Assembly (NCBI RefSeq): GCF_030063185.1 | Contig: NZ_JASISP010000023.1 | Coordinates: 1-64,000, forward strand | Direction of reading: 5' to 3' | Length of the DNA stretch: 64,000 nt | From: Arthrobacter sp. H35-D1 | Lineage (GTDB): Bacteria; Actinomycetota; Actinomycetes; Actinomycetales; Micrococcaceae | In this document: in pieces, positions 1 through 64,000 of the stretch | How positions within the stretch are numbered: position 1 is the stretch's first letter | How the letters are laid out: each line of letters begins with the position of its first letter | Program-made: the position numbers and the translations under genes | Notes under the pieces: model-generated | The model's database searches: none | Told to the model about the DNA's origin: nothing | The model's input: the letters and a program-made list of their open reading frames with translations, nothing else

Positions 1-2
1 TC

Positions 3-107
3 ACGATTCTGCGTCTGGAAGGCGAAACGAACCTTGCCAAAGCCACCCGCGGAGCCCGCAACTACCCACACCGCGCCCTCAAACTCGCCGGCCTAAATAT
101 CAGCTAA
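3..107 (+). mobile_element. 3' end of an ISAs1-like transposase gene (partial)
   Basis: An open frame enters from the left edge and stops at TAA 105-107, giving 34 residues. The pattern R-L-x-G-x-T-N-x-A-K-A-T-R followed by a short basic stretch and ALKLAG resembles, from memory, the extreme C-terminus of ISAs1-family DDE transposases. Only the tail is visible, so the family call is tentative. The next gene begins about 20 bp downstream, so the element would end between them. Confidence 0.4.
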
Positions 108-128
108 ACGACTTTGCAGAGGCCCTGG
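105..128. repeat. Possible terminal inverted repeat of the IS element
   Basis: The bases right after the transposase stop (ACGACTTTGCAGAGGCCCTG) have the look of an IS end when read inwards from the right (starts CAGGGCC). The partner repeat lies outside the window, so this cannot be confirmed. If correct, the GAGG at 119-122 that could serve the next gene as ribosome binding site is supplied by the IS. Confidence 0.25.
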
Positions 129-2708
129 ATGGGCGGAGCCTTCAAATACTCCGCTTTAGACACAGGGGGACCTTTGAGCTTCAGCGCATCTCGACTAACC
201 TGTTACGCACTGCTTTCCGCATTGGAGGAGGACACACGTGGCGTAATAGAAATAGTCTTCGGCAGTTCTGCCCTCGAGGATGTTATTCCCGAGTTTGAAC
301 TCGCCCAAGCTCAAAGACGTCGGCAATCAGATCGGCTGAGTGCAGCGGACTCTGTATCAGGAATCTTGCCTTACTTGGACTTCGCAGACGGGTACAAGAT
401 TTTGATGGCCAACAAAGAGTGCCTTTCAGAAGATGTTGTTGATGCGTTACAACGGGTCTCGCCCTCGTTTGAGCGGCTAATTGCGATTCGTAATCGCGTT
501 GCTCATACCCGTCCCATGGAAATCGATGACACAGTATTCGTGACAGACGCTGCTGGCAAACTGATTTCAGGTTCCAACCTGGGCTGGGATGCACTCCGAC
601 AATGCTTGGACCATCTTCACCGCAATCCGTCTTATGTCCTAGGGCTGACAGTGGACTTCAAAGCCGATCCCACAGATGGACCGACACACAACCTTCCGAT
701 CCCAGACTTTGACGAGACAGGCTTCTTTGGACGACGTGAACAAGTCCGTCGGCTTAAGAAAGCAATTAAGGGAGCGTATCCAGTAGTCTCCATATTGGGT
801 GACGGAGGAATCGGTAAGACATCCATCGCACTCAAAGTTGCATATGAGCTCCTTGAGGAGGCCGACCAACCCTTCGAAGCTTTCGTATGGGTTACGGCGA
901 AGGCGACCATTCTCTCAACTAACGAGATCAAGAGGATCAGCGGTGCTATCGAGTCGTCTCTCGGTTTGTTCGCTGAGGCTGCCCGTCAACTTGGAGGCGA
1001 TCCCAACGACCCGGTCGAAGAACTCTTGGACTATCTCAGCAATTTCCGTATCCTGTTAATACTTGACAACCTCGAGACCGTTTTGGATCAAACCCTCCGT
1101 AACTTTCTGCTTGATCTTCCCATGGGGAGTAAAGTTCTCGTCACGAGCAGAATCGGGCTTGGTATCGAGAATCCTGTTCAATTAGAGCCGCTTACGATCG
1201 ATGACTCGGCAAAGCTGCTTCGGGCCCTTGCCAGAATTCGAAGCGTCGCTCACCTCTCCTCACTTTCACAACCCGAAATCGAACGGCTGGCACGTGACAT
1301 GGGCGGCCATCCGGCATACATTCGCTGGTTCGTATCTGGGGTACAAGCTGGCAAAAGACCGGAAGAACTGATCGGAAATAATGCTCTTCTACTCGATTTT
1401 TGCATGTCTAATGTATACGAGTACCTAGGGGAAGATGCGAAAGCAGTCCTAAGGTCCATGCAGATCCTATCAGGGGCTCGAAACCAAGCTGCACTCGCCT
1501 TTCTAAACGACTTTCCTGCTGTCCAGATCCAAGCAGCGCTCCTTGAGTTGTTAACCACAAACTTCATTCACATGTCTAACAGTTCGTCATCGGCAATTTT
1601 TGACACGGTCTATGAATTGTCAGACTTTGGAAAGAAGTACCTTGACAAGCATCATCGTGTTGACGATGAAGAACGCACTTGGTTGCTGAATCGAGGCAAA
1701 GAACTAACAGACCTTGGAGCTAGCCTTGCTGCAGCTAGCAGTACTACACCCTACGATGCGGCAACTATCAATATTCGAAGCGCCGGCGATATTCATGTCG
1801 GCAAGCTGCTTCGTGACGCGATGCTGAGCATAAACAACCCCGAGGTATCGCTTTCCCTTTGCCGTGAAGCACAGGAACTCGCGCCCCAATACTACGAAGC
1901 TTGGCGCGTAGAAGGACACGTTCGTGCCAGTAGCCAAGACCTAAACGCACTCATAGCATTCGAACGTGCCCTCGACCTAGCCCCGGACTCACCTGTTCTT
2001 CATTACCACTTCGGCGCATACCTTTTGGCTGCTGGAGGAGACCCGACGAGAGCCCTGCAGGTGCTCCAGCAGGCTGCCAGACTCGATCCAGGCAGCCCTG
2101 AGATCGCAGCTCAAATCGCATGGGCCCATCACTCTCTGAACGACCCGCTATCTACTATCGGCGCTTGCCGACACATAGTGGCCTTGCCAAAAGCAACCAA
2201 ACACGACGTGGAAGCCGCAACGCTTATTGCGCTGCGGAGCGCCTGCCAGGCATTGCTGAACCGGATGGACATCGAAGACTACGATGCTGCCGTCGAACTT
2301 CTTGAAACCGCGACAGAAATTGTGGTCACATCGGCTCCAGGGACCGTGTCACCAGAGTCACGGGATGTGGTGATCTTACTAGTACACCGTGGGCTGATGC
2401 TCGCCGAGCATGCCGATGAATACCCTGCACAGATGGCTAAGGTGTACCGCTCACGCTTGTCTGATGCACTCGCCTCGACTAGTTCGGGTCTTGACGCGCG
2501 GCAAGTAGGAAAGCTCAAGCATCTCAAATCGGAGCAAGGATTCGGATTTGTCTCGAGCGGTCCTCACGAGGACTACTTTGTCCACGCCCGAGACCTCATC
2601 GATATGCGAGACTGGGAGAGTCTACAAGAAGGTGCCATTTGCATTTTCCAACCGTCAGCGACCGTCAAAGGACCACGCGCAACAAAAGTTAGGATTTTCG
2701 ATCAGTAA
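129..2708 (+). CDS. HEPN-STAND NTPase-TPR protein with C-terminal cold-shock domain (candidate defence protein)
   Basis: A protein of 859 residues. Residues about 15-150 resemble a HEPN domain and carry the R-x4-H motif RNRVAH (121-126), the active-site signature of HEPN RNases. A P-loop GDGGIGKTS (224-232), a Walker B-like ILLILDNLE (308-316) and GSKVLVTSR (333-341) mark a STAND/NB-ARC-type ATPase. TPR-like helical repeats follow at about 565-690. The last 65 residues form a cold-shock fold with RNP1-like GFGFV (804-808) and RNP2-like YFVHA (816-820). ATG129 is chosen because GAGG lies 6 nt upstream; the frame is open to TTG114, which falls in the putative IS end, and TTG174 is another option. 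The gene is clearly more A/T-rich than the chromosome to its right, suggesting transfer. STAND proteins with HEPN effectors are known from phage defence; the role here is inferred. Confidence 0.8.
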   Translation: MGGAFKYSALDTGGPLSFSASRLTCYALLSALEEDTRGVIEIVFGSSALEDVIPEFELAQAQRRRQSDRLSAADSVSGILPYLDFADGYKILMANKECLSEDVVDALQRVSPSFERLIAIRNRVAHTRPMEIDDTVFVTDAAGKLISGSNLGWDALRQCLDHLHRNPSYVLGLTVDFKADPTDGPTHNLPIPDFDETGFFGRREQVRRLKKAIKGAYPVVSILGDGGIGKTSIALKVAYELLEEADQPFEAFVWVTAKATILSTNEIKRISGAIESSLGLFAEAARQLGGDPNDPVEELLDYLSNFRILLILDNLETVLDQTLRNFLLDLPMGSKVLVTSRIGLGIENPVQLEPLTIDDSAKLLRALARIRSVAHLSSLSQPEIERLARDMGGHPAYIRWFVSGVQAGKRPEELIGNNALLLDFCMSNVYEYLGEDAKAVLRSMQILSGARNQAALAFLNDFPAVQIQAALLELLTTNFIHMSNSSSSAIFDTVYELSDFGKKYLDKHHRVDDEERTWLLNRGKELTDLGASLAAASSTTPYDAATINIRSAGDIHVGKLLRDAMLSINNPEVSLSLCREAQELAPQYYEAWRVEGHVRASSQDLNALIAFERALDLAPDSPVLHYHFGAYLLAAGGDPTRALQVLQQAARLDPGSPEIAAQIAWAHHSLNDPLSTIGACRHIVALPKATKHDVEAATLIALRSACQALLNRMDIEDYDAAVELLETATEIVVTSAPGTVSPESRDVVILLVHRGLMLAEHADEYPAQMAKVYRSRLSDALASTSSGLDARQVGKLKHLKSEQGFGFVSSGPHEDYFVHARDLIDMRDWESLQEGAICIFQPSATVKGPRATKVRIFDQ

Positions 2709-2960
2709 CTATTCAATATATAGAGAGTTGGATTCAGAGGATGTGAAATTAGGACTTAATGAGTCGGTGCGAAACATTCAAGATAACCTACCGCGTAGTG
2801 AACTAAACTATCAATTCTTTGGTTAGTGGTCATTCAATTTTTCATATGCGAAGGTGGATTTAACGACTTATCCTGCTAGGAAATGCCGCCCGGACAACGG
2901 CATGAATTCATCTCAGCGGGCTGGTATTCACCACGAAACGCGAAGAGCCCCTAAAAATCC

Positions 2961-5900
2961 TCAACCCCAAATAGCATCGTATATACGTGCCGAAGCCATT
3001 CCGTCATCGCGTGGCGCAAACCGATGACGAAATTCTTCATACAAATCAACATAATTCCCAGTAATCGATTCGTTCAATATCACATCAATCAATTCGGCAG
3101 TACTAGCGACGATAGGCCCCGGTGCTACAGACTCAAAATCAAAATAGAACCCACGTACACTGTCACGGTATTGGTCCAGGTCCGGCGCAAGAAAATACAT
3201 GGGTTTTCCGGAACCAACGAAATCAAACATAACAGATGAATAGTCAGTAACTAGCAAATCGGAAGCTAACATCAAATCATTGATATTAGGATAAGCTGTA
3301 ACGTCTATAACGTTGAGCTCAGACTTGAGAAACCTTTGGCCCGCGACATTGTGATGTCCACGAATTAGCAAAGTATATTCAGGCCCTAGCTTTCGCGTAG
3401 CCTCTTTTACATCAAGGAAACTTACGAAGGCATAGCTATTATTGTCGTTGCGTTGATTGTCACGCCAAGTCGGAGCATACAAAATGATCTTCTGGGATTC
3501 GGGTATTCCAAGACCCTCCCTGATATCGACCCGTCTCAGGGAAGCGTCTTCACCCAATAAGGAATCGTTGCGCGGATAACCAAGATTAAGCGTCTTGCCT
3601 TCATATCCGAAGGCCTTAGGAAGCACTTCTTCCGCAAAGTCATTCTGAGCGATCAAAATATCCCAATAGCTTGCTTCTCTCTTCATCAGCTCTACATAGG
3701 GAAGTGACAAAGTTGGGTTTTCTATATCATTCCCGATCTTCTTGAGCGGAGTACCATGCCAAGTTTGAATATACACTTGACCAGGATTCTTCCTAAAGAA
3801 GAACGGAAAGTTATTGTTATTCACAAGATACTTCGCTGTATGAAGTACACTAAACCATGCATCCGAAAACATGACTAGCGGCTCCACACCTGGCGGTACA
3901 GCAATCGACCGATCGGCAACTGTCCAGTACTTTGGTCTAGAATCACCCCGACGAATCATCTCGTTTAGGATTCCTAAGCCACTGTCACCGACGGTTTTCC
4001 CACCGAAGGATTCGAAAAGAACTGCGTCTCTCAACTCAGAGTGATCGGTCAGTTCAGATAGACTTCTATGAATGCGAGATTGCATCAATTTGCCGCGCTC
4101 ACTCATAGCAAGGGGGGGACCAAATTGAAGGGTCAAGGCTGCGCCCACGGATGATCGTGCCACCCTGACGTTGAAGTTCCTTGAACTTTCATCATGAGGT
4201 AGGCGAGTCTGCAGTAACGGGCTCACTGGCGTCAAGTAGACTTTTCGTTCCCCCAATGCTGAATCATAGGCAAGGCGGAGAGTGTACATACCAGATTCTG
4301 GTGCTTCAGCTACAGTATTCCATCGCTTGTTCTCTAGTGGAAACGTGTATTCCGCTAAACTCCCAAGGGATATCCATTTACTAATGGACGGAGCGATTTC
4401 ACTACGGCCATTTGAGAATACAATTCGAGGGACGTTTTCGGGAATCGTTTCTTCGTCATCCCAAGCAAAACGTAATAGAACAACGAACGTATTCGAAGCT
4501 TCGTTCATGGTCCAAGATTCCGCAATGCATCTCCGGCGAGCATCACTCAATTGTGCGTACCCCAGTCCGCTCGAGCGGACTGTCAAAGCCTCAATGGATT
4601 CACGCAACGTATATTGCCGCATAAGAGAATCATCGAGGGCCAAATCATGTGACTTACCCTTTCCATTGATCAAATAGATGCGCCAGACGAATTCATCAAA
4701 TTCCTGCATATTCTTTGGAATTCGAGGCAATATAGCCTCATATATGGGTTGTAAGCCATTATCTGCAAAGACTTTGGCAGAAGTCGATAATTTTAATTTG
4801 TGGCACTCTAACCAGAATGTCGCATCCAGTTCACTATAGGGCACATTGACCGTAAATCTCACTACTCGTCCATCGATACCAAGTGAATTAAGCGTTCTCT
4901 TATATGTTTCGCGTACAAAAGACAGCCCGTCCTTCGAGTGCCGAATAATCCAACGCCCTCTCAGCTCGTCCATCGGTAAAAGTGGAAGCGACGCCGCAGC
5001 CCCTGTTAGCGGCCTATTCAAAAGCCTACCAGCGACTTCTCTACCCAGTATGGAAAACACGACTTCAAGCCGCCATTCCATCCCCTTCTCAGCATCGCTT
5101 TGATTTTGGATAAGATCCGCTAGATCAATCTGTGTAGTAAATGACGAAGCTGAATAATCAGTCCACGCATCATTTGCGCTTATGTTCAACGTTGGATCTA
5201 CTCTAGATTCATGCTTAAGTAGTATCCTACGTCCATCTTCTGTTTTTGTTAGAAACACATTCATTTGGCGAGTATTAGGGTCGGGCATTATGCCTGCGAT
5301 ATAGGCACTTCCAGTCACGCTAACTTTACCGTCGTCAGTACAATTGATGCCTGTTAGTGAACCAGTAATAGCCAATGACTCGACGGCTATTTCCAAGAGT
5401 TCGGATGGAATATCAATACTGAGTAGGCCCAGATAGGACGGCCGACCGTAGAGTCTGCCGTCGTCTTCAACTATAGGAAATGATCGCCCCATCTCGTCAT
5501 TAGTAATGACGACCGCTTCAAAGTCCTTTCGGCTATCCGCCACTAGACATCGCAACAGGACGCGCTCGTGGATCCCGATTCCCTGATATGTGGCTGCTGA
5601 TAGATGGTCGGCAACGATGGACAGTGAAGATTGAAGGAGAGACCAATATTTGGATTCAACTCGAGGTACTTGTACAAAGTAGAGTGGTAGATCCGACCCC
5701 AAGACCTTCGCAACCCACGAATCGTAGATCTGGCTTTCAACGGCGCCACTGAGGTAGTCATCTATTCGGCCTATGACTTTGAGCCGATCAGCCAAGTCCC
5801 TAATATTGTGCTTCTGCTGAGTGATTGAAGTTCGGTCTTGCCGGATACGCCAATCATAGACGACAGCGTGAAGTACATCAAAAGATCTTGATCGAACGTA

Positions 5901-6638
5901 CGCCCGCGTCGTTATTTCTTGGTCTTCGTAAAGGATCCCCTCAGGGAAGCTTATGAGTTCGCTGTCCCAGAAATCTTTTACAAATACCTTATTCCACGCG
6001 AAGACGTCTTGAAGTATTTCGGGAAATTCAGATAACGTTATTTTCAGCCGGTCTTGAGAATGTACGACTTTCGCCCATTTGGGTACAGACCTCTTCTTCC
6101 CTTGGAGTCTGTTAAGAGATCCTACGACGAAATCTGACCCAGTGTTGTCTAAGGTGGCGAGCATGGTCGCATATGCTTTTTCTGGAATAATATCGTCAGA
6201 GTCAGCAAAGGCAATGTATTTTCCCTTAGCAACCGAAATGCCCGTATTCCTTGCAGCTCCGAGTCCTGCATTATGCTTGGTTATTATTCGTACACGACGA
6301 TCCATACGTGAATATTTTTTTGCAATTTTCAGAGATCCGTCGAGAGATCCATCGTTGACAATAATGACTTCAATTCGTCGGTACGTCTGTTTCAAAATAC
6401 TCGACAAACATTCGTCCAGATAGGTTTCAACATTGAATACGGGAACGACCACGGAGAGTAAGCCGTAGTTGGCGATGCGATTTTTTCCCGATACGCCAGC
6501 CCGAAGACGTTGCACCAACACACCCGTAGGTCCAGTTCGGAGCAAAGTGCGTACGTTCGCCGGTAGCATCCTCCAACACTTCTTCGCCATTCTTGCGCTA
6601 ATTTTTTGCAAGTTATCCAAGTCTATTTCCCTAATCAA
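2961..6638 (-). CDS. Bifunctional GT2 glycosyltransferase / CDP-glycerol-type polyol-phosphate transferase
   Basis: A protein of 1225 residues. The N-terminus (about 55-170) is a GT2 fold with VVVPVFNVETYLDECLSS, a VNDGS motif and the metal-binding ADSDD. The C-terminal third matches CDP-glycerol:polyglycerophosphate glycerophosphotransferases (TagF/TarF type): QTWHGTPLKKIG, LIRGHHN and VTDYSSVMFDF are the hallmark blocks. The middle 600 residues are not recognised and may include beta-rich domains. It probably adds a sugar and a polyol-phosphate unit to a teichoic-acid-like surface polymer at the inner face of the membrane. The start is TTG6638; an in-frame ATG 15 codons later (6593) is possible and neither has a strong ribosome binding site. 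Its A/T-rich composition differs sharply from the adjacent wecC, suggesting separate acquisition. Confidence 0.85.
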   Translation of the reverse strand: MIREIDLDNLQKISARMAKKCWRMLPANVRTLLRTGPTGVLVQRLRAGVSGKNRIANYGLLSVVVPVFNVETYLDECLSSILKQTYRRIEVIIVNDGSLDGSLKIAKKYSRMDRRVRIITKHNAGLGAARNTGISVAKGKYIAFADSDDIIPEKAYATMLATLDNTGSDFVVGSLNRLQGKKRSVPKWAKVVHSQDRLKITLSEFPEILQDVFAWNKVFVKDFWDSELISFPEGILYEDQEITTRAYVRSRSFDVLHAVVYDWRIRQDRTSITQQKHNIRDLADRLKVIGRIDDYLSGAVESQIYDSWVAKVLGSDLPLYFVQVPRVESKYWSLLQSSLSIVADHLSAATYQGIGIHERVLLRCLVADSRKDFEAVVITNDEMGRSFPIVEDDGRLYGRPSYLGLLSIDIPSELLEIAVESLAITGSLTGINCTDDGKVSVTGSAYIAGIMPDPNTRQMNVFLTKTEDGRRILLKHESRVDPTLNISANDAWTDYSASSFTTQIDLADLIQNQSDAEKGMEWRLEVVFSILGREVAGRLLNRPLTGAAASLPLLPMDELRGRWIIRHSKDGLSFVRETYKRTLNSLGIDGRVVRFTVNVPYSELDATFWLECHKLKLSTSAKVFADNGLQPIYEAILPRIPKNMQEFDEFVWRIYLINGKGKSHDLALDDSLMRQYTLRESIEALTVRSSGLGYAQLSDARRRCIAESWTMNEASNTFVVLLRFAWDDEETIPENVPRIVFSNGRSEIAPSISKWISLGSLAEYTFPLENKRWNTVAEAPESGMYTLRLAYDSALGERKVYLTPVSPLLQTRLPHDESSRNFNVRVARSSVGAALTLQFGPPLAMSERGKLMQSRIHRSLSELTDHSELRDAVLFESFGGKTVGDSGLGILNEMIRRGDSRPKYWTVADRSIAVPPGVEPLVMFSDAWFSVLHTAKYLVNNNNFPFFFRKNPGQVYIQTWHGTPLKKIGNDIENPTLSLPYVELMKREASYWDILIAQNDFAEEVLPKAFGYEGKTLNLGYPRNDSLLGEDASLRRVDIREGLGIPESQKIILYAPTWRDNQRNDNNSYAFVSFLDVKEATRKLGPEYTLLIRGHHNVAGQRFLKSELNVIDVTAYPNINDLMLASDLLVTDYSSVMFDFVGSGKPMYFLAPDLDQYRDSVRGFYFDFESVAPGPIVASTAELIDVILNESITGNYVDLYEEFRHRFAPRDDGMASARIYDAIWG

Positions 6639-6698
6639 TGAACTTATACCGTGAGCGTCAAGTGGTGTTCGAATTCTGCCTGGTTAAGATGAAGTGCT

Positions 6699-7991
6699 TT
6701 ATCCGAGTGCGTCCGCGCGCCAGAAGCCGCGGGTATCCACCACGTGCTTGCCGGCCAAGGTGGCCATATCGATCTCACGGAACTTGTCGTGGTCCACCAG
6801 GAGTGCCACCACCTCAGCAGCGGCTATGGCCTCGGTGGCCGGGACCTGCTTGATGTTGCTGAATCCTTCAAGCATTCTGGGCAGCACGGAGGAATGCGGG
6901 GTAACCACCAGAATCGTGGCGTCGGGGCGCTGCGTGGCTAGCTTGTGGACAATATCCACGGCCGGCGACTCGCGCATGTCATCAATATTGGGCTTGAATG
7001 CCAGGCCCAAGGTGGCGATTGTTGGAGACGCTACTTCCTTGACGGGTTCCAGAATCTGGGCGACCACGTGCTGTGGCTTGGAATCGTTGACCTCGCGGGC
7101 CGTGCGGATGAGGCGCGCATTTTCGGGATCGGCAGCGACAATGAACCACGGGTCCACGGCGATGCAGTGCCCGCCCACGCCCGGTCCGGGCTGAAGAATG
7201 TTGACGCGCGGGTGGTGGTTGGCCAGTTTAATCAGTTCCCAGACGTCCACGCCCAAGTTCTTGCTGACCACTGAAAGCTCGTTGGCGAAGGCAATGTTGA
7301 CATCGCGGTACGAATTTTCCACGAGTTTGGAAAGCTCGGCCGTGGTGGCGTCAGTCTCAAGGATCTCGCCTTGGCAAAAGACCCGGTAGAGGGCGGTGGC
7401 TGCTGCGGCGGCACCGGCGTTGAGTCCGCCCACAATGCGATCATTCGTGACCAGCTCGATCATGACCCTGCCCGGCAGCACCCGCTCGGGGCAGTGGGCG
7501 AAGAGCACAGCGGGGCGGCCGTCTGAACCGTCAAGGCTCAAGTCCGGGCGGGCTTCCAGGATGACCCGTGCCATGTGGGCCGTGGTCTGCGGCGGTGAGG
7601 TGGATTCCAGGATGACAAGCTCGCCACCGAGCAGCTGGGGGGCGATGGCTCGGGCGGAGTCCTCGATGTAGCTCAGGTCCGCGGACTTATCGGCAAGAAA
7701 CGGCGTTGGTACGGCCACAATGAAGGCGTCTGCCCTCGGTGTTTCCTTCTGCGCGGTCAGGAATCCTTGCGCCACGGCGCCGGAGACGTGGATGCCCAGG
7801 TCGGGCTCAACAAAGGGAACCTCGCCGCGGTTGACGGCGTCCACCGTGGCCGGAGAAACATCCACACCGATCACCTTCATGCCGTTGCCAGCCAGGATCG
7901 CTGCGGTGGGCAGGCCAATGTACCCCAGGCCGATGACGGCCACAGTTTCAATGCCTGCGGCGATTGCGAGTTCAGATGTCGGTGTGTTCAT
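6699..7991 (-). CDS. wecC: UDP-N-acetyl-D-mannosamine dehydrogenase (UDP-Glc/GDP-Man dehydrogenase family)
   Basis: A 430-residue NAD-dependent sugar-nucleotide dehydrogenase. The Rossmann motif VIGLGYIGLP starts about residue 19, and the catalytic Cys lies in GVGGHCIAVDPW. The SPPQTT and CPERVLPG blocks are typical of the WecC/MnaB branch, which oxidises UDP-ManNAc to UDP-ManNAcA; other UDP-HexNAc substrates cannot be excluded. It would supply an acidic sugar for the surface polymer. ATG7991 overlaps the end of the upstream glycosyltransferase gene by 20 nt, so the two are probably translationally coupled. No epimerase (WecB) gene is in the window. Confidence 0.85.
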   Translation of the reverse strand: MNTPTSELAIAAGIETVAVIGLGYIGLPTAAILAGNGMKVIGVDVSPATVDAVNRGEVPFVEPDLGIHVSGAVAQGFLTAQKETPRADAFIVAVPTPFLADKSADLSYIEDSARAIAPQLLGGELVILESTSPPQTTAHMARVILEARPDLSLDGSDGRPAVLFAHCPERVLPGRVMIELVTNDRIVGGLNAGAAAAATALYRVFCQGEILETDATTAELSKLVENSYRDVNIAFANELSVVSKNLGVDVWELIKLANHHPRVNILQPGPGVGGHCIAVDPWFIVAADPENARLIRTAREVNDSKPQHVVAQILEPVKEVASPTIATLGLAFKPNIDDMRESPAVDIVHKLATQRPDATILVVTPHSSVLPRMLEGFSNIKQVPATEAIAAAEVVALLVDHDKFREIDMATLAGKHVVDTRGFWRADALG

Positions 7992-9873
7992 TGGGATCCC
8001 CGTAGAATTTCAGGTCGCCGGAGGCGAGTAGTTCAGCGTCTTCCACTTGCCAGGTGTGTCCGTCGCCGGCACGCACCTGATAAAAATTGAATCGGTCCGC
8101 AGAGTAAACCTGCATCCCGGAATTTCCTGCATTGCGCAAGAATCCCGTGTCTTCCCCGAGCCCGAGGGCCGGGAACGGGTTGGCAACGAAAGTTTCTTTG
8201 CGGGCCACGATGGTGGGGCCCATGACAAAGTCCGTGTAGCGGTGCTCCTTGTGGCCAAAACGCAGAATGGTGGCCTTGGACGCCTGCAGGTGCATGTAGT
8301 GCGCCTGTTTGCCCACAATCTCCGCCCGCGAGTAGTCCAGGGCAAAGAGTTGGTCCGAGAGGTACGACTTTCCGTAGTGGTCGTCGTCGTCCATCTTGGC
8401 CAACACCTCGCCGTCAGCTGCGGACACGCACCGGTTCAGGCACTCCCCCAGTGAGACGTCCCGTCCGGCCGTCAGCAGTGCGACGTTGGACAAGCCGTAG
8501 CGTTCCTGCAGACTCTGGAGCTGGCCTGGTTCAAGTTCAAACCCGTGGGTCAGCAGCACCAGCTGAGTCGAGATGCCTTGCTGGGCGGCAATTGTGCGGA
8601 ACACGTTTTCCACCTGCTGCGGGCGGATGGTGGGAACCAACGCCGATGCCGTGGGCCGCTCCATTCCCGAGATCCGGCCGGGCAGCGCCTTGGACAGCAC
8701 GGTTTCCACCCGGTGGGCGTAGCTGTGCTCCGACCAGATCCGCCGCTGGGCCAAGTGGGCTGTGCGGTCGTTGAGTTCCGCATTCTTCACCAGCGCCCGG
8801 CTGAGGTGTGCAGCTGCTTCACGCGATTCCGCCACGGGCACTTCCTCCTCGGCGAAGAAGTTCCTGATGGCAGCACTGGGGGTGCTGATGACGGGGGTGC
8901 CAGCAGCGGAGATCTCGAAGATGCGCCGTGCACACATGCTGGCGGAATCCACCACGGAATTGACGTTCAAAAAGACCTTGTAGGCCTTGTACGCGGAGAG
9001 CATCTGCGGATAGGTCAGTGATCCGACCACGCTCGAATCCAGCGGGGCCGGGAACTGGTACTCCGGATTGCCGCCGAGCTGGCGGGAGAAAATCTCCAAC
9101 CCGGTCTCCATCTTGGAGGAGGCATCCATGGCACCGTTGAGCAAAAGGTCCATCTGCTCGCGGCGTTCGGGGTACTTGTGGGCAAAGTACATGCCGCCGA
9201 AGGCCACGTCGCGCCGGTGCCAGCCCTTGGCCGGGCGCACGGGGTTGTGGACGGCAGGCTGAGCGGCGAAGGGCAGCACATCGATGCGGTCGTGGCCCAG
9301 GTCCTCGCGGTAGCTTTCAATGCGGCCCGCATCAGAGGTGAAGACCACGTCAAAAAGCTTCGCCGCAGGCAGGAAGTCGTCGTAGTGGGGCGGGTCTTCC
9401 TTGTTCCAAAAGACGGTGGGAATGCCGTGGGCCTTGCAAGCGGCCAGCATCGCAATGAACTGTTGCGAAGGGCCGTTCTCGCCGGCTATCTTGCCACGCC
9501 AAAGCCTCTCGTTGCCAGCCCAGGCGGATTCAATAAAGACCAGGTCAAGGCCGTCCAGCTGTTGGGCCCAGGACGCCGGGTCCAGGGCAACTGCGTTCCA
9601 TTCGAAACGGAACGCCATGGCGGAAAAGTCGTCAAGGATGACGCCGACGGTGAGGTCGTGGCGCCGGGGTTCCCCGCCTGGCAACTGAGCGGCCGTGAAG
9701 GAGAGGTGACGCTTTTTGCCCCTGCCGACCCAGCCGCCTTCCACACCCTGCACACTCGTGGGGGCGGCGAAACCCAGGTCCACGCGGCGGCGATTCCGCC
9801 ATTCCTTCAGCTGGTCCGGGCCACCGGAACGCAAATGCCACAGCGCCGTCTTGGCCTCTTCGACGGTGTACAT
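7972..9873 (-). CDS. Two-domain glycosyltransferase (GT4/CgeB-like plus GT2-like)
   Basis: A 633-residue protein starting at ATG9873, which overlaps the stop of the ABC ATPase gene as ATGA. The open frame runs about 258 nt further upstream, but that stretch lies inside the ATPase gene and reads as low-complexity shadow sequence, so it is excluded. The N-terminal half looks like a GT-B fold of the CgeB/spore-coat type (VVFTSDAGRIESYREDLG, then a C-terminal helix region with SYAHRVETVL). The C-terminal third is GT-A-like with VPTIRPQQVENVFRTI and an acidic KMDDDDHYG metal-binding motif. It probably acts on the growing glycopolymer in the cytoplasm. Donor and acceptor cannot be read from the sequence. 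Confidence 0.8.
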   Translation of the reverse strand: MYTVEEAKTALWHLRSGGPDQLKEWRNRRRVDLGFAAPTSVQGVEGGWVGRGKKRHLSFTAAQLPGGEPRRHDLTVGVILDDFSAMAFRFEWNAVALDPASWAQQLDGLDLVFIESAWAGNERLWRGKIAGENGPSQQFIAMLAACKAHGIPTVFWNKEDPPHYDDFLPAAKLFDVVFTSDAGRIESYREDLGHDRIDVLPFAAQPAVHNPVRPAKGWHRRDVAFGGMYFAHKYPERREQMDLLLNGAMDASSKMETGLEIFSRQLGGNPEYQFPAPLDSSVVGSLTYPQMLSAYKAYKVFLNVNSVVDSASMCARRIFEISAAGTPVISTPSAAIRNFFAEEEVPVAESREAAAHLSRALVKNAELNDRTAHLAQRRIWSEHSYAHRVETVLSKALPGRISGMERPTASALVPTIRPQQVENVFRTIAAQQGISTQLVLLTHGFELEPGQLQSLQERYGLSNVALLTAGRDVSLGECLNRCVSAADGEVLAKMDDDDHYGKSYLSDQLFALDYSRAEIVGKQAHYMHLQASKATILRFGHKEHRYTDFVMGPTIVARKETFVANPFPALGLGEDTGFLRNAGNSGMQVYSADRFNFYQVRAGDGHTWQVEDAELLASGDLKFYGDPNEHTDI

Positions 9874-10769
9874 CAAGCCACCGCCGTTCTGCCGCGGCGC
9901 GATGCCGAAGCCTTCACAATATTGGCCGCGGCCAAACCAGACCGGACCTCGGCCAAGAGATCCCGGGCGGAGTTGTTGTTCCCCTTGGCCAGCAACTTGG
10001 TGAATTCCATGTACTTTTTGGTGACTTCCTTGGGATCGCCGTCCATGATGAGATCGCCCTTGTCCAGCCACACCACCCGCCCGGTCATGTCCTTGATGGT
10101 GGTCAAGCTGTGGCTGACCAGCAGCACGCATCCGGCTTTGTCGCGGAGCTCGTCCATGCGGCGCTTGCTGCGGGCGGCAAACTGGGCGTCGCCGGTGTTC
10201 AAGGCCTCGTCCACGAGCAGAATCTCAGGATTCCCGCAGGCGGCAATGGCAAAGCGCAGGCGCGAAGCCATGCCTGAAGAATACGATTTCATGGGCAGGT
10301 GGATGGACTTTTCCAGTCCCGACACTTCCACGATCTCGGCAAAGCGTGCATCGATCTCCGCTCGGTCCATTCCCATGGCCAGGCAGCCAAGGACCACGTT
10401 TTGATCCCCGGAAAGCTCCGGCACCAAAGCTGCGTTGACACCGAGCATGATGGGCGTGCTGGAGGCATGGATGGCACCGCTGGTGGGGCGGACCTGGCCG
10501 CTGACAAGCTTCATCAGCGTGCTCTTACCCGATCCGTTGCGGCCAATGACCCCCACAGATTCGCTGTGCCGGACCACCAGGGAAAGCTCATTCAGGGCGT
10601 TGACGGTGACGGTGTTGGGTGCCGGGGCGAAGCGCTTCAACAGTTTCAGTCCGCGGCTGGGTGCCTTGTCCTGCTCCTCGGTTGAAATGACGCGATACTT
10701 CATGGCCACCTTGTCCGCAACGATGCACGGATCCGTGGTCAGGGTGGAAAATTCATTAACCGCGGACAT
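9873..10769 (-). CDS. ABC transporter ATP-binding protein for polysaccharide/teichoic acid export (TagH/Wzt-like)
   Basis: A 298-residue ATPase with Walker A GRNGSGKST, signature YSSGMASRLRFA, Walker B ILLVDEAL and an H-loop in LLVSHSLTTIKD. The SSGM version of the signature is typical of the TagH/KpsT/Wzt export subfamily. There is only a short C-terminal tail and no obvious carbohydrate-binding domain. It pairs with the permease just upstream, whose 3' end overlaps this start by 14 nt. Together they would flip a lipid-linked surface glycopolymer across the membrane. Confidence 0.9.
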   Translation of the reverse strand: MSAVNEFSTLTTDPCIVADKVAMKYRVISTEEQDKAPSRGLKLLKRFAPAPNTVTVNALNELSLVVRHSESVGVIGRNGSGKSTLMKLVSGQVRPTSGAIHASSTPIMLGVNAALVPELSGDQNVVLGCLAMGMDRAEIDARFAEIVEVSGLEKSIHLPMKSYSSGMASRLRFAIAACGNPEILLVDEALNTGDAQFAARSKRRMDELRDKAGCVLLVSHSLTTIKDMTGRVVWLDKGDLIMDGDPKEVTKKYMEFTKLLAKGNNNSARDLLAEVRSGLAAANIVKASASRRGRTAVA

Positions 10770-11643
10770 AGGATTCCTCCGCCCGCCAGAAAAACAGCAT
10801 GCCCACCACGAGCGAAACGCCGGCCCAGGCAGTCAGCATGGCCCAGGAGTGCAATGACGGGGTGACGCCGTACAGCAGGGAATCACGGGTGATGTCAATG
10901 ATAATGAACATGGGGTTCGCCTGCATGACCGCAAGAATGGTCGGGTGGTCGATGAACCGGTCCAATGAATAAAAGACGGCGGACAAATACATGATCAACC
11001 GCAGCCCGAAGGGCAGCAGGTGGGTCACGTCATTCACGCGGGAAATGATGCGGGCAAGGATCAGGCCGATGCCAAGGTTGAACGCGAACTGCAGGGCCAG
11101 GACCGGTACCAGCAGCAGCCAACGCCAGCTGATGGGTTCCACGGGCGGAACCACAAGAATGATGAGCAGCATGGCCAGGATCATGGGGATGTTGCCCAAA
11201 AGTTCGCGCAGGTTCACGCCAATGGGCAGGGCTGCCCGGGGGAAGCTGAACCCCTGCACCAAGGCCTTGTTTTGTTGCATGGACCTGGCACCGCCGGTAA
11301 TGGCGCCCGAGGTGATCTGGAACATGAAGACACCGATGACCAGATAACCGATGAAGTTGGGGATGCCCTTGCTGGTGTTCAGCAGCAGGCCGAACACCAG
11401 GAAGTAGGTGAGACCGTTGAACATGGGGTTGAGGATCAACCATGCACTGCCCAGCTTGTCGCGGCGGGTGCTGCTTTGCACGCGGGCCCGGGCGTCATAG
11501 TAAATGAACTGGCGGAAGTCCCACAGTTGGACAAGGTAGTCCAGGAACGGCGGGCGCGCACCAACTCTCTTCAGCTTGCCCATGTCCACCGGCACATCAT
11601 GCACCACGGCAGGTTTGGGCAGCTGCGCAACAACTTCAGTCAT
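10756..11643 (-). CDS. ABC-2 type polysaccharide export permease (TagG/Wzm-like)
   Basis: A 295-residue integral membrane protein with about six hydrophobic segments (for example around FIGYLVIGVFMFQ and LLLVPVLALQFAFNLGIG). The cytoplasmic N-terminal YLVQLWDFRQF is typical of TagG/Wzm permeases. ATG11643 is preferred because it overlaps the upstream stop as ATGACTGA and has GGAG 8 nt upstream; an in-frame ATG at 11676 lies inside the previous gene. It is the membrane partner of the following ATPase. Confidence 0.88.
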   Translation of the reverse strand: MTEVVAQLPKPAVVHDVPVDMGKLKRVGARPPFLDYLVQLWDFRQFIYYDARARVQSSTRRDKLGSAWLILNPMFNGLTYFLVFGLLLNTSKGIPNFIGYLVIGVFMFQITSGAITGGARSMQQNKALVQGFSFPRAALPIGVNLRELLGNIPMILAMLLIILVVPPVEPISWRWLLLVPVLALQFAFNLGIGLILARIISRVNDVTHLLPFGLRLIMYLSAVFYSLDRFIDHPTILAVMQANPMFIIIDITRDSLLYGVTPSLHSWAMLTAWAGVSLVVGMLFFWRAEESYVRG

Positions 11644-13396
11644 GCGTGCCACTCCGACTTTCCACTGACCCGTCAATTACCTTCTTGTACGCCGCACTGT
11701 AGGCGGCGGCATTGGCCGCCCACGTGCGTGTTTCCAAAACTCTGCCGCGTCCGGACAGACCCAGGCGGGTCCGTAGTTCCGGCTCTCGCAGCAACCCTGA
11801 CAAAACTGAAGCCAAGTCCGCCGGATTATCCGCCGCACTCAGCCTCCCGTTCACATCGGGTTCAATGATCTCACGCAACGCCGGAAGGTCGCTCGCCACG
11901 ACGGGCCGGGCGCTGGCCAACGCTTCCACCGGTTTGAGCGGGGTGACGGCGCGGGTGACGGACAAGTCCTTGCGCGGAACCACGAAAACATCAAGTGCCC
12001 CATGGTAAAGCGGCGTGGATTCGCGCGGCACGCGACCGGTGAAGATGGCCTTCTGCGCCAAGCCCAGCCGCTTGGCCTGGTCCTGCAGGGCTGGCAGGGA
12101 AGTGCCATTTCCCACAATCAGCAGCCGCAGCTTGGGGATTTCCGGCGCCAGCAACGCAAAGGCCTCCACCAAGTCATCGATTCCCTCGTAGTCCACCAGC
12201 GAGCTGACGGTGCCGATGTAGTTCAAGTCCGGGTCAAGGCCAAGAGCCGTCCTGGCTTCTTCGGCGGCGCGCGGGGCTTGCAGGAATTCTCCGCCCACCG
12301 CGTTGGGCGCCAGCAATACCTTTTCAGCGGGCACCCCCGCAGCCACGATGCTCTCCTTCATGGTCTCGCCGAGGGTAAACACCACGTCGGCGGAACGCAT
12401 GGCGTCAGCCTCCCGGGCCTGAAATTCCGTGTAGCGCTGGCTGCCTTTGGCGGCCTCGCTGCGCGTGGACGCCCACGTGTCCGCAAGTTGTCCGCGCACC
12501 TCATACACCCAGGGGATGCCGAGGGCTCGGGCCACCGCGCCCACCACCAGTGCATTGGCGAAGTGGGTGGTGGTGTGCAGCACCTGGGGCCGGAACTCCA
12601 CGGCCACGCGCAATAGTTCCTCGGCTTCCTGCTGCATGCGGGCATCGGCCGTGGCAGCCATGCGCGACGGCAGCAGCCGCCGGTATTTCACCCCGTCGAC
12701 AACGTCCTGCTCGCCAGCGAGAATCTTGCCCACCTGCACGGGGTATCCGAGGCGTGTCACGGCCAGCACATCCCAGCCCGCGTCGCGCTGCGCCGCAAGA
12801 ATGGAGTGCCCGCGCTGGGCATAGCCGCTGGCGGTGTGGGGCAGCGAATTGGTCAAAAAGTGCAGTACCCGCCCGGGCACGGCTTCGACCTGGACAGCCG
12901 GCAGCACAGGCGTCCAACCGGTGAACGTGCGCAGTTCCCCGGCCAGCCTGTCGTGGTGCCTGCCCAGCGCACCCCGCTGGGCGGCGAGGGCGGCGACGGC
13001 ACCTGACATGTCGCCGTCGTACCATTTCCGCCGGGCAAAGGTGGCAGGCAGGCGAGAGGCTCCCGCTGCGGCAGGCAGGAACTCATCGGCCCAAGCAGGC
13101 TGCCCGGCGGCCAGTGCGACGTCGGCCACCAACCTGGCTCGGTTGCCGGCAACACCGTCCCTGCGTGCCGTTTCGAAACGACGTTCCAGGCCCGTGCTGT
13201 CGCCGGCAACATGGGCGGCAATCAAGGCAACGGCGGAAACGGAGCGCGGGAGTGCCTTGTTCACGGCCTTCGCCGCGGGCTGGACGAAGCGTGCGGGCAG
13301 GCGCCTCGAAAGCTGAAGCGCCAACACCGTGGGATCATCCGAGAGGTGCCGGGCGGCAGTTGAGGCCGCCAGGGCAGCGTTTTTAAGCACACCCAC
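11636..13396 (-). CDS. Glycosyltransferase family 4 protein
   Basis: A 586-residue GT-B enzyme. The first 190 residues are a poorly conserved Ala/Arg-rich extension. The acceptor half contains THFANALVVGAVARALG and VYEVRGQ. The donor half contains YIGTVSSLVDYEGIDDL and the nucleotide-sugar region TPLKPVEALASARPVVASD. GTG13396 shares one base with the stop of the upstream glycosyltransferase gene (TAGTG), so translation is coupled. It presumably adds one sugar in assembly of the polymer exported by the adjacent ABC system. The specificity is unknown. Confidence 0.85.
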   Translation of the reverse strand: MGVLKNAALAASTAARHLSDDPTVLALQLSRRLPARFVQPAAKAVNKALPRSVSAVALIAAHVAGDSTGLERRFETARRDGVAGNRARLVADVALAAGQPAWADEFLPAAAGASRLPATFARRKWYDGDMSGAVAALAAQRGALGRHHDRLAGELRTFTGWTPVLPAVQVEAVPGRVLHFLTNSLPHTASGYAQRGHSILAAQRDAGWDVLAVTRLGYPVQVGKILAGEQDVVDGVKYRRLLPSRMAATADARMQQEAEELLRVAVEFRPQVLHTTTHFANALVVGAVARALGIPWVYEVRGQLADTWASTRSEAAKGSQRYTEFQAREADAMRSADVVFTLGETMKESIVAAGVPAEKVLLAPNAVGGEFLQAPRAAEEARTALGLDPDLNYIGTVSSLVDYEGIDDLVEAFALLAPEIPKLRLLIVGNGTSLPALQDQAKRLGLAQKAIFTGRVPRESTPLYHGALDVFVVPRKDLSVTRAVTPLKPVEALASARPVVASDLPALREIIEPDVNGRLSAADNPADLASVLSGLLREPELRTRLGLSGRGRVLETRTWAANAAAYSAAYKKVIDGSVESRSGTHD

Positions 13397-14703
13397 TAGA
13401 TACGCCTCTTTTCACTGACCACTGCCGCAATGTTCTCCATGTACGCCTTCGCCAAAACGGGATAGTTGGCGTGCTTGCGCACCCAGTCGCGGCCGGTGGT
13501 GCCCGTCTGCAGGCGGGAGCGGTCCGCGGCAAGCTCACACCACAACTCAGCCACGGCCTCGGGCTTCCAGGCGACCACGTCGCCGCAGTCGGCGTCCTTG
13601 ACGATGCGCGCGGCTTCCCCGCGCACAATGGCCGTCACGTGGCGTCCGATGGACATGACCTCGTAGGTTTTGGAGGGCACTGTGGCTTCAAAGGACTTCC
13701 AGTCGTCGCGCAGCGACACAATGCAGGTGTCCGCGTGCTCGTACCTTTCCAGGACGTCCTCGCCGTGCAGCGACGGGTGGAAGGTGACGGGCGCGTTGAG
13801 TTCCCGGGCCAGTTCCATCAGGGCCGGGCGCTGGGTGCCGTGGCCCACCATGTGCAGATGCATGGAGTCCCCCACCAGGGCGCTGGCGCGGATCACCACG
13901 TCAAGGCGTTGGCTCTCGCCGTGGTTGCCCAGGTACAGGGCTTCAAAGACCGGGCGCTCCACGGGCGGAGGGGCAAAGACCGGAACGGTGTTCAGGTCAA
14001 GTCCATTGCTGACGGTGACAACGTTTTTCACGCCGCGGGCACGCAGCGTTTCAGCAAAACCCTCGGTGACCGCAACCACCATGTCCGCCCGCAACTGGAT
14101 GGCTTCCACCACGCGTTCCACCAGGCTCTTGACGTTGCCCTTCACAATGCGGGCATCACGGGCCAGATCCGGCCAGGCATCGCGCATTTCCACGATGAGC
14201 GGCACGCGCCGCAGCTTCGCCACAACATAGCCGGACACCATGATCGGCAAGCTGGGCGCCGTGACAACAATCACGTCGGCGCTGCGCCACATCAACCCGG
14301 CGGGGATGGACATGGCCGCGGAAACCAGTTGGTCCAGGAGCCGGGCACCATGGGAGTGGCCACTGTGCGGAACGTAGGGAGCACGCTTGATCCGCTCGCC
14401 CAACGGGCCGACCTGGCCGCGAAGGGGACGCCCGGCCTTGCTGGCAGGCAGGGTCCGGCGACCCACCGGGAAATGCGCCACGGGGGCCACAACTTCCACG
14501 TCCCAATTGGCCTTCCGGAACTCGCGAATGAGTGTTGTCCAGCGGCGCTGCGGCGGGCTGTGCTCCGGCCAGTAGGAGTGGATCATGAGCATGATGCGCA
14601 ACGGCTTGCCGGACGAATCAACAGATTCGTCCGGCTTTGGTGACGTCAAGCCGTCGTCTTTTGTCTGAGATCCTTCAAGCACGAGCTGCTTGCTTCCGCT
14701 CAT
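13396..14703 (-). CDS. Glycosyltransferase family 4 protein (WcaI-like)
   Basis: A 435-residue GT-B protein. The acceptor domain begins with MLMIHSYWPEHSPPQRRW, similar to WcaI-type transferases, followed by VVAPVAHFPVGRR. The donor domain shows ALYLGNHGESQRLDVVI and VPSKTYEVMSIGRHVTAIV. ATG14703 is preferred because it has AGG 4 nt upstream; GTG14721 is in frame but lacks a good ribosome binding site. The start lies 28 nt inside the upstream membrane-protein gene. It belongs to the same glycopolymer operon. Confidence 0.83.
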   Translation of the reverse strand: MSGSKQLVLEGSQTKDDGLTSPKPDESVDSSGKPLRIMLMIHSYWPEHSPPQRRWTTLIREFRKANWDVEVVAPVAHFPVGRRTLPASKAGRPLRGQVGPLGERIKRAPYVPHSGHSHGARLLDQLVSAAMSIPAGLMWRSADVIVVTAPSLPIMVSGYVVAKLRRVPLIVEMRDAWPDLARDARIVKGNVKSLVERVVEAIQLRADMVVAVTEGFAETLRARGVKNVVTVSNGLDLNTVPVFAPPPVERPVFEALYLGNHGESQRLDVVIRASALVGDSMHLHMVGHGTQRPALMELARELNAPVTFHPSLHGEDVLERYEHADTCIVSLRDDWKSFEATVPSKTYEVMSIGRHVTAIVRGEAARIVKDADCGDVVAWKPEAVAELWCELAADRSRLQTGTTGRDWVRKHANYPVLAKAYMENIAAVVSEKRRI

Positions 14704-15067
14704 TGACCTGCGGACCGCCACGGCCGGAGCGGCTCATCAGCCAAAAATAGGCAACACCCAAGGCAAGCACCACTGCGATTGTGAGCAATTGCACCACCAC
14801 AGGACTGCCCTGGGGCGCCTTGTCCTGCTTGGCGGCCTTGGCCCAGGCCGGATTGGCGGTGGTATCCGGTGCGGCCTCGAGCACTGTGACGGCCGACGCG
14901 CCGGCACCGACGGATGCCGTGTTTGGGGAGACGTGCACCGGAGCCGAGAACGTGGTCCCTGCTTGCTGCGCTTGGGCCGGAGCGGCAGTGAAAACTACCG
15001 TCAATCCAGCGAGCATGGCCAGCAAAAAGGCCGCAGCAAGCCATCGGCGCGTGAGCGAGTGACCCAA
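14675..15067 (-). CDS. Small exported membrane protein at the head of the glycopolymer operon
   Basis: A 130-residue protein of unknown function. I choose TTG15067 because AAAGGGG sits 5 nt upstream and the product then begins with an n-region TRR, a hydrophobic core and an APAQAQ signal-peptidase site. The frame remains open to ATG15157, but that would bury the signal peptide. The mature part is Ala/Thr/Val-rich, with one C-terminal membrane helix (VVVQLLTIAVVLALGVAYF) and a basic tail, giving an extracytoplasmic N-domain with a single membrane anchor. It precedes the glycosyltransferases in the same direction and overlaps the next start. Confidence 0.65.
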   Translation of the reverse strand: MGHSLTRRWLAAAFLLAMLAGLTVVFTAAPAQAQQAGTTFSAPVHVSPNTASVGAGASAVTVLEAAPDTTANPAWAKAAKQDKAPQGSPVVVQLLTIAVVLALGVAYFWLMSRSGRGGPQVNERKQAARA

Positions 15068-15301
15068 TGTTTCCCCTTTTATTACGCATTCGCGGCCGTG
15101 TTGGGCCGTGAGAAGTTTGAGTGGGGACGCCCAAATGGCCGCGAAAACTGCACACAAGAAAGTCCCAACACGCCATTATCGCACAGACCATGCCCCTGCC
15201 CCGGTGTCCGGACACGAATTGGAGCCCGTGGGAAGAGCTGTCTGCTGTGTGGAATCGGGGGAAGGAACGGCTTCACAGATTGAAGCGATAGGCTTCTTAA
15301 C

Positions 15302-15814
15302 ATGCCTTTGAATGTTCGTTCCTGGAACAGTGCTGTGCCCGTTGCCGCCGTATCCCTGTTGCTTTTGACTGCTTGTGCACCTGCCGTGTCCGTGGACCAA
15401 GCCAAGGATGCCAACAATCCCGCCTGCGCGTCGATGATGGTGGCCCTGCCGGACGCCCTGGCCGACGCCAAGCGCCGCACCACCAGCAGCCAGGCAACGG
15501 CAGCTTGGGGTGATCCATCGGTGGTGATTCTGCGCTGCGGCGTCACGGTTCCCGGCCCCACCACCGACAAGTGCGTCACCGTCAACGGCGTGGACTGGGT
15601 GATGAAGGAGGGCGACGACGCCTGGACCCTCACCACCTACGGTCGGGATCCCGCCACCGAGCTGCTGCTGTCCAAGAACAAGGTCCCCTCGGACACCGTC
15701 CTCACTGAAATTTCCGCTGCAGCGTCCAAGATCCCGGCCAGCGGAGGATGCTTGGGACTTGGCGACGTCCCGAACCCCACCCAGAGCCCAACACCGCAGC
15801 CCAGCGCGGGCTAG
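15302..15814 (+). CDS. DUF3515 family lipoprotein
   Basis: A 170-residue protein with an N-terminal hydrophobic stretch ending in the lipobox LLTAC (Cys about 22), so it is a probable lipoprotein. The DUF3515 hallmarks are present: paired cysteines, AWGDPSVVILRCGV, NGVDW and a TTYGRDP block. The function of the family is unknown. From memory it often lies next to ddl and thiL in actinobacteria; here ddl is about 4.2 kb away on the other strand. The 3' end overlaps the end of the convergent methyltransferase gene by 4 nt. Confidence 0.8.
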   Translation: MPLNVRSWNSAVPVAAVSLLLLTACAPAVSVDQAKDANNPACASMMVALPDALADAKRRTTSSQATAAWGDPSVVILRCGVTVPGPTTDKCVTVNGVDWVMKEGDDAWTLTTYGRDPATELLLSKNKVPSDTVLTEISAAASKIPASGGCLGLGDVPNPTQSPTPQPSAG

Positions 15815-16950
15815 GCTTTTGCGCCCAGCCTCCACAGGGACGTGGTTTCCTTGCTGCGCGCAGCAAAGAAGGGGTCGCTGCGGTCCATGGAGCGCGGATG
15901 CTTCGGCGGTGTGTCCAGTTTGTCCAACACCTCGAGCCCGCCCTTTTCAATCCAGCCCATCAGTTCTTCGCGCGAGCGCAGGCCGAGGTGCTCTGCAAGG
16001 TCGGAGATGACAAGCCACCCCTCTCCCCCGGGCACCAGGTGCCCGGAGAGCCCGTTCAGGAACGCCTTGAGCATGCGGGACTTGGGATCGTAGACGGCGT
16101 TGTCCAACAACGTGTTGGCCGTCCCCGGCAGCCACGGCGGGTTGCAGACCACCAGCGGCGCCCTGCCTTCCGGGAACATGTCCCCCAACCGAGCCTCGAT
16201 TACATCCGCCAATCCCAGCGCCGTCAGGTTCTCCCGTGCGCAGGCGATGGCGCGCGGTTCGCTGTCCGTGGCCACCACGTGCTTCACGCCGCGCCGTGCC
16301 ACAATGGCGGCCAGCACCCCGGTGCCGGTGCCAATGTCGAAAGCAAGTTCCCGCGACGGCAGCGGCGCCTGTTCCACCAGCCCCAGGTATTCGCTGCGGA
16401 TTGGGGCAAAGGTGCCGTAGTGCGGGTGGATCAGGGCATCCAATTCCTGCACAAAAACACCGTTGCGTCGCCATTCAAAGGCTCCGACAGCACCCAGCAC
16501 ATCCTGCAGCGGAGCCACCATGGCTTCCGCCACGTCCCCGGCGGCTGCCCGCCACGCCTCGGCAACATCGGGAGCCCGGCGCAACGCCACGGCAGGGCCC
16601 TCCTCCAGCGGAACGAGCAGGAGCCCCAGCATTCGTGCCCGCTGTGTGCGGCCTTGGCGGTAGCGATAGAAAGCCTTGGCGACGTCTTCGCCGTCGTGCC
16701 TGGAAAAGACCGGCAGGCGCCTGGCCATGGCCGAGAGCAGTTGGCGGGCATTGTGGTAATCCCCGCGCCACAGCATGGCCGTGCCTTGGGCGGCGAGGCG
16801 GTGGGCGTCGTCGGCCGTGAGGGAGTCGTCCACCACCTGCACTTTTTTGGGAGCGGCGGCACCGCTGGCGGAAAACCACAGCGCCGTGTGTTCGGTGTCC
16901 GCCTCGGTCCAGCTCAGGGTGGGGGCCGGCGGCAATGGCTCGTGGCTCAT
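15811..16950 (-). CDS. Class I SAM-dependent methyltransferase (NPPW type)
   Basis: A 379-residue protein. The C-terminal half is a Rossmann methyltransferase with motif I DIGTGTGVLAA and the catalytic NPPWLPG. This motif is characteristic of enzymes that methylate exocyclic or amide nitrogens, such as HemK/PrmC and RsmC/RlmG. The N-terminal 190 residues are a poorly conserved helical domain that may recognise the substrate. The target (rRNA base or protein glutamine) cannot be decided from the sequence. It is convergent with the DUF3515 gene. Confidence 0.8.
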   Translation of the reverse strand: MSHEPLPPAPTLSWTEADTEHTALWFSASGAAAPKKVQVVDDSLTADDAHRLAAQGTAMLWRGDYHNARQLLSAMARRLPVFSRHDGEDVAKAFYRYRQGRTQRARMLGLLLVPLEEGPAVALRRAPDVAEAWRAAAGDVAEAMVAPLQDVLGAVGAFEWRRNGVFVQELDALIHPHYGTFAPIRSEYLGLVEQAPLPSRELAFDIGTGTGVLAAIVARRGVKHVVATDSEPRAIACARENLTALGLADVIEARLGDMFPEGRAPLVVCNPPWLPGTANTLLDNAVYDPKSRMLKAFLNGLSGHLVPGGEGWLVISDLAEHLGLRSREELMGWIEKGGLEVLDKLDTPPKHPRSMDRSDPFFAARSKETTSLWRLGAKA

Positions 16951-17027
16951 GGGCGAAGTGCTCCTAGGGGATTGCCGGCGGCCGCGAATTGCTGGCAGAC
17001 GCTTTGCAGAAAAGTAAGGCCCCCAGT

Positions 17028-17363
17028 TTAGCCCGTGCAGGAAGGCGGACGGCGACGATGGATGGGAACGTTCCGCTCACGGTGCGCAGAGGCTTTGGGG
17101 CCCTTTGCATTCCGCCGCCGGCGTCCATCGCAGCGCAAGCGGGGCTTTCCGGCCATAATGCCGCGGCCGTGGTTGGTGCCCCTGGCCCCCGGCACGTCAA
17201 GCGCGGCTCCGCCCGTCATGGTTTTGGTTACGGCGGTGGAAGTCTTCACGCTCAAGCTCATGGGGGTGCTGCCGCTGGCTGCCAAGGCAAGGGCAGCCAG
17301 CACGGCCACCACAGCCTGCCATTTCTGACCCAGCGCAACGCTGCTGCCGGGGATGCTCTTCAC
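17028..17363 (-). CDS. Doubtful small exported protein
   Basis: A 111-codon frame from GTG17363, with GAGG 9 nt upstream. The first 35 residues look like a signal peptide (VVAVLAALALAASGS), but the rest is Arg/Pro-rich and has no recognised domain. It lies in a 490-bp stretch otherwise free of genes. It could be a degraded gene or a chance frame in high-GC DNA. Confidence 0.2.
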   Translation of the reverse strand: MKSIPGSSVALGQKWQAVVAVLAALALAASGSTPMSLSVKTSTAVTKTMTGGAALDVPGARGTNHGRGIMAGKPRLRCDGRRRRNAKGPKASAHRERNVPIHRRRPPSCTG

Positions 17364-17442
17364 GTTCGACTACCTCGCCATTTATGTTTCGTTGATTTCC
17401 GCGTACATTTCATTGTCCGGCACCAAGTCGTCGAACGCCAAA

Positions 17443-18435
17443 ATGGTGGCGGCCGGTTGCCCACCCCCGGGAAGGGTCTCAAAGGCGGTTGCCGGTCAGC
17501 TGGCCGAGTTGTACGCTCACCTCGTGGGCGCTTCCAGGGACATAATTGATGCAGCGAGGTCCGTCATGCCCGACGCCAAGGTGGTGGGCATGGAACGCAT
17601 GACGGGTGGAAGCTCCGCGAAGGTCACCGCACTCGCGCTGTTTTCGCCATCGCTGGGGCAGCGTCGCGTGGTGTTTCGCCAGCACACTCCCGATGGCTTC
17701 AAGGACCACGGGACCTCTGTTGCAGCGAAGGAATTTGGGGTCCTGCGGCAATTGCACAGCAGGGGCTTTGAAGTTCCCAAACCGCTGGCACTCCATGGCC
17801 CGGCCCCTCAGGACGGGCCTTGGCTGGCGATGGAATGGGTGGAAGGGACCACCGCCCGGGCCGACGCCCAAGTCGATGCAGCCGTGGAGGCCATGGCCCA
17901 TTTCCTGTCCCGGCTGCATGGGCTCGCCGACATCCATGTCCCTGAACTCACCGCTCTTGAGGACCCCGCCCAAGTGCTGGATGCACATCTTCCGGCCGAT
18001 CGGACCGGTGGAGCCGTCGCTGCGGCGTTGCGACGCGGCATCGATCGTCGGGCGAATTCTTCAGTGCTGCTGCACGGGGACTACTGGCCGGGCAACGTCA
18101 TGTTCGACGGCGCACGGCTCGCCGCCGTCGTGGATTGGGAAGACGCAGCGATGGGAGATCCACTCGCTGATTTGGCATGTGCCAGGGTCGAAATCTGTTG
18201 CGCGTTCGGCCTTCCGGCCGCCGAGCGGTTCACCGACGCATACGTGGCGCACATGCACAGCGCCGGAAACGCCCTTGATCTGTTCGACCTTCCGTTGTGG
18301 GAGATGTACGTCTCGGCGACCGCGCTCGGCTCCATGCACCTCTGGGGACTGGCAGCCGATGACGAGAATACTCGTCGTCGTCATACCCGCAGCTTCCTCG
18401 AACGTGCCGCGAACGAGTTTCTCGCGTGCCGGTGA
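17443..18435 (+). CDS. Aminoglycoside phosphotransferase (APH)-like kinase
   Basis: A 330-residue protein of the APH/choline-kinase fold. It has the catalytic loop HGDYWPGNVMFD, the metal-binding VVDWEDAAMGDP, and an N-lobe with the GGSSAKV glycine-rich segment. The substrate is not predictable; the family includes aminoglycoside, homoserine and macrolide kinases as well as many uncharacterised members. The start is uncertain: ATG17443 is used, the frame is open to ATG17353, and neither has a clear ribosome binding site. TTG17509 or GTG17524 would still keep the whole domain. Confidence 0.75.
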   Translation: MVAAGCPPPGRVSKAVAGQLAELYAHLVGASRDIIDAARSVMPDAKVVGMERMTGGSSAKVTALALFSPSLGQRRVVFRQHTPDGFKDHGTSVAAKEFGVLRQLHSRGFEVPKPLALHGPAPQDGPWLAMEWVEGTTARADAQVDAAVEAMAHFLSRLHGLADIHVPELTALEDPAQVLDAHLPADRTGGAVAAALRRGIDRRANSSVLLHGDYWPGNVMFDGARLAAVVDWEDAAMGDPLADLACARVEICCAFGLPAAERFTDAYVAHMHSAGNALDLFDLPLWEMYVSATALGSMHLWGLAADDENTRRRHTRSFLERAANEFLACR

Positions 18436-18551
18436 CCTGACCCGGGACGGTGGCTATTCTGCATGGCGCTGGATTGCATTGGCATGCGTCCCTGCCCGGA
18501 AAACCATGCCGATGGACGCCGCCAGATCAGTTCTCTTGGCATACTTGCCGC

Positions 18552-19064
18552 ATGATTGATTGGCCCCGAGGTGAAACCATCGTGTCGGCGCGCTTGCGCC
18601 TGGAACCGCTCTCGGTGGAGCATGCCGCCGACATGGTGAAGGTGTTGGCAGACACTTCCCTCTATGAGTACACCGGCGGCGAAGCTCCGTCTCTCGAGGA
18701 ACTACAGCGTCGATACGCGAGACAGGCAGCCGGCCACTCCGACGACGGGTTGCAGGCGTGGTTCAACTGGATCGTTGTCCCACGGGACGCCGATGCACCC
18801 ATTGGGTTCGTGCAGGCAACGCTCGAGCCCAGCGGACCGGATCTTGCCGCCACCATCGCCTGGGTGATTTCACCCAACCAGCAAGGACAAGGGATGGCTT
18901 CCGAAGCCGCCCAAGCAATGATCATTTGGTTGCGCTCGCGAGGCGTGCACAGCTTCGTGGCGCATGTACACCCCGAGCATTTCGCGTCCATGGGCGTCGC
19001 ACGAAAACAAGGCCTTCATCCCACGGGTGTGATCGAAGATGGGGAAGTTCGCTGGGAATCCTAG
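18552..19064 (+). CDS. GNAT family N-acetyltransferase
   Basis: A 170-residue GNAT protein of the RimJ/RimL-like branch. It has TIVSARLRLEPLSVEHAADM at the N-terminus and the acetyl-CoA-binding region ISPNQQGQGMASEAAQAMI, followed by the HPEHFASMGVARKQGL block. ATG18552 gives the standard domain start; the upstream in-frame extension has no family features. The substrate is unknown. Its last bases overlap the stop of the convergent YdeI-like gene by 4 nt. Confidence 0.8.
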   Translation: MIDWPRGETIVSARLRLEPLSVEHAADMVKVLADTSLYEYTGGEAPSLEELQRRYARQAAGHSDDGLQAWFNWIVVPRDADAPIGFVQATLEPSGPDLAATIAWVISPNQQGQGMASEAAQAMIIWLRSRGVHSFVAHVHPEHFASMGVARKQGLHPTGVIEDGEVRWES

Positions 19065-19327
19065 CTGCCGGTGCGATCGCGGTGCGTGCACCCCGGCCAG
19101 CAGCAGGGCCGGCGCTGGCCCTCCTCGAGCTCTTCCCGCGTCCGTCGAATGCGGCGCTCCCGTGTCTTCTCCTGTTTGGCGTCCTCTACCCAGCAGATGA
19201 ATTCATTGCGAGCCAGCGCCGTAATGTCGTTCCAGGCATCCAGTGCCGCGGCGTTCTCGATCAGTGTCTCGCGCAGGTCGGAGGGAAGCTTGTGGACCAC
19301 ACCGCCGGGCACTTTTTCACTGCTCAT
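19061..19327 (-). CDS. YdeI/OmpD-associated family small protein
   Basis: An 88-residue protein dominated by the C-terminal module of YdeI/OmpD-associated proteins: FICWVEDAKQEKTRERRIRR followed by a Cys/His-rich basic tail (CCWPGCTHRD). ATG19327 is chosen as the domain start, but no clear ribosome binding site is visible and the frame extends to 19369. The function of the family is not established. It is divergent from the SAP-domain gene, with 58 bp between starts. Confidence 0.65.
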   Translation of the reverse strand: MSSEKVPGGVVHKLPSDLRETLIENAAALDAWNDITALARNEFICWVEDAKQEKTRERRIRRTREELEEGQRRPCCWPGCTHRDRTGS

Positions 19328-19385
19328 GCCACTAGAATAGCGGGCAGACGCACCCAAAAGAACAGGCAACAGTGCAGGAGGACTG

Positions 19386-19985
19386 ATGGAATTGGACCCG
19401 GCGATGAGCGTTGCGCAGTTCCAGTCGTCGTATTTCTACGCTGCCGAACTGAGGCAATTTGCCCAACGACTGGGGATCACCGTTGGCAATGCGCGCAAAC
19501 ATGAAGTTGAGGCGTTGATCCTCGAGTGCCTGGGCATCGGGGAAGTCCCGGAGCATCGTCCGGTCAACCCCCGCCGCGCCGGAACTCCCCGCGACGCACT
19601 CGATCCGGGCAACCAGGTTCTCAACTACGTTGGAGATGCGCGGACCAAGCAGTTTTTGCTCGGCCTCGCCCGGTCCCAGTCGTCGGGGATTGCCGACAAG
19701 TCCGGCCAATGGTACTGGCTCAACGACTGGCGCCGGGCGCAGCAGGCGGCGGGGGCGGAGTTCAGCTACCGGGACCTGGGCAACCGCCTTCGTGCACTGA
19801 TGCAGACAGAGGGGAGGCTTCCGCAGATCCCTTCGGCACGGATGAACAACTTCCTGACCGACTTCCGTGCCGATCCGGCCAACTCGGAGTTCAGCCGCAA
19901 AGAGGCAATGGATGCATGGGAGCAGCTAAAGGCAGCGGACGGCCCAAAAACCTACGAGCACTGGACCACGCTCCGTGCCCGCTGA
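19386..19985 (+). CDS. SAP-domain-containing protein
   Basis: A 199-residue soluble protein. The N-terminus (AAELRQFAQRLGITVGNARKHEVEALI) fits a SAP helix-extension-helix, a motif that often binds DNA or RNA. The C-terminal two-thirds (SGQWYWLNDWRRAQQ, FSYRDLGNRLRALM) recur in uncharacterised actinobacterial proteins. A strong AGGAGG lies 5 nt before ATG19386. No catalytic motif is visible. Confidence 0.7.
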   Translation: MELDPAMSVAQFQSSYFYAAELRQFAQRLGITVGNARKHEVEALILECLGIGEVPEHRPVNPRRAGTPRDALDPGNQVLNYVGDARTKQFLLGLARSQSSGIADKSGQWYWLNDWRRAQQAAGAEFSYRDLGNRLRALMQTEGRLPQIPSARMNNFLTDFRADPANSEFSRKEAMDAWEQLKAADGPKTYEHWTTLRAR

Positions 19986-20029
19986 CCAGGCGCGGCGTCA
20001 TTCTTGCCTGCGCCAACGGAGGCCGCTGG

Positions 20030-21163
20030 TTAACGCAGGCCCACCTTCCGCTGCAGGGCCAGCTGGAGCAGCTCGTCGATCAGCTCCGGGTAGCTCAGCC
20101 CCGAGGCTTCCCACATCTGCGGGTACATGGAGCTCGGCGTGAAGCCGGGCATCGTGTTGATCTCATTGATGATCAGCTCACCGGCCGCCGTGTAGAAGAA
20201 GTCGACGCGGGACAGGCCCTCGGCACCGACGGCGTCAAAAGCCGCAGCGGCCAGCTCGCGCACGCGGGCCACATCCGCTTCCGGCATCTGGGCCGGGCAG
20301 CTCAACGTTGCTGCATCGCCCTGAACGTATTTGGCGGCAAAGTCATAGAACGCATGGTCGGTGTCAACCATGGCAATTTCACCGGGGAGGGACACACGCG
20401 GGGCGTCGCTCCCCCGGCCCTCAAGGACGGCGATTTCAATTTCGCGGCCCACAATGCCGGCTTCGATGACGAGCTTGAGATCGTGCTCGCGGGCTTCGGC
20501 AATGGCGGCATCCAGCTCCTCAAGGGAGTCCACCTTGGAGATGCCCATCGAGGAGCCGGCGCGGGCAGGCTTCACAAAGACGGGGAAGCCCAGGGCGGCC
20601 ACGCGATTGCGCACCTTCGCCGGATCCACCGTCCACTCGCGGTCGGTGACGGCAACATAGGGTCCCACGGTGAGCCCGGCAGCTTCAAAAACGACCTTCA
20701 TGAAGTGCTTGTCCATGCCGATCGCCGAGGCCAACACCCCGGCACCCACATAGCGGGTGTCAGACAGCTCGAGCAGCCCTTGGACGGTGCCGTCCTCGCC
20801 CCACGGCCCGTGCAGCAACGGAAACACCACGTCCACGGCACCCAGTTGCTCAGGCAGTTGCTCCGCTTCGGAGACCACCAGCTGGTGGCCTCCGCCCAGG
20901 TGGGACAGCGAAACAGTCCGCTCCCCCGCCGCAATCTCCGGCAGGGCACCCCCGGCGAGGGACACGCCTGCGATGTCTTCGCCGGCCAAAACCCACTGGC
21001 CGTTTTTCGCAATGCCGATGGGCACGACGTCGTACTTGTCCTTGTCAATGGCACCCAGCACGCCGGCCGCCGTCACGCAGCTGACCGAATGCTCGCTGGA
21101 GCGCCCCCCGAAAAGAATGGCTACGCGAATGCGCGCAGGGGTAGCGGGGGAATCAGTAGTCAC
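20030..21163 (-). CDS. ddl: D-alanine--D-alanine ligase
   Basis: A 377-residue ATP-grasp enzyme that joins two D-Ala for peptidoglycan synthesis. It shows FGGRSSEHSVSCVTA at the N-terminus, HGPWGEDGTVQGLLEL, a KPARAGSSMGISKV nucleotide-binding segment and the C-terminal NEINTMPGFTPSSMYPQMW. It is the last gene of the minus-strand run murA-plsC-gpsA-ddl, 3 bp after gpsA. Confidence 0.96.
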   Translation of the reverse strand: MTTDSPATPARIRVAILFGGRSSEHSVSCVTAAGVLGAIDKDKYDVVPIGIAKNGQWVLAGEDIAGVSLAGGALPEIAAGERTVSLSHLGGGHQLVVSEAEQLPEQLGAVDVVFPLLHGPWGEDGTVQGLLELSDTRYVGAGVLASAIGMDKHFMKVVFEAAGLTVGPYVAVTDREWTVDPAKVRNRVAALGFPVFVKPARAGSSMGISKVDSLEELDAAIAEAREHDLKLVIEAGIVGREIEIAVLEGRGSDAPRVSLPGEIAMVDTDHAFYDFAAKYVQGDAATLSCPAQMPEADVARVRELAAAAFDAVGAEGLSRVDFFYTAAGELIINEINTMPGFTPSSMYPQMWEASGLSYPELIDELLQLALQRKVGLR

Positions 21164-21166
21164 GCG

Positions 21167-22204
21167 TTAATCGCCTTCGGATTTCAGTTGGCGGCCCAGC
21201 AGCAGCGGGCCCAGTTCGTCGACAGTCAGCTTACCCTCAAGCACGGCCACCACGGCATTGGTGATGGGCATGTCAACGCCCATTTTCCCCGCCAAATCCG
21301 AGACGGCACGCCCGGACTTGATGCCCTCTGCGGTCTGCGTCATGCGGTTGTTGACGTCCTCGAGCGTGAGGCCCTCGCCCAGCATGCGCCCGGCGGTGTG
21401 GTTGCGACTCAGCGGGGAAGAGCACGTGGCCACAAGATCGCCCAGCCCGGCGAGCCCGGACATGGTCTCGGCCTTGCCGCCCAGCGCCAGCGCCAGCCGC
21501 GTGGTCTCGGCCAGCCCGCGCGTGATGACCGAGGCCTTCGTGTTGTCGCCCACCTTCTGCCCCTCGCAGATGCCCACGCACAGCGCGATCACGTTCTTCA
21601 CGATGCCGCCAATCTCCACGCCCACCACGTCGGAGACCGTGTAGGGGCGGAAATACTTGGGCTTGCACGCCTTCGCAACCCACTTGGCCGTTTTCTCGTC
21701 CGCGCATGCCACCACCGAGGCGGTGGGCTCCTGGCGGGCAATCTCCATGGCCAGGTTGGGACCCGAGACCACCACGACCCGCTCCGGGCCCAGGCCCAGC
21801 TCCTCCTGGATGACCTGGGACATGCGCTGGTCCGTGCCCAGTTCCAGCCCCTTCATCAAGCTGACGACGACGGCGTCCTCCGCCAGGAGCCCCACCCACC
21901 CGCGCAACTGCTCCCGCAGCGTTTGGGCGGGGACGGCCAGCACCACCAGCTCGGCATCGCGCAGGACTTCCGCCACGTCGGTAGAGGCGCTGATGCTGGC
22001 GGGCAGCTCAATGCTTGAGAGGTAGCGGGGATTGCGGTGGTTCTCGTTGATCTGGTCCACCACCTCCTGCCGCCGTCCCCACAGCACCACGCGGAGATCG
22101 GTGCCTTCTGCGGTGTCAGCGAGAATCTTCGCGAAGGTGGTGCCCCAGCTGCCGGCACCCAAAACCGCAATCTTGGCCGGTGCCTTGCCATCCACGTAGC
22201 TCAC
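21167..22204 (-). CDS. gpsA: Glycerol-3-phosphate dehydrogenase [NAD(P)+]
   Basis: A 345-residue enzyme that reduces dihydroxyacetone phosphate to sn-glycerol 3-phosphate for phospholipids. It has VLGAGSWGTTFAKILAD (nucleotide binding), SGPNLAMEIARQEPT and GIVKNVIALCVGICEG with the conserved Lys. Its ATG overlaps the stop of the plsC gene by 4 nt. Its product is the acceptor for phosphatidic acid synthesis, consistent with the adjacent acyltransferase. Confidence 0.96.
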   Translation of the reverse strand: MSYVDGKAPAKIAVLGAGSWGTTFAKILADTAEGTDLRVVLWGRRQEVVDQINENHRNPRYLSSIELPASISASTDVAEVLRDAELVVLAVPAQTLREQLRGWVGLLAEDAVVVSLMKGLELGTDQRMSQVIQEELGLGPERVVVVSGPNLAMEIARQEPTASVVACADEKTAKWVAKACKPKYFRPYTVSDVVGVEIGGIVKNVIALCVGICEGQKVGDNTKASVITRGLAETTRLALALGGKAETMSGLAGLGDLVATCSSPLSRNHTAGRMLGEGLTLEDVNNRMTQTAEGIKSGRAVSDLAGKMGVDMPITNAVVAVLEGKLTVDELGPLLLGRQLKSEGD

Positions 22205-23127
22205 TGGAGATCCCCTGTTTCTGTTGTCCCGGCGTCGTTCTTCTTGTTCTCTTCAGCCACGGGCGCCTCCTGATTGGGGGCCTGCGCGCCGCGCTCGACG
22301 AACCGGCCGTGGGCCGATTGCCGGTGGGCGGAAGGGTCCCAGCGCTGGGCCGGGGCAACCTCGCCGCGCAGCTCTTCCAACATGGCGGTGATGTGGTCCA
22401 TGATGACCCCCGTCATCGCCTCGAGCGTGGCCTTGTCGCCCGACCTGCCGGCAAAGGCGCTCAAATCAACAGGCTCGCCCACCACAACCCGCACCTTCTT
22501 GCGCGGGAAAATCTTGAAACCCTTGGCGTAGCGCGGGAACACTTCCTGCGCGCCCCAGTGCACCACGGGAATGACCTTGGCGTCGGTGCCCAGGGCAAGC
22601 CGGGCAGCACCCGTGCGACCCTTCATGGGCCACAGTTCCGGGTCCCTGGTCAGCGTGCCTTCCGGGTAAACAACAACAGCTCCGCCTTCGCCGAGCACCA
22701 CCCGGGCCTTGACCAGCGACGTGCCGGCTCCGGCGCCGCTGCGCTCCACGGGGATCTGGTGGGCGCCGCGCAGGACAGCGCCGAGAACGGGTGTCTTGAA
22801 CAGCCCATCCTTGGCCAAAAAGTGCGGCATCACGTTCTGGTTGTACAACATGTGCCCCACCACAATGGGGTCGATTTCAGTACAGTGGTTGGGCACCACA
22901 ATGAAGCCCTCATCCTGGGGCAGGCGGTCCAGTCCGTACCATTCCTTGCCGATGAGGACGTTCATCAGCGGGCGCGCCACCCCTGCCAAAATGGCGAAAA
23001 ACATGCGCGTGCCAATGCCCATGTCCCGGGGTTTGAAGGGTCGCTTGTGCTCCGGCTTGCCCTGGCTGGGAAGGCCGTCGCATGGAGGACCGTCGCCTGC
23101 GGGGCCGGGGTGCGGACCGGGGCCCAC
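22201..23127 (-). CDS. plsC: 1-acyl-sn-glycerol-3-phosphate acyltransferase family protein
   Basis: A 308-residue PlsC-type acyltransferase. It has the H-x4-D motif in NHCTEID and the phosphate-binding PEGTLTRDPE, followed by HWGAQEVFPRYAKGFK. GTG23127 lies 5 bp after the murA stop, with AGG immediately upstream. The first 35 residues and the last 40 (Pro/Asn/Glu-rich) are low-complexity extensions. It would make phosphatidic acid from lysophosphatidate at the membrane, together with GpsA next door. Confidence 0.92.
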   Translation of the reverse strand: MGPGPHPGPAGDGPPCDGLPSQGKPEHKRPFKPRDMGIGTRMFFAILAGVARPLMNVLIGKEWYGLDRLPQDEGFIVVPNHCTEIDPIVVGHMLYNQNVMPHFLAKDGLFKTPVLGAVLRGAHQIPVERSGAGAGTSLVKARVVLGEGGAVVVYPEGTLTRDPELWPMKGRTGAARLALGTDAKVIPVVHWGAQEVFPRYAKGFKIFPRKKVRVVVGEPVDLSAFAGRSGDKATLEAMTGVIMDHITAMLEELRGEVAPAQRWDPSAHRQSAHGRFVERGAQAPNQEAPVAEENKKNDAGTTETGDLQ

Positions 23128-23132
23128 TGCGC

Positions 23133-24470
23133 CTAGCCCGCCTTCTGCATGGAGTCCAGAACGTCAAAGTCGGCGCCCAGAGCATCGAGCTTGGCGGTGA
23201 AACGCTCGTAGCCGCGGCTGATCACGTCAATGCCGGTGACAGTTGAGGTGCCTTGGGCCGCCAGTGCGGCGATCATGTGGCTGAAGCCCCCGCGCAGGTC
23301 AGGGACGTTGATATTGGTGCCCTTGAGCGGGGTGGGGCCGGAAATAACGGCCGAGTGCACAAAATTTCGCTGGCCAAAGCGGCACGGGATGCTTCCCAGG
23401 CACTCGCGGTGCAGCTGGATGTTTGCCCCCATGCGATTCAGCGCCTGGGTAAAGCCGAAGCGGTTTTCATACACCGTCTCGTGCACAATGGAGACGCCTT
23501 CGGCCTGGGTCAGGGCGACGACCAAAGGCTGCTGCCAGTCGGTCATGAACCCTGGGTGCACATCTGTTTCCAGGACCAGCGGCTTGAGGCTGCCGCCCTT
23601 GTGGAAGAAGCGGATTCCCTCGTCGTGGATGTCCATGCCGCCGCCGATCTTGCGGAACGTGTTCACGAACGTCATCATGTCGCGTTGGGAAGCGCCCTCA
23701 ACGTAAATGTCGCCACCGGTGACAAGGGCCGCCGAGGCCCACGACGCTGATTCGTTGCGATCCGGCAGGGCGGTGTGGTCGTAACCGGTGAGTTCTGCCA
23801 CGCCCTCGATGCGGATGGTCCTGTCCGTCTGCACTGAAATGATGGCACCCATCTTTTGCAAGATGGCGATAAGGTCAATGATTTCCGGCTCGGTGGCGGC
23901 ACCGGCGAGTTCGGTGATGCCCTCAGCGCGCGTGGCGGAAAGCAGGACCTGCTCGGTGGCCCCAACACTGGGGTACGGAAGAGAAATCTTGGTGCCCTTT
24001 AGGCCCATGGGCGCGGTGATGGCAATTCCACCACCGGTCTTCTCCACTACGGCGCCGAACTGGCGCAGCACTTCCAAGTGGTAGTCAATGGGACGGTCAC
24101 CGATCTTGCACCCACCGAGATCCGGGATGAAGGCGTGCCCGATGGAATGGATCAGCGGCCCGCACAGCAAAATCGGGATGCGGGAGTCGCCGGCGTGCGT
24201 GTTGATCTCCGCAGTGTTGGCCTTCTTGGCATTGGAGGGATCCATGGTGAGGTCGCCCGTGACAGGGTCCTTCACTACCGTGATGCCATGCAGGTGAAGC
24301 AGGGACGTCACCACTTCGACGTCCTTGATCTCCGGAACGTTGCGTAGCGTTGACGGGCTGTTTCCCAGCAACGCGGCCACCATGGCTTTCGGAACCAGGT
24401 TCTTGGCCCCGCGCACCTTGACACTTCCCTTGAGTGGAACGCCACCCCGGACTGTCAGAATTCTGCTCAT
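23133..24470 (-). CDS. murA: UDP-N-acetylglucosamine 1-carboxyvinyltransferase
   Basis: A 445-residue EPT/RTPC-fold enzyme that catalyses the first committed step of peptidoglycan synthesis. The catalytic-loop Cys is present in DLGGCKIGDRPIDYH, so it is the fosfomycin-sensitive Cys type rather than the Asp type. KVRGAKNLVPKAM carries the substrate-binding K and N. ATG24470 is preferred, with AGG 6 nt upstream; GTG24476 is in frame. It is the first gene of murA-plsC-gpsA-ddl. Confidence 0.96.
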   Translation of the reverse strand: MSRILTVRGGVPLKGSVKVRGAKNLVPKAMVAALLGNSPSTLRNVPEIKDVEVVTSLLHLHGITVVKDPVTGDLTMDPSNAKKANTAEINTHAGDSRIPILLCGPLIHSIGHAFIPDLGGCKIGDRPIDYHLEVLRQFGAVVEKTGGGIAITAPMGLKGTKISLPYPSVGATEQVLLSATRAEGITELAGAATEPEIIDLIAILQKMGAIISVQTDRTIRIEGVAELTGYDHTALPDRNESASWASAALVTGGDIYVEGASQRDMMTFVNTFRKIGGGMDIHDEGIRFFHKGGSLKPLVLETDVHPGFMTDWQQPLVVALTQAEGVSIVHETVYENRFGFTQALNRMGANIQLHRECLGSIPCRFGQRNFVHSAVISGPTPLKGTNINVPDLRGGFSHMIAALAAQGTSTVTGIDVISRGYERFTAKLDALGADFDVLDSMQKAG

Positions 24471-24863
24471 CGTCACCTAATCCTCTGTTCCACTTGTGCG
24501 CCCGTAACCTGCCCGGGCTTCAGTCAAGCATAGTTTCTCCCCCGCGAGATGCCGAAATGAGCGCTGCGACAGGGGACGAGGAGGCTGCGGCGTGATCCAG
24601 GCGCGGTTTCGCCTCCGTGACCCCGTGTTGGTGATCCGCTGCCGGTTTTACCGGGCGCGGATCACCATAGCTGCGTCAATTCTGCTTTTTGGCCCCGCCG
24701 GGTCGCTGACTTCCACCTGCATCACCGCTGAAACCGCCATAACCGGCACGAAACGCCCTTGCAGATCCTCTTTGCCTCCGCCACAGCCCGCCCGTCGGGC
24801 CAGCTTGTCCACATTGTGCGGCGTGGCCCGTTTTTCCTGCAACTGGCAGCACACCATGGAACC
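24471..24863. other. Intergenic region before the winged-helix/nuclease gene
   Basis: A stretch of 393 bp between divergent genes. It contains the near-perfect hairpin 24629-24667 described separately. No convincing coding frame or RNA gene is seen in the rest; promoters of murA and of the rightward gene must lie here. Confidence 0.5.
24629..24667. repeat. REP-like hairpin, left copy
   Basis: Arms TGGTGATCCGC and GCGGATCACCA are perfectly complementary. The inner CCGG/CCGG pairs extend the stem after two mismatches, with a TTTTA loop. There is no T-run. A closely related hairpin lies at 25865-25903, on the other side of the gene. Confidence 0.65.
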
Positions 24864-25835
24864 ATGAGCATCTTTGAAGCCCCTCCCTTCATCTCGGCGC
24901 CCAGCAAATATGTGAGCGAATATGGCTCCCGCCGACTCGCACACCAGGCCGCGTCCGGTGAGCTGGTGCGAATCCGGCAAGGCCTGTATCTAACCGCGGA
25001 GATGTGGCAAGCCATGCGGCCTTGGGAAAAGTACCGGATGCAGATTCAAGCGGTGCATGAACTTGCTGCGGGAAGACCTGTCTTCGCCCGAGAATCCGCT
25101 GCACAAATACTCGGCTTGCCACTGGCGTCGGTGCCGCCGCGGGTACAGACTGTGGTGCCGCCGGGGCAGGGCGGCGGTCGCAGCCGGAAAACCTTGCAGC
25201 GGATTGAAGCCATTGCCGCCGATCCCCAACCCTGGGAAATGTTTGGCCTTCTGGTGACTCCACCGGTGCCAACGGTCCGCGACCTTGCCGTTCACCTGCC
25301 ACTCTCGGGTTCCTTGCCGGCGATGGACAGACTCATGAGCCAACGAATCCTCCCCGGTTCCCCCTGCAACGTTCAGCTCACGTTCACAGAAGCGAACGTG
25401 GCGGCAGCCATTGAACTTCTGCCCAGCGCAAGCCAGCAATACAGGGCGCTCAGGGTGCTTGAGCTCGCCGATGGACAGTCCGGGTCTACAGGAGAATCGC
25501 TAAGCCGGGCCATCATGATCGAAAACGGCTTCCCGGCCCCCGTGCTTCAAGCAGAGTTCCGGGATTCGCAAGGGCGCATTGGGTTCCCGGACTTTGACTG
25601 GGAGGAGTTCAAGACCCTGGGTGAATTTGACGGCCACGAGAAATACTCGGCGCAGAAGTACCTACGCGGCAGAACGCCCGCAGAGGTTGTCATTAGTGAG
25701 AAGAACCGTGAAAACCGGCTCCGGGCCTGTGGCTACAACGTGGTGCGCTGGGAGTGGGATGACCTGAAGAATCCGCAGCGGCTCGTCAATTTGTTGCGTT
25801 CGGCAGGACTGCCCCAGCAGTGCGGGGGGCGCTGA
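24864..25835 (+). CDS. AbiEi-like winged-helix protein with endonuclease-like C-terminus
   Basis: A 323-residue protein. The N-terminus (SEYGSRRLAHQAASGELVRI then RQGLYLT) matches the winged-helix domain of AbiEi-type antitoxin-like proteins. The C-terminal 100 residues (FPDFDWEEFKTLGEFDGHEK, then RENRLRACGYNVVRWEWDDL) resemble the restriction-endonuclease-like fold found behind this domain in actinobacteria (DUF559-like), with a plausible D/E-x-D catalytic patch. No AbiEii toxin gene is adjacent, so an ordinary type IV toxin-antitoxin role is doubtful. ATG24864 is chosen as the domain start; the frame is open to 24759. Two related palindromes flank the gene. Confidence 0.7.
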   Translation: MSIFEAPPFISAPSKYVSEYGSRRLAHQAASGELVRIRQGLYLTAEMWQAMRPWEKYRMQIQAVHELAAGRPVFARESAAQILGLPLASVPPRVQTVVPPGQGGGRSRKTLQRIEAIAADPQPWEMFGLLVTPPVPTVRDLAVHLPLSGSLPAMDRLMSQRILPGSPCNVQLTFTEANVAAAIELLPSASQQYRALRVLELADGQSGSTGESLSRAIMIENGFPAPVLQAEFRDSQGRIGFPDFDWEEFKTLGEFDGHEKYSAQKYLRGRTPAEVVISEKNRENRLRACGYNVVRWEWDDLKNPQRLVNLLRSAGLPQQCGGR

Positions 25836-25864
25836 TGTTCATCAGAGCGTCCACGACGCAGAAA

Positions 25865-25903
25865 TGGTCATCCGCTCCCGAATTTACCGGGAGCGAATGA
25901 CCA
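25865..25903. repeat. REP-like hairpin, right copy (possible bidirectional terminator)
   Basis: A 16-bp arm TGGTCATCCGCTCCCG pairs with CGGGAGCGAATGACCA with one mismatch; the loop is AATTTAC. It lies between the convergent nuclease-like gene and leuD, so it could stop transcription both ways, although T-runs are weak. Its arms and loop match the hairpin at 24629-24667 at most positions. Confidence 0.6.
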
Positions 25904-25924
25904 ATTCGACAGCACTTTGACAGC

Positions 25925-26524
25925 TTAGACCTTCGCTGGCAGCGTGGTGGGTTTGATGACGGGGCGGGTAGCCTCGAACGCGGTGATGTCTGGTTCGTTG
26001 CGCAGGGTGAGGCCGATGTCGTCCAGGCCTTCCAGGAGGCGCCAGCGTGTGTAGTCGTCGATGTGGAACGGGACCACCAATGATTCGGCGGTGACCAGTT
26101 TGGTTTCCAGGTCCACGGTGACTTCGGTCCCCGGAGCGTTTTCCAGGATCTTCCAGATCAACTCGATGTCGTCCTGGGCGAGCTCGGCGGCGATGAGGCC
26201 CTGCTTGCCGGAGTTGCCGCGGAAGATGTCGGCAAAGCGCGAGGACAGCACGGCCTTGAATCCGTAATCCTTCAACGCCCAGACAGCGTGTTCCCGCGAG
26301 GAGCCCGTGGCAAAGTCGGCGCCTGCGACCAGCACTGAACCCCGGTTGAAGGGCTCCTGGTTCAGGATGAACTCCGGGTTCTTCCGCCAGCTGGAGAAGA
26401 GCGCGTCTTCAAAGCCGGTACGGGTGATCCGCTTCAGGTACACGGCAGGGATGATCTGGTCGGTATCGACATTGCTTTGGCGCAGCGGGACACCAATGCC
26501 GGTGTGGGTGGAGAACTTTTCCAT
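25925..26524 (-). CDS. leuD: 3-isopropylmalate dehydratase small subunit
   Basis: A 199-residue swivelling domain of isopropylmalate isomerase. It has [20 protein letters not shown] and [21 protein letters not shown], which positions the substrate. With LeuC it isomerises 2- to 3-isopropylmalate in leucine synthesis. ATG26524 follows the leuC stop by 12 bp, so the two form an operon. Confidence 0.96.
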
Positions 26525-26536
26525 GCTGTGAGCTCC

Positions 26537-28075
26537 TTACGCTACGAAACTGGTCGCGGAACGGGTGCCCGCTGGTTCAAGGTCCGAGGGTGAACTCAGG
26601 GTCCCACGGACCGCAGTGGCAGCAGCCACCACCGGAGAGACCAGGTGAGTACGCCCACCCTTGCCCTGCCGGCCCTCAAAGTTGCGGTTGGAAGTCGAAG
26701 CGCACCGCTCCCCCGGCTCCAACTGATCCGGGTTCATGCCCAAACACATCGAGCAACCGGCAAAACGCCATTCGGCACCAAAGTCCAAGAACACCTGGTC
26801 CAGGCCTTCCGCTTCAGCCTCCAAGCGGACCCGGGCGGAACCGGGCACCACGAGCATGCGAATATTCGGGTCTTTCTCCCTGCCCCGGATAATATCCGCA
26901 GCTGCGCGCAGGTCCTCCACGCGGGAGTTCGTGCACGAACCCAGGAACACCGTGTCAACACGGATGTCCTTCATCGGGGTCCCGGCTTCCAAGTCCATGT
27001 AGGCCAGGGCACGCTCGGCCGCAGCCTTGGCGTTTTCATCGCCAAAGTCCTCCGGGAACGGCACCGAGCCACTGAGCGAAACACCCTGGCCGGGGTTGGT
27101 CCCCCACGTCACGAACGGTTCCAGCGTGTTGGCGTCAAGGAACACCTCGGTGTCGAACTCGGCATCGTCCTCGGTTCTCAGCGACGTCCAATACTGAACC
27201 GCCTCATCCCACTGGGCGCCCTCGGGAGCGTGGGGCCGACCCTTCAGGTAAGCGAAGGTGGTCTCATCCGGTGCGATCATTCCTGCCCGGGCACCGGCTT
27301 CAATGGACATGTTGCAAATGGTCATGCGCGCATCCATCGACAGTGCACGGATCGCAGAGCCACGGTATTCCAGGACGTAGCCCTGCCCGCCGCCGGTACC
27401 GATCTTGGCAATGATCGCCAAGATGATGTCCTTGGAACTCACCCCCGGACGCAGCGTTCCTTCAACGTTGATCGCCATCGTCCTAAAAGGCTTCAGCGGC
27501 AACGTCTGGGTGGCCATGACATGCTCCACCTCGGACGTGCCAATACCGAAAGCCAACGCACCTACGGCACCATGGGTTGACGTGTGCGAGTCCCCGCAGA
27601 CCACCGTCATGCCCGGCTGCGTCAAGCCCAACTGCGGGCCCACCACATGCACAATGCCCTGCTCGGCGTCGCCGAGGGAGTGCAGGCGCACACCAAACTC
27701 GGCACAGTTGTTGCGCAACGTCATGATCTGGGTCCGGCTTGTCAAATCCGCGATCGGCTTGTCAATGGCCAACGTCGGAGTGTTGTGATCCTCCGTGGCA
27801 ATCGTCAAATCCGGACGACGCAGCGGCCGCCCAGCCAAACGCAAACCCTCAAAAGCCTGCGGAGAGGTGACTTCGTGGATCAAGTGAAGGTCAATGTACA
27901 AAAGATCAGGCTGGGCAGCATCGCCCTCGCCCTCGCCCAGGCGAACAACATGGTCCCGCCAAACTTTTTCGGCAAGTGTCTTTGCTGCCCGGCGTGGGGC
28001 GATTTTGGCTACTTGCGCTGCTGTTTCTTCCACTGCTGCATCGTCCACTGTGTGGGGCGTGGTTGGCTCGCTCAC
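26537..28075 (-). CDS. leuC: 3-isopropylmalate dehydratase large subunit
   Basis: A 512-residue aconitase-family subunit. Cysteine ligands for the [4Fe-4S] cluster are seen in FLGSCTNSR and [33 protein letters not shown] is the active-site block. GTG28075 is preferred because AGGGAG lies 6 nt upstream; ATG28090 is in frame. The N-terminus carries about 35 extra residues before the usual KTLAEKVW. It is divergent from ndgR, with an operator-like palindrome in between. Confidence 0.96.
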
Positions 28076-28219
28076 AGCAGCTCCCTTCACTTGGTGAATC
28101 CGTTACTGACGGATGCCGCATTCGGATAGAATTTGACAGTGGTCCGTCGGCGGCTTCGATGATTGTAGGCTCCCACTCTTCCAGCCCCATCTGGAGGGAA
28201 GCCAATTCTTCGATTTGCA

Positions 28220-28234
28220 TCTCACATAATGAGA
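28220..28234. promoter_or_regulatory. Probable NdgR/LtbR operator between leuC and ndgR
   Basis: The palindrome TCTCA-CATAA-TGAGA lies 16 bp before the ndgR start. The same TCTCACA-N3-TGAGA pattern occurs before leuB at 46661-46675. It also resembles the LtbR operator reported for Corynebacterium leu genes, as I remember it. CATAAT inside it could act as a -10 for ndgR, allowing autoregulation. Confidence 0.6.
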
Positions 28235-28249
28235 CGGCAATATCATTAC

Positions 28250-28969
28250 ATGGACAATTCTAGCGGCGTTGGCGTCATTGACAAAGCGGCCCTAGTGCTT
28301 GATGCACTCGAGGCCGGTCCCACCACTTTGGCGCAACTTGTTGCTGCCACCGGACTGGCCCGTCCCACCGTGCACAGGCTGGCACTTGCCTTGGTACATC
28401 ATAGACTCGTCAGCCGCGACATGCAGGGCCGGTTCGTGCTGGGCGCCCGGCTCGTGGAGCTGGCCTCCGCCGCCGGCGAGGACAGGCTCATTGCGGCCGC
28501 CGGCCCAGTGCTGCTCCAATTGCGCGACTCCACCGGCGAGAGCGCCCAGATCTTCCGCCGCCAAGGCGATTCCCGCGTGTGCGTGGCTTCGGCCGAACGC
28601 CCCATCGGCCTGCGCGACACCATCCCGGTCGGCACCCAGCTGACCATGAAGGCCGGCTCGGCCGCACAAGTACTGCTGGCGTGGGAGGACCACGAACGAC
28701 TGCTCGAGGGATTGCACAGCGCCCGCTTCACTCCAACCGTGCTGGCCGGTGTCCGACGTCGTGGGTGGGGACAGTCGCTGGGCGAACGGGAACCCGGGGT
28801 CGCCTCGGTCTCGGCACCGGTGCGCGGACCCTCTGGACGCGTGATCGCCGCCGTCTCCATCTCCGGTCCCATCGAGCGCCTGACCCGCCAGCCCGGCCGT
28901 CTGCACGCCGAAATCGTGTGCAACGCCTCGCGCATCCTGACCGAAGCCCTGCGCAAAAGCGCTACCTGA
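28250..28969 (+). CDS. ndgR: IclR-family regulator of leucine biosynthesis (NdgR/LtbR type)
   Basis: A 239-residue IclR protein. The N-terminal winged helix-turn-helix lies at about 10-65 (TTLAQLVAATGLARPTVHRL) and the IclR effector domain follows. The start MDNSSGVGVIDKA matches, from memory, the very conserved N-terminus of Streptomyces NdgR, so ATG28250 is used rather than 28229. Orthologues (LtbR, NdgR, AreB) sit divergently to leuCD and control leucine genes. The leader is short, since the candidate -10 lies about 20 bp before ATG. Confidence 0.92.
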   Translation: MDNSSGVGVIDKAALVLDALEAGPTTLAQLVAATGLARPTVHRLALALVHHRLVSRDMQGRFVLGARLVELASAAGEDRLIAAAGPVLLQLRDSTGESAQIFRRQGDSRVCVASAERPIGLRDTIPVGTQLTMKAGSAAQVLLAWEDHERLLEGLHSARFTPTVLAGVRRRGWGQSLGEREPGVASVSAPVRGPSGRVIAAVSISGPIERLTRQPGRLHAEIVCNASRILTEALRKSAT

Positions 28970-29424
28970 GAGCCGGCTCTCCCGGCCTGCCCCGCCCTTG
29001 CCTGGGCCACCGACCCGCACTGACCGCGACGGTCGGCAAAATGCCCATTGAAGGTCGGGGGGATCAAGCGTAAAACGGAGCTATGGCAAAGATCAGTCTG
29101 GGGATTCTTCAGGACACACCAATACGGGACACTGGGAGACTGGGAGACTGGGAAGTGTGAAGATTTGGACTCGCTGGCGGCATTGGGCAACCCTTTCCGC
29201 AGGCCCCTCAGGCGCGCTGGTTGCGGGCTACGTCCCAGCGGGCCGCATCCCTGGGCTTGTCGGCGCGCCGGCACATGCCTCGCCACACGCCATTCGGGGC
29301 ATGGCACCGAAGTAGTTTCAGGAGTCCCACGGACTCCTGAAACATTTTTACAGTTGAATTCATTGGCCGCCGGGCATCCTCCGGTTTCCCTTGGCGGGCA
29401 CCTGCAGCGTCGAAAGGTGATGCC
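28970..29424. other. Non-coding, structured interval between ndgR and the HtrA-like gene
   Basis: A stretch of 455 bp with no convincing gene on either strand. It holds three tandem copies of ACTGGGAG/A (29131-29154), a 10-bp stem at 29211-29220/29235-29244 with one mismatch, and a perfect 13-bp terminator-type hairpin at 29315-29343. A small RNA on the plus strand is possible. Confidence 0.45.
29315..29350 (+). terminator. Rho-independent terminator-like hairpin
   Basis: GTTTCAGGAGTCC pairs perfectly with GGACTCCTGAAAC around a CAC loop and is followed by ATTTTTA. This has the form of an intrinsic terminator on the plus strand. It lies 345 bp after the ndgR stop and about 75 bp before the protease gene. 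Confidence 0.75.
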
Positions 29425-30510
29425 ATGCGTTCCTCAATGCGCACAGCGTGTGGGGCGATCCTCGCCACCGCAATGATCGTAGGAGTTTCCGGCTGCACGG
29501 CCGGCAGCAGCCAAAAAGAATCTCCCCCTGCTTCCGGAACACCCCCGGCAGCCGCCGCAAGTGCGGCCGTCACAGCAGCAGGTGCCACAGGAAAGGGCCT
29601 TGCGGCTGTCCCCGGAATCGTCCGGAAACTCGAACCGTCGGTCGTGACCATACAAACCCAGATCGGCCTCGGCAGCGGCGTTGTCTATCACAGCGACGGC
29701 ACCATCGTCACCGATGCCCACGTGGTGGAGGACATGCAAGGACAACCCTTCAAAACCGTGCAAGTTCAATTCGCCGACGGCAAGCAGGCGTCGGCTCAGG
29801 TGCTCGGCGTCGACAACATCACGGACGTCGCCGTGATCCGCGCCGACCGGACCAACTTGCCCGTCCCGGAATTTGCGTCGACCGAGCCTGCGGTGGGTGC
29901 GCTGTGCGTGGTCATCGGCAGTCCCCTGGGCCTCGACGAGACGGTCACGGCCGGCATCATCTCCGCACTGCACCGGGACATCCCGCCGTCGACGGACGCA
30001 CCGCATGGCAAGATCAATCTGATCCAAACGGATGCACCCATCTCCCCCGGCAATTCCGGCGGCGCGGTGAGCAACTACAAAGGACAAATAGTTGGCTTGT
30101 CCGAAGCCTACCTGCCACCCAGTTCCGGTGCCGTGTCAATCGGCTTTGTCACCCCGGCCACAACCATCACCAACGTCGCAAACCAGCTGTTGAAGAACGG
30201 CACCGTGAAGCATGCCTACCTCGGCGTCGGCCTGGGTGACATTTCCCCGCAAATTGCGCACGAATTCAAGCTGCCGTCCACGAACGGGGCCTTGGTCATC
30301 AAGGTTGCCTCGGGCGGACCGGCTGCTGCGGCAGCCATCAAGACCGGGGACGTGATCATTCGCATTGGCAGCACACCGGTGGCCAACGTAACCGACCTGC
30401 TGGAGGCGCTGAGCGGCGACACCCCGGGCCAGCAGGTCGACGTCACGGTCCAGCGAGGCAGCACCACCAAAACTCTTGGAGCAACCCTGGGCGACCAACC
30501 CACGTCCTAG
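29425..30510 (+). CDS. HtrA/DegP-like trypsin-type serine protease with PDZ domain, probable lipoprotein
   Basis: A 361-residue protein. A signal peptide ends in the lipobox-like VGVSGC, so it is probably membrane-tethered outside the cell. The catalytic triad is visible: His in TDAHVV, Asp in DVAVIRAD and Ser in PGNSGGAVS. A PDZ domain covers about the last 100 residues (KHAYLGVGLGDIS, KTGDVIIRIGSTPV). HtrA proteins cut misfolded or signalling proteins in the envelope. It is a single gene, closely preceded by a terminator-like hairpin. Confidence 0.9.
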   Translation: MRSSMRTACGAILATAMIVGVSGCTAGSSQKESPPASGTPPAAAASAAVTAAGATGKGLAAVPGIVRKLEPSVVTIQTQIGLGSGVVYHSDGTIVTDAHVVEDMQGQPFKTVQVQFADGKQASAQVLGVDNITDVAVIRADRTNLPVPEFASTEPAVGALCVVIGSPLGLDETVTAGIISALHRDIPPSTDAPHGKINLIQTDAPISPGNSGGAVSNYKGQIVGLSEAYLPPSSGAVSIGFVTPATTITNVANQLLKNGTVKHAYLGVGLGDISPQIAHEFKLPSTNGALVIKVASGGPAAAAAIKTGDVIIRIGSTPVANVTDLLEALSGDTPGQQVDVTVQRGSTTKTLGATLGDQPTS

Positions 30511-30588
30511 CGGTGTGCCGAGGAAACATTGTGCAAAAGTGGAGAAGCACGGCAAGCAGGATCCCACCCTTCGGGCTAGGGTGTGGGC

Positions 30589-31119
30589 ATGACGAAATAC
30601 ACGGTGTTTCTGCGCGGGGTCAACGTGGGCGGCGTCAACATCAAAATGGCCAATCTTCGCCAGGCCCTTGCCACCCTTCCCGTGGCCAACGTCAAAACGC
30701 TGCTGGCCTCCGGCAACGTCGTGTGCACGGCAGAGGCCTCCGCCGCAGAGCTCAAATCCATGGTGGAAACGCTGCTGCGCGAGTCCTTCGGCTACGACGC
30801 GTGGGTGGTTGTGGTGGACGACTCCCAGCTGGCTGCCATCATCGAGGCCTGCCCCTACCCCGCCGACGACGCCACCCACCACGCCTACATCACCCTGTCT
30901 TCGGATCCGGCCGTTCTTGACGAATTGGCCCGCCACGCGGCTGAGCTTCCCGGGGTGGAACTTGCGCGGCTGGGACCAGGCGCACTGGCGTGGCAGGCTA
31001 CGGCCGGCGGAACCCTCGACAACCCCTTCAGCAAGCTTTCTGCCAGGCCGCGCTACAAAAGCACGACGACGACCCGCAACTTGCGCACGCTGCTCAAGTG
31101 CCGCGACGCCTTGGCCTGA
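30589..31119 (+). CDS. DUF1697 family protein
   Basis: A 176-residue protein. The opening TKYTVFLRGVNVGGVNIKMA and the LLASGNVVC block are the DUF1697 signature; the C-terminus KSTTTRNLRTLLK is equally typical. No biochemical function is known for the family. ATG30589 has AGGG about 7 nt upstream; GTG30583 is also in frame. Confidence 0.85.
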   Translation: MTKYTVFLRGVNVGGVNIKMANLRQALATLPVANVKTLLASGNVVCTAEASAAELKSMVETLLRESFGYDAWVVVVDDSQLAAIIEACPYPADDATHHAYITLSSDPAVLDELARHAAELPGVELARLGPGALAWQATAGGTLDNPFSKLSARPRYKSTTTTRNLRTLLKCRDALA

Positions 31120-31163
31120 TCCCCACGCCCTCCCCCCACTCGCAAGCTCGCGGCGGGTCCCTC

Positions 31164-31186
31164 GGGCGCGTGGGCCCACCACGCCC
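31164..31186. terminator. GC-rich palindrome between convergent genes
   Basis: GGGCGCGTGGG faces CCCACCACGCCC with one bulge, directly between the stops of the DUF1697 gene and the GTPase gene. It may end transcription in both directions. There is no T-run, so the call is weak. Confidence 0.3.
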
Positions 31187-31195
31187 TCCCATTCG

Positions 31196-32809
31196 TCAGG
31201 GACGGGCTGCTGCCAGGGCTTGCTGGAAGGCACGGTAGCGGGCAATCTCGGCCTCCACGGGGGCCTCCACCTGCGTACCGGCCACCCCGGCAACACTTTC
31301 GCGCAGCCGCCGTCGAGCTTGGGCCGCCCGCGCCCTGGCACCGGCCAGCGCCAGGAGCTTGCTGGAGACGGCCAGGAATACCCCCAGCACCACCCCCGCC
31401 AACACCCTGAGCGTGGGCAGCGGCCAGCCCTCCACACTGGGGGCAACAGGAACGGAGAACTGGAAGTAGCCCAGCACCGCCAGCACGCCCAACCAGGCTA
31501 GGCCGCCCACGGCCACCAACAGGGCAAGCCACTGGACGACGGCGAACACGGGCCACCACCAAGCGCGGGTGTTGGCCTTCAGGTCGGTGCCGGCCACAGC
31601 CTGGTCCAACGCGTCGGGCAAGCCCTCGCGATGGCTGCGCGCGGATGTCCGGATGGAGGCGCGCCACGGACCGGAGGCACCCTCGCTGGCCGCGTCGGCA
31701 AAGTTGCGGATCGAGGAATCGATCCGGGCCAGTTCGGCAGCGCCGGAGGGCGGCAGCGAAGTACGGTTCAGCTCGGAGGAATCATCCCTGCGCAGGCTCA
31801 GGCGACGCAGCGGATCCTTGCGGAAACGGCTCAACCAGCGCGTCACCGGCCAACCCGTCGCCTTGGTGGCGTCGAGCCGGTAGGAGGTGTGCACGGCCTC
31901 CACCACCGTTTCAACATGCACCGCTTCGGCCAGCCCGGCAGCCAGCTGCTTCCGGTCCTGTTGGTGCACGCCTGCTGCGTCGCCGTCGCCGGAAGCCGCG
32001 GCCAAACGCTGCGCTGCCACGCCAACATCGGCCGCCAGCCGGGCCGACTTGGCCGCCTTCGCCTTCACCACGGAAGCAATGCGCTCCCGCAACTCGGCTA
32101 CGCCGTCGCCGGTCACTGCCGACACCGCGGCCACCTGCGCCTTGCCCAGGCCGTCGCGCTCCAGAATGGTGGCCAGCGAATCCAGCACCGGCTTCACCTC
32201 GGCCGGGGCCAGCTTGTCCACCTGGTTCAGCACCACCAGGGTCACGGCGGCGTGGCTGGAAAAGGGCCGAATAAAGTCGTTGTGCACGGCGGCGTCGGCA
32301 TACTTTTGCGGGTCAACCACCCACACCAGGACGTCGACCTGGCCGGCCAGGCGCTCCACAATGGCGCGGTTGCCCAACTGGACCGAATCGAAATCCGGCA
32401 GGTCAAGCAAAACCAGCCCGCCGGCGTCGTCCATCAGGCCCTGCACGGGAGTGCCTTCGCGACGGTCCGCGACCTCGAGCCAGTCAAGCAGCGGCGCGCT
32501 TCCGGGCATGCCCCAAACCATGGCCAGCGGTTCGTTGGTGGTGGGGCGGCGGACGGCCACCTGCGCGGCATCGGTGCCAGCCACGGCGTTGAAAAGCGAG
32601 GATTTGCCGCTGCCCGTGGCGCCAAAGAAGCCGACGACGGTGTGGTCGGCACTCAGCGAACGGCGTGAAGACGCCCGCTCCAGCACGCCGTACACCTGCT
32701 CCAAAGTGGCGTCGTCGAGGCGTCCCTCGCCCAGTTCGCGTGCCTCGTTCAGGGCCGCCAGCGAGCGGTCAAGGGTGGATTCGGCGCGCGTGTGGCGGTG
32801 GCGGCTCAT
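31196..32809 (-). CDS. Dynamin-like GTPase, second of a tandem pair
   Basis: A 537-residue protein. The GTPase domain is N-terminal: P-loop GFFGATGSGKSSLFNAVAG, switch I RRPTTNEP, G3 LLDLPDFDS and G4 LNQVDK. The C-terminal half is helical, with a hydrophobic pair of membrane segments (about 410-460: VFAVVQWLALLVAVGGLAWL, then VLAVLGYFQF). This layout fits bacterial dynamin-like proteins that act at the membrane. Its ATG overlaps the stop of the preceding GTPase gene by 4 nt, so they are co-expressed and may form hetero-oligomers, as in Streptomyces DynA/DynB. Confidence 0.75.
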   Translation of the reverse strand: MSRHRHTRAESTLDRSLAALNEARELGEGRLDDATLEQVYGVLERASSRRSLSADHTVVGFFGATGSGKSSLFNAVAGTDAAQVAVRRPTTNEPLAMVWGMPGSAPLLDWLEVADRREGTPVQGLMDDAGGLVLLDLPDFDSVQLGNRAIVERLAGQVDVLVWVVDPQKYADAAVHNDFIRPFSSHAAVTLVVLNQVDKLAPAEVKPVLDSLATILERDGLGKAQVAAVSAVTGDGVAELRERIASVVKAKAAKSARLAADVGVAAQRLAAASGDGDAAGVHQQDRKQLAAGLAEAVHVETVVEAVHTSYRLDATKATGWPVTRWLSRFRKDPLRRLSLRRDDSSELNRTSLPPSGAAELARIDSSIRNFADAASEGASGPWRASIRTSARSHREGLPDALDQAVAGTDLKANTRAWWWPVFAVVQWLALLVAVGGLAWLGVLAVLGYFQFSVPVAPSVEGWPLPTLRVLAGVVLGVFLAVSSKLLALAGARARAAQARRRLRESVAGVAGTQVEAPVEAEIARYRAFQQALAAARP

Positions 32810-34605
32810 GCGTGGCCTCCCATTTCACCGAGGCTGGCCAATTCAGCCGCGAGTATCCGCAACCGGGCGGCCGGAGCTTCGAAGGCATCTTGTTCATCGC
32901 CGATTCGCTCCAGAAAGCGCCGCTTTTCATGCCCCAGCAGGCTTTCGCAGCGTGCCTCGAGCGAGCGCTTGGCTTCCTTGGCCAGACGCCGCACGGCATC
33001 TTCTCCAAAGACGGCTTCCAACAGTTTCTGGCCGACGACGGCGGTGCCTCCCGCAATGCCCACCTCGGCTCCCGTCAATCCCCCGGTGAAGGAAAAGACC
33101 ACCACCATCAGCACCACGCCCAGGCCGTTGACGCCAAAGGAAAGCAACCTGGCCTGGGAGCGTTTCGCGGCGCCTTCGGCCCGGATGAGTTCCATGACTT
33201 CGCCTTGCCAGGCACGGATTTCGGCAGCCGATTCGGCGGCAAAGCCTGCGCTCGGGGCGGAAAGATCGTCCGTTCCCAGAAGCTGCCGGCCGGCCGGGTC
33301 CGCACGCCAGCGCTGGTCCGCGTCTTCCGAAGCGCGGGATGCCTGGTCGACGATGACGGCCTGCAGCCCCGTCTCAATCGCTGTTTCAACCTTGACGGCC
33401 GGCGGCGGCTGGCCCTTGAAGAAAGCCCCGATCCGATCGCGCAGCCGGCCAATGCCGGATTCGATGGCACGGAAGAACTCCCCGGTGCCCACGAAGTCCT
33501 GCCACCTGGCCAGCACTTCCCCGCGCAACAACGTTCCGTCGCTGCTGGCCTTGCTGATGCGGGCTGCCGCGTCGGCAAAGGCTGATTCGACGTCCTGGGC
33601 CAGTTGCCGGCCGGCGTCCTGCTGCGCCGTGGCGGCCGTGGCCAGCACCTCCAGCCGTCCGGAGAGGGAACGGACGGTGCCATTAAGGGTCCGGCGCACA
33701 ATGTCCGCACGGCCGGCCGCATCGTCGCCGATGTCCCGCAGCCAGTCATGGATGGGTGCAACGGCCTGCCCGGGGAGCATGCCGAGCCCATCAACGGCCG
33801 TTTCCGCAACCACAAACAAGTGCGCGCCGGCAAGGCCCTCGCGCTGGAGCATGGCCCGCAGGTCCTCGGCCACTTCGGCTTCAGCACCCTGCGGCATACG
33901 GTCCAAAATGACAGCCACCGTGATGTCCCGGGACGCCGCATCCAGCAGCAGTTTCCACGGCACGGCGTCCGCGTACCTGTTGGCCGTGGTGACAAAGAGC
34001 CACAGGTCCGCCGCAGCGAGCAGTTGCCCTGCCAGCTGGCGGTTGTCATCGGAGATGGAATCGACGTCGGGCGCGTCAAGAAGCGCCACCCCGGCGGGAA
34101 CGGCACTGTCCGCCACCAGCACCAGGGAGGTCATGGCCGAGGCGTCGGGGGACGCGCCCGCCCGCGAGGCCGGTGTTTGTTCCTTGGCGAGTTCCCCGTG
34201 CACGCGGTGCAGCGTGGGCAGGACCCTGGCGGAGGTGAACCAGGAGGCGTCGTCGGGGTGGTGCAGCAGGATGGGCTGGCGCGTGGTGGGACGGATGGCG
34301 CCCGAACGGGTCACCGGATGGCCCACCAGGGCGTTGACGAGCGTTGACTTCCCCGCCCCCGTGGACCCGCCCACCACGGCCAAGAGCGGCGCGTCCAGGC
34401 TCTTCCAGCGGGGCAGGATGTAGTCGTCCAACTGCGCTTGGGCTGCGGAGGCCGCGGCGCGTGCCTCATCGACGCCCGGCAGCGCGAGGGGAAGATCCAG
34501 CCCCGCAAGCTCCGTGCGCACACTTTCCAGCAGCTCAATGGCTGCTTCTTGCACCAAGGCAGCGGCGCCATTGCCGCCTGACTGAGTTGAATCGGAGGGG
34601 TTCAC
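32806..34605 (-). CDS. Dynamin-like GTPase, first of a tandem pair
   Basis: A protein of about 599 residues. P-loop GGSTGAGKSTLVNALVG, switch I SGAIRPTTRQP, G3 LLDAPDVDS, and then LLDAASRDITVAVILDRMP in place of a canonical NKxD, so nucleotide specificity is uncertain. A hydrophobic segment around GVVLMVVVFSFTGGLTGAEV in the C-terminal third suggests membrane insertion; a helical tail follows. GTG34605 is used because GAAG lies just upstream; ATG34644 is in frame without a ribosome binding site. It is paired with the next GTPase. Confidence 0.75.
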   Translation of the reverse strand: MNPSDSTQSGGNGAAALVQEAAIELLESVRTELAGLDLPLALPGVDEARAAASAAQAQLDDYILPRWKSLDAPLLAVVGGSTGAGKSTLVNALVGHPVTRSGAIRPTTRQPILLHHPDDASWFTSARVLPTLHRVHGELAKEQTPASRAGASPDASAMTSLVLVADSAVPAGVALLDAPDVDSISDDNRQLAGQLLAAADLWLFVTTANRYADAVPWKLLLDAASRDITVAVILDRMPQGAEAEVAEDLRAMLQREGLAGAHLFVVAETAVDGLGMLPGQAVAPIHDWLRDIGDDAAGRADIVRRTLNGTVRSLSGRLEVLATAATAQQDAGRQLAQDVESAFADAAARISKASSDGTLLRGEVLARWQDFVGTGEFFRAIESGIGRLRDRIGAFFKGQPPPAVKVETAIETGLQAVIVDQASRASEDADQRWRADPAGRQLLGTDDLSAPSAGFAAESAAEIRAWQGEVMELIRAEGAAKRSQARLLSFGVNGLGVVLMVVVFSFTGGLTGAEVGIAGGTAVVGQKLLEAVFGEDAVRRLAKEAKRSLEARCESLLGHEKRRFLERIGDEQDAFEAPAARLRILAAELASLGEMGGHA

Positions 34606-34734
34606 AGCTTCATCATGCCAGTTCGGGGCACCAGTGAACGGCATTGCGGCACAGAGTACGGCTAATTTTCAAGGCACCGGTGGTTGAGCCTGCCGAAATC
34701 CGGATTGCCAGGCCCGCCATGATTGCTGCGTACC

Positions 34735-34787
34735 GTTGGCGCCTAATGGCGCGCCACTGCCGCCGTGGCGAGCCATTAGGTGCCAAC
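34735..34787. repeat. Long imperfect hairpin, REP-like
   Basis: Arms of 23 bp (34735-34757 and 34765-34787) pair at 21 positions around the loop TGCCGCC. The outer sequence is GTTGGCGCCTAATGGC. There is no T-run, so it is not a classical terminator. Confidence 0.65.
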
Positions 34788-34878
34788 CATGCGCAGGCGT
34801 GCACGTGGAAGTCGGCGAGCCGGTCTCGACACGCTGAATCTCGACAAACTGGCGTTGGATGCTCGCCAGGGCAGCAAA

Positions 34879-34907
34879 AAGGCCGGGAATCTTCGATTCC
34901 CGGCCTT
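34879..34907 (-). terminator. Intrinsic terminator after the tRNA genes
   Basis: AAGGCCGGGAATC and GATTCCCGGCCTT form a perfect 13-bp stem with a 3-nt loop. On the minus strand it is followed by TTTTT. It lies just past the 3' end of tRNA-Glu and would end the tRNA-Gln/tRNA-Glu transcript. Confidence 0.85.
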
Positions 34908-34912
34908 GCTTG

Positions 34913-34985
34913 TGACCCCAGCGGGATTCGAACCCGCGTTACCGCCGTGAGAGGGCAGCGTACTAGGCCGCTATACGATGGGGCC
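34913..34985 (-). tRNA. tRNA-Glu (CTC)
   Basis: A 73-nt cloverleaf on the minus strand. The acceptor stem GGCCCCA/TGGGGTC, the anticodon loop CTCTCAC (anticodon CTC) and the T-loop GGGTTCGAATCCC are all present. CCA is not encoded. Confidence 0.96.
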
Positions 34986-35073
34986 CTAATACATTCGCTT
35001 TTGCTCCGCGAACTTCATGAACAGTACCTGAAATTTGCTGTGCACGCCAAACGAAAGGCGGCTTTTGCAAGCG

Positions 35074-35145
35074 CTGGGATACCAGGACTCGAACCTAGAA
35101 TGTCGGTACCAGAAACCGATGTGTTGCCAATTACACCATATCCCA
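35074..35145 (-). tRNA. tRNA-Gln (CTG)
   Basis: A 72-nt cloverleaf on the minus strand. Acceptor stem TGGGATA/TATCCCA, anticodon stem TCGGT/ACCGA with loop TTCTGGT (anticodon CTG), and T-arm AGGTTCGAGTCCT. It lies 88 bp upstream of tRNA-Glu and shares its terminator. Confidence 0.96.
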
Positions 35146-35258
35146 AAGGCTACGTTCTGCCGTGAAATCCGCGGGTTTCCCCGGACTTTCCACGGCCCTC
35201 GCGCCGGGATAAAACTATACCCGAGAGATTGCCGAACACCAAAACGGGAATGCCGTTT

Positions 35259-36071
35259 TCAGCTGAGATGTGCGTCACAATTCAGCGGCGGGGCGCCGAG
35301 CCCAAGCAGCTCGGGCAGCTGGGCCAAGGACCCGATGCCGCGCACGGCACCGGCACTCGCGGCGTCGGCTTTCTCCACTGGCGGCAGTTCCTTCTCGCCC
35401 CTGTTCAGCCACACCCCGAGCAGGCCTGCATTCATCGAGCCCACCCCGTCCACCAGGAAGTTGTCTCCCACGTAGAGAGTTTCCTCCGGCGCGGTCCCCA
35501 GCTGGCGGCAACCTTCCCAAAAGATTTCCGGCCGCGGCTTCGCGGCCTTGACGGTGTCGATGCCCACGAGCACTTCAATTCGCTGCAGGCCGGCACGGTC
35601 AAGTTTGGCGCGCTGATAGTCGTGGACGTTGTTGCTCACGGCCCCGTAGGGAACATTGGCTTCGTCCAACGCGTCCAGGAGCGGCGCCACGTCATCGAAA
35701 GCTCGGAAGTACTGCGGCTGCGCTTCTTCAAAATCGGCGATCCACCGCTGCTCCGCCGGTGCATCGAAACCCGTGAAGCCCACTTGTTCAAAGACTGCCC
35801 GGGCGCGCAGCCCGCGCTGCTGGGCGAACGTGAATTCGCCCAGCACGTAGCGGTCGTAGAATTCCCAGGGATCCGCCATGTACAGGGCGGCAAAGTGGTC
35901 CCATGCGGCCGGGGTGAAGTCCGGCAGCAGCTTGGCCCCGGCAAACACCATGGCGTGCTTGATGGCTTGGTACAGGTCCACGACGGTCTCATCAATATCG
36001 AACAAGACACCCTTGACACGCCCAGCAAGGCAGACAGTTCCAAGGGCGTCTTGCGAAGCGTCAATCGTCAA
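35259..36071 (-). CDS. HAD-family hydrolase
   Basis: A 270-residue HAD phosphatase-like enzyme. Motif I is VLFDIDETVVD, motif II Ser/Asn is in GAVSNNVHD, the motif III Lys is in AAKPRPEIF, and motif IV is YVGDNFLVDG. The helical cap between motifs I and II fits the phosphoglycolate phosphatase/REG-2-like branch. The substrate is unknown. ATG36071 lies 5 bp after the gltX stop, so it is probably co-transcribed with gltX. Confidence 0.85.
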   Translation of the reverse strand: MTIDASQDALGTVCLAGRVKGVLFDIDETVVDLYQAIKHAMVFAGAKLLPDFTPAAWDHFAALYMADPWEFYDRYVLGEFTFAQQRGLRARAVFEQVGFTGFDAPAEQRWIADFEEAQPQYFRAFDDVAPLLDALDEANVPYGAVSNNVHDYQRAKLDRAGLQRIEVLVGIDTVKAAKPRPEIFWEGCRQLGTAPEETLYVGDNFLVDGVGSMNAGLLGVWLNRGEKELPPVEKADAASAGAVRGIGSLAQLPELLGLGAPPLNCDAHLS

Positions 36072-36076
36072 CGTGA

Positions 36077-37576
36077 TTAGCCCCTGAACGCGCGCAGGCG
36101 GGTCAGCGAGGACTCCTTGCCCAGAATCACCATGGATTCAAAGAGCGGCGGCGACACCTTGCGTCCCGACAGGGCCGTGCGCACAGGTCCGAAGGCCAGG
36201 CGCGGCTTCACGCCCATGCCCTCGACCAGGGCAGTCTTCAACGCCGCCTGGATCGACTCGGCACTCCAGTCCTCCAGCGGTTCGAGGGCTGCCATGGCTG
36301 CATCCAACACTTCGCCCAAGTTCTCCGGAAGGCCCTTGAGCGCATCCTGGGCGACGTCGACGGCGTCGTCCTTCTTGAAAAGGAACGCCATCATCTCCGG
36401 CGCCTCGCCCAGCAAGGTGATGCGTTCCTGGACCAGAGGGGCGGCCTCGGTGAGGATTTCCTCCTCGCGGGCGCTCAGGGACTCCCCCACCAGCCCGGCA
36501 GCCTCCAGGTACGGGACCAGGCGGTTGCGGAAGTCGGCAGCATCGAGCATGCGCACGTGGGTGCCGTTGATGGCCTCGGCCTTCTTGATGTCGAAGCGGG
36601 CCGGGTTGGCCAGGACGTCGTGGATGTCAAAGTTCTCCACCAGCTGCGCCACAGAAAAGATGTCCTCGTCGGCGGAGAGCGACCAGCCCAGCAGCGACAG
36701 GTAGTTCAGCAGGCCCTCGGGGATGAAGCCGCGGTCGCGGTGCAGGAAAAGGCTGGACTCGGGGTCGCGCTTGGAGAGCTTCTTGTTGCCGGCACCCATC
36801 ACGTACGGCAGGTGGCCGAACAGCGGCATGTACTCGGCCACGCCAATGTCATGCAGCGCGCGGTACAGGGCCACCTGGCGGGGTGTGGAGGAGAGCAGGT
36901 CTTCGCCGCGCAACACGTGGGTGACGCCCATGAGGGCATCATCCACGGGGTTGACGAGCGTGTACAACGGTGCGCCATTGGGGCGGACAATTGCGTAGTC
37001 CGGGACTGATCCTGCCTTGAAGGTGATCTCGCCCCGGACCAAGTCTGTGAACGTGATGTCCGTTTCCGGCATGCGCAGGCGCAGCGCCGGCTCGCGGCCC
37101 TCCGCCTTGAAGGCGGCAATCTGGCCGGCTGTGAGGTCGCGGTCAAAGTTGTCGTATCCAAGCTTAACGTCCCGACCGGCCGCCTTGTGACGATCTTCGA
37201 CTTCCGCCGGTGTGGAATATGACTCATAGGCATGGCCGTTTGCCACCAGCTTGGCAATGACGTCCTGGTAAATGTCCCCGCGCTGGGACTGGCGGTACGG
37301 TTCGTGCGGTCCGCCAACCTCCACGCCTTCATCCCAAGTGATGCCCAGCCACTTCAGCCCGTCCAGGAGCTGGAGGTAGCTTTCCTCGCTGTCGCGCTTG
37401 GCATCGGTGTCTTCAATGCGGAAGATCAACTTGCCGTTCGTGTGCCGGGCATACGCCCAGTTGAACAGCGCGGTGCGGATGAGGCCTACGTGCGGCGTAC
37501 CGGTCGGCGAGGGGCAAAACCTGACGCGGACGGGAGTTTCGGCGGTGACAGTGGGGATGGAGGCAGAAATAGTCAT
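36077..37576 (-). CDS. gltX: Glutamate--tRNA ligase
   Basis: A 499-residue class I synthetase. The HIGH motif appears as TPHVGL in [20 protein letters not shown], and the second motif is KLSKRD. In actinobacteria, which usually lack GlnRS, this enzyme charges tRNA-Glu and misacylates tRNA-Gln for later amidation by GatCAB. Both tRNA genes lie about 1 kb downstream in the same direction, with only the HAD gene between. Confidence 0.96.
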
Positions 37577-37736
37577 GATGGTTCCAGTTTAGACGCCCGA
37601 CGGCGTGATCCGCACGAATCGCTCCGGGTCACCGAAAACGACGCTCCCGCGACGAGGCGTGCGCCTGTCGGCCGGTGGCAACCCGGACCAACTCCACGAG
37701 GACCAAGCCTCCGGGAAGAAAGCCGACCTCACCGTT

Positions 37737-38315
37737 CTAGTGGGGTCCGGTCAGTACGGCAGGTGTCCACGCCGGCCAGGCCGGTTCGCCAAGCACACGA
37801 CCGCGTTCGTAACGGGCAACGGGCTGGAACGGGCTGGACGCGAGACTGTTGTCGTAGAAGGTGCAGCGGTCGGCGAGATCACGCGCCTCGGCGACCAGCT
37901 TCCAGAGTCGCCGATACCGTTGCCGCACCTTTGTTTCCGGAACATCGTGCCCGCCCTGCGCCACTCGGTACTCCACGCGCATCACCGATACATCCTCGGG
38001 GATGAGGATTACGTGCAGAGCGACAAGATAACCGGCGAAAGCAGCGCGCCTTATCAGCTCAACCTCGCTGGGATGGCTGAAGACGGTCTCAGGGATGAAG
38101 GATCGCCCCTTGCCAAGGGCATCGTCGCGAGCAGCCATTGCCGCGGCCGAGGCCTGGTACGCGTGCTCGACCTCCCGTCCGGGCCAGCGCCGTGCAGCGA
38201 TCCCATCTGCGTTGATGATCGGGAGGTGAGTTACTGGTTGCAACACCGTTTCCACGAACGTGGACTTGCCGGCGCCATTGGGTCCCGCAAGGACATGCAG
38301 GACAGGTGAACTCAT
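37737..38315 (-). CDS. Zeta-toxin-like P-loop kinase (putative toxin)
   Basis: A 192-residue protein. The opening VLHVLAGPNGAGKSTFVE is the zeta-family Walker A, followed by INADGIA, ETVFSHPSEVELIRRA and the R-x-R-rich VRQRYRRLWKLV region of zeta-like kinases. Zeta toxins phosphorylate UDP-N-acetylglucosamines and block cell-wall synthesis; whether this shorter protein does so is unknown. Its ATG overlaps the stop of the upstream small gene as ATGA, the usual toxin-antitoxin arrangement. Confidence 0.8.
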   Translation of the reverse strand: MSSPVLHVLAGPNGAGKSTFVETVLQPVTHLPIINADGIAARRWPGREVEHAYQASAAAMAARDDALGKGRSFIPETVFSHPSEVELIRRAAFAGYLVALHVILIPEDVSVMRVEYRVAQGGHDVPETKVRQRYRRLWKLVAEARDLADRCTFYDNSLASSPFQPVARYERGRVLGEPAWPAWTPAVLTGPH

Positions 38316-38674
38316 GCAGGGTTGATGCCGGGGTCGTGCACAACGGCAAGACCTTCAGCATCCGCCTCCGTCCAGGGCCGGCCGGCTTTTTGCAGGCGGT
38401 CTTGGAAATCCAGACCCGCGATCCTCGCAGAGATCTGCTCATCCCAGTCCACTCGAACTACGGCCTGCGCACTGTCTGAAAGACTGTCGTATGGGTCCTG
38501 CCCGGCCAGGACTTTGCTGATCGCACCGTGGGTGATCCTCGGCGATGCTTCCAGTGCGCGGCCAAGGCGTGCCCAGTGATCCAGCTGCTGGGCGGCGCTG
38601 CGGCTTTGGAGCTCGCCGGCTGCCTTGGCGGCTCCGAAAAGCTCACCGTCAATACGGGTTGGCATCGACTTCAT
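38312..38674 (-). CDS. Putative antitoxin, ParD-like, partner of the zeta-like toxin
   Basis: A 120-residue protein. The N-terminus MPTRIDGELFGAAKAAGELQ with SRSAAQQLDHWARLGRALE matches ParD-like antitoxins, a ribbon-helix-helix-like DNA-binding region. The C-terminal half is acidic and would wrap the toxin. ATG38674 is used; ATG38665 is also possible. A GTAGC-N5-GCTAC palindrome lies 10-24 bp upstream and is a candidate autoregulatory operator. Confidence 0.72.
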   Translation of the reverse strand: MKSMPTRIDGELFGAAKAAGELQSRSAAQQLDHWARLGRALEASPRITHGAISKVLAGQDPYDSLSDSAQAVVRVDWDEQISARIAGLDFQDRLQKAGRPWTEADAEGLAVVHDPGINPA

Positions 38675-38993
38675 AGCTCAAGCGTAGCACTTCGCTACAC
38701 GGCATGTCGTGGCGTTTCTCGCGGAAAAATGCAGTTCGCCTGCCGAAGTATCCCCCTGCTGATTGGTGAACGAACTTGCAGTGGCTGTGCGGTCTGCAGC
38801 CTGGTACCTCCCCTCGGTGATGCTGCCGGGAGCGGGCGGGCGCGAGTCAGCGTCCACGACGTCGTGTGACACGGAGAATTCAGAGATTGCGGCGGGCCCG
38901 GCACAAAATTGCCCGGCATTCCGCGGTTTCACGCGGCCAAGGGGACAAAGGACTGTTCAACCCCACTACTCCCCGACTGGCCAAGTCCCCGTT
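38675..38993. other. Intergenic region upstream of the antitoxin gene
   Basis: A 319-bp interval. Apart from the palindrome at 38684-38698, no convincing gene, RNA or terminator is seen. It separates the toxin-antitoxin pair from the end of the response-regulator gene. Confidence 0.4.
38684..38698. promoter_or_regulatory. Candidate operator of the toxin-antitoxin pair
   Basis: A perfect inverted repeat GTAGC-ACTTC-GCTAC just upstream of the antitoxin start. Its position fits an autoregulated promoter, with the antitoxin as the likely repressor; this is inferred. Confidence 0.4.
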
Positions 38994-39794
38994 TCAATGC
39001 CGGGAATCGCGGAACAGCAGCGCCGCCTGCACCCGGTTTTCCAGCTCAAGCTTCGCCAGAATCCGCGACATGTGGGTTTTCACAGTGCTCTCGCTGAGGA
39101 ACAGGAACTGGCCGATCCCTTCATTGCTCATCCCCTGGGCCACCGCATCCAGCACCTCAGCCTCCCGCGCGGTGAGCAGCTCCAGGCGCGCCAACGCCGT
39201 GTTCGCCCTGGACGCCGCGGCCCGCTCCCGTGTCCGCTCGATCAACCGTTTCGTCACAGTGGGCGCCAGCATGCCCTCCCCGGCCGCCACGGTCCGGATG
39301 GCCTGGAACAGCCGTTCCGGGTCGGTGTCCTTGAGCAGGAACCCGGCGGCACCCGCCTCCAGTGCGGCGAAGACGTGCTCGTCAAGGTCGAAAGTGGTCA
39401 GCACAAGTACCTGTGGCGGAGCCTGCAGTGCCCGCAGTTGCACCGTGGCGGCAATCCCGTCGCCGCCGGGCATCCGCACGTCCATCAGCACGACGTCGCA
39501 CCGTTGCCTCCGCGCGCACGCCACCGCCTGCGGACCGCTGGCTGCCTCGCCCACCACGTCCATGTCCGCGCAGGAATTGACCATTTTCACAAGTGCGGCC
39601 CGAACCAGTTCTTCATCATCCACCACGATCACGCGGAGCGGCCCGGCTGGCACCCGGCTCGGGCTGGCACTGTATTCAGTGCTGCTGTATCCAGTGGCGT
39701 CGGGCTCAGTGGCGCTTTGTTCGGTGTGGCCGGGCTCAGTGCAGTGGGCAGCGTCAGCACACACCGGTGCATCAGTTGGTGTTGGGAGGCTCAT
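38994..39794 (-). CDS. NarL-type response regulator
   Basis: A 266-residue protein. The receiver domain (about 52-170) has the phosphoacceptor Asp in VVLMDVRMPG, the acidic pair VVDDEE and LLKDT. The C-terminal LuxR-type helix-turn-helix has LTAREAEVLDAVAQG and SESTVKTHMSRILAKL. The first 50 residues are a Thr/Ala/Glu-rich tail of uncertain value. Its ATG overlaps the kinase stop by 4 nt, giving a coupled two-component pair. No target is evident nearby. Confidence 0.92.
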   Translation of the reverse strand: MSLPTPTDAPVCADAAHCTEPGHTEQSATEPDATGYSSTEYSASPSRVPAGPLRVIVVDDEELVRAALVKMVNSCADMDVVGEAASGPQAVACARRQRCDVVLMDVRMPGGDGIAATVQLRALQAPPQVLVLTTFDLDEHVFAALEAGAAGFLLKDTDPERLFQAIRTVAAGEGMLAPTVTKRLIERTRERAAASRANTALARLELLTAREAEVLDAVAQGMSNEGIGQFLFLSESTVKTHMSRILAKLELENRVQAALLFRDSRH

Positions 39795-41044
39795 GCTGGA
39801 ACCCCGTTGTCTTGCCAGTTGTCTTCCCGGCGTTCGCAGGGGATGTCGGCCAGCAGCCGGTAGCCGGTGTCAACGCAGCCGTGTTCCAGCGTTCCACCAA
39901 GGAGCAGCACACGCTCGGCAAGTCCTATCAAGCCAAGTCCAGCGCCGACCGCCGCCTCCCCTTCACCGCCCGGACCGTTCGCCACCATGATGCGCAGGCT
40001 GCAGCCGGCGGATTCCGGCTCCTGCAGCCCAAGTGTCACAACGGCAGTGGCACCGGGCGCATGGCGGGCCACATTCGTGACCCCCTCCTGCACCACACGG
40101 TAGGCGGCACGGCTCACCGCATCCGGAACAGCACCGGCCTCAGCGAGTGCAGTGTTGGGAGCATGGTCCACGGCGATCCCGGCCTGGCGCCATTCGGCGA
40201 GCAACCCTTCGATCTGCGCGATCCCCGGCGGCGCCATGCGGGATGGCGGAGACATTGCGGTTTCCCAACCACGGGCCGTTCCTGGATTGCCGTCTTCGTG
40301 CAGGACTCCCAGGACATCGCGGAGTTCGCCCAGTGCGGCGTGCGCGGTTTCGCGGATGAGCTTTGCGGCAGCTGCCGTCTCCGCATCCGGCGCATCAACC
40401 TGCAAGGAGGCGGCTTGCACTGCGACAAGCGACATCCTGTGCGCAAGGGTGTCGTGCATTTCGCGGGCAATCCGATGTCGCTCGGCCAACTTGCTGCGCT
40501 CCGTTTCGGCGTTCCGTTCGGATTCGGCACGTTCGGCCCGTTCGCGCAGCGAGGACAAGCGTGATTCAGTGAACCGGGCTCGCTGGCCGCGGTAGGCACC
40601 CCAAGCGGCAATGGCGGCCAGCAGCACCACGCCGACCAAGGCACCTTCCCAGCCGATCGGTTCGACCCCGACGAGGGCTTCGGCTCCGATGGACAATGCG
40701 ATGACGGCCACCACCCACCCATCCAGGCCGCGCCTGGCCAGCAAGTACAACGCCACAAGGAAGGCAATGCCGCTGAAGGACAGGGCTCCCAGTGCGGCAG
40801 CAGCCAACGCCACGGACTTGGGAAAGCGTTCTCTCCAGATCAGTGCCACTGCGCCCAGCGGGGCAAGCACGGGAAGGCCCGCGTAGCGAACGTACTCGGC
40901 AGCGTCCGGCTCTGCCGGCACCGAGCCGCTCTCCAGACTGATCCCGAGGTTCATGATCGACAGCAGGAAATCGGCAGCGGCCACAATGACGACCAGCAGC
41001 ACTGTGCGCCACGGGCTTCCTGCAGTGGGTGTTTTAGTATTCAT
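39791..41044 (-). CDS. Sensor histidine kinase (NarL/DesK-like)
   Basis: A 417-residue protein. The N-terminal 160 residues have about five membrane segments with short loops, so it may sense a signal within the membrane. The HisKA_3 phosphoacceptor His is in AREMHDTLAHRMSLV, and the HATPase domain has GAGLGLIGLAERV. It phosphorylates the response regulator encoded directly downstream. Confidence 0.92.
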   Translation of the reverse strand: MNTKTPTAGSPWRTVLLVVIVAAADFLLSIMNLGISLESGSVPAEPDAAEYVRYAGLPVLAPLGAVALIWRERFPKSVALAAAALGALSFSGIAFLVALYLLARRGLDGWVVAVIALSIGAEALVGVEPIGWEGALVGVVLLAAIAAWGAYRGQRARFTESRLSSLRERAERAESERNAETERSKLAERHRIAREMHDTLAHRMSLVAVQAASLQVDAPDAETAAAAKLIRETAHAALGELRDVLGVLHEDGNPGTARGWETAMSPPSRMAPPGIAQIEGLLAEWRQAGIAVDHAPNTALAEAGAVPDAVSRAAYRVVQEGVTNVARHAPGATAVVTLGLQEPESAGCSLRIMVANGPGGEGEAAVGAGLGLIGLAERVLLLGGTLEHGCVDTGYRLLADIPCERREDNWQDNGVPA

Positions 41045-41119
41045 GCTTTGAGCCTAAAAGTCCGGCATGGCCCCGCACATCCACCTAAAGTGCCCACCTG
41101 CTTCTTGCCGGGGAACCAG

Positions 41120-41896
41120 TCAGCGGCGGACCACCGGGTTGGAGAGGCGGCCAATGCCCTCGATTTCAACGTCGAAGCGGTCACCGGCCTGCAACAGGTC
41201 GACGCCGGCGGGGGTGCCCGTCATGATCACGTCGCCGGGCAGCAGTGTGAAGGCCTGGGAGACGATCGCGACGAGTTCGCGAACGCTGCGGACCATCTGG
41301 TTGGTGCTGCCGTCCTGGCGGAGTTCGCCGTTGAGCCAGCCCTTGATGGAGACATCGTCGGGGTCAAGCTCGGTTTCGATCCATGGCCCCAAGGGAGCGG
41401 ACGTGTCGAAGCCCTTGGCGCGGGCCCACTGGCCGTCTCCGGCTTGGACGTCGCGGGCGGTGAGGTCGTTGCCGCAGGTGTAGCCGAAGATGACCTCGTC
41501 AACGCGTGCTTCCGGGACGTCCTTGCAGATGCGGCCAATGACCACGCAAAGTTCGGCTTCGTAGGAGACTTCCTCGGAGAATTCCGGCAACACGATCGGC
41601 TCGCCCGGGCCCACCACGGAGGTGTTCGGCTTCAGGAACAGCAGCGGGTTCTCGGGCACCTCGTTGCCCAGTTCGCGGGCGTGCTCGGCGAAGTTGCGGC
41701 CCACGCCGATGACCTTGCTGCGCGGGATGATCGGCGCCACCAGGCGCACATCCGCCAACGGATACTTGATGGTGGTGGGTTCCACGCCATTGAAGAAGGG
41801 ATCGCCCTTGATGACAGTGACAACTTCACTGCCGGCCTCCCCAGTCACAATGCCGTACATGGGATCATTATCAGCAACAAATCGGGCTATACGCAT
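41120..41896 (-). CDS. Fumarylacetoacetate hydrolase family protein
   Basis: A 258-residue FAH-fold enzyme with IGVGRNFAEHARELG, the metal ligands E-x-E in YEAELCVVIGR, and GDVIMTGTPAGV. ATG41896 gives the usual family N-terminus (RIARF); the upstream in-frame extension is not conserved. Members cleave acylpyruvates or isomerise 2-hydroxyhepta-2,4-diene-1,7-dioate-type compounds, or decarboxylate oxaloacetate; the substrate is not determined here. Confidence 0.88.
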   Translation of the reverse strand: MRIARFVADNDPMYGIVTGEAGSEVVTVIKGDPFFNGVEPTTIKYPLADVRLVAPIIPRSKVIGVGRNFAEHARELGNEVPENPLLFLKPNTSVVGPGEPIVLPEFSEEVSYEAELCVVIGRICKDVPEARVDEVIFGYTCGNDLTARDVQAGDGQWARAKGFDTSAPLGPWIETELDPDDVSIKGWLNGELRQDGSTNQMVRSVRELVAIVSQAFTLLPGDVIMTGTPAGVDLLQAGDRFDVEIEGIGRLSNPVVRR

Positions 41897-41940
41897 GCTC
41901 CAAAGCCTACGGGAAAATCCCGCAGTTCGTCTGTGCCACG

Positions 41941-42774
41941 CTAGCTGGAACTTCCCGGCAGGCCGCCGTGGTCCTCTCGACGCTCCTTGATGAGTTCCTT
42001 TGATCGCACCAGGCGAAGGGCCGTAACAAGGACCACTCCGCCGAGAACATTGAACACCACCGCGTACCAGAACCAGGACAGCCAATCGAGATAACCATAG
42101 GGAGCGCCCGCTTGGATGGCGCCAAAGATCAACAAGGAATCCAGCACCGAGTGGAATAGCGGCAGACCCGCCAGCAGGAATCCGCCGCCCATGGCTGCCA
42201 CAATCTTCGCTGGCATCGAGTCCGTGCCGTGCTGCATCCGCGTCATGAGCGTAATGGTGCTGCCGCCCAAAATGGCCAAGGCTGCGGTTTGCACCGACAG
42301 CGGCTCCAAAGCGAACTGCGCACCGGTTTCGATCACCATCTCATGCCATTGCGGGAAGGCCTGCATGACGAGCCACATGAAAAGCCAGCCGCCTACAAGA
42401 TTGCCCAGCAGTGTTCCACCCCACAGCTTGAGCAGCTGCCACACCGTGGCTTCCTTGGCAGCCACAGCCGCCAGCGGCACCAAAAAGCCCTCCGTGAATA
42501 GTTCACTTTTGGCCAGCAACAACGCCACAAAGCCGATGCCAAAGGCCAACCCGCCCAACAGCTTGCTGCCTGTGGCATGTTCCACGGCCAGGAAGCCCAT
42601 GACGCCAAGCCCCACTTCGATGCCGCCAAAGAAGCCCGTCACCAGCATCGAGGGCCAGGTCCTGACCAGCCGTTGCGCCCCTTCGTCCACGATCCTGTCA
42701 AAAGCGGTTTCGATTTCCTCTTCCACAGCGGCGTCGTTGTCGCCCAGCTCGCGCCGGCGTGCTTCATCATCCAT
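41941..42774 (-). CDS. Formate/nitrite transporter (FNT) family protein
   Basis: A 277-residue membrane protein with a charged N-terminal tail and six hydrophobic segments. It has the FNT features GFFGGIEVGLGVM, LLAKSELFTEGFLVPLAA, KLWGGTLLGNLVGGW and GAPYGYLDWLSWFWYAVVFN. The N-terminal acidic extension and the overall form resemble the YfdC branch rather than FocA, so the substrate is uncertain. It appears to be a single gene. Confidence 0.85.
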   Translation of the reverse strand: MDDEARRRELGDNDAAVEEEIETAFDRIVDEGAQRLVRTWPSMLVTGFFGGIEVGLGVMGFLAVEHATGSKLLGGLAFGIGFVALLLAKSELFTEGFLVPLAAVAAKEATVWQLLKLWGGTLLGNLVGGWLFMWLVMQAFPQWHEMVIETGAQFALEPLSVQTAALAILGGSTITLMTRMQHGTDSMPAKIVAAMGGGFLLAGLPLFHSVLDSLLIFGAIQAGAPYGYLDWLSWFWYAVVFNVLGGVVLVTALRLVRSKELIKERREDHGGLPGSSS

Positions 42775-43011
42775 GATTCCTCCAGGCCCGGCAGCGCCTT
42801 TTCAGGCACGGCCATCACAATCAAACTCTGTGTGAATCGTATTCCAGCGGGCACGCCAATGACTGTTTTTGCAGGGAAATAAATTTACTCGCGGCGTGCT
42901 GGTGCCGTAGTGGTGCTGTGCAGGCGGCGTGCAGGCGACACCCTGAAAGTGTCCTGTGAGATCCAGCACCCAGTTGGACAACACCCCCGGGTACTCTGTC
43001 ACGATTGAGCA

Positions 43012-44061
43012 ATGGCAGACTTGGAAATAATCATCAAACCCACCTTGGCAGTTTTGGCCGCAATCGCTGGCGCGCTACTGCTCACAGTGGTGCTCCGGGC
43101 CACAGCCAACCGGGTTTTCCGCAAGGTTCCCGATTTTAGCCGCCGCTCGGCCCAAGCGAAATACCCGGTCTTCGGGGTCCTGGTCTTCATCGGCATACGC
43201 ATGGCGCTGGCGTACAGCCTGCCCGATCAGCCGTGGTTTGCCGCCGTTGACTTTGTTCTCATGCTGGGGTTCATCGCAGCCTTGGTCTGGCTGGCCTTGG
43301 CCACCCTGTCCATCGCGGAACGGCTCACGTTGCGGCACTTCCGCGCCAACATCAGGGACAACAAGCGGATGCGCAGGCTCACCACGCAAATCACGTTGGG
43401 CCGGCGCATTGTCTCTGCCCTGCTGATCACCATCGCGGTGGCCGGACTGCTGCTGACCATCCCCGAAGTTCGCGCGCTCGGCACAGGCTTGCTGGCTTCG
43501 GCGGGCCTGATCTCCATCGTTGCCGGTTTGGCAGTGCAAAGCTCCCTCTCCAACGTCTTTGCCGGGGTCCAGCTCGCCTTCACCGACGCCATCAGGATCG
43601 ACGACGTGGTGGTGGTGGAAGGGCTGTGGGGCACCATTGAGGAAATCACCATGACCTACGTGGTGGTGCGCGTTTGGGATGAGCGGATGCTCATCCTCCC
43701 CTCGACCTACTTCACCACCACGCCCTTTGAAAATTGGACAAGGAACAGCACCGAAATCAAGGGCACCGTGGAGATGGACTTGGATTGGCACACTCCGGTA
43801 GCCGACCTCCGTGCCTACCTGGACTCGGTGCTGGCGGCAACACCGCTCTGGGACGGACGCACCGGCAAGCTTGAAGTGACAGACGCCGTCAACTCCCTGG
43901 TGCGCATCCGCATCGTGGTCAGCGCCAAGGACAGCGACGCGCTATGGGACCTGCGCTGCTTGGTCAGGGAATCCATGATGGCCTACGTCCAAACCGCACA
44001 CGAAGGGTCCCTGCCGCGCCAACGCTGGGAAATGATCAGCGACTCCAGCACCGTAGTGTAA
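43012..44061 (+). CDS. Mechanosensitive ion channel, MscS family
   Basis: A 349-residue membrane protein. It has about four hydrophobic helices, a pore-lining segment GLAVQSSLSNVFAGVQLAF and the MscS beta domain with IDDVVVVEGLWGTIEEI and TTTPFENWTRN. It would open under membrane tension to release solutes during osmotic downshock. ATG43012 is divergent from the FNT gene, with 237 bp between starts. Confidence 0.9.
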   Translation: MADLEIIIKPTLAVLAAIAGALLLTVVLRATANRVFRKVPDFSRRSAQAKYPVFGVLVFIGIRMALAYSLPDQPWFAAVDFVLMLGFIAALVWLALATLSIAERLTLRHFRANIRDNKRMRRLTTQITLGRRIVSALLITIAVAGLLLTIPEVRALGTGLLASAGLISIVAGLAVQSSLSNVFAGVQLAFTDAIRIDDVVVVEGLWGTIEEITMTYVVVRVWDERMLILPSTYFTTTPFENWTRNSTEIKGTVEMDLDWHTPVADLRAYLDSVLAATPLWDGRTGKLEVTDAVNSLVRIRIVVSAKDSDALWDLRCLVRESMMAYVQTAHEGSLPRQRWEMISDSSTVV

Positions 44062-44185
44062 GCGGCCGGTGAGTGGCTGAATCGAGCATGGCAAAATCCG
44101 GCGGATGGTCTATTCGCGATCACCGTCCAGTCGGATAGCCACGGTCACCGATTGGTCCGATGGCTCGGGAGCTGCAATCCAGAGC

Positions 44186-44207
44186 GTTGCACCCCCGGGG
44201 TTGCAAC
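44186..44207. terminator. Palindrome between convergent mscS-like gene and ilvE
   Basis: A 22-bp near-palindrome (GTTGCA-CCCCCGGGG-TTGCAAC) with one mismatched pair in each arm. It lies between two convergent genes and may be a bidirectional terminator; no T-run follows. The rest of the 255-bp gap shows nothing else. Confidence 0.3.
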
Positions 44208-44316
44208 ACCGCAGGAATGCCCCGCTCTCGACGCACCGCATCGCCCACAACGGCGCCAAGAAACACCATCTTCGGCAAACAGGGCCGGTCCGGCCAGACC
44301 AGTCAGGCCAAGCGAC

Positions 44317-45429
44317 TTAGGCCAGGCGAGTCAGCCAGCCGTGCAGGTCCTCCACCGTTCCGGTCTGGATCCCCAGCAGCTGCTCGCGGATGGCCGCGGT
44401 GACGGGACCCATCCCGTCGCCGGGCGAGTCGATGACGCCGTCGGCCATCTTCAGCTCTCCAATGGGCGTGATGACGGCCGCGGTGCCGCACGCGAAGGCC
44501 TCGGTGATATCCCCGGCGGCCACGCCGTCGCGCCATTCATCGATGGTGATCTTGCGTTCTTGAACCTTCAGTCCGCGGTCGGCGGCAAGCTGCATGACCG
44601 AGGAACGGGTGATTCCGTGCAGGATGTGGCCGTTGAGCGCAGGGGTGACGAGGCTGCCGTCCTTGAATACGAAGAAGATGTTCATCCCGCCAAGCTCTTC
44701 GATGGCGTTGTCGTTGTGCGGGTCCAGGAACAAGACCTGCTTGCAGCCCTGGGCCTCGGCCTCGAGCTGGGCGGCCAGCGAGGCAGCGTAGTTGCCGCCG
44801 CACTTGGCCTCCCCCGTGCCGCCTTCGCCGGCGCGGGCAAAGGTGGTGGTGAGCCAGATCGACACGGGCTTCAGCTCGCCGCCAAAGTAATTTCCGGCCG
44901 GTGAAGCAATCACGCGGTAGGACACCTCGCGAGCGGGCCGCACCCCCAGGAACGCCTCCGTGGCAATCATGAACGGGCGCAGGTACAGGGCTTCGCCGTC
45001 GCCGGACGGAACCCAATCCTTGTCCAACGCCACCAGCTGGCGCAGCGATTCCAAGAAAGTCTCCGGGGGCAGTTCAGGCAACGCGAGCCTGCGGGCCGAC
45101 GTATTCAGGCGGGCGGCGTTGGCCTCGGCACGGAACGTCCAAATGGAGCCGTCGGCGTGGCGGTAGGCCTTCATGCCCTCAAAGATCTCCTGGCCGTAAT
45201 GCAGCACGGCGGAGGCCGGATCCATGGCGATGGGTCCGTAGGGCTCAATGCGCGCGTTCGACCATCCACCCTTGCCCTGCGCATCAACCTTGAAATCCAC
45301 CACGGCGGTGTGGTCGGTGAAGTAGTCGCCGAAGCCGGGGTTAGCCAAAATGGCGTCGCGCTCGGCGCTGCTCTTGGGGTTCTCGTTGCGCTGCTGCGAA
45401 AAGCTCAGCTCATCGGCGATCTGGGTCAT
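44317..45429 (-). CDS. ilvE: Branched-chain amino acid aminotransferase
   Basis: A 370-residue class IV PLP aminotransferase. It has YGQEIFEGMKAYRHADGSIW, the PLP-Lys region in EAKCGGNYAASLAAQLEAE, and EAFACGTAAVITPIGE. ATG45429 is chosen because GGAGGAAG lies directly upstream. It catalyses the last step of leucine, isoleucine and valine synthesis; leuB lies just upstream in the same direction, 137 bp away. Confidence 0.95.
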   Translation of the reverse strand: MTQIADELSFSQQRNENPKSSAERDAILANPGFGDYFTDHTAVVDFKVDAQGKGGWSNARIEPYGPIAMDPASAVLHYGQEIFEGMKAYRHADGSIWTFRAEANAARLNTSARRLALPELPPETFLESLRQLVALDKDWVPSGDGEALYLRPFMIATEAFLGVRPAREVSYRVIASPAGNYFGGELKPVSIWLTTTFARAGEGGTGEAKCGGNYAASLAAQLEAEAQGCKQVLFLDPHNDNAIEELGGMNIFFVFKDGSLVTPALNGHILHGITRSSVMQLAADRGLKVQERKITIDEWRDGVAAGDITEAFACGTAAVITPIGELKMADGVIDSPGDGMGPVTAAIREQLLGIQTGTVEDLHGWLTRLA

Positions 45430-45455
45430 GCTTCCTCCACACGGTAGGGCCCTGA

Positions 45456-45494
45456 TGAGTGGGCGTTTTCGCGCCTTGGGCCGACCCCCACTCA
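45456..45494 (-). promoter_or_regulatory. Leader stem-loop upstream of ilvE
   Basis: TGAGTGGG and CCCACTCA enclose a smaller GGCG/CGCC stem 27 bp before the ilvE start. This could be a leader hairpin or a terminator for leuB read-through. No leader peptide is apparent. Confidence 0.25.
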
Positions 45495-45566
45495 CTGTTC
45501 AATACTGCCAAGCCTACTCCCCCAGCTGCCGCCCCAGCAGCAGTCGCCCAGCAGCGGACGACGGCG

Positions 45567-46619
45567 TTACAGGGCTGCTGCGATGGCGTCGCCGACAGCG
45601 CTGGTGGCCCTGGGGGACGACGCGTCGCGGGTGGCGATGTCGGCAGCCACGGCGGCCTGGACCTTGGCGGCGGCTTCCGGGTAGCCCACATGGTCCAGCA
45701 GCAGCGCAGCTGACAGGATGGCCGCCGTCGGATCCGCCTTTTGCTGGCCGGCAATGTCCGGAGCCGAGCCGTGCACCGGCTCAAACATGGACGGCGCCGT
45801 GCGGTCCATGTTGATGTTTCCCGACGCGGCCAGGCCGATGCCGCCGGTGACGGCTGCGGCGAGGTCGGTGATGATGTCCCCGAAAAGGTTGTCGGTGACG
45901 ATGACGTCGAAGCGCGCCGGGTCGGTGACGAGGAAGATCATGGCGGCGTCCACGTGCAGGTAGTCCACGGAGACGTCGGGGAATTCCGGGGCGATTGCTT
46001 CGACAGTGCGCTTCCACAAGTGGCCTGCGTACACCAGCACATTGTGCTTGTGCACGTAGGTGAGCTTCTTGCGGGGGCGTTCATTGGCGCGGCGGAATCC
46101 GTCGCGCACCAGCCGCTCCACACCAAAGGCGGTGTTGACGGAGACTTCGGTGGCCACCTCGTGCGGGGTGCCCTTGCGCAGCACTCCACCGTTGCCCACA
46201 TAGGGGCCTTCGGTGCCTTCTCGGACCACCACGAAATCGATCTGGCCGGGGTTCGCCAGCGGCGAGGCCACGCCGTCGTACAGGAAAGAAGGGCGCAAGT
46301 TGACGTAGTGATCCAGGGCGAAGCGCAGCTTGAGCAGCATTTCACGTTCGATCAGCCCGGAGGGAATGCGCGTGTCTCCGGGTGCGGCACCCACGGCACC
46401 GAAGAGGATGGCGTCGTGGTTGCGCAGTGCCTCAATGGTGGAATCGGGCAGCGTTTCACCGCTGGCCAACCAGTGCTCGGCGCCGAGCGCATAGTCCGTC
46501 AGCTTCAGCTCGACGCCCTCGGAGGCACTGACTTTCCGCAGCACCTTGACTGCTTCAGCGGTGACTTCGGGGCCTATGCCGTCTCCGGCGATTACTGCAA
46601 TGTCCATGGATGCGCTCAT
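45567..46619 (-). CDS. leuB: 3-isopropylmalate dehydrogenase
   Basis: A 350-residue NAD-dependent decarboxylating dehydrogenase. It has [13 protein letters not shown] at the N-terminus, the Arg-rich substrate region [22 protein letters not shown] and the metal-binding [11 protein letters not shown]. It completes the leucine pathway begun by LeuCD. ATG46619 is used; ATG46607 is also possible. A probable NdgR/LtbR operator lies about 40 bp upstream. Confidence 0.96.
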
Positions 46620-46660
46620 GGTGTCAGCTTAACGAAACCATCCACATGATGATCAAACGA

Positions 46661-46675
46661 TCTCACAGTTTGAGA
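46661..46675. promoter_or_regulatory. Probable NdgR/LtbR operator upstream of leuB
   Basis: The palindrome TCTCA-CAGTT-TGAGA has the same arms and spacing as the site between leuC and ndgR (28220-28234). It lies in the 75-bp gap between phr and leuB, 42 bp before the leuB start. Confidence 0.6.
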
Positions 46676-46694
46676 CACTGCTTGATGGAGGCAA

Positions 46695-48062
46695 CTATTT
46701 GATGGACGCATAGGCGTCGAGGGCCTCACGACGGGTTTCCTGCAGGTCCACGATCGGTTCCGGATAGCCGGGTTCAAGAATCTCCGTCACCCACCGGCCC
46801 ACGTAGCTCCCGGTGGGGTCGAACTTCCTTGCCTGCGTCACGGGGTTGAAAATGCGGAAGAACGGGGACGCATCGGCCCCGGACCCGGCCACCCACTGCC
46901 AGTTGGCGGGATTTGCGGCGGAGTCGGCATCCACCAAGGTGTCCCAAAACCACTGCTCCCCCGCCCTCCAGTCGATGCCCAGGTTCTTGATCAGGAAACT
47001 GGCCGCGACCATCCTGACACGGTTGTGCATGAATCCTGTGTGCCAGAGTTCGCGCTGCCCGGCGTCGACCAGCGGGATGCCGGTGGTGCCTGTGCACCAG
47101 GCCCGCCACGGACGGTTGCCGGCCGGGTCCTGCTGTTCGGGGCTGCGCCAGGGATAGGCATCGAACTTCCGGCGCAGGTTGGTGGTGGCCAAATCCGGGT
47201 GGTGGTAGAGCTGGTGCCAGCAAAACTCCCGCCATCCCAGTTCGGAGGCAAAGATGCCCGCATCCGCGCTGCCCTCACTGCGACGGTCTGCGAGCGCATC
47301 CCACACTTGGAACGGGCTGAGCTGGCCCCACCGCAGGTAGGGCGAAATGCGGCTGGTCCCGGATTGGTCGGGCCTGTCCCTGCCCTCTCCATAGTTTCCC
47401 ACCGCGTCCTGCAGGAAGTGCTTCAGCGCATCATGGCCGGCAGCTGCCGTGGGCTGCCAGCTGGCGCGCAGTCCCCCGGCCCAGTCCGGGTTCTGCGGCA
47501 GCAGCGACCATGATTCGAGCCTGTCGCCTTCCGGCAGGTTCCCGGCGTGGCCGCGTCCGGCGTCGGGCATGCCCAAGGGCGACCGGAAGTCCCACTCCGA
47601 AAGAGCCCGCCAAAACGGCGTAAACACCTGGTATGGATTTCCGGCGCCTGTGCGCAGCGTCCATGGTTCGTGCAGGAGCGAGCCCTGGAAGCTTTCGGCG
47701 TGGATCCCCTGCTCCCCGGCCCACTCCTTCACGGCTGCATCAACGTTTCGCTCCGGGCCGCCGTACCTCCGATTCCAATACAGCGATCCGGCCTCCAGCG
47801 CCTTGCAGATGGCTGGCACAATCTCCGTTGCGCTCCCCCGGCGCAGCAGGAGCGGGATGCCCAGCCCCTCCAGTTCCGCTTGCAGATCGGCCAGGGCATG
47901 GTGCAGCCACCACTTGGCGGCACCACCCAACGGCCGGATGCCGTGCGACTGCTCGTCCAACACATACAGCGCGACGGCGGCGCCCTCAGCAGCCGCGGCC
48001 AACAGGGCGGGGTTGTCGGCAATGCGGAGGTCGTCGCGGAACCAGACGATGGATGACTTCAT
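46695..48062 (-). CDS. phr: Deoxyribodipyrimidine photolyase
   Basis: A 455-residue cryptochrome/photolyase-family enzyme. The N-terminal antenna domain begins SSIVWFRDDLRIADNPALL. The FAD-binding region includes RISPYLRWGQLSPFQVW, GWREFCWHQLYHHPD and WCTGTTGIPLVDAGQRELW, with MHNRVRMVAASFLIKNLGIDW. It repairs UV pyrimidine dimers using light. ATG48062 is chosen, with AAAGG 8 nt upstream. It follows crtEb by 55 bp on the same strand, so pigment and photorepair are probably co-expressed. Confidence 0.95.
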   Translation of the reverse strand: MKSSIVWFRDDLRIADNPALLAAAAEGAAVALYVLDEQSHGIRPLGGAAKWWLHHALADLQAELEGLGIPLLLRRGSATEIVPAICKALEAGSLYWNRRYGGPERNVDAAVKEWAGEQGIHAESFQGSLLHEPWTLRTGAGNPYQVFTPFWRALSEWDFRSPLGMPDAGRGHAGNLPEGDRLESWSLLPQNPDWAGGLRASWQPTAAAGHDALKHFLQDAVGNYGEGRDRPDQSGTSRISPYLRWGQLSPFQVWDALADRRSEGSADAGIFASELGWREFCWHQLYHHPDLATTNLRRKFDAYPWRSPEQQDPAGNRPWRAWCTGTTGIPLVDAGQRELWHTGFMHNRVRMVAASFLIKNLGIDWRAGEQWFWDTLVDADSAANPANWQWVAGSGADASPFFRIFNPVTQARKFDPTGSYVGRWVTEILEPGYPEPIVDLQETRREALDAYASIK

Positions 48063-48117
48063 GTGCGAGCCTTTCTCGTGCAGGGGGATTGCGGAAGAGT
48101 TGTCCAGCGGGACGGTG

Positions 48118-48972
48118 TCAGGTGCCATTGGACCAGGCAAGCCAGATCAGCGCCATGGTGGCCAGGAATCCGCTCAGGTAGTTCAGCCACAAAAAGCGCT
48201 TCCACGCGACGTTGGCCTGCGCGGAATTCGCGTCGTTCAGCCGCAGGTACGGGACCGTGTTGATCAGGTACGGAACGGCCAGCAGCGCGGCCAGCGGCAC
48301 CGATGTGAAGAGCATGAGCACCCCGGCGCCGGCATAAGCCAGGACGGCGAAGGCCACGGTGGAGCGTGCCCCCAACACTGTGCCTATGGAAGCCAAGCCG
48401 CCTTCGCGATCCGGCACAATGTCCTGGACTGCCCCAAAGGCGTGGCTTGCCATGCCCCAAAGAAAGAACGCCACCAGAAACGCCCATATCGCCGGCGTGA
48501 ACGCGGCATGCGCCAGCACCAAACCGTAAACAGCAGGTGAAACGAAGTGGGTGCTGGAGGTGATGGAATCCAGAAAAGGGCGTTCCTTGAACCGGAGCCC
48601 GGGTGCACTGTAGGCGACGACGGCAAAGAGCGAGACCAGCAAAACCAGGTTCGCCAGCGCGTCTCCCTGGGTTGCCAGCACCACCACGAACGGGATCGTG
48701 GAAATGGCGGCCGCCCACAGGATGAGCCGGTGGTGGCTGCGGTCCAGCACGGCTCCTTCAATGCCCCCCTTGCGGGCATTGCGGAGGTCGGATTCGTAGT
48801 CGAAGACATCATTGATGCCATACATCGCCAAGTTGTACGGGATCAGGAAGAACACCGTCCCCACCACAAAAATCCAGTCGATGCCCCCTGTTGCCAGGAA
48901 ATAGGCTGCGGCGAAGGGGTAGGCCGTGTTGATCCAAGAGACCGGCCGGGAAGAGACAAACAATGTCTTCAT
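48118..48972 (-). CDS. crtEb: Lycopene elongase (UbiA-type prenyltransferase)
   Basis: A 284-residue membrane prenyltransferase with about eight helices. The Asp-rich prenyl-diphosphate site NDVFDYESDLRNA is present, and a second Asp-rich motif is PDREGGL. Such enzymes add two dimethylallyl units to lycopene to give C50 flavuxanthin-type carotenoids. ATG48972 overlaps the crtYf stop as ATGA and has GGAAGG upstream. Confidence 0.9.
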   Translation of the reverse strand: MKTLFVSSRPVSWINTAYPFAAAYFLATGGIDWIFVVGTVFFLIPYNLAMYGINDVFDYESDLRNARKGGIEGAVLDRSHHRLILWAAAISTIPFVVVLATQGDALANLVLLVSLFAVVAYSAPGLRFKERPFLDSITSSTHFVSPAVYGLVLAHAAFTPAIWAFLVAFFLWGMASHAFGAVQDIVPDREGGLASIGTVLGARSTVAFAVLAYAGAGVLMLFTSVPLAALLAVPYLINTVPYLRLNDANSAQANVAWKRFLWLNYLSGFLATMALIWLAWSNGT

Positions 48973-49277
48973 GTTTTCCTTCCCCGGGTGAACAACAGCC
49001 ACAGCCCGGGCAGCAGCAGGGCTGCGGCAATGGGATAGGCAAAGTCCTCAATGGGTGCGAGCCCCACATGAAAACCATTGAGTGTGTGTCCGGCGTAGTC
49101 AAACAGCCCGGAGGCAATCATGACGTTGTCAAAGACTGCCGTCAGGGCCGTCAGCAGCACCAAGCAAACAAGTACCGAGGCCAAGACCTTGGGTTTGTCT
49201 GTACGCTTCAGCAGGGACAGCAGCAGGACCACCACCGAGACGGCCAAAAAGATAATGTTCAGTTGGGCAAAGTTCAT
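48969..49277 (-). CDS. crtYf: C50 carotenoid epsilon-cyclase subunit
   Basis: A 102-residue protein with three hydrophobic helices. It carries the lycopene-cyclase-domain motif VFDNVMIASGLFDYAG and GLAPIEDFAYP. It works as a heterodimer with CrtYe to cyclise both ends of the C50 chain. It overlaps both neighbours by 4 nt. Confidence 0.88.
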   Translation of the reverse strand: MNFAQLNIIFLAVSVVVLLLSLLKRTDKPKVLASVLVCLVLLTALTAVFDNVMIASGLFDYAGHTLNGFHVGLAPIEDFAYPIAAALLLPGLWLLFTRGRKT

Positions 49278-49612
49278 GTCCGCTCCCCCGCCTTAGCCAA
49301 CGACTTACGTCTGTGCAGCACCCTCTGGGCGCCGGTGAACAAAATCATGGTTTGGTAGCACAGGAAGAAGAGGAAAAAGGCTTCCTCCAAGGGAAGCTGG
49401 TCCCCTATCATGATCCCTGTCATCAGCGGAGAATCGCGGTGCAGGAAAATTCCTGCGGCAATGGCTGCCACATCCCAGATCAAAAAGAAGGCCGTTCCCA
49501 CCAGCAGCACAGCGACCGCGGCCACGGGACGGGCAAAGACGAACAGCTTCCAGCGCGCATCCAACAGGACCATGCAGCCAATCACCACCAGCAAAACAAG
49601 CAAATAGGTCAT
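49274..49612 (-). CDS. crtYe: C50 carotenoid epsilon-cyclase subunit
   Basis: A 112-residue three-helix protein. It has the cyclase-domain motif IWDVAAIAAGIFLHR and the LPLEEAFFLFFLCY block typical of CrtYe/CrtYc. It is the partner of CrtYf. ATG49612 overlaps the crtI stop by 4 nt. Confidence 0.88.
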   Translation of the reverse strand: MTYLLVLLVVIGCMVLLDARWKLFVFARPVAAVAVLLVGTAFFLIWDVAAIAAGIFLHRDSPLMTGIMIGDQLPLEEAFFLFFLCYQTMILFTGAQRVLHRRKSLAKAGERT

Positions 49613-51396
49613 TTACTCGCAGCCTCACTTGCCGACGTGTGTGCAGTACCTGCAGACCCCGAAGCGTCCGTTGCGACACGTTTCGCTACAGCGACACGTG
49701 TCGCAAGAGGGGATTGTGTGCTGGAACCTTTCGTGGCGGGCGCTTCTGCTGCTAGAGGTTCGGGAAGCGGGCCGGAGGATTGGTCTCCCCGCACTGACTT
49801 GAGCACCAGCTCGGCACTGATCATGCACAGTGGCACACCAATCCCGGGACGAACGGAGCTGCCGGCGTAGTAGAGCCCGTCCACCTTGTGATTGACGTTG
49901 CCGGGGCGCAGGAAGGCGCTCTGGCGCAGGGTGTGCGCCAGTCCCAGCGCGCTGCCTTGCCACGCATTGACGTCTGCTTGGAAATCCGCGGGACCGTAGC
50001 TGCGCCGGACCACGATCCGCTCGGCCAAGTCAGGGGTGCCGCTCCACAAGGCCAGTTGGGCGATGGCCGCATCGGCTACCTGCTCCACCTGGGCCGAGCC
50101 TCCGCCGTCGTACCCGCCCTTGCCCCACTGGGGCAGCGCCGGGGCGGGGATGAGCACGAACAGGTTCTCGCAGCCGTCGGGGGCAACGGTGGAATCGGTG
50201 GCACTGGGTCGGCTGACGTACAACGAGGTGGTGTCGGCCAGAGTGCGGCCCTTAATGATGCGGGCAAAGTTGTCCTGCCAGTCTTCGGTGAAGAGCAGGT
50301 TGTGGTGGGCCAGCTGGGGCAGCCCGCCCCTGACGCCAAGGCAGAGCAACACCGCGCTGATGCCGGGGTCCGCCTTCCGCCACTTTCGCTCCGGCATGGT
50401 GCGCTGCTGTTCCGGCAGTAGCTGCGTTTCAATGTGGTGCAAGTCAGCCGCACCCACCACCAGACGTGCCGGCAAACGATGCTCCAGGCCGTCGTCGTCG
50501 TGCCAGGCAACTGCCTCGCAACGACTTTCGGTTCCTGCCGGGCCCGTGACAATCTTTGTTGCCGTGGCACCGGTGACAATGCGCACGCCCGCTCGGCGCA
50601 CCACGCGCTCCATGGCATCGACGACGGCGATAAAGCCGCCGTGCGGATAGAGTACGCCGTCCTGTAAATCGAGGTGGCTCATCAGGTGGTAGATCGACGG
50701 CGCCTTGTCCGGGCTGGTGCCCAAAAAGACGGCCGGGTAGCCAAGGATTTTTTGCTGCAGCGGGTTCGAAAAACGGCGCGCGGCAAAGCGGTCCAAGGAT
50801 TGGGTGAGCAATTGCAGCAGCTTCGGTGCGTGGCGCAGCACGGCTGGTTGCACCAGCCCCCGCAACGTGCCAAATGGGTCATAGAGAAAGTGCCGCTTGG
50901 CCAAGGTATACGCCAACTCGGCTGAATCCAGGTACTTGGCCAGCTGGCTTCCCGAACCCTGCTGCTGGGATTCAAACAAGGCGATGGCCTCGGCTCGGCC
51001 AGTGCGCACGTCGACGGCCCGTGCCGGAGGGGCGCTGAAGAGCTTGTAGGCCGGGTCGAGGCGGGTGAGTTCGAGTTCCGCGGCGGCGCTGGTGCCCATC
51101 ATCTTGAACCAGTGGTCGATCACCTCGGGCATGAGGTACCAGCTGGGCCCGGTGTCGAACGTGAACCCGTCACGTTGCCAGCGCCCGGCCCGCCCCCCGA
51201 GGCTCTGTTGTTTTTCCAACAGAGTCACCGCATGGCCGTCCCGTGCCAGCAGCCCGGCCGTGGCAAGACCGGAAATCCCCCCGCCGATCACCACGCCCTG
51301 CTCGGGGGTTTTTCCGGCCTGCCGGATTCCCCCGTTGAACATATTGGTCACTGCGAATCCTCGCCGCAGGAATGCCGGACGCCGTTGCCCGCTCAT
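49609..51396 (-). CDS. crtI: Phytoene desaturase
   Basis: A 595-residue FAD-dependent desaturase that converts phytoene to lycopene. The dinucleotide-binding motif GGGISGLATAGLLARDGH starts at residue 38, and the C-terminal FAD motif is YYAGSSVRPGIGVPLCM. ATG51396 overlaps the crtB stop as ATGA and has GAGGGG 5 nt upstream, supporting the long start. Both ends carry extra sequence: about 35 residues in front and about 60 Ala/Ser/Thr-rich residues after the last conserved helix, which is longer than usual. Confidence 0.93.
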   Translation of the reverse strand: MSGQRRPAFLRRGFAVTNMFNGGIRQAGKTPEQGVVIGGGISGLATAGLLARDGHAVTLLEKQQSLGGRAGRWQRDGFTFDTGPSWYLMPEVIDHWFKMMGTSAAAELELTRLDPAYKLFSAPPARAVDVRTGRAEAIALFESQQQGSGSQLAKYLDSAELAYTLAKRHFLYDPFGTLRGLVQPAVLRHAPKLLQLLTQSLDRFAARRFSNPLQQKILGYPAVFLGTSPDKAPSIYHLMSHLDLQDGVLYPHGGFIAVVDAMERVVRRAGVRIVTGATATKIVTGPAGTESRCEAVAWHDDDGLEHRLPARLVVGAADLHHIETQLLPEQQRTMPERKWRKADPGISAVLLCLGVRGGLPQLAHHNLLFTEDWQDNFARIIKGRTLADTTSLYVSRPSATDSTVAPDGCENLFVLIPAPALPQWGKGGYDGGGSAQVEQVADAAIAQLALWSGTPDLAERIVVRRSYGPADFQADVNAWQGSALGLAHTLRQSAFLRPGNVNHKVDGLYYAGSSVRPGIGVPLCMISAELVLKSVRGDQSSGPLPEPLAAEAPATKGSSTQSPLATRVAVAKRVATDASGSAGTAHTSASEAASK

Positions 51397-52331
51397 GAGA
51401 TCCCCTCTTGTGCCGTTTCCGATGTGGTTCCGCGGTGCTCGCTGCGGCGAGCCCCGGCACTGGTCCGCGGAAACCGTCCGCCGACCACTTTGGCCGCAAT
51501 GAGTGCCTTTTGATAGCCGGGCACCCGCACCCGCTCGGTGGCCAAACGTGCGGCCGGAGTGTCTTCGATTCTGTCCACAAGGGCCAAAAAGAGTTCGTGG
51601 GCCAACAGCACCGCACGCCTGGCAGCCGGAGCCAGCGAATCAATACCGGCCCTGGCAACGGCAAGGTCGCTGCGGATGTCGGCCACCAACTCATGCTTGT
51701 GTTGTTCGCTCAGTGCTGCCGGGTCCACCCCGGGAAAATAGTGCCGGCCCAAGTCAGCCGTGTCGGCACCCAAATCCCGGAGAAAATTCACCTTCTGAAA
51801 GGCGGCGCCCAGACTGCGGGCGGCCTGGACAAGCGCTTCTCCATCCGTGCGAGGGGCATCGGCCATGGCTTGAAAAACTTTCAGGCACATCAACCCCACC
51901 ACTTCAGCGGATCCGTAGATGTAGTCCGCCAAAGTGTCCTGGGAATGATCGGCCGTGGACACGTCGGTGCGCATGGAGGCGAAGAAAGGCCGGGTGAGAG
52001 TATCATCGATGCCTGTCCGCCGTGCCGTCAAGGCGAAAGCGTGCACCACCATGTTGGTGCTGTATCCGCCCACAAGCGCCCGCTCGGTTTCATTTTCCAG
52101 CGCGTCAAGCTGCTCCCGCACCTGATCGGGGTTCAGCCCGGCGGCGGCCGCAGCGCCGTCGACCACCTCATCGGCGATCCGCACCAAGGCGTAGATGTTC
52201 TCGATGTCCTTGCGCTCCTCATCCCCGAGGAGCCTGCAGGCGAGGCCGAACGACGTCGAATAGTTCCGGATCACCACTGCCGAGCTTTGCGCGGCTGTCT
52301 GCGAATAATGTTCCAGGGGGTCGTTGCCCAT
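51393..52331 (-). CDS. crtB: Phytoene synthase
   Basis: A 312-residue squalene/phytoene synthase. The first Asp-rich motif is RIADEVVDG and the second is in RDLGADTADLGRHYFPG. It condenses two GGPP into phytoene. ATG52331 lies 2 bp after the crtE stop, and its stop overlaps crtI. Confidence 0.94.
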   Translation of the reverse strand: MGNDPLEHYSQTAAQSSAVVIRNYSTSFGLACRLLGDEERKDIENIYALVRIADEVVDGAAAAAGLNPDQVREQLDALENETERALVGGYSTNMVVHAFALTARRTGIDDTLTRPFFASMRTDVSTADHSQDTLADYIYGSAEVVGLMCLKVFQAMADAPRTDGEALVQAARSLGAAFQKVNFLRDLGADTADLGRHYFPGVDPAALSEQHKHELVADIRSDLAVARAGIDSLAPAARRAVLLAHELFLALVDRIEDTPAARLATERVRVPGYQKALIAAKVVGGRFPRTSAGARRSEHRGTTSETAQEGIS

Positions 52332-52333
52332 GG

Positions 52334-53491
52334 TCAGTTCCTCCTGGCCAGTACGTAGTCGCAGATTTCCGCGAGCTCCAGAAACAAATACTCGGGAAGT
52401 TCAAGGTTTCGTGCCTTGCCCAGCGCATCGGAGACTAGGGACTGGGCGAGATTGAGCGCATAGTCTTGGGCACCGAGCCCGTGGAGCACATCCCGGACGT
52501 CCTCCACCTGGTTGTGACCGTCGCGAAAAGCTGCCAGCGCGTCAGCAAACTCACCCGAGTCTTGGGCGAAGGTGGTCAAAATGGTTCTTTTTCCTTCCCG
52601 CAAGTCCGATTCGACGGACTTCCCCGTCACGGATTCCAACCCAAAGGTACCCAAGACGTCATCCACCACCTGGTAAGCCACACCAATGTCCCGGCCCACT
52701 GCAGCCAAAGCATCCGCACTTTCTGAACCGACCCCGGCCAGCAATGCGCCAGCCCGCAAGGGCATTTCAAAAGAGTAGACAGCAGTCTTGAGCCGTTCCA
52801 TGTTCAAGACGTCTCCCATGCCAGGGGAGGCCCGGCCCAAGGAGAACAACAAGTCATCGAGTTCTCCGGCCGCCGAAGCGAAGATGGCCTCATGAACGGT
52901 GGCGAGGATGAGACCGGACTGGGCGTGCCCTGTCGTGGCAGAGCCGGCCAAGCGCAGGGATCCCGTCAGTAGCAGGTCACCGGCGATGATGGCTGCGGAA
53001 TACCCGGCGTGGTCGGCAACATCTGCACCATGGCCCTGCTCGGACGCGGCATCACGATAAACGGCGCCAAGGGTGGCCGATCCGCGGCGAACGAAATCAC
53101 GGTCTATGACGTCGTCGTGCACCAACAGGGCTGCATGGAGCATCTCGTAGGCAGCCGCGAGTTCACTGCAGGCACGCCAATCCTGTCCTCCAAAACCTTG
53201 ATAGGTAAGGTAAATAAGCTTGGGGCGCATCCATTTGCCGCCTGTTGCACTGACAGCGATATGGTCCCAGAGCTCCACGAAAGCCGGAGAATAGGCGCCG
53301 GCACGCAGTCTTTGAGCGGCGAAATAGTCAGCAAGGGATGCGCTGACTTGCTCCCGAAATGTCTCCCAGTCCATGGGGGCAACGTGGGCTGATCCTGCTT
53401 TCGAACAAGCGTGCTCCGCGGCCGGATTGCGGTCAATATCCAGCAAGGATTCGCGTGGCTGGTGACTGTGGTGTCCATGTGCCCAAGACAT
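52334..53491 (-). CDS. crtE: Geranylgeranyl diphosphate synthase
   Basis: A 385-residue trans-prenyltransferase. The first Asp-rich motif is LLVHDDVIDRDFVRRG and the second is YQVVDDVLGTFG, the short DDxLG form usual in actinobacterial enzymes. It makes the C20 precursor for CrtB. ATG53491 follows the MarR gene stop by 2 bp, so it is the second gene of the operon. Confidence 0.93.
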   Translation of the reverse strand: MSWAHGHHSHQPRESLLDIDRNPAAEHACSKAGSAHVAPMDWETFREQVSASLADYFAAQRLRAGAYSPAFVELWDHIAVSATGGKWMRPKLIYLTYQGFGGQDWRACSELAAAYEMLHAALLVHDDVIDRDFVRRGSATLGAVYRDAASEQGHGADVADHAGYSAAIIAGDLLLTGSLRLAGSATTGHAQSGLILATVHEAIFASAAGELDDLLFSLGRASPGMGDVLNMERLKTAVYSFEMPLRAGALLAGVGSESADALAAVGRDIGVAYQVVDDVLGTFGLESVTGKSVESDLREGKRTILTTFAQDSGEFADALAAFRDGHNQVEDVRDVLHGLGAQDYALNLAQSLVSDALGKARNLELPEYLFLELAEICDYVLARRN

Positions 53492-53493
53492 GA

Positions 53494-54012
53494 CTACCTA
53501 CCCTCCGTATTGTGTGATTTTGCGGGTACAAGCTGCTGCGGTTCAACCTCAAGTGTCGCTGCTCTTTCGTTCATGGAGTCGGCCACATTGACAAGATAGT
53601 CAACAATGGCGGCTTGGCAATCAACGTCGTAAGTCTGAACCTTGGCATCAACTTCAAGGATCATGGGCATCAAGCGCGCCATTGTTTCCTTGATGGATTC
53701 AGCACTGGGGCTGATCAGCTGCCGCCTTCTGTCCGTGGGATGGGCAGTGCGCACAATGTGCCCCCTGGCTGCCAGCCGGTCTATCACCGTGGTGGTGGCC
53801 GCGGCCGTCAGGTGCAGGAACTGTGCCAGTTCCCCCGGGGACATGGATCTGTGCTTGATCAGGTGTTGCATGGCCTGAAAATCCGTCTCATTCAGGGACA
53901 TTTCACGCCTCATGGCGAACTCCATCACTTCATTGAGTTCCAAAATCTGGCGTAGCAGCACTGTCGCTGGATGCATCCTGGGTATCGCGTCCCCATCGGG
54001 TTGGTCCTGCAT
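53494..54012 (-). CDS. MarR-family regulator, probable regulator of carotenoid genes
   Basis: A 172-residue winged-helix protein. The recognition region is MSPGELAQFLHLTAAATTTV and the wing is HPTDRRRQLI. MarR-type CrtR regulators control crt operons in corynebacteria and bind GGPP, but there the gene is divergent from crtE; here it is the first gene of the crt operon. It faces the SDR-DUF2867 gene across 84 bp and could control both transcripts. Confidence 0.85.
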   Translation of the reverse strand: MQDQPDGDAIPRMHPATVLLRQILELNEVMEFAMRREMSLNETDFQAMQHLIKHRSMSPGELAQFLHLTAAATTTVIDRLAARGHIVRTAHPTDRRRQLISPSAESIKETMARLMPMILEVDAKVQTYDVDCQAAIVDYLVNVADSMNERAATLEVEPQQLVPAKSHNTEGR

Positions 54013-54096
54013 TCAAATCCCTCATCCATTGATTATCAGAAAATCTAATTACATAATGGTGGAAGTAATAGCTCTTGTCTACCAGAAGGTTCAATT
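54013..54096. promoter_or_regulatory. Divergent A/T-rich promoter region between the MarR-crt operon and the SDR gene
   Basis: This 84-bp gap is much richer in A/T than its surroundings. On the plus strand TTGATT (54029-54034) and CATAAT (54052-54057) are 17 bp apart and fit -35/-10 boxes. On the minus strand GATAAT (54037-54032) can act as -10 for the crt operon. The promoters overlap, so one bound MarR dimer could control both. Confidence 0.5.
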
Positions 54097-55578
54097 ATGA
54101 GTTCAATAGCAGTCGCCGGCGCTACAGGTTACATCGGTGGTCGGCTGATCCCCCTGCTGCTGGAAGCCGGCCATGAGGTCACCGTGCTCAGCCGCAACAG
54201 CGAAAAGCTCAGGGACGTTCCGTGGCGAAATGAAGTGCAGGTTCTGGAGGGCGACCTGACAGACCCGGATGCAGCCAAGGCCCTGTGCAAAGGTTCGGAA
54301 ATCATCTACTATCTGGTCCATTCCATGTCTTCGGACGGCAAGGCCTCAGAAGACTTCGGACAGTTGGAGCGCCAGTGCGCGCGCAACCTCAGCCAAGCTT
54401 CCCGGGAAGCCGGTGTCAAGCGGCTGATTTACCTATCGGGGCTGCATCCGCAAGGAGAACTCAGCAGGCACCTGGCATCGCGCAAGGAAGTCGGAGAAAT
54501 TCTCCTGGCGTCGGGAACCCCCACGGTTGTGCTGCAGGCAGGACTCGTGATCGGTTCCGGTTCGGCAAGTTTTGAAATGGTGCGCCACCTGACGGACGTG
54601 TTGCCCATGATGCCCGCGCCCAAGTGGGTCCTGAACAAAATCCAACCCATTGCTGTCAGGGATGCCTTGCACTACTTGGTGGAAGCAACACATCTGCCGC
54701 CAGAGATCAACAGAACCTTCGACATTGGTGGGCCGGAAGTGCTCACCTACGCGCAAATGATGAAGGTGTATGCCTCCGCTGCGGGCTTCCGACCGCCTTT
54801 GGTGCTGGCTCTTCCTGTCTTGACACCATGGCTAGCCGCCCAATGGGTGAATCTGGTGACCCCGGTGCCGCGCAGTCTTGCCATCCCGTTGGTGGAATCG
54901 TTGCAGCACGACTGTTTTTCACACGAGAACGACATCGCCAAGTTCATTCCCGCACCGGATGGCGGACTGACGCATTATCGTCGAGCGGTGGAATTGGCGC
55001 TGCACAAGATTGAAGCGGACACCGTGGAAACCACGTGGGCCACGGCCCACGCACTGAGCGCTCCGGCAGAACCGCTGCCCAGCGACCCCGAGTGGGCCGG
55101 GCTGACGGTCTTCACCGATGAGCGCTGCAAGGAGACATCCGCCGAGGCCGGCGAAGTCTGGAAAGTCATCGAAGGCATTGGCGGGGAGAACGGCTACTAC
55201 TCCATTCCCTTCGCCTGGAGGGTGCGTGGCTGGATGGACAAGGTGGCTGGAGGGGCGGGCCTGGTGAGGGGCAGGCGAAGCCCGAATCATCTTCAGCTCA
55301 ACGACGCCGTGGACTGGTGGCGGGTGGAGACGCTGGAACGCGGGAGGCTGCTGCGTCTGCGGGCGGAAATGCTGGTTCCCGGCCGTGCTTGGCTGGAATT
55401 TGAGGTGACCCCCTCAGACCATCCGGGCAACGAATCCGGCAGCACCTACCGTCAGCGGGCCATCTTCTTTCCCCGCGGCCTGTCCGGGCGGCTGTACTGG
55501 TTGGCGGTGCTGCCTTTCCACGGCATCATCTTCAAATCCATGGCAAACCGCATAACTGCCGCAGCCCAAAAAAGTTGA
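54097..55578 (+). CDS. NAD(P)-binding SDR-like protein with C-terminal DUF2867 domain
   Basis: A 493-residue protein. The N-terminal atypical SDR domain (1-290) has IAVAGATGYIGGRLIPLLLE, the nucleotide-binding motif, and YLSGLHPQGELSRHLASRKE near the usual active-site region, where the Tyr-x3-Lys pair is not evident. The C-terminal 170 residues are a DUF2867-like START-fold module (GYYSIPFAWRVRGWMDK; GLSGRLYWLAVLPFHGIIF) that may bind a lipid. The pairing is known from actinobacteria but its function is not. AGAAGG lies 7 nt before ATG54097. Its divergence from the MarR-crt operon suggests a role with isoprenoids. Confidence 0.8.
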   Translation: MSSIAVAGATGYIGGRLIPLLLEAGHEVTVLSRNSEKLRDVPWRNEVQVLEGDLTDPDAAKALCKGSEIIYYLVHSMSSDGKASEDFGQLERQCARNLSQASREAGVKRLIYLSGLHPQGELSRHLASRKEVGEILLASGTPTVVLQAGLVIGSGSASFEMVRHLTDVLPMMPAPKWVLNKIQPIAVRDALHYLVEATHLPPEINRTFDIGGPEVLTYAQMMKVYASAAGFRPPLVLALPVLTPWLAAQWVNLVTPVPRSLAIPLVESLQHDCFSHENDIAKFIPAPDGGLTHYRRAVELALHKIEADTVETTWATAHALSAPAEPLPSDPEWAGLTVFTDERCKETSAEAGEVWKVIEGIGGENGYYSIPFAWRVRGWMDKVAGGAGLVRGRRSPNHLQLNDAVDWWRVETLERGRLLRLRAEMLVPGRAWLEFEVTPSDHPGNESGSTYRQRAIFFPRGLSGRLYWLAVLPFHGIIFKSMANRITAAAQKS

Positions 55579-55667
55579 GATGACAGCACTGATGAGCTCC
55601 TCGCCCATCTCCACCCGTGGCACGAGGCCGCACAGCATTCCACGCGGCTAAAGTTGGACGGGTGATC

Positions 55668-56882
55668 ATGCCCGCCATCTACGACTGGTTCAGCCGGCAC
55701 CGCTTTGCCGTGGACGTGATCCTCATGTCCGTGTTGTGGCTTGCGGTCAGTCCTTTCAGCTTGCTGATCGCCGGCGACATCAACTTGGGCATCATGCACA
55801 GGGCCTCCGGGTTTGTGTTCACCACGGCGTTGGTGGTGCCACTGGCTTGGCGGCGAACCCGCACTGTCATGGCGGGTTCGATCATCGCCGCCGTGGCCAT
55901 TCTGCAGTGGGCTCTGGCCATTCAACCCATGCCTGCCGACATGGCCGTCCCGCTCATAGTGTATGCGCTGGCCGCTTTTGGGCCGCGCTGGGCCTCGCTC
56001 GGCGGGCTGGCCCTGGCCCTGCTGGGTGCCATCATGCTGGTCACCCGGTACTTCTACGACCTGACCTCCACCTCCATTGCCGAACTTCCCTACGGTGTGG
56101 TCACGGTCCTGGCCGTCTGGGTACTTGTCCTTCTCAGCTGGACGGCCGGGGACCTCACCCGAACCAAGCGGCTGCGCGGACAAGCCCTCGAAGACCGTGC
56201 CCACCGCCTTGAAATTGAGGCCCAGCAGGAACGCCAGCTGGCCGCCAGCGACGAACGCGCCCACATTGCCAGGGAGATGCACGACATCGTGGCCCACTCC
56301 CTCTCCGTCATCATCACCCAGGCCGACGGCGCCCGCTATGCCGCCGCCGCCAACCCGGAGATCGCCCCGGAAACTCTCGCCACCATCGCACAAACCGGCC
56401 GCACCTCGCTGCAGGAAATGCGCCGACTGCTGGGCGTGTTGCGCGGCGGCGAAGAAGCCTCCACCCGCCCGCTGCCAGGGCTGGGCCAGCTCGACGAGCT
56501 CCTGCTCGGCATTCGTGCAGCCGGTTTGCCGGTGACCTGTTCCGTCACAGGCGAGGCCCGGCGCCCGCTGCCAGGCGGTGCCGAACTCACGGCCTACCGC
56601 ACGCTCCAGGAAGGCCTCACGAACGTGATGAAGCACGCCGGCCCCAACGTCCAGGCGGCCGTCAACCTCGCCTGGAACGCCCGCGGCTTGGAAGTGTCGG
56701 TGCGCGACGACGGCAAGGGGGCAACGGCGTCGTTCTCCGACACCCGCCCCGAGCACGACGGCGGCAACGGCTTGCGCGGCATGGCCGAACGTGTTCGCCT
56801 GTACGACGGCACCCTGGCCGCCGGCCCGCTGGCAGGCGGCGGCTTCGGCATCACAGCATTCATCCCCTACACGGAGAAATAA
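55668..56882 (+). CDS. Sensor histidine kinase (DesK-like)
   Basis: A 404-residue kinase. The N-terminal 160 residues have about five to six membrane helices. The HisKA_3 phosphoacceptor is in AREMHDIVAHSLSVIITQAD, and the HATPase motif GGNGLRGMAERVRLY is near the end. ATG55668 is used; GTG55662 and GTG55617 are in frame. It forms a pair with the regulator gene, which starts 4 bp after its stop. Confidence 0.9.
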   Translation: MPAIYDWFSRHRFAVDVILMSVLWLAVSPFSLLIAGDINLGIMHRASGFVFTTALVVPLAWRRTRTVMAGSIIAAVAILQWALAIQPMPADMAVPLIVYALAAFGPRWASLGGLALALLGAIMLVTRYFYDLTSTSIAELPYGVVTVLAVWVLVLLSWTAGDLTRTKRLRGQALEDRAHRLEIEAQQERQLAASDERAHIAREMHDIVAHSLSVIITQADGARYAAAANPEIAPETLATIAQTGRTSLQEMRRLLGVLRGGEEASTRPLPGLGQLDELLLGIRAAGLPVTCSVTGEARRPLPGGAELTAYRTLQEGLTNVMKHAGPNVQAAVNLAWNARGLEVSVRDDGKGATASFSDTRPEHDGGNGLRGMAERVRLYDGTLAAGPLAGGGFGITAFIPYTEK

Positions 56883-56886
56883 TTCC

Positions 56887-57597
56887 ATGCTCCCCACCTC
56901 CCCCATCCGCGTGGCACTCGTCGACGACCAGCAACTGGTTCGTTCCGGCCTGGGCATGCTGATCAATTCACAGCCGGACCTCTCCGTTGTCCTGCAGGCG
57001 GGCAACGGCATCGAGGCGCTGCAGCGACTTTCCGCCACTGCCGCCGACGTGGTGCTCATGGACGTGCGCATGCCCGGCATGGACGGCTTGGAAACCACGC
57101 GCAAGCTCATGGAACGAAGCAATGCGGCACCGGCCGGATCGTGGCTGTCGGAGTTGCGGATCGTGGTACTGACCACCTTTGACCTGGACGAATACGCCCT
57201 TGCCGCGATTCAGGCCGGAGCCAGCGGATTCCTGCTAAAAGACGCGCCTCCCGAGGAACTGCTGGGCGCGATTCGCACGGTTTTTGCCGGGGACGCGGTC
57301 ATCGCGCCCTCCACCACCCGCCGCCTGCTTGACCACGTGGCGCAGATGCTGTCTGCCCCGAGTCCCGCCAACGACGTTCACGCCGCGGACGTCGCGAGCC
57401 TGACCGCGCGCGAGCACGAGGTGTTTGCGCTCATTGCCAACGGCCTCTCCAACCCGGAAATTGCCAAGCAGCTGTTCGTCTCGGAGGCCACCGTCAAAAC
57501 GCATGTAGGGCACATATTGGCCAAGCTCGGCGCCCGCGACAGGGTGCAGCTGGTGGTCATCGCCTACGAAACGGGTCTGGTCTCCCCCGGCGCCTAA
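56887..57597 (+). CDS. NarL-type response regulator
   Basis: A 236-residue protein. The receiver has VALVDDQQLVRSG and the phosphoacceptor Asp in VVLMDVRMPGMDG. The LuxR helix-turn-helix contains LTAREHEVFALIANGLS and SEATVKTHVGHILAKL. ATG56887 has GGAGAAA 8 nt upstream. It may control the ABC exporter 1 kb downstream, since such kinase/regulator pairs often sit beside LolD/FtsX-type exporters; this is inferred. Confidence 0.93.
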   Translation: MLPTSPIRVALVDDQQLVRSGLGMLINSQPDLSVVLQAGNGIEALQRLSATAADVVLMDVRMPGMDGLETTRKLMERSNAAPAGSWLSELRIVVLTTFDLDEYALAAIQAGASGFLLKDAPPEELLGAIRTVFAGDAVIAPSTTRRLLDHVAQMLSAPSPANDVHAADVASLTAREHEVFALIANGLSNPEIAKQLFVSEATVKTHVGHILAKLGARDRVQLVVIAYETGLVSPGA

Positions 57598-57852
57598 CCC
57601 GCCCCCACCCCCATCGCTCCTGCACGTCCGGGGCTGTTTCCACCGACCCTCCTGCACCTTACGGGGTGCTGTCTCCAACGCTCCTGCACTGCTCGCCGTG
57701 CTGCTGGACAACACTGTCGGAGTGTTTCCACCATGGGCCCCGAACTTGCAGGAGGGACGGAAGAAAGGGCCCCGGAACTGCAGGAGCGTCGGATGGGACG
57801 GAAGGCGGGGGGCGCTCGGACCTGCGCTGGTTGAGTCCTGGGTGGCACAAGG
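57598..57852. repeat. Intergenic cluster of TCCTGCA repeats
   Basis: A gap of 255 bp between convergent genes. CTCCTGCA occurs three times in direct orientation (57615-57624, 57648-57656, 57679-57688) and twice inverted (57747-57756, 57779-57788). The flanks (GTTTCCACC, GGGCCC) repeat too, giving an imperfect long palindrome. No gene is seen. Confidence 0.6.
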
Positions 57853-58422
57853 CTAAACTGCCTCTCGGCATCCCTGCCATTCCTCGCGGGTGATGGAGTA
57901 CTGGACATCGCCGTGCTCGTCTCCGTCGATGTGCACGGGCCAGTCGGCAATAAAATGCCTGACAAGGACCAGCCCCGATTTCTCCATGACTCTGCGGGAG
58001 GCCACATGGACGACCATGGTGTTTGCCGTGACCCGGGTGACGCGCGTGTGCAGGAAGGCATGGTCGATCAAGGCCCGGCTTCCCTCGGTGGCCAGGCCCT
58101 GGCCCCAGCAGGATCGATGCAGCCGATACCCCAACTCCGGCTCGGTTTCCGGGCAGCCGAGTTCACTCCGCAGGTGAAACCAGCCGAGGAAATTGTTGCT
58201 TTCACGGCTTTGCGCCACCCAAAAACCAAAGTCGGGCGACTTCCGGTGGTAGGCAAGGTAGGCGGGAATGTGCTCGGCGGTTATTTCCTGAAGGGGCGTG
58301 GCAACGCCATTTGAGATGAAGCGCATCACGGACGGGTCCGCATCAAGGGCCGCGAGCAGCCCTGCGTCCGCTTCAGTGAACTCGCGCAGCACCAACCGTG
58401 GTGTTTGCAGCAGAATCTTCAT
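57853..58422 (-). CDS. GNAT family N-acetyltransferase
   Basis: A 189-residue GNAT protein of the RimJ/L-like branch. It begins KILLQTPRLVLREFTEADAG and has the acetyl-CoA-binding RSCWGQGLATEGSRALIDHA, followed by VASRRVMEKSGL. ATG58422 is chosen as the family start. It lies between the two-component genes and the exporter on the opposite strand. The substrate is unknown. Confidence 0.85.
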   Translation of the reverse strand: MKILLQTPRLVLREFTEADAGLLAALDADPSVMRFISNGVATPLQEITAEHIPAYLAYHRKSPDFGFWVAQSRESNNFLGWFHLRSELGCPETEPELGYRLHRSCWGQGLATEGSRALIDHAFLHTRVTRVTANTMVVHVASRRVMEKSGLVLVRHFIADWPVHIDGDEHGDVQYSITREEWQGCREAV

Positions 58423-58547
58423 GGTCAATTGTGGCCCCTCCACGCCAGCTGTGTCATCCCTTGGGAGGAGGCGGCGCCGTTGTGCCGGGAGGAAAGTCCA
58501 CCCGTGCTCCGATCCGCCGCCTACAGCTGCACGAATACGCTTGAAAC

Positions 58548-59300
58548 ATGACCATCACTACAGAAAATTCACAGCGCACACTGGCGGTTCAGGCCCGCGG
58601 CTTGCGCAAAACCTACGGCAAGGGTGAGACCGAGGTGACGGCCCTGAAGGGCGTTGACCTCCAGTTCCCGGCCGGCCAATTCACCGCCATCATGGGCCCC
58701 TCGGGATCGGGCAAGTCCACTCTCATGCACTGCCTGGCCGGGCTTGATTCGGTGACCGCCGGCACCATCCACCTGGGCGAGACGGACCTGACAGCCCTCA
58801 ATGACAAGGCCCTGACACGGCTGCGCCGGGATCGGATCGGTTTCGTGTTCCAGGCCTTCAACCTGGTGCCCACTCTCACCGCCGAAGCCAATATCACCCT
58901 GCCTGTGGCACTGGCCGGCGGCACTGTGGACCGCGCATGGTTCGACTCCATCACCAAAACTCTCGGCCTGGTGGGGCGACTAAGGCACAAGCCGCACGAG
59001 CTTTCCGGCGGCCAGCAGCAGCGTGTTGCCGTGGCCCGCGCCCTGCTCACGCGCCCCGACGTCATTTTCGGAGATGAGCCCACCGGCAACCTCGATTCTC
59101 GCTCCGGCGCCGAAGTCCTGGGCATGCTGCGCCGTTCCTCCCGCGAGATGGGCCAGTCCATCATCATGGTCACCCACGACCCCGTTGCCGCCTCCTATGC
59201 CGACCGGGTGGTCCTGATGAACGACGGCGAACTGGTGGGCCAGCTGGAGAACCCCACCGCAGATTCGGTGCTGGCTTCGCTGGCGTCATTGGGGGCTTGA
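58548..59300 (+). CDS. ABC transporter ATP-binding protein (LolD/MacB-like)
   Basis: A 250-residue ATPase with Walker A GPSGSGKST, Q-loop FVFQAFNLVP, signature LSGGQQQRVAVARAL, Walker B VIFGDEPTGNLDS and an H-loop in MVTHDPVAA. It belongs to the MacB/LolD/FtsE group that drives FtsX-type permeases by mechanotransmission. The permease gene starts 3 bp after its stop. Confidence 0.94.
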   Translation: MTITTENSQRTLAVQARGLRKTYGKGETEVTALKGVDLQFPAGQFTAIMGPSGSGKSTLMHCLAGLDSVTAGTIHLGETDLTALNDKALTRLRRDRIGFVFQAFNLVPTLTAEANITLPVALAGGTVDRAWFDSITKTLGLVGRLRHKPHELSGGQQQRVAVARALLTRPDVIFGDEPTGNLDSRSGAEVLGMLRRSSREMGQSIIMVTHDPVAASYADRVVLMNDGELVGQLENPTADSVLASLASLGA

Positions 59301-59303
59301 GCC

Positions 59304-61802
59304 ATGTTGCAGGTAGCCCTCAGCCAGTTTAAAACCCATCCCCGGCGCTTCGTCGCCATCACCCTCGCCGTTCTTCTGGCGGTCGCATTTCTCTCCGCCA
59401 CCTTGATGGTCAACGCCTCGACCAAGGCATCGCTAAAGGCCAGCATTGGCCAGGGCTATGCTTCCGCAGACCTTGTCATCTCCCCCGATTTCGCCGACGG
59501 ACCGCTGACTGCCGCCTCGGCAGCGAAGGTCGCGACGGATTCCGCCGTGGCCCAGTCCTACCCGCAGCACTCCATGCATCTCCAGGCCGACGTGGGCGGG
59601 GCATCGCTTCAGGCGTCGTTGCGCAACTTGCCCGGAACCACGGCACTGGAACCGGCGGAGCTTCTTTCCGGTGCCTGGCCGGCCAATGACAACGAAGTGG
59701 TGGTGGACGCCGTCACTGCGCGGAAGAATGCGCTGACCGCCGGCGACAGCGTTTCACTGTCGGACCAGTCCGGTGTGAACCAGCCAGGCGGGAACACGGC
59801 CGCGCCGAGCGTGCAGGCCACCGTCTCCGGCATCATAGCCGCGTCCTCGGACCCCATGTCTTCCGGCTTGGCCCAATTTGTGGGTACCGCCGGCGCCGTC
59901 GAAAAACTCACTACCCAGGACGCTGGCTTCGGCATGATCACCGTGAAGCTGAAGCCGGGTGTTTCCGTCGCCGAGGCCAAAGCATCACTGGCCGCCGCCG
60001 TGGAACAGCCGGTTGACTCGATCCTGACAGCGGATGAAAAGACCACACAGGACGTGGCTGGTTTTACCGGTGGCCAGGACCAGCTGACGATTGTCCTGCT
60101 CGCCTTTGCCGCAGTTGCGCTGCTTGTTTCAGCACTGGTGGTCACGAATACCTTCTCCGTCCTCGTGGCACAGCGAACGCGGGAGTTGGCACTGCTGCGC
60201 TGCGTTGGCGCCAGCCGGAAACAAGTCCGCAACTCGGTCATTGTCGAGGCACTCATTGTTGGCTTCTTCGCGTCGGTACTGGGCGTCTTAGTTGCAACGG
60301 GAACCATGGCCCTGATATTAACTCTACTGAGCCACAACCCAGACTTTGCCTTTGCCACGTTGGCGGTGCCGCCGTCGGCCATTGTTGCTGGCATTGTGGT
60401 GGGCACACTGCTGACTGTTCTGGCCGCCCTGGTGCCTGCTCGGGCCGCCACGGCCGTGGCCCCGCTGGCAGCGCTACGGCCGGTGGATGACGCCTCCATG
60501 CACAACCGTGGCGGGCGCATCCGCCTGACCCTTGGCGTGGTGCTGATTCTTGGCGGCGGTGCGGGCCTGGTCTACGGCGGACTGACCGCGAACCTGCTGC
60601 TGGCTCTGCCCGCCGGTGCGGCCTCGTTTGTGGGAATCATTCTGGCTGCCACACTGTTTGTACCCAAGTTGGTGGCACTCGCCGGTACGCTGACCCGTCC
60701 GGCCGGTGTGCCCGGGAAAATGGCCGCGGCCAATGCCGTGCGCAATCCGCGCCGGACCACGGCCACGGCGTCGGCCCTGCTCATTGGCGTCACGCTGGTG
60801 ACCATGATGATGAGTGGCGCCGCCACCGCCCGGCACGCCTTCGACACCCAGCTCGACGGCCGCTACCCCGTGGACATCACGGCGCAGACCTATCCTGGCG
60901 AGCCTGCCATTTCCTCTGCCCGCATTGCCGCGGCGGCCGCCCTGCCCGGGGTGGCACACATTGCCGCGCTTGACTTGGTGGGCACCGTGACGGCCGGGGA
61001 TACGCAGCTTCCCGCCTACGGGATTTCCGACGTCGATGCCTCCGCCCTGCTGGCCAATCCCGCCAACAGGCCCACCCGGACCTCCGCGGTGCTGCCCAAG
61101 GGCATCGACAGTGACAGCGCCAGCTTGGTGGCCGGGGCGCAGACAACCACTCTCACGGCCACCCCGGCCACAACCTATGACATGTTTGCCCTCGTCTCCC
61201 TGGATGCCTTTGGTCCGTTGGCGGCAGCGGATCCGCTGCACCAGCAGGAGGTGGCACCGTTGTGGATTTCCGTGGACCCCTCCCTTGACACCAATGCGTT
61301 GATGGATCTGCGCACCTCCTTGGCATCAAGCCTTGGCGTCAGCGAGTACCTGGTTTCCGGGGCAGTTTTAGAAAAGGCCATGTTCAATCAGGTTATTGAC
61401 ATGATGCTGCTGGTGGTCACAGGACTGCTGGCGGTGGCCGTGGTCATCGCGTTGATCGGGGTGGCGAACACGCTCTCCCTCTCGGTGCTGGAGCGGACCA
61501 GGGAGAATTCGCTGCTGCGTGCCTTGGGGTTGACCCGCGGTCAGTTGCGCGGCATGCTCGCCCTTGAAGCGGTGCTGATCGCCGGGGTCGCGGCCATCAT
61601 CGGCTCCACCTTGGGTTGTGTGTACGGCTGGCTCGGTGCGAAGGCGGCGCTGGGCGAGTTCGCCGAAGTCACGGCCGTCATTCCGTGGGGGCAGATCATT
61701 GCTGTTGTGGCCGTGGCCGCGTTTGCCGGGCTGCTGGCCTCGGTGGTTCCGGCCCATCGCGCGGCGAAGCTCTCCCCCGTGGAGGGCCTGGCCATGGACT
61801 GA
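59304..61802 (+). CDS. FtsX-like ABC transporter permease
   Basis: An 832-residue membrane protein with two FtsX repeats. Membrane helices lie near residues 15-35, 255-390, 410-480 and 700-820. Each repeat has the coupling motif: QRTRELALLRCVGASRKQVR and ERTRENSLLRALGLTRGQLR. Two large extracytoplasmic loops (about 40-250 and 500-680) would bind the substrate, which is unknown; peptides or lipids are typical. Confidence 0.92.
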   Translation: MLQVALSQFKTHPRRFVAITLAVLLAVAFLSATLMVNASTKASLKASIGQGYASADLVISPDFADGPLTAASAAKVATDSAVAQSYPQHSMHLQADVGGASLQASLRNLPGTTALEPAELLSGAWPANDNEVVVDAVTARKNALTAGDSVSLSDQSGVNQPGGNTAAPSVQATVSGIIAASSDPMSSGLAQFVGTAGAVEKLTTQDAGFGMITVKLKPGVSVAEAKASLAAAVEQPVDSILTADEKTTQDVAGFTGGQDQLTIVLLAFAAVALLVSALVVTNTFSVLVAQRTRELALLRCVGASRKQVRNSVIVEALIVGFFASVLGVLVATGTMALILTLLSHNPDFAFATLAVPPSAIVAGIVVGTLLTVLAALVPARAATAVAPLAALRPVDDASMHNRGGRIRLTLGVVLILGGGAGLVYGGLTANLLLALPAGAASFVGIILAATLFVPKLVALAGTLTRPAGVPGKMAAANAVRNPRRTTATASALLIGVTLVTMMMSGAATARHAFDTQLDGRYPVDITAQTYPGEPAISSARIAAAAALPGVAHIAALDLVGTVTAGDTQLPAYGISDVDASALLANPANRPTRTSAVLPKGIDSDSASLVAGAQTTTLTATPATTYDMFALVSLDAFGPLAAADPLHQQEVAPLWISVDPSLDTNALMDLRTSLASSLGVSEYLVSGAVLEKAMFNQVIDMMLLVVTGLLAVAVVIALIGVANTLSLSVLERTRENSLLRALGLTRGQLRGMLALEAVLIAGVAAIIGSTLGCVYGWLGAKAALGEFAEVTAVIPWGQIIAVVAVAAFAGLLASVVPAHRAAKLSPVEGLAMD

Positions 61803-61829
61803 TTCAGCCGTTTGATTCAGCCTTCTGAC

Positions 61830-62183
61830 TCAGCTTCTTGGGTGGGGCCCGCCGGCGTGTGCAGCGCGTCGGCGGGCAGGGGGCCTGCAGGCCGTTCGGT
61901 ATCCGGACCAGAACGCCAGCACCAGCAGGCCGGCCGCCGTCAAGGCCACCCCCACCTTCGTCCCCGCGTCCAGGTACACCAGTCCCCCACCGTTGAAAGT
62001 CTCGTTCGACAACGGGACGTAGGCGAACCAGCCGAAGCTGGGCTGCGATTGCGTCCAGAGTGCCGTCACGATCCCGGCTGCCACGGCAAGCAGCGCCAGG
62101 ACAGGCACGACGGCGGCCCACCCCTTGCGTCGTCGGCTGTCCGCGCGTCGGCCGCCCCTACGGTGTTCCCCGGCTGATTCCAT
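61830..62183 (-). CDS. Small membrane protein of unknown function
   Basis: A 117-residue protein with a basic N-terminal tail, a helix at about 22-42 (AAVVPVLALLAVAAGIVTAL), an extracytoplasmic loop with WFAYVPLSNETFNGGGLVY, a second helix at about 78-95 and a basic C-terminus. It is not recognised beyond similarity in form to small actinobacterial membrane proteins. It is convergent with the exporter gene. Confidence 0.65.
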   Translation of the reverse strand: MESAGEHRRGGRRADSRRRKGWAAVVPVLALLAVAAGIVTALWTQSQPSFGWFAYVPLSNETFNGGGLVYLDAGTKVGVALTAAGLLVLAFWSGYRTACRPPARRRAAHAGGPHPRS

Positions 62184-62228
62184 GCCGGCCAGCCTAGCAG
62201 CCGGTAGCCCAAACAGCCGGCCTGCCGA

Positions 62229-62744
62229 TCAGTGCGAGCGCAGATAGGCCATGGAGCCTTCGCGGCGAAGCTCGATGGAATCGCCGAGTGCGGTGCGGGC
62301 GAGGGTGGCCAGTTCTTCGTTTCGGCGAGGGGTGGCCGACTGGCCGATCCTGTGCAGGAGGCCGTGGCAGGACACTGTCTCGAAAGAACCCGGTTTGAAC
62401 GGAAGGTCGAACAAGTCGGCCTGGACAAGCGCCATCTGTTCCGTGTCCGCACCTGCGAGCCGTTTCGCCGCCCTGGCGAGCATGCCGGCCGAACGATCAA
62501 CGAGAATCAGTGGCCTCTCGGACTGGGCAACGGAAGCCTGTGCGAACGGGGCATAAAAAGTGGTTGAAGCGCTCCACACCAACCGGGTGTACAAGCGATT
62601 TCCAATGGCAAGATCGTAGCTTCTCGCCTGCCGGTCGTAGCGTGAGCCGCGCGCATCGGGCTCGACGGCGGACAGCACACCCGCGCCGACGTCCACAAGA
62701 CGCCGCCCCGGTTGCAAGTACTCTTGGATCCACTCGGCGGACAT
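62229..62744 (-). CDS. Methyltransferase-like protein lacking the SAM-binding core
   Basis: A 171-residue protein. Family landmarks are GSRYDRQARSYDLAIGNRLY, LILVDRSAGMLARAAKRLAG and LVQADLFDLPFKPGSFETV, followed by SCHGLLHRI. In the homologues I know, a glycine-rich motif I lies just before the LVDRS segment and a 40-residue block follows the LLH segment. Both seem to be missing here with the frame intact. It is either a decayed gene or a non-catalytic variant. ATG62744 has AGGA 8 nt upstream; the frame is open to 62951. Confidence 0.6.
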   Translation of the reverse strand: MSAEWIQEYLQPGRRLVDVGAGVLSAVEPDARGSRYDRQARSYDLAIGNRLYTRLVWSASTTFYAPFAQASVAQSERPLILVDRSAGMLARAAKRLAGADTEQMALVQADLFDLPFKPGSFETVSCHGLLHRIGQSATPRRNEELATLARTALGDSIELRREGSMAYLRSH

Positions 62745-62837
62745 GTTCATCATCCTGACACGGCAGGCATTCCCGTGGCCATCCCCCGGACGTAGGCTGG
62801 GGAACCACAAGCCCCCGACATTGCCAAAGGTGCAGCC

Positions 62838-63539
62838 ATGAAGATCCGCAACGTCACGCTCACAGTCCACGATCTCGCTGCGGCGGTGACGTTCTACCGC
62901 AATGTTCTGGACATGTGCGTCGAGGAGAATGCGGACAACGCGGTGGTCCAAGCTGGTTCAAGCCGATTGTCATTGATTCAAGGGGAGCCCTTCGACGGCG
63001 TGCACCACGTGGCCTTCGGCATCCTGCCGGCGGATTTCGAGCTCGCCCACGCCTGGCTCTCCGCACGGGTTCCCCTGCTCGTCAATGACGGCGCTGCGGT
63101 CATTGTTGGTTCCGGCGGCTGGAACTCGCGTTCGTTGTACTTTCTGGGACCGGAAGACATCATCTTGGAGCTCATCGCCCGCAACGCCGACGCTGATGCT
63201 GATCCTGATCCTGATGCGAAGCCCGGCAACCGGGAAAGCCCGCGCATCCTCTCGATCAGTGAAATTGGAATCGCCGTGCCCGATGTACAGGCAGCAGTCG
63301 AGCGACTGTCCGGGGAGCTGGGAATCCCGCCGTTTTACGATCAAGATGAGAACTTTGCCCCTCTGGGAAACCACGATGGTCTCCTGATCGTGGTCCACCA
63401 GGACCGGATCTGGTTCCCCACCACGTCGCTGCGCCCGGCCCGCGGTCCGCTGGCAGTAGAGATTGATTCCTCGACCACGAACACCCAGCTGAACGTGTCC
63501 CCGACAATATCGATCACCACCGCCGGCAGCACCCGCTAG
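62838..63539 (+). CDS. VOC (glyoxalase/dioxygenase) superfamily protein
   Basis: A 233-residue protein with two vicinal-oxygen-chelate modules. The first opens IRNVTLTVHDLAAAVTFYRN and ends GPEDIILELIARN. The second opens ISEIGIAVPDVQAAVERLSG. They are joined by a linker of repeated Asp-Ala and Asp-Pro pairs coded by near-identical CTGATS repeats. Function and metal are not predictable. Its stop overlaps the convergent hydrolase stop by 4 nt. Confidence 0.85.
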   Translation: MKIRNVTLTVHDLAAAVTFYRNVLDMCVEENADNAVVQAGSSRLSLIQGEPFDGVHHVAFGILPADFELAHAWLSARVPLLVNDGAAVIVGSGGWNSRSLYFLGPEDIILELIARNADADADPDPDAKPGNRESPRILSISEIGIAVPDVQAAVERLSGELGIPPFYDQDENFAPLGNHDGLLIVVHQDRIWFPTTSLRPARGPLAVEIDSSTTNTQLNVSPTISITTAGSTR

Positions 63540-64000
63540 AACGGAAAGCGTGCGGCGTCGGGGTCGTGGGTTGGCACCACGCGCACTGCCCCGCGTATGG
63601 CGTGCAGTCGATGCAGCGTGCGGAAGGTCTCTGCCCTGTCCTCGTCCACGAGATTCCCGGGGAAGGACGCTTTTTGCCGAATGTGTTCGACCTGCAGGGA
63701 ATGCCAGGCGGCATCACCGGCGAGCAGCACGGGCCCGCGCGCGGTGTGCAGGAGCACGCCGACACTGCCCGGCGTGTGGCCGGGCAAGTCGACCAAGGTG
63801 ACCGATCCGTCGTCGAACAGGTCATGGCTGCGTGCGAACGTGAGCACCGGCGGCCCGTCGAGTTCATACTCGTCGATCGGGCGGCCGCGCACGGCGTTGC
63901 GCACCCCACCCACCGGGGCAAGATCTCCCGTCATCGCCCAGTCCAGTTCGGTGGCGTGGATGCGCATCGGCAGCTCCAGCAGGTCCAGAAGTCCGGCGAC
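63536..64000 (-). CDS. Metallo-beta-lactamase-fold hydrolase, C-terminal part (cut by window edge)
   Basis: The frame stays open to base 64000, adding VAGLLDLLELP before MRIHATELDW, so the true start and the HxHxDH motif lie outside. The visible part has VDLPGHTPGSVGVLLH, the bridging Asp in LLAGDAAWHS and the last metal His in VPTHDPDA. These fit MBL-fold hydrolases of the lactonase/glyoxalase II kind. The substrate is unknown. Confidence 0.85.
   Translation of the reverse strand, partial: VAGLLDLLELPMRIHATELDWAMTGDLAPVGGVRNAVRGRPIDEYELDGPPVLTFARSHDLFDDGSVTLVDLPGHTPGSVGVLLHTARGPVLLAGDAAWHSLQVEHIRQKASFPGNLVDEDRAETFRTLHRLHAIRGAVRVVPTHDPDAARFPF

Follow-up and report, generated by a model that had tools for sequence, protein, structure and literature searches.

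A putative tandem NdgR/LtbR operator upstream of leuB in Arthrobacter and its counterpart at ndgR

Genes of the two leucine loci

The window, i.e., the whole 64,000-nucleotide stretch of Arthrobacter sp. H35-D1 DNA that was analysed, carries leucine genes at two loci. In one of them leuB, encoding 3-isopropylmalate dehydrogenase (45567–46619, minus strand; NF002898, 580 bits with a cut-off of 393), is followed 71 bp downstream by ilvE, encoding a branched-chain aminotransferase (44317–45495, minus strand; NF009897 and TIGR01123 over their cut-offs), which is possibly co-transcribed with it. Domain and family searches indicated a photolyase-type gene upstream of leuB. In the other locus ndgR, a putative ltbR orthologue (28250–28969, plus strand), is divergent from and adjacent to leuCD, with leuC (26537–28075, minus strand; TIGR00170 and NF004016 over their cut-offs) and leuD (25925–26524, minus strand; TIGR00171 and NF002458 over their cut-offs) on its left. 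The start of leuC was read as the GTG at 28075, preceded by AAGGGAG; the open reading frame list has 28090. A search for RNA leaders gave two tRNAs as the only Rfam matches in the window.

The ndgR product, an IclR-type regulator of 239 amino acids, contains the IclR helix-turn-helix and effector domains (PF09339, 44.9 bits, cut-off 22; PF01614, 81.6 bits, cut-off 24), and none of the NCBIfam equivalogs reached its cut-off for this protein. Solved structures are all distant from it, the best match being 2o0y (E 1e-17). Orthologues were found in all of the 38 relatives searched. In a sample of 108 genomes of the class, from which several genomes of genera already sampled were left out, the regulator is present in 98 (at least 51% identity, E <= 1e-55) and LeuB in 107 (E <= 1e-90). 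The presumed recognition helix contains seven residues, R38, P39, T40, H42, R43, L44, and A45, that do not vary among the 31 genera with enough sequence.

The palindrome before leuB and its copies in the genome

The palindrome TCTCACAGTTTGAGA, of the form TCTCA-N5-TGAGA, is located at 46661–46675, letter for letter as in the preliminary description of this DNA. It lies close before leuB, as stated there, at a distance of 41 bases from the ATG at 46619 (minus strand) and not 42. The accompanying statement that the exact pattern occurs at only two places in the window, 28220–28234 and 46661–46675, was borne out, and these 15-bp palindromes lie between ndgR and leuC and upstream of leuB, respectively. 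From the composition of the window 0.027 exact copies would be expected in 64 kb, and with one mismatch allowed the window contains five matches versus 0.92 in shuffled sequences. Chance is an unlikely reason for the window to have two exact copies that both stand at leucine-related promoters. The genome-wide count of the exact palindrome is not significant: the 4,464,106 bases of the genome hold three copies (the reversed pattern, none), and 1.9 are expected. Because of this small excess the palindrome by itself proves little, and its count alone was rejected as proof of an operator. We consider the conservation at leuB described below to be stronger evidence than any of these counts.

The third exact copy in the genome, on contig C12, is accounted for by a dispersed sequence of which the genome has five copies, and it lies beside a transposase-like frame. 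The five aligned copies of this sequence (G000 C12:58139, C17:6745, C27:708, C27:6400, and C46:2359) share the form GTCTCACAT-N2-T-N-AGAC, after which comes a stretch that is conserved; the transposase-like frame adjoins one of them. A genome search allowing one mismatch gave 49 forward matches, including the three exact ones, and 21 matches for the reversed control. No further leucine gene was seen by eye at 33 of these sites (one exact and 32 of the 46 with one mismatch), where few genes are named. A different palindrome, TCTCACTCGATGAGA or its complement, was found in at least seven genomes of the genus with a single occurrence in each, e.g., G007, G012, G013, G015, G017, G020, and G023.

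Paired sites at leuB and ndgR

When 23 genomes of the genus are aligned, the palindrome (site 1 of the putative leuB operator, reading TCTCAAACTGTGAGA on the minus strand) appears as the upstream one of two sites. Site 2 (46640–46654, minus strand; GATCATCATGTGGAT) is centred 21 bp downstream of it, which gives the tandem pattern. The YCR-N5-YGR core of site 1 is found at the same place in 22 of the 23 genomes and its exact TCTCA/TGAGA arms in 12, and site 2 has the form [CT]CATCATGTGGAT in all 23. Their spacing of 21 bp does not vary, and none of the other offsets between 12 and 59 bp gives a core in more than two of the 23 genomes; the sequence farther upstream differs among the genomes. The better conserved site is site 2, and the palindrome noticed originally is the less conserved one. 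Sites, spacing, and conservation can be read directly from the aligned letters. That the palindrome is a product of chance would be compatible with its genome-wide count, but the position and the spacing are conserved within the genus and beyond, which leaves this explanation with a negligible probability. In three of the 23 genomes the left arm of site 1 is of the GTCC or ATCC type with its place unchanged, and therefore one protein may accept both arm types, as this variation suggests. Of the 125 leuB loci compared within and beyond the genus, 2 were dropped for want of an anchor. A record labelled Sporosarcina beigongshangi REN13 (L368) also carries the Arthrobacter leuB tandem, and its label looks wrong.

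A presumed leuB promoter (46626–46656, minus strand) was read by eye, with TTGATC at 46651–46656, TAAGCT at 46626–46631, and a spacer of 19 bp; a consensus promoter scan at leuB found no promoter and did not recover these hexamers. The leuB mRNA is possibly leaderless.

The copy at 28220 had been placed at the ndgR-leuCD locus. It does lie between the two divergent genes, but its distance is 15 bp to the start of ndgR and 144 bp to leuC, and because of these distances it is to be regarded first of all as the putative operator of ndgR itself. The most likely start of ndgR is at 28250, and not at the ATG at 28229 inside the palindrome, because the conserved N-terminus of the relatives and the spacing begin there. 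Site 1 of this operator (28220–28234, plus strand; TCTCACATAATGAGA) accordingly ends 15 bp before the start codon, and site 2 (28241–28255, plus strand; TATCATTACATGGAC), with its centre 21 bp downstream, includes the ATG and the second codon. No tandem partner on the upstream side was seen by eye. The preliminary description, with one operator per promoter, was correct as to site 1; the pairing, present at both leuB and ndgR, and with it the second sites, had been missed.

Upstream regions of ndgR were anchored for 121 of the 126 loci fetched, and the five without an anchor were dropped. In 119 of the 121 genomes a 15-mer with up to three mismatches to the TCTCA/TGAGA arms precedes ndgR; its end lies exactly 15 bp before the start codon in 113 genomes, which belong to 62 genera and 40 families. 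Of the eight genomes failing this count G023 fits by eye if the start is taken 26 codons upstream of the anchor, and it was left uncounted. Of these 113 genomes, 104 have TTG in the 8 bp preceding the operator and 97 have [AG]TATC at a common place downstream of it. A second YCR-N5-YGR core exactly 21 bp downstream of site 1 was found in 101 of the 113 genomes (56 of the 62 genera) and is absent in 12. This second site commonly reads TATCR-N5-TGGAC, its right arm consisting of the start codon followed by GAC. As codon 2, GAC occurs in 96 cases and GAT in one, and the other Asp codons of the gene are GAC in 390 cases and GAT in 74, all of these being raw counts across related genomes.

A presumed ndgR promoter (28215–28243, plus strand), read by eye and not recovered by the consensus scan, consists of TTGCAT at 28215–28220 and CAATAT at 28238–28243, separated by 17 bp, and the ndgR mRNA is possibly leaderless. 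It is about evenly balanced, in our estimation, whether the ndgR auto-operator is a tandem with its second half formed by the start and second codons of a leaderless mRNA. A single stretch of 36 bp would then serve as promoter spacer, -10, start codon, and N-terminus. If so, the site, the start codon, and residue 2 would be fixed jointly across most of the class (113 of the 121 genomes, 62 genera, 40 families), the tandem geometry would explain the rigid placement of the ndgR start codon, and at leuB the 21-bp geometry of the auto-operator would have been put to use a second time.

The spacing was also examined outside the genus with a symmetrical matrix built from 61 ndgR operators, one per genus, with the genus of the window excluded; this matrix never saw site 2. 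It was applied to the leuB upstream regions of 67 other genera, each represented by one genome. Twenty of these genera had their best pair at a spacing of 21 bp, where 2.5 were expected from shuffles (binomial 2.9e-13), seven had it at 22 bp (2.6 expected), and five each had it at 20 and at 17 bp (about 2.5 expected for either). In the controls 21 bp was reached in three cases with reversed sequences and in at most nine with 100 column-permuted matrices. In 47 of the 67 genera the best pair has a spacing other than 21 bp, and its score exceeds the 95% level of shuffles in only 23. Within the genus of the window the ndgR-derived matrix put the best pair at 21 bp in six of the 23 genomes and at 38 bp in 11, the latter because the outer letters of site 2 differ and the -10/start region scores by resemblance.

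Two other explanations bear on these results. NdgR might bind only TCTCA-N5-TGAGA, the second blocks being look-alike promoter or coding sequence; they do overlap presumed promoter elements and the start codon, which are conserved for other reasons, and leuB site 2 of the genus scores poorly with the ndgR-derived matrix. We nevertheless hold this to be unlikely, given the 21-bp peak in 20 of the 67 other genera obtained with a matrix blind to site 2, the better conservation of leuB site 2 than of site 1 in the genus, and the resemblance of leuB site 2 to the leuB motif of Streptomyces coelicolor, GTCCGCCATGCGGAC (PMC4340878). Alternatively, the leuB sites might be read by another regulator, e.g., another IclR-type protein, with NdgR limited to itself and leuCD. 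The genome does encode five further IclR relatives, but these are distant, the nearest being 31% identical to NdgR; moreover, the leuB sites match the ndgR-operator matrix in many genera, and NdgR itself binds at leuB in S. coelicolor (PMC4340878). This explanation appears very improbable. A tandem site for NdgR remains the preferred reading of the leuB region.

Genome-wide, the tandem pattern has 13 matches, among them those at ndgR and leuB, and its reversed control three. Eight of the 13 lie inside longer open frames, and those at C2:56231 and C4:23588 are, as judged by eye, at gene starts. The match at C33:30970 lies upstream of an aspartokinase gene, and no open frame of at least 130 amino acids runs over it. 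In 22 of the 23 genomes of the genus (loci L391-L413) the aspartokinase gene is preceded by an NdgR-like palindrome (GTCCGTCATGTGGAC, GACCANCATGTGGAC or TATCANNATGTGGA[CT]), 146–212 bp before lysC (G000:C33:30970-31001 in the genome of the window). In four of the 23, the genome of the window included, it has a second core 21 bp upstream. The lysC gene may be regarded as a further candidate for control by NdgR or a related regulator. For ilvD, of the type nearer leuB, 20 upstream regions (19 of them from the genus) were compared; YCA-N5-TGR is present in seven within 170 bp of the match start, at no common place.

Proposed regulation and comparison with known systems

The palindrome before leuB is probably the upstream member of a tandem operator for NdgR/LtbR, whose gene lies 18 kb away; two dimers would bind there and repress leuB. 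NdgR as the binder, binding by a pair of dimers, repression, the effector, and the promoter positions are what we infer from sequence comparison. The two dimers would sit on one face of the DNA, on 15-bp YCR-N5-YGR sites whose centres are separated by 21 bp, i.e., two helical turns. In the case of leuB, site 2 would overlap the presumed -35 and the spacer, with site 1 just upstream; given this placement over the presumed promoter, NdgR in place there would repress leuB together with the downstream ilvE, presumably when the product or an intermediate of the pathway signals plenty. At ndgR, where the pair would lie over the spacer and the -10 of the promoter as well as over the start codon, the result would be autorepression.

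NdgR bound at its own operator would also be positioned some 70 bp from the divergent leuC promoter, on its upstream side. The presumed -10 of leuC, TACAAT (28162–28167, minus strand), was read by eye and not recovered by the consensus scan; the block CTGGNACAGT-N-CATACAA is conserved in the genus, and the operator centre would be about 70 bp upstream of the presumed leuC start point. Such a distance would be suitable for activation. Since NdgR of S. coelicolor has been described as activating leuCD (PMC10331944), the sign of the regulation is uncertain. The search for a site at the leuC promoter proper turned up a YCA-N5-TGR close to the Shine-Dalgarno sequence in some of the 23 genomes and nothing else. 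The region upstream of leuC (28075–28219, minus strand) contains a conserved block like CTGGNACAGTGG, and a near-palindrome TCAN5TGAAGGGAG is found at the leuC Shine-Dalgarno sequence in many of the 23 genomes. The regulon of the ndgR product proposed originally for both loci finds good support in the comparison within and across genera and in the published binding in S. coelicolor; control of leuCD by the 28220 copy, however, we only infer.

The NdgR/LtbR leucine regulon would hereby be extended to Arthrobacter with putative operators defined at base level, and two sites at 21 bp offer a concrete geometry that is testable base pair by base pair. The LtbR protein of Corynebacterium glutamicum, reportedly a repressor of leucine and tryptophan genes, as a paper title names it, is likewise an IclR-type regulator of leucine genes. 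Our literature search revealed no paper uniting Arthrobacter, leuB, IclR, and leucine biosynthesis.

Members of the IclR family bind as dimers or dimer pairs, and tandem sites 18–22 nt apart, interpreted as the binding of two dimers to the same face of the DNA, are reported for 94 orthologous groups (Suvorova and Gelfand 2021, PMC8222616). With centres 21 nt apart at leuB and 21 nt at ndgR, the pairs described here fall within this range. Of the 15 positions of the published NdgR/LtbR motif, KTYCRSMWYSYGRRM (PMC8222616), 12 are matched by each of leuB sites 1 and 2 and ndgR site 1, and 11 by ndgR site 2. The accessible part of that study does not mention a tandem site containing a start codon. 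No priority over published work is claimed for the tandem layout of NdgR sites.

The closest known system is the NdgR regulon of S. coelicolor, as given in the accessible part of PMC4340878. In vivo binding of NdgR is documented there at two places, one preceding the unit of leuB and ilvE and one in the ndgR-leuC intergenic region; these loci, and the type of sequence (a 15-bp imperfect palindrome), correspond to those described here. The S. coelicolor consensus has GTCCAC...GGAC arms, whereas ndgR site 1 and leuB site 1 have TCTCA/TGAGA arms here; the motif at about 6.05 Mb, taken to be that of ndgR-leuC, is GTCCAGAACGCCGAC. The regulon is also wider, including ilvB, ilvD, metF, and cys genes, of which one ilvD type was compared here. 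That part of the account describes no tandem. The two-site geometry seen here suggests that the published single-site motif may describe only half of the operator. The tandems at leuB and ndgR open no new kind of regulation; the link between leuB and ndgR is already established in another genus, through S. coelicolor, and what is seen in Arthrobacter is, as far as can be judged from the letters, a regulon of the ordinary sort whose operator geometry is unusual in its clarity and is conserved widely.
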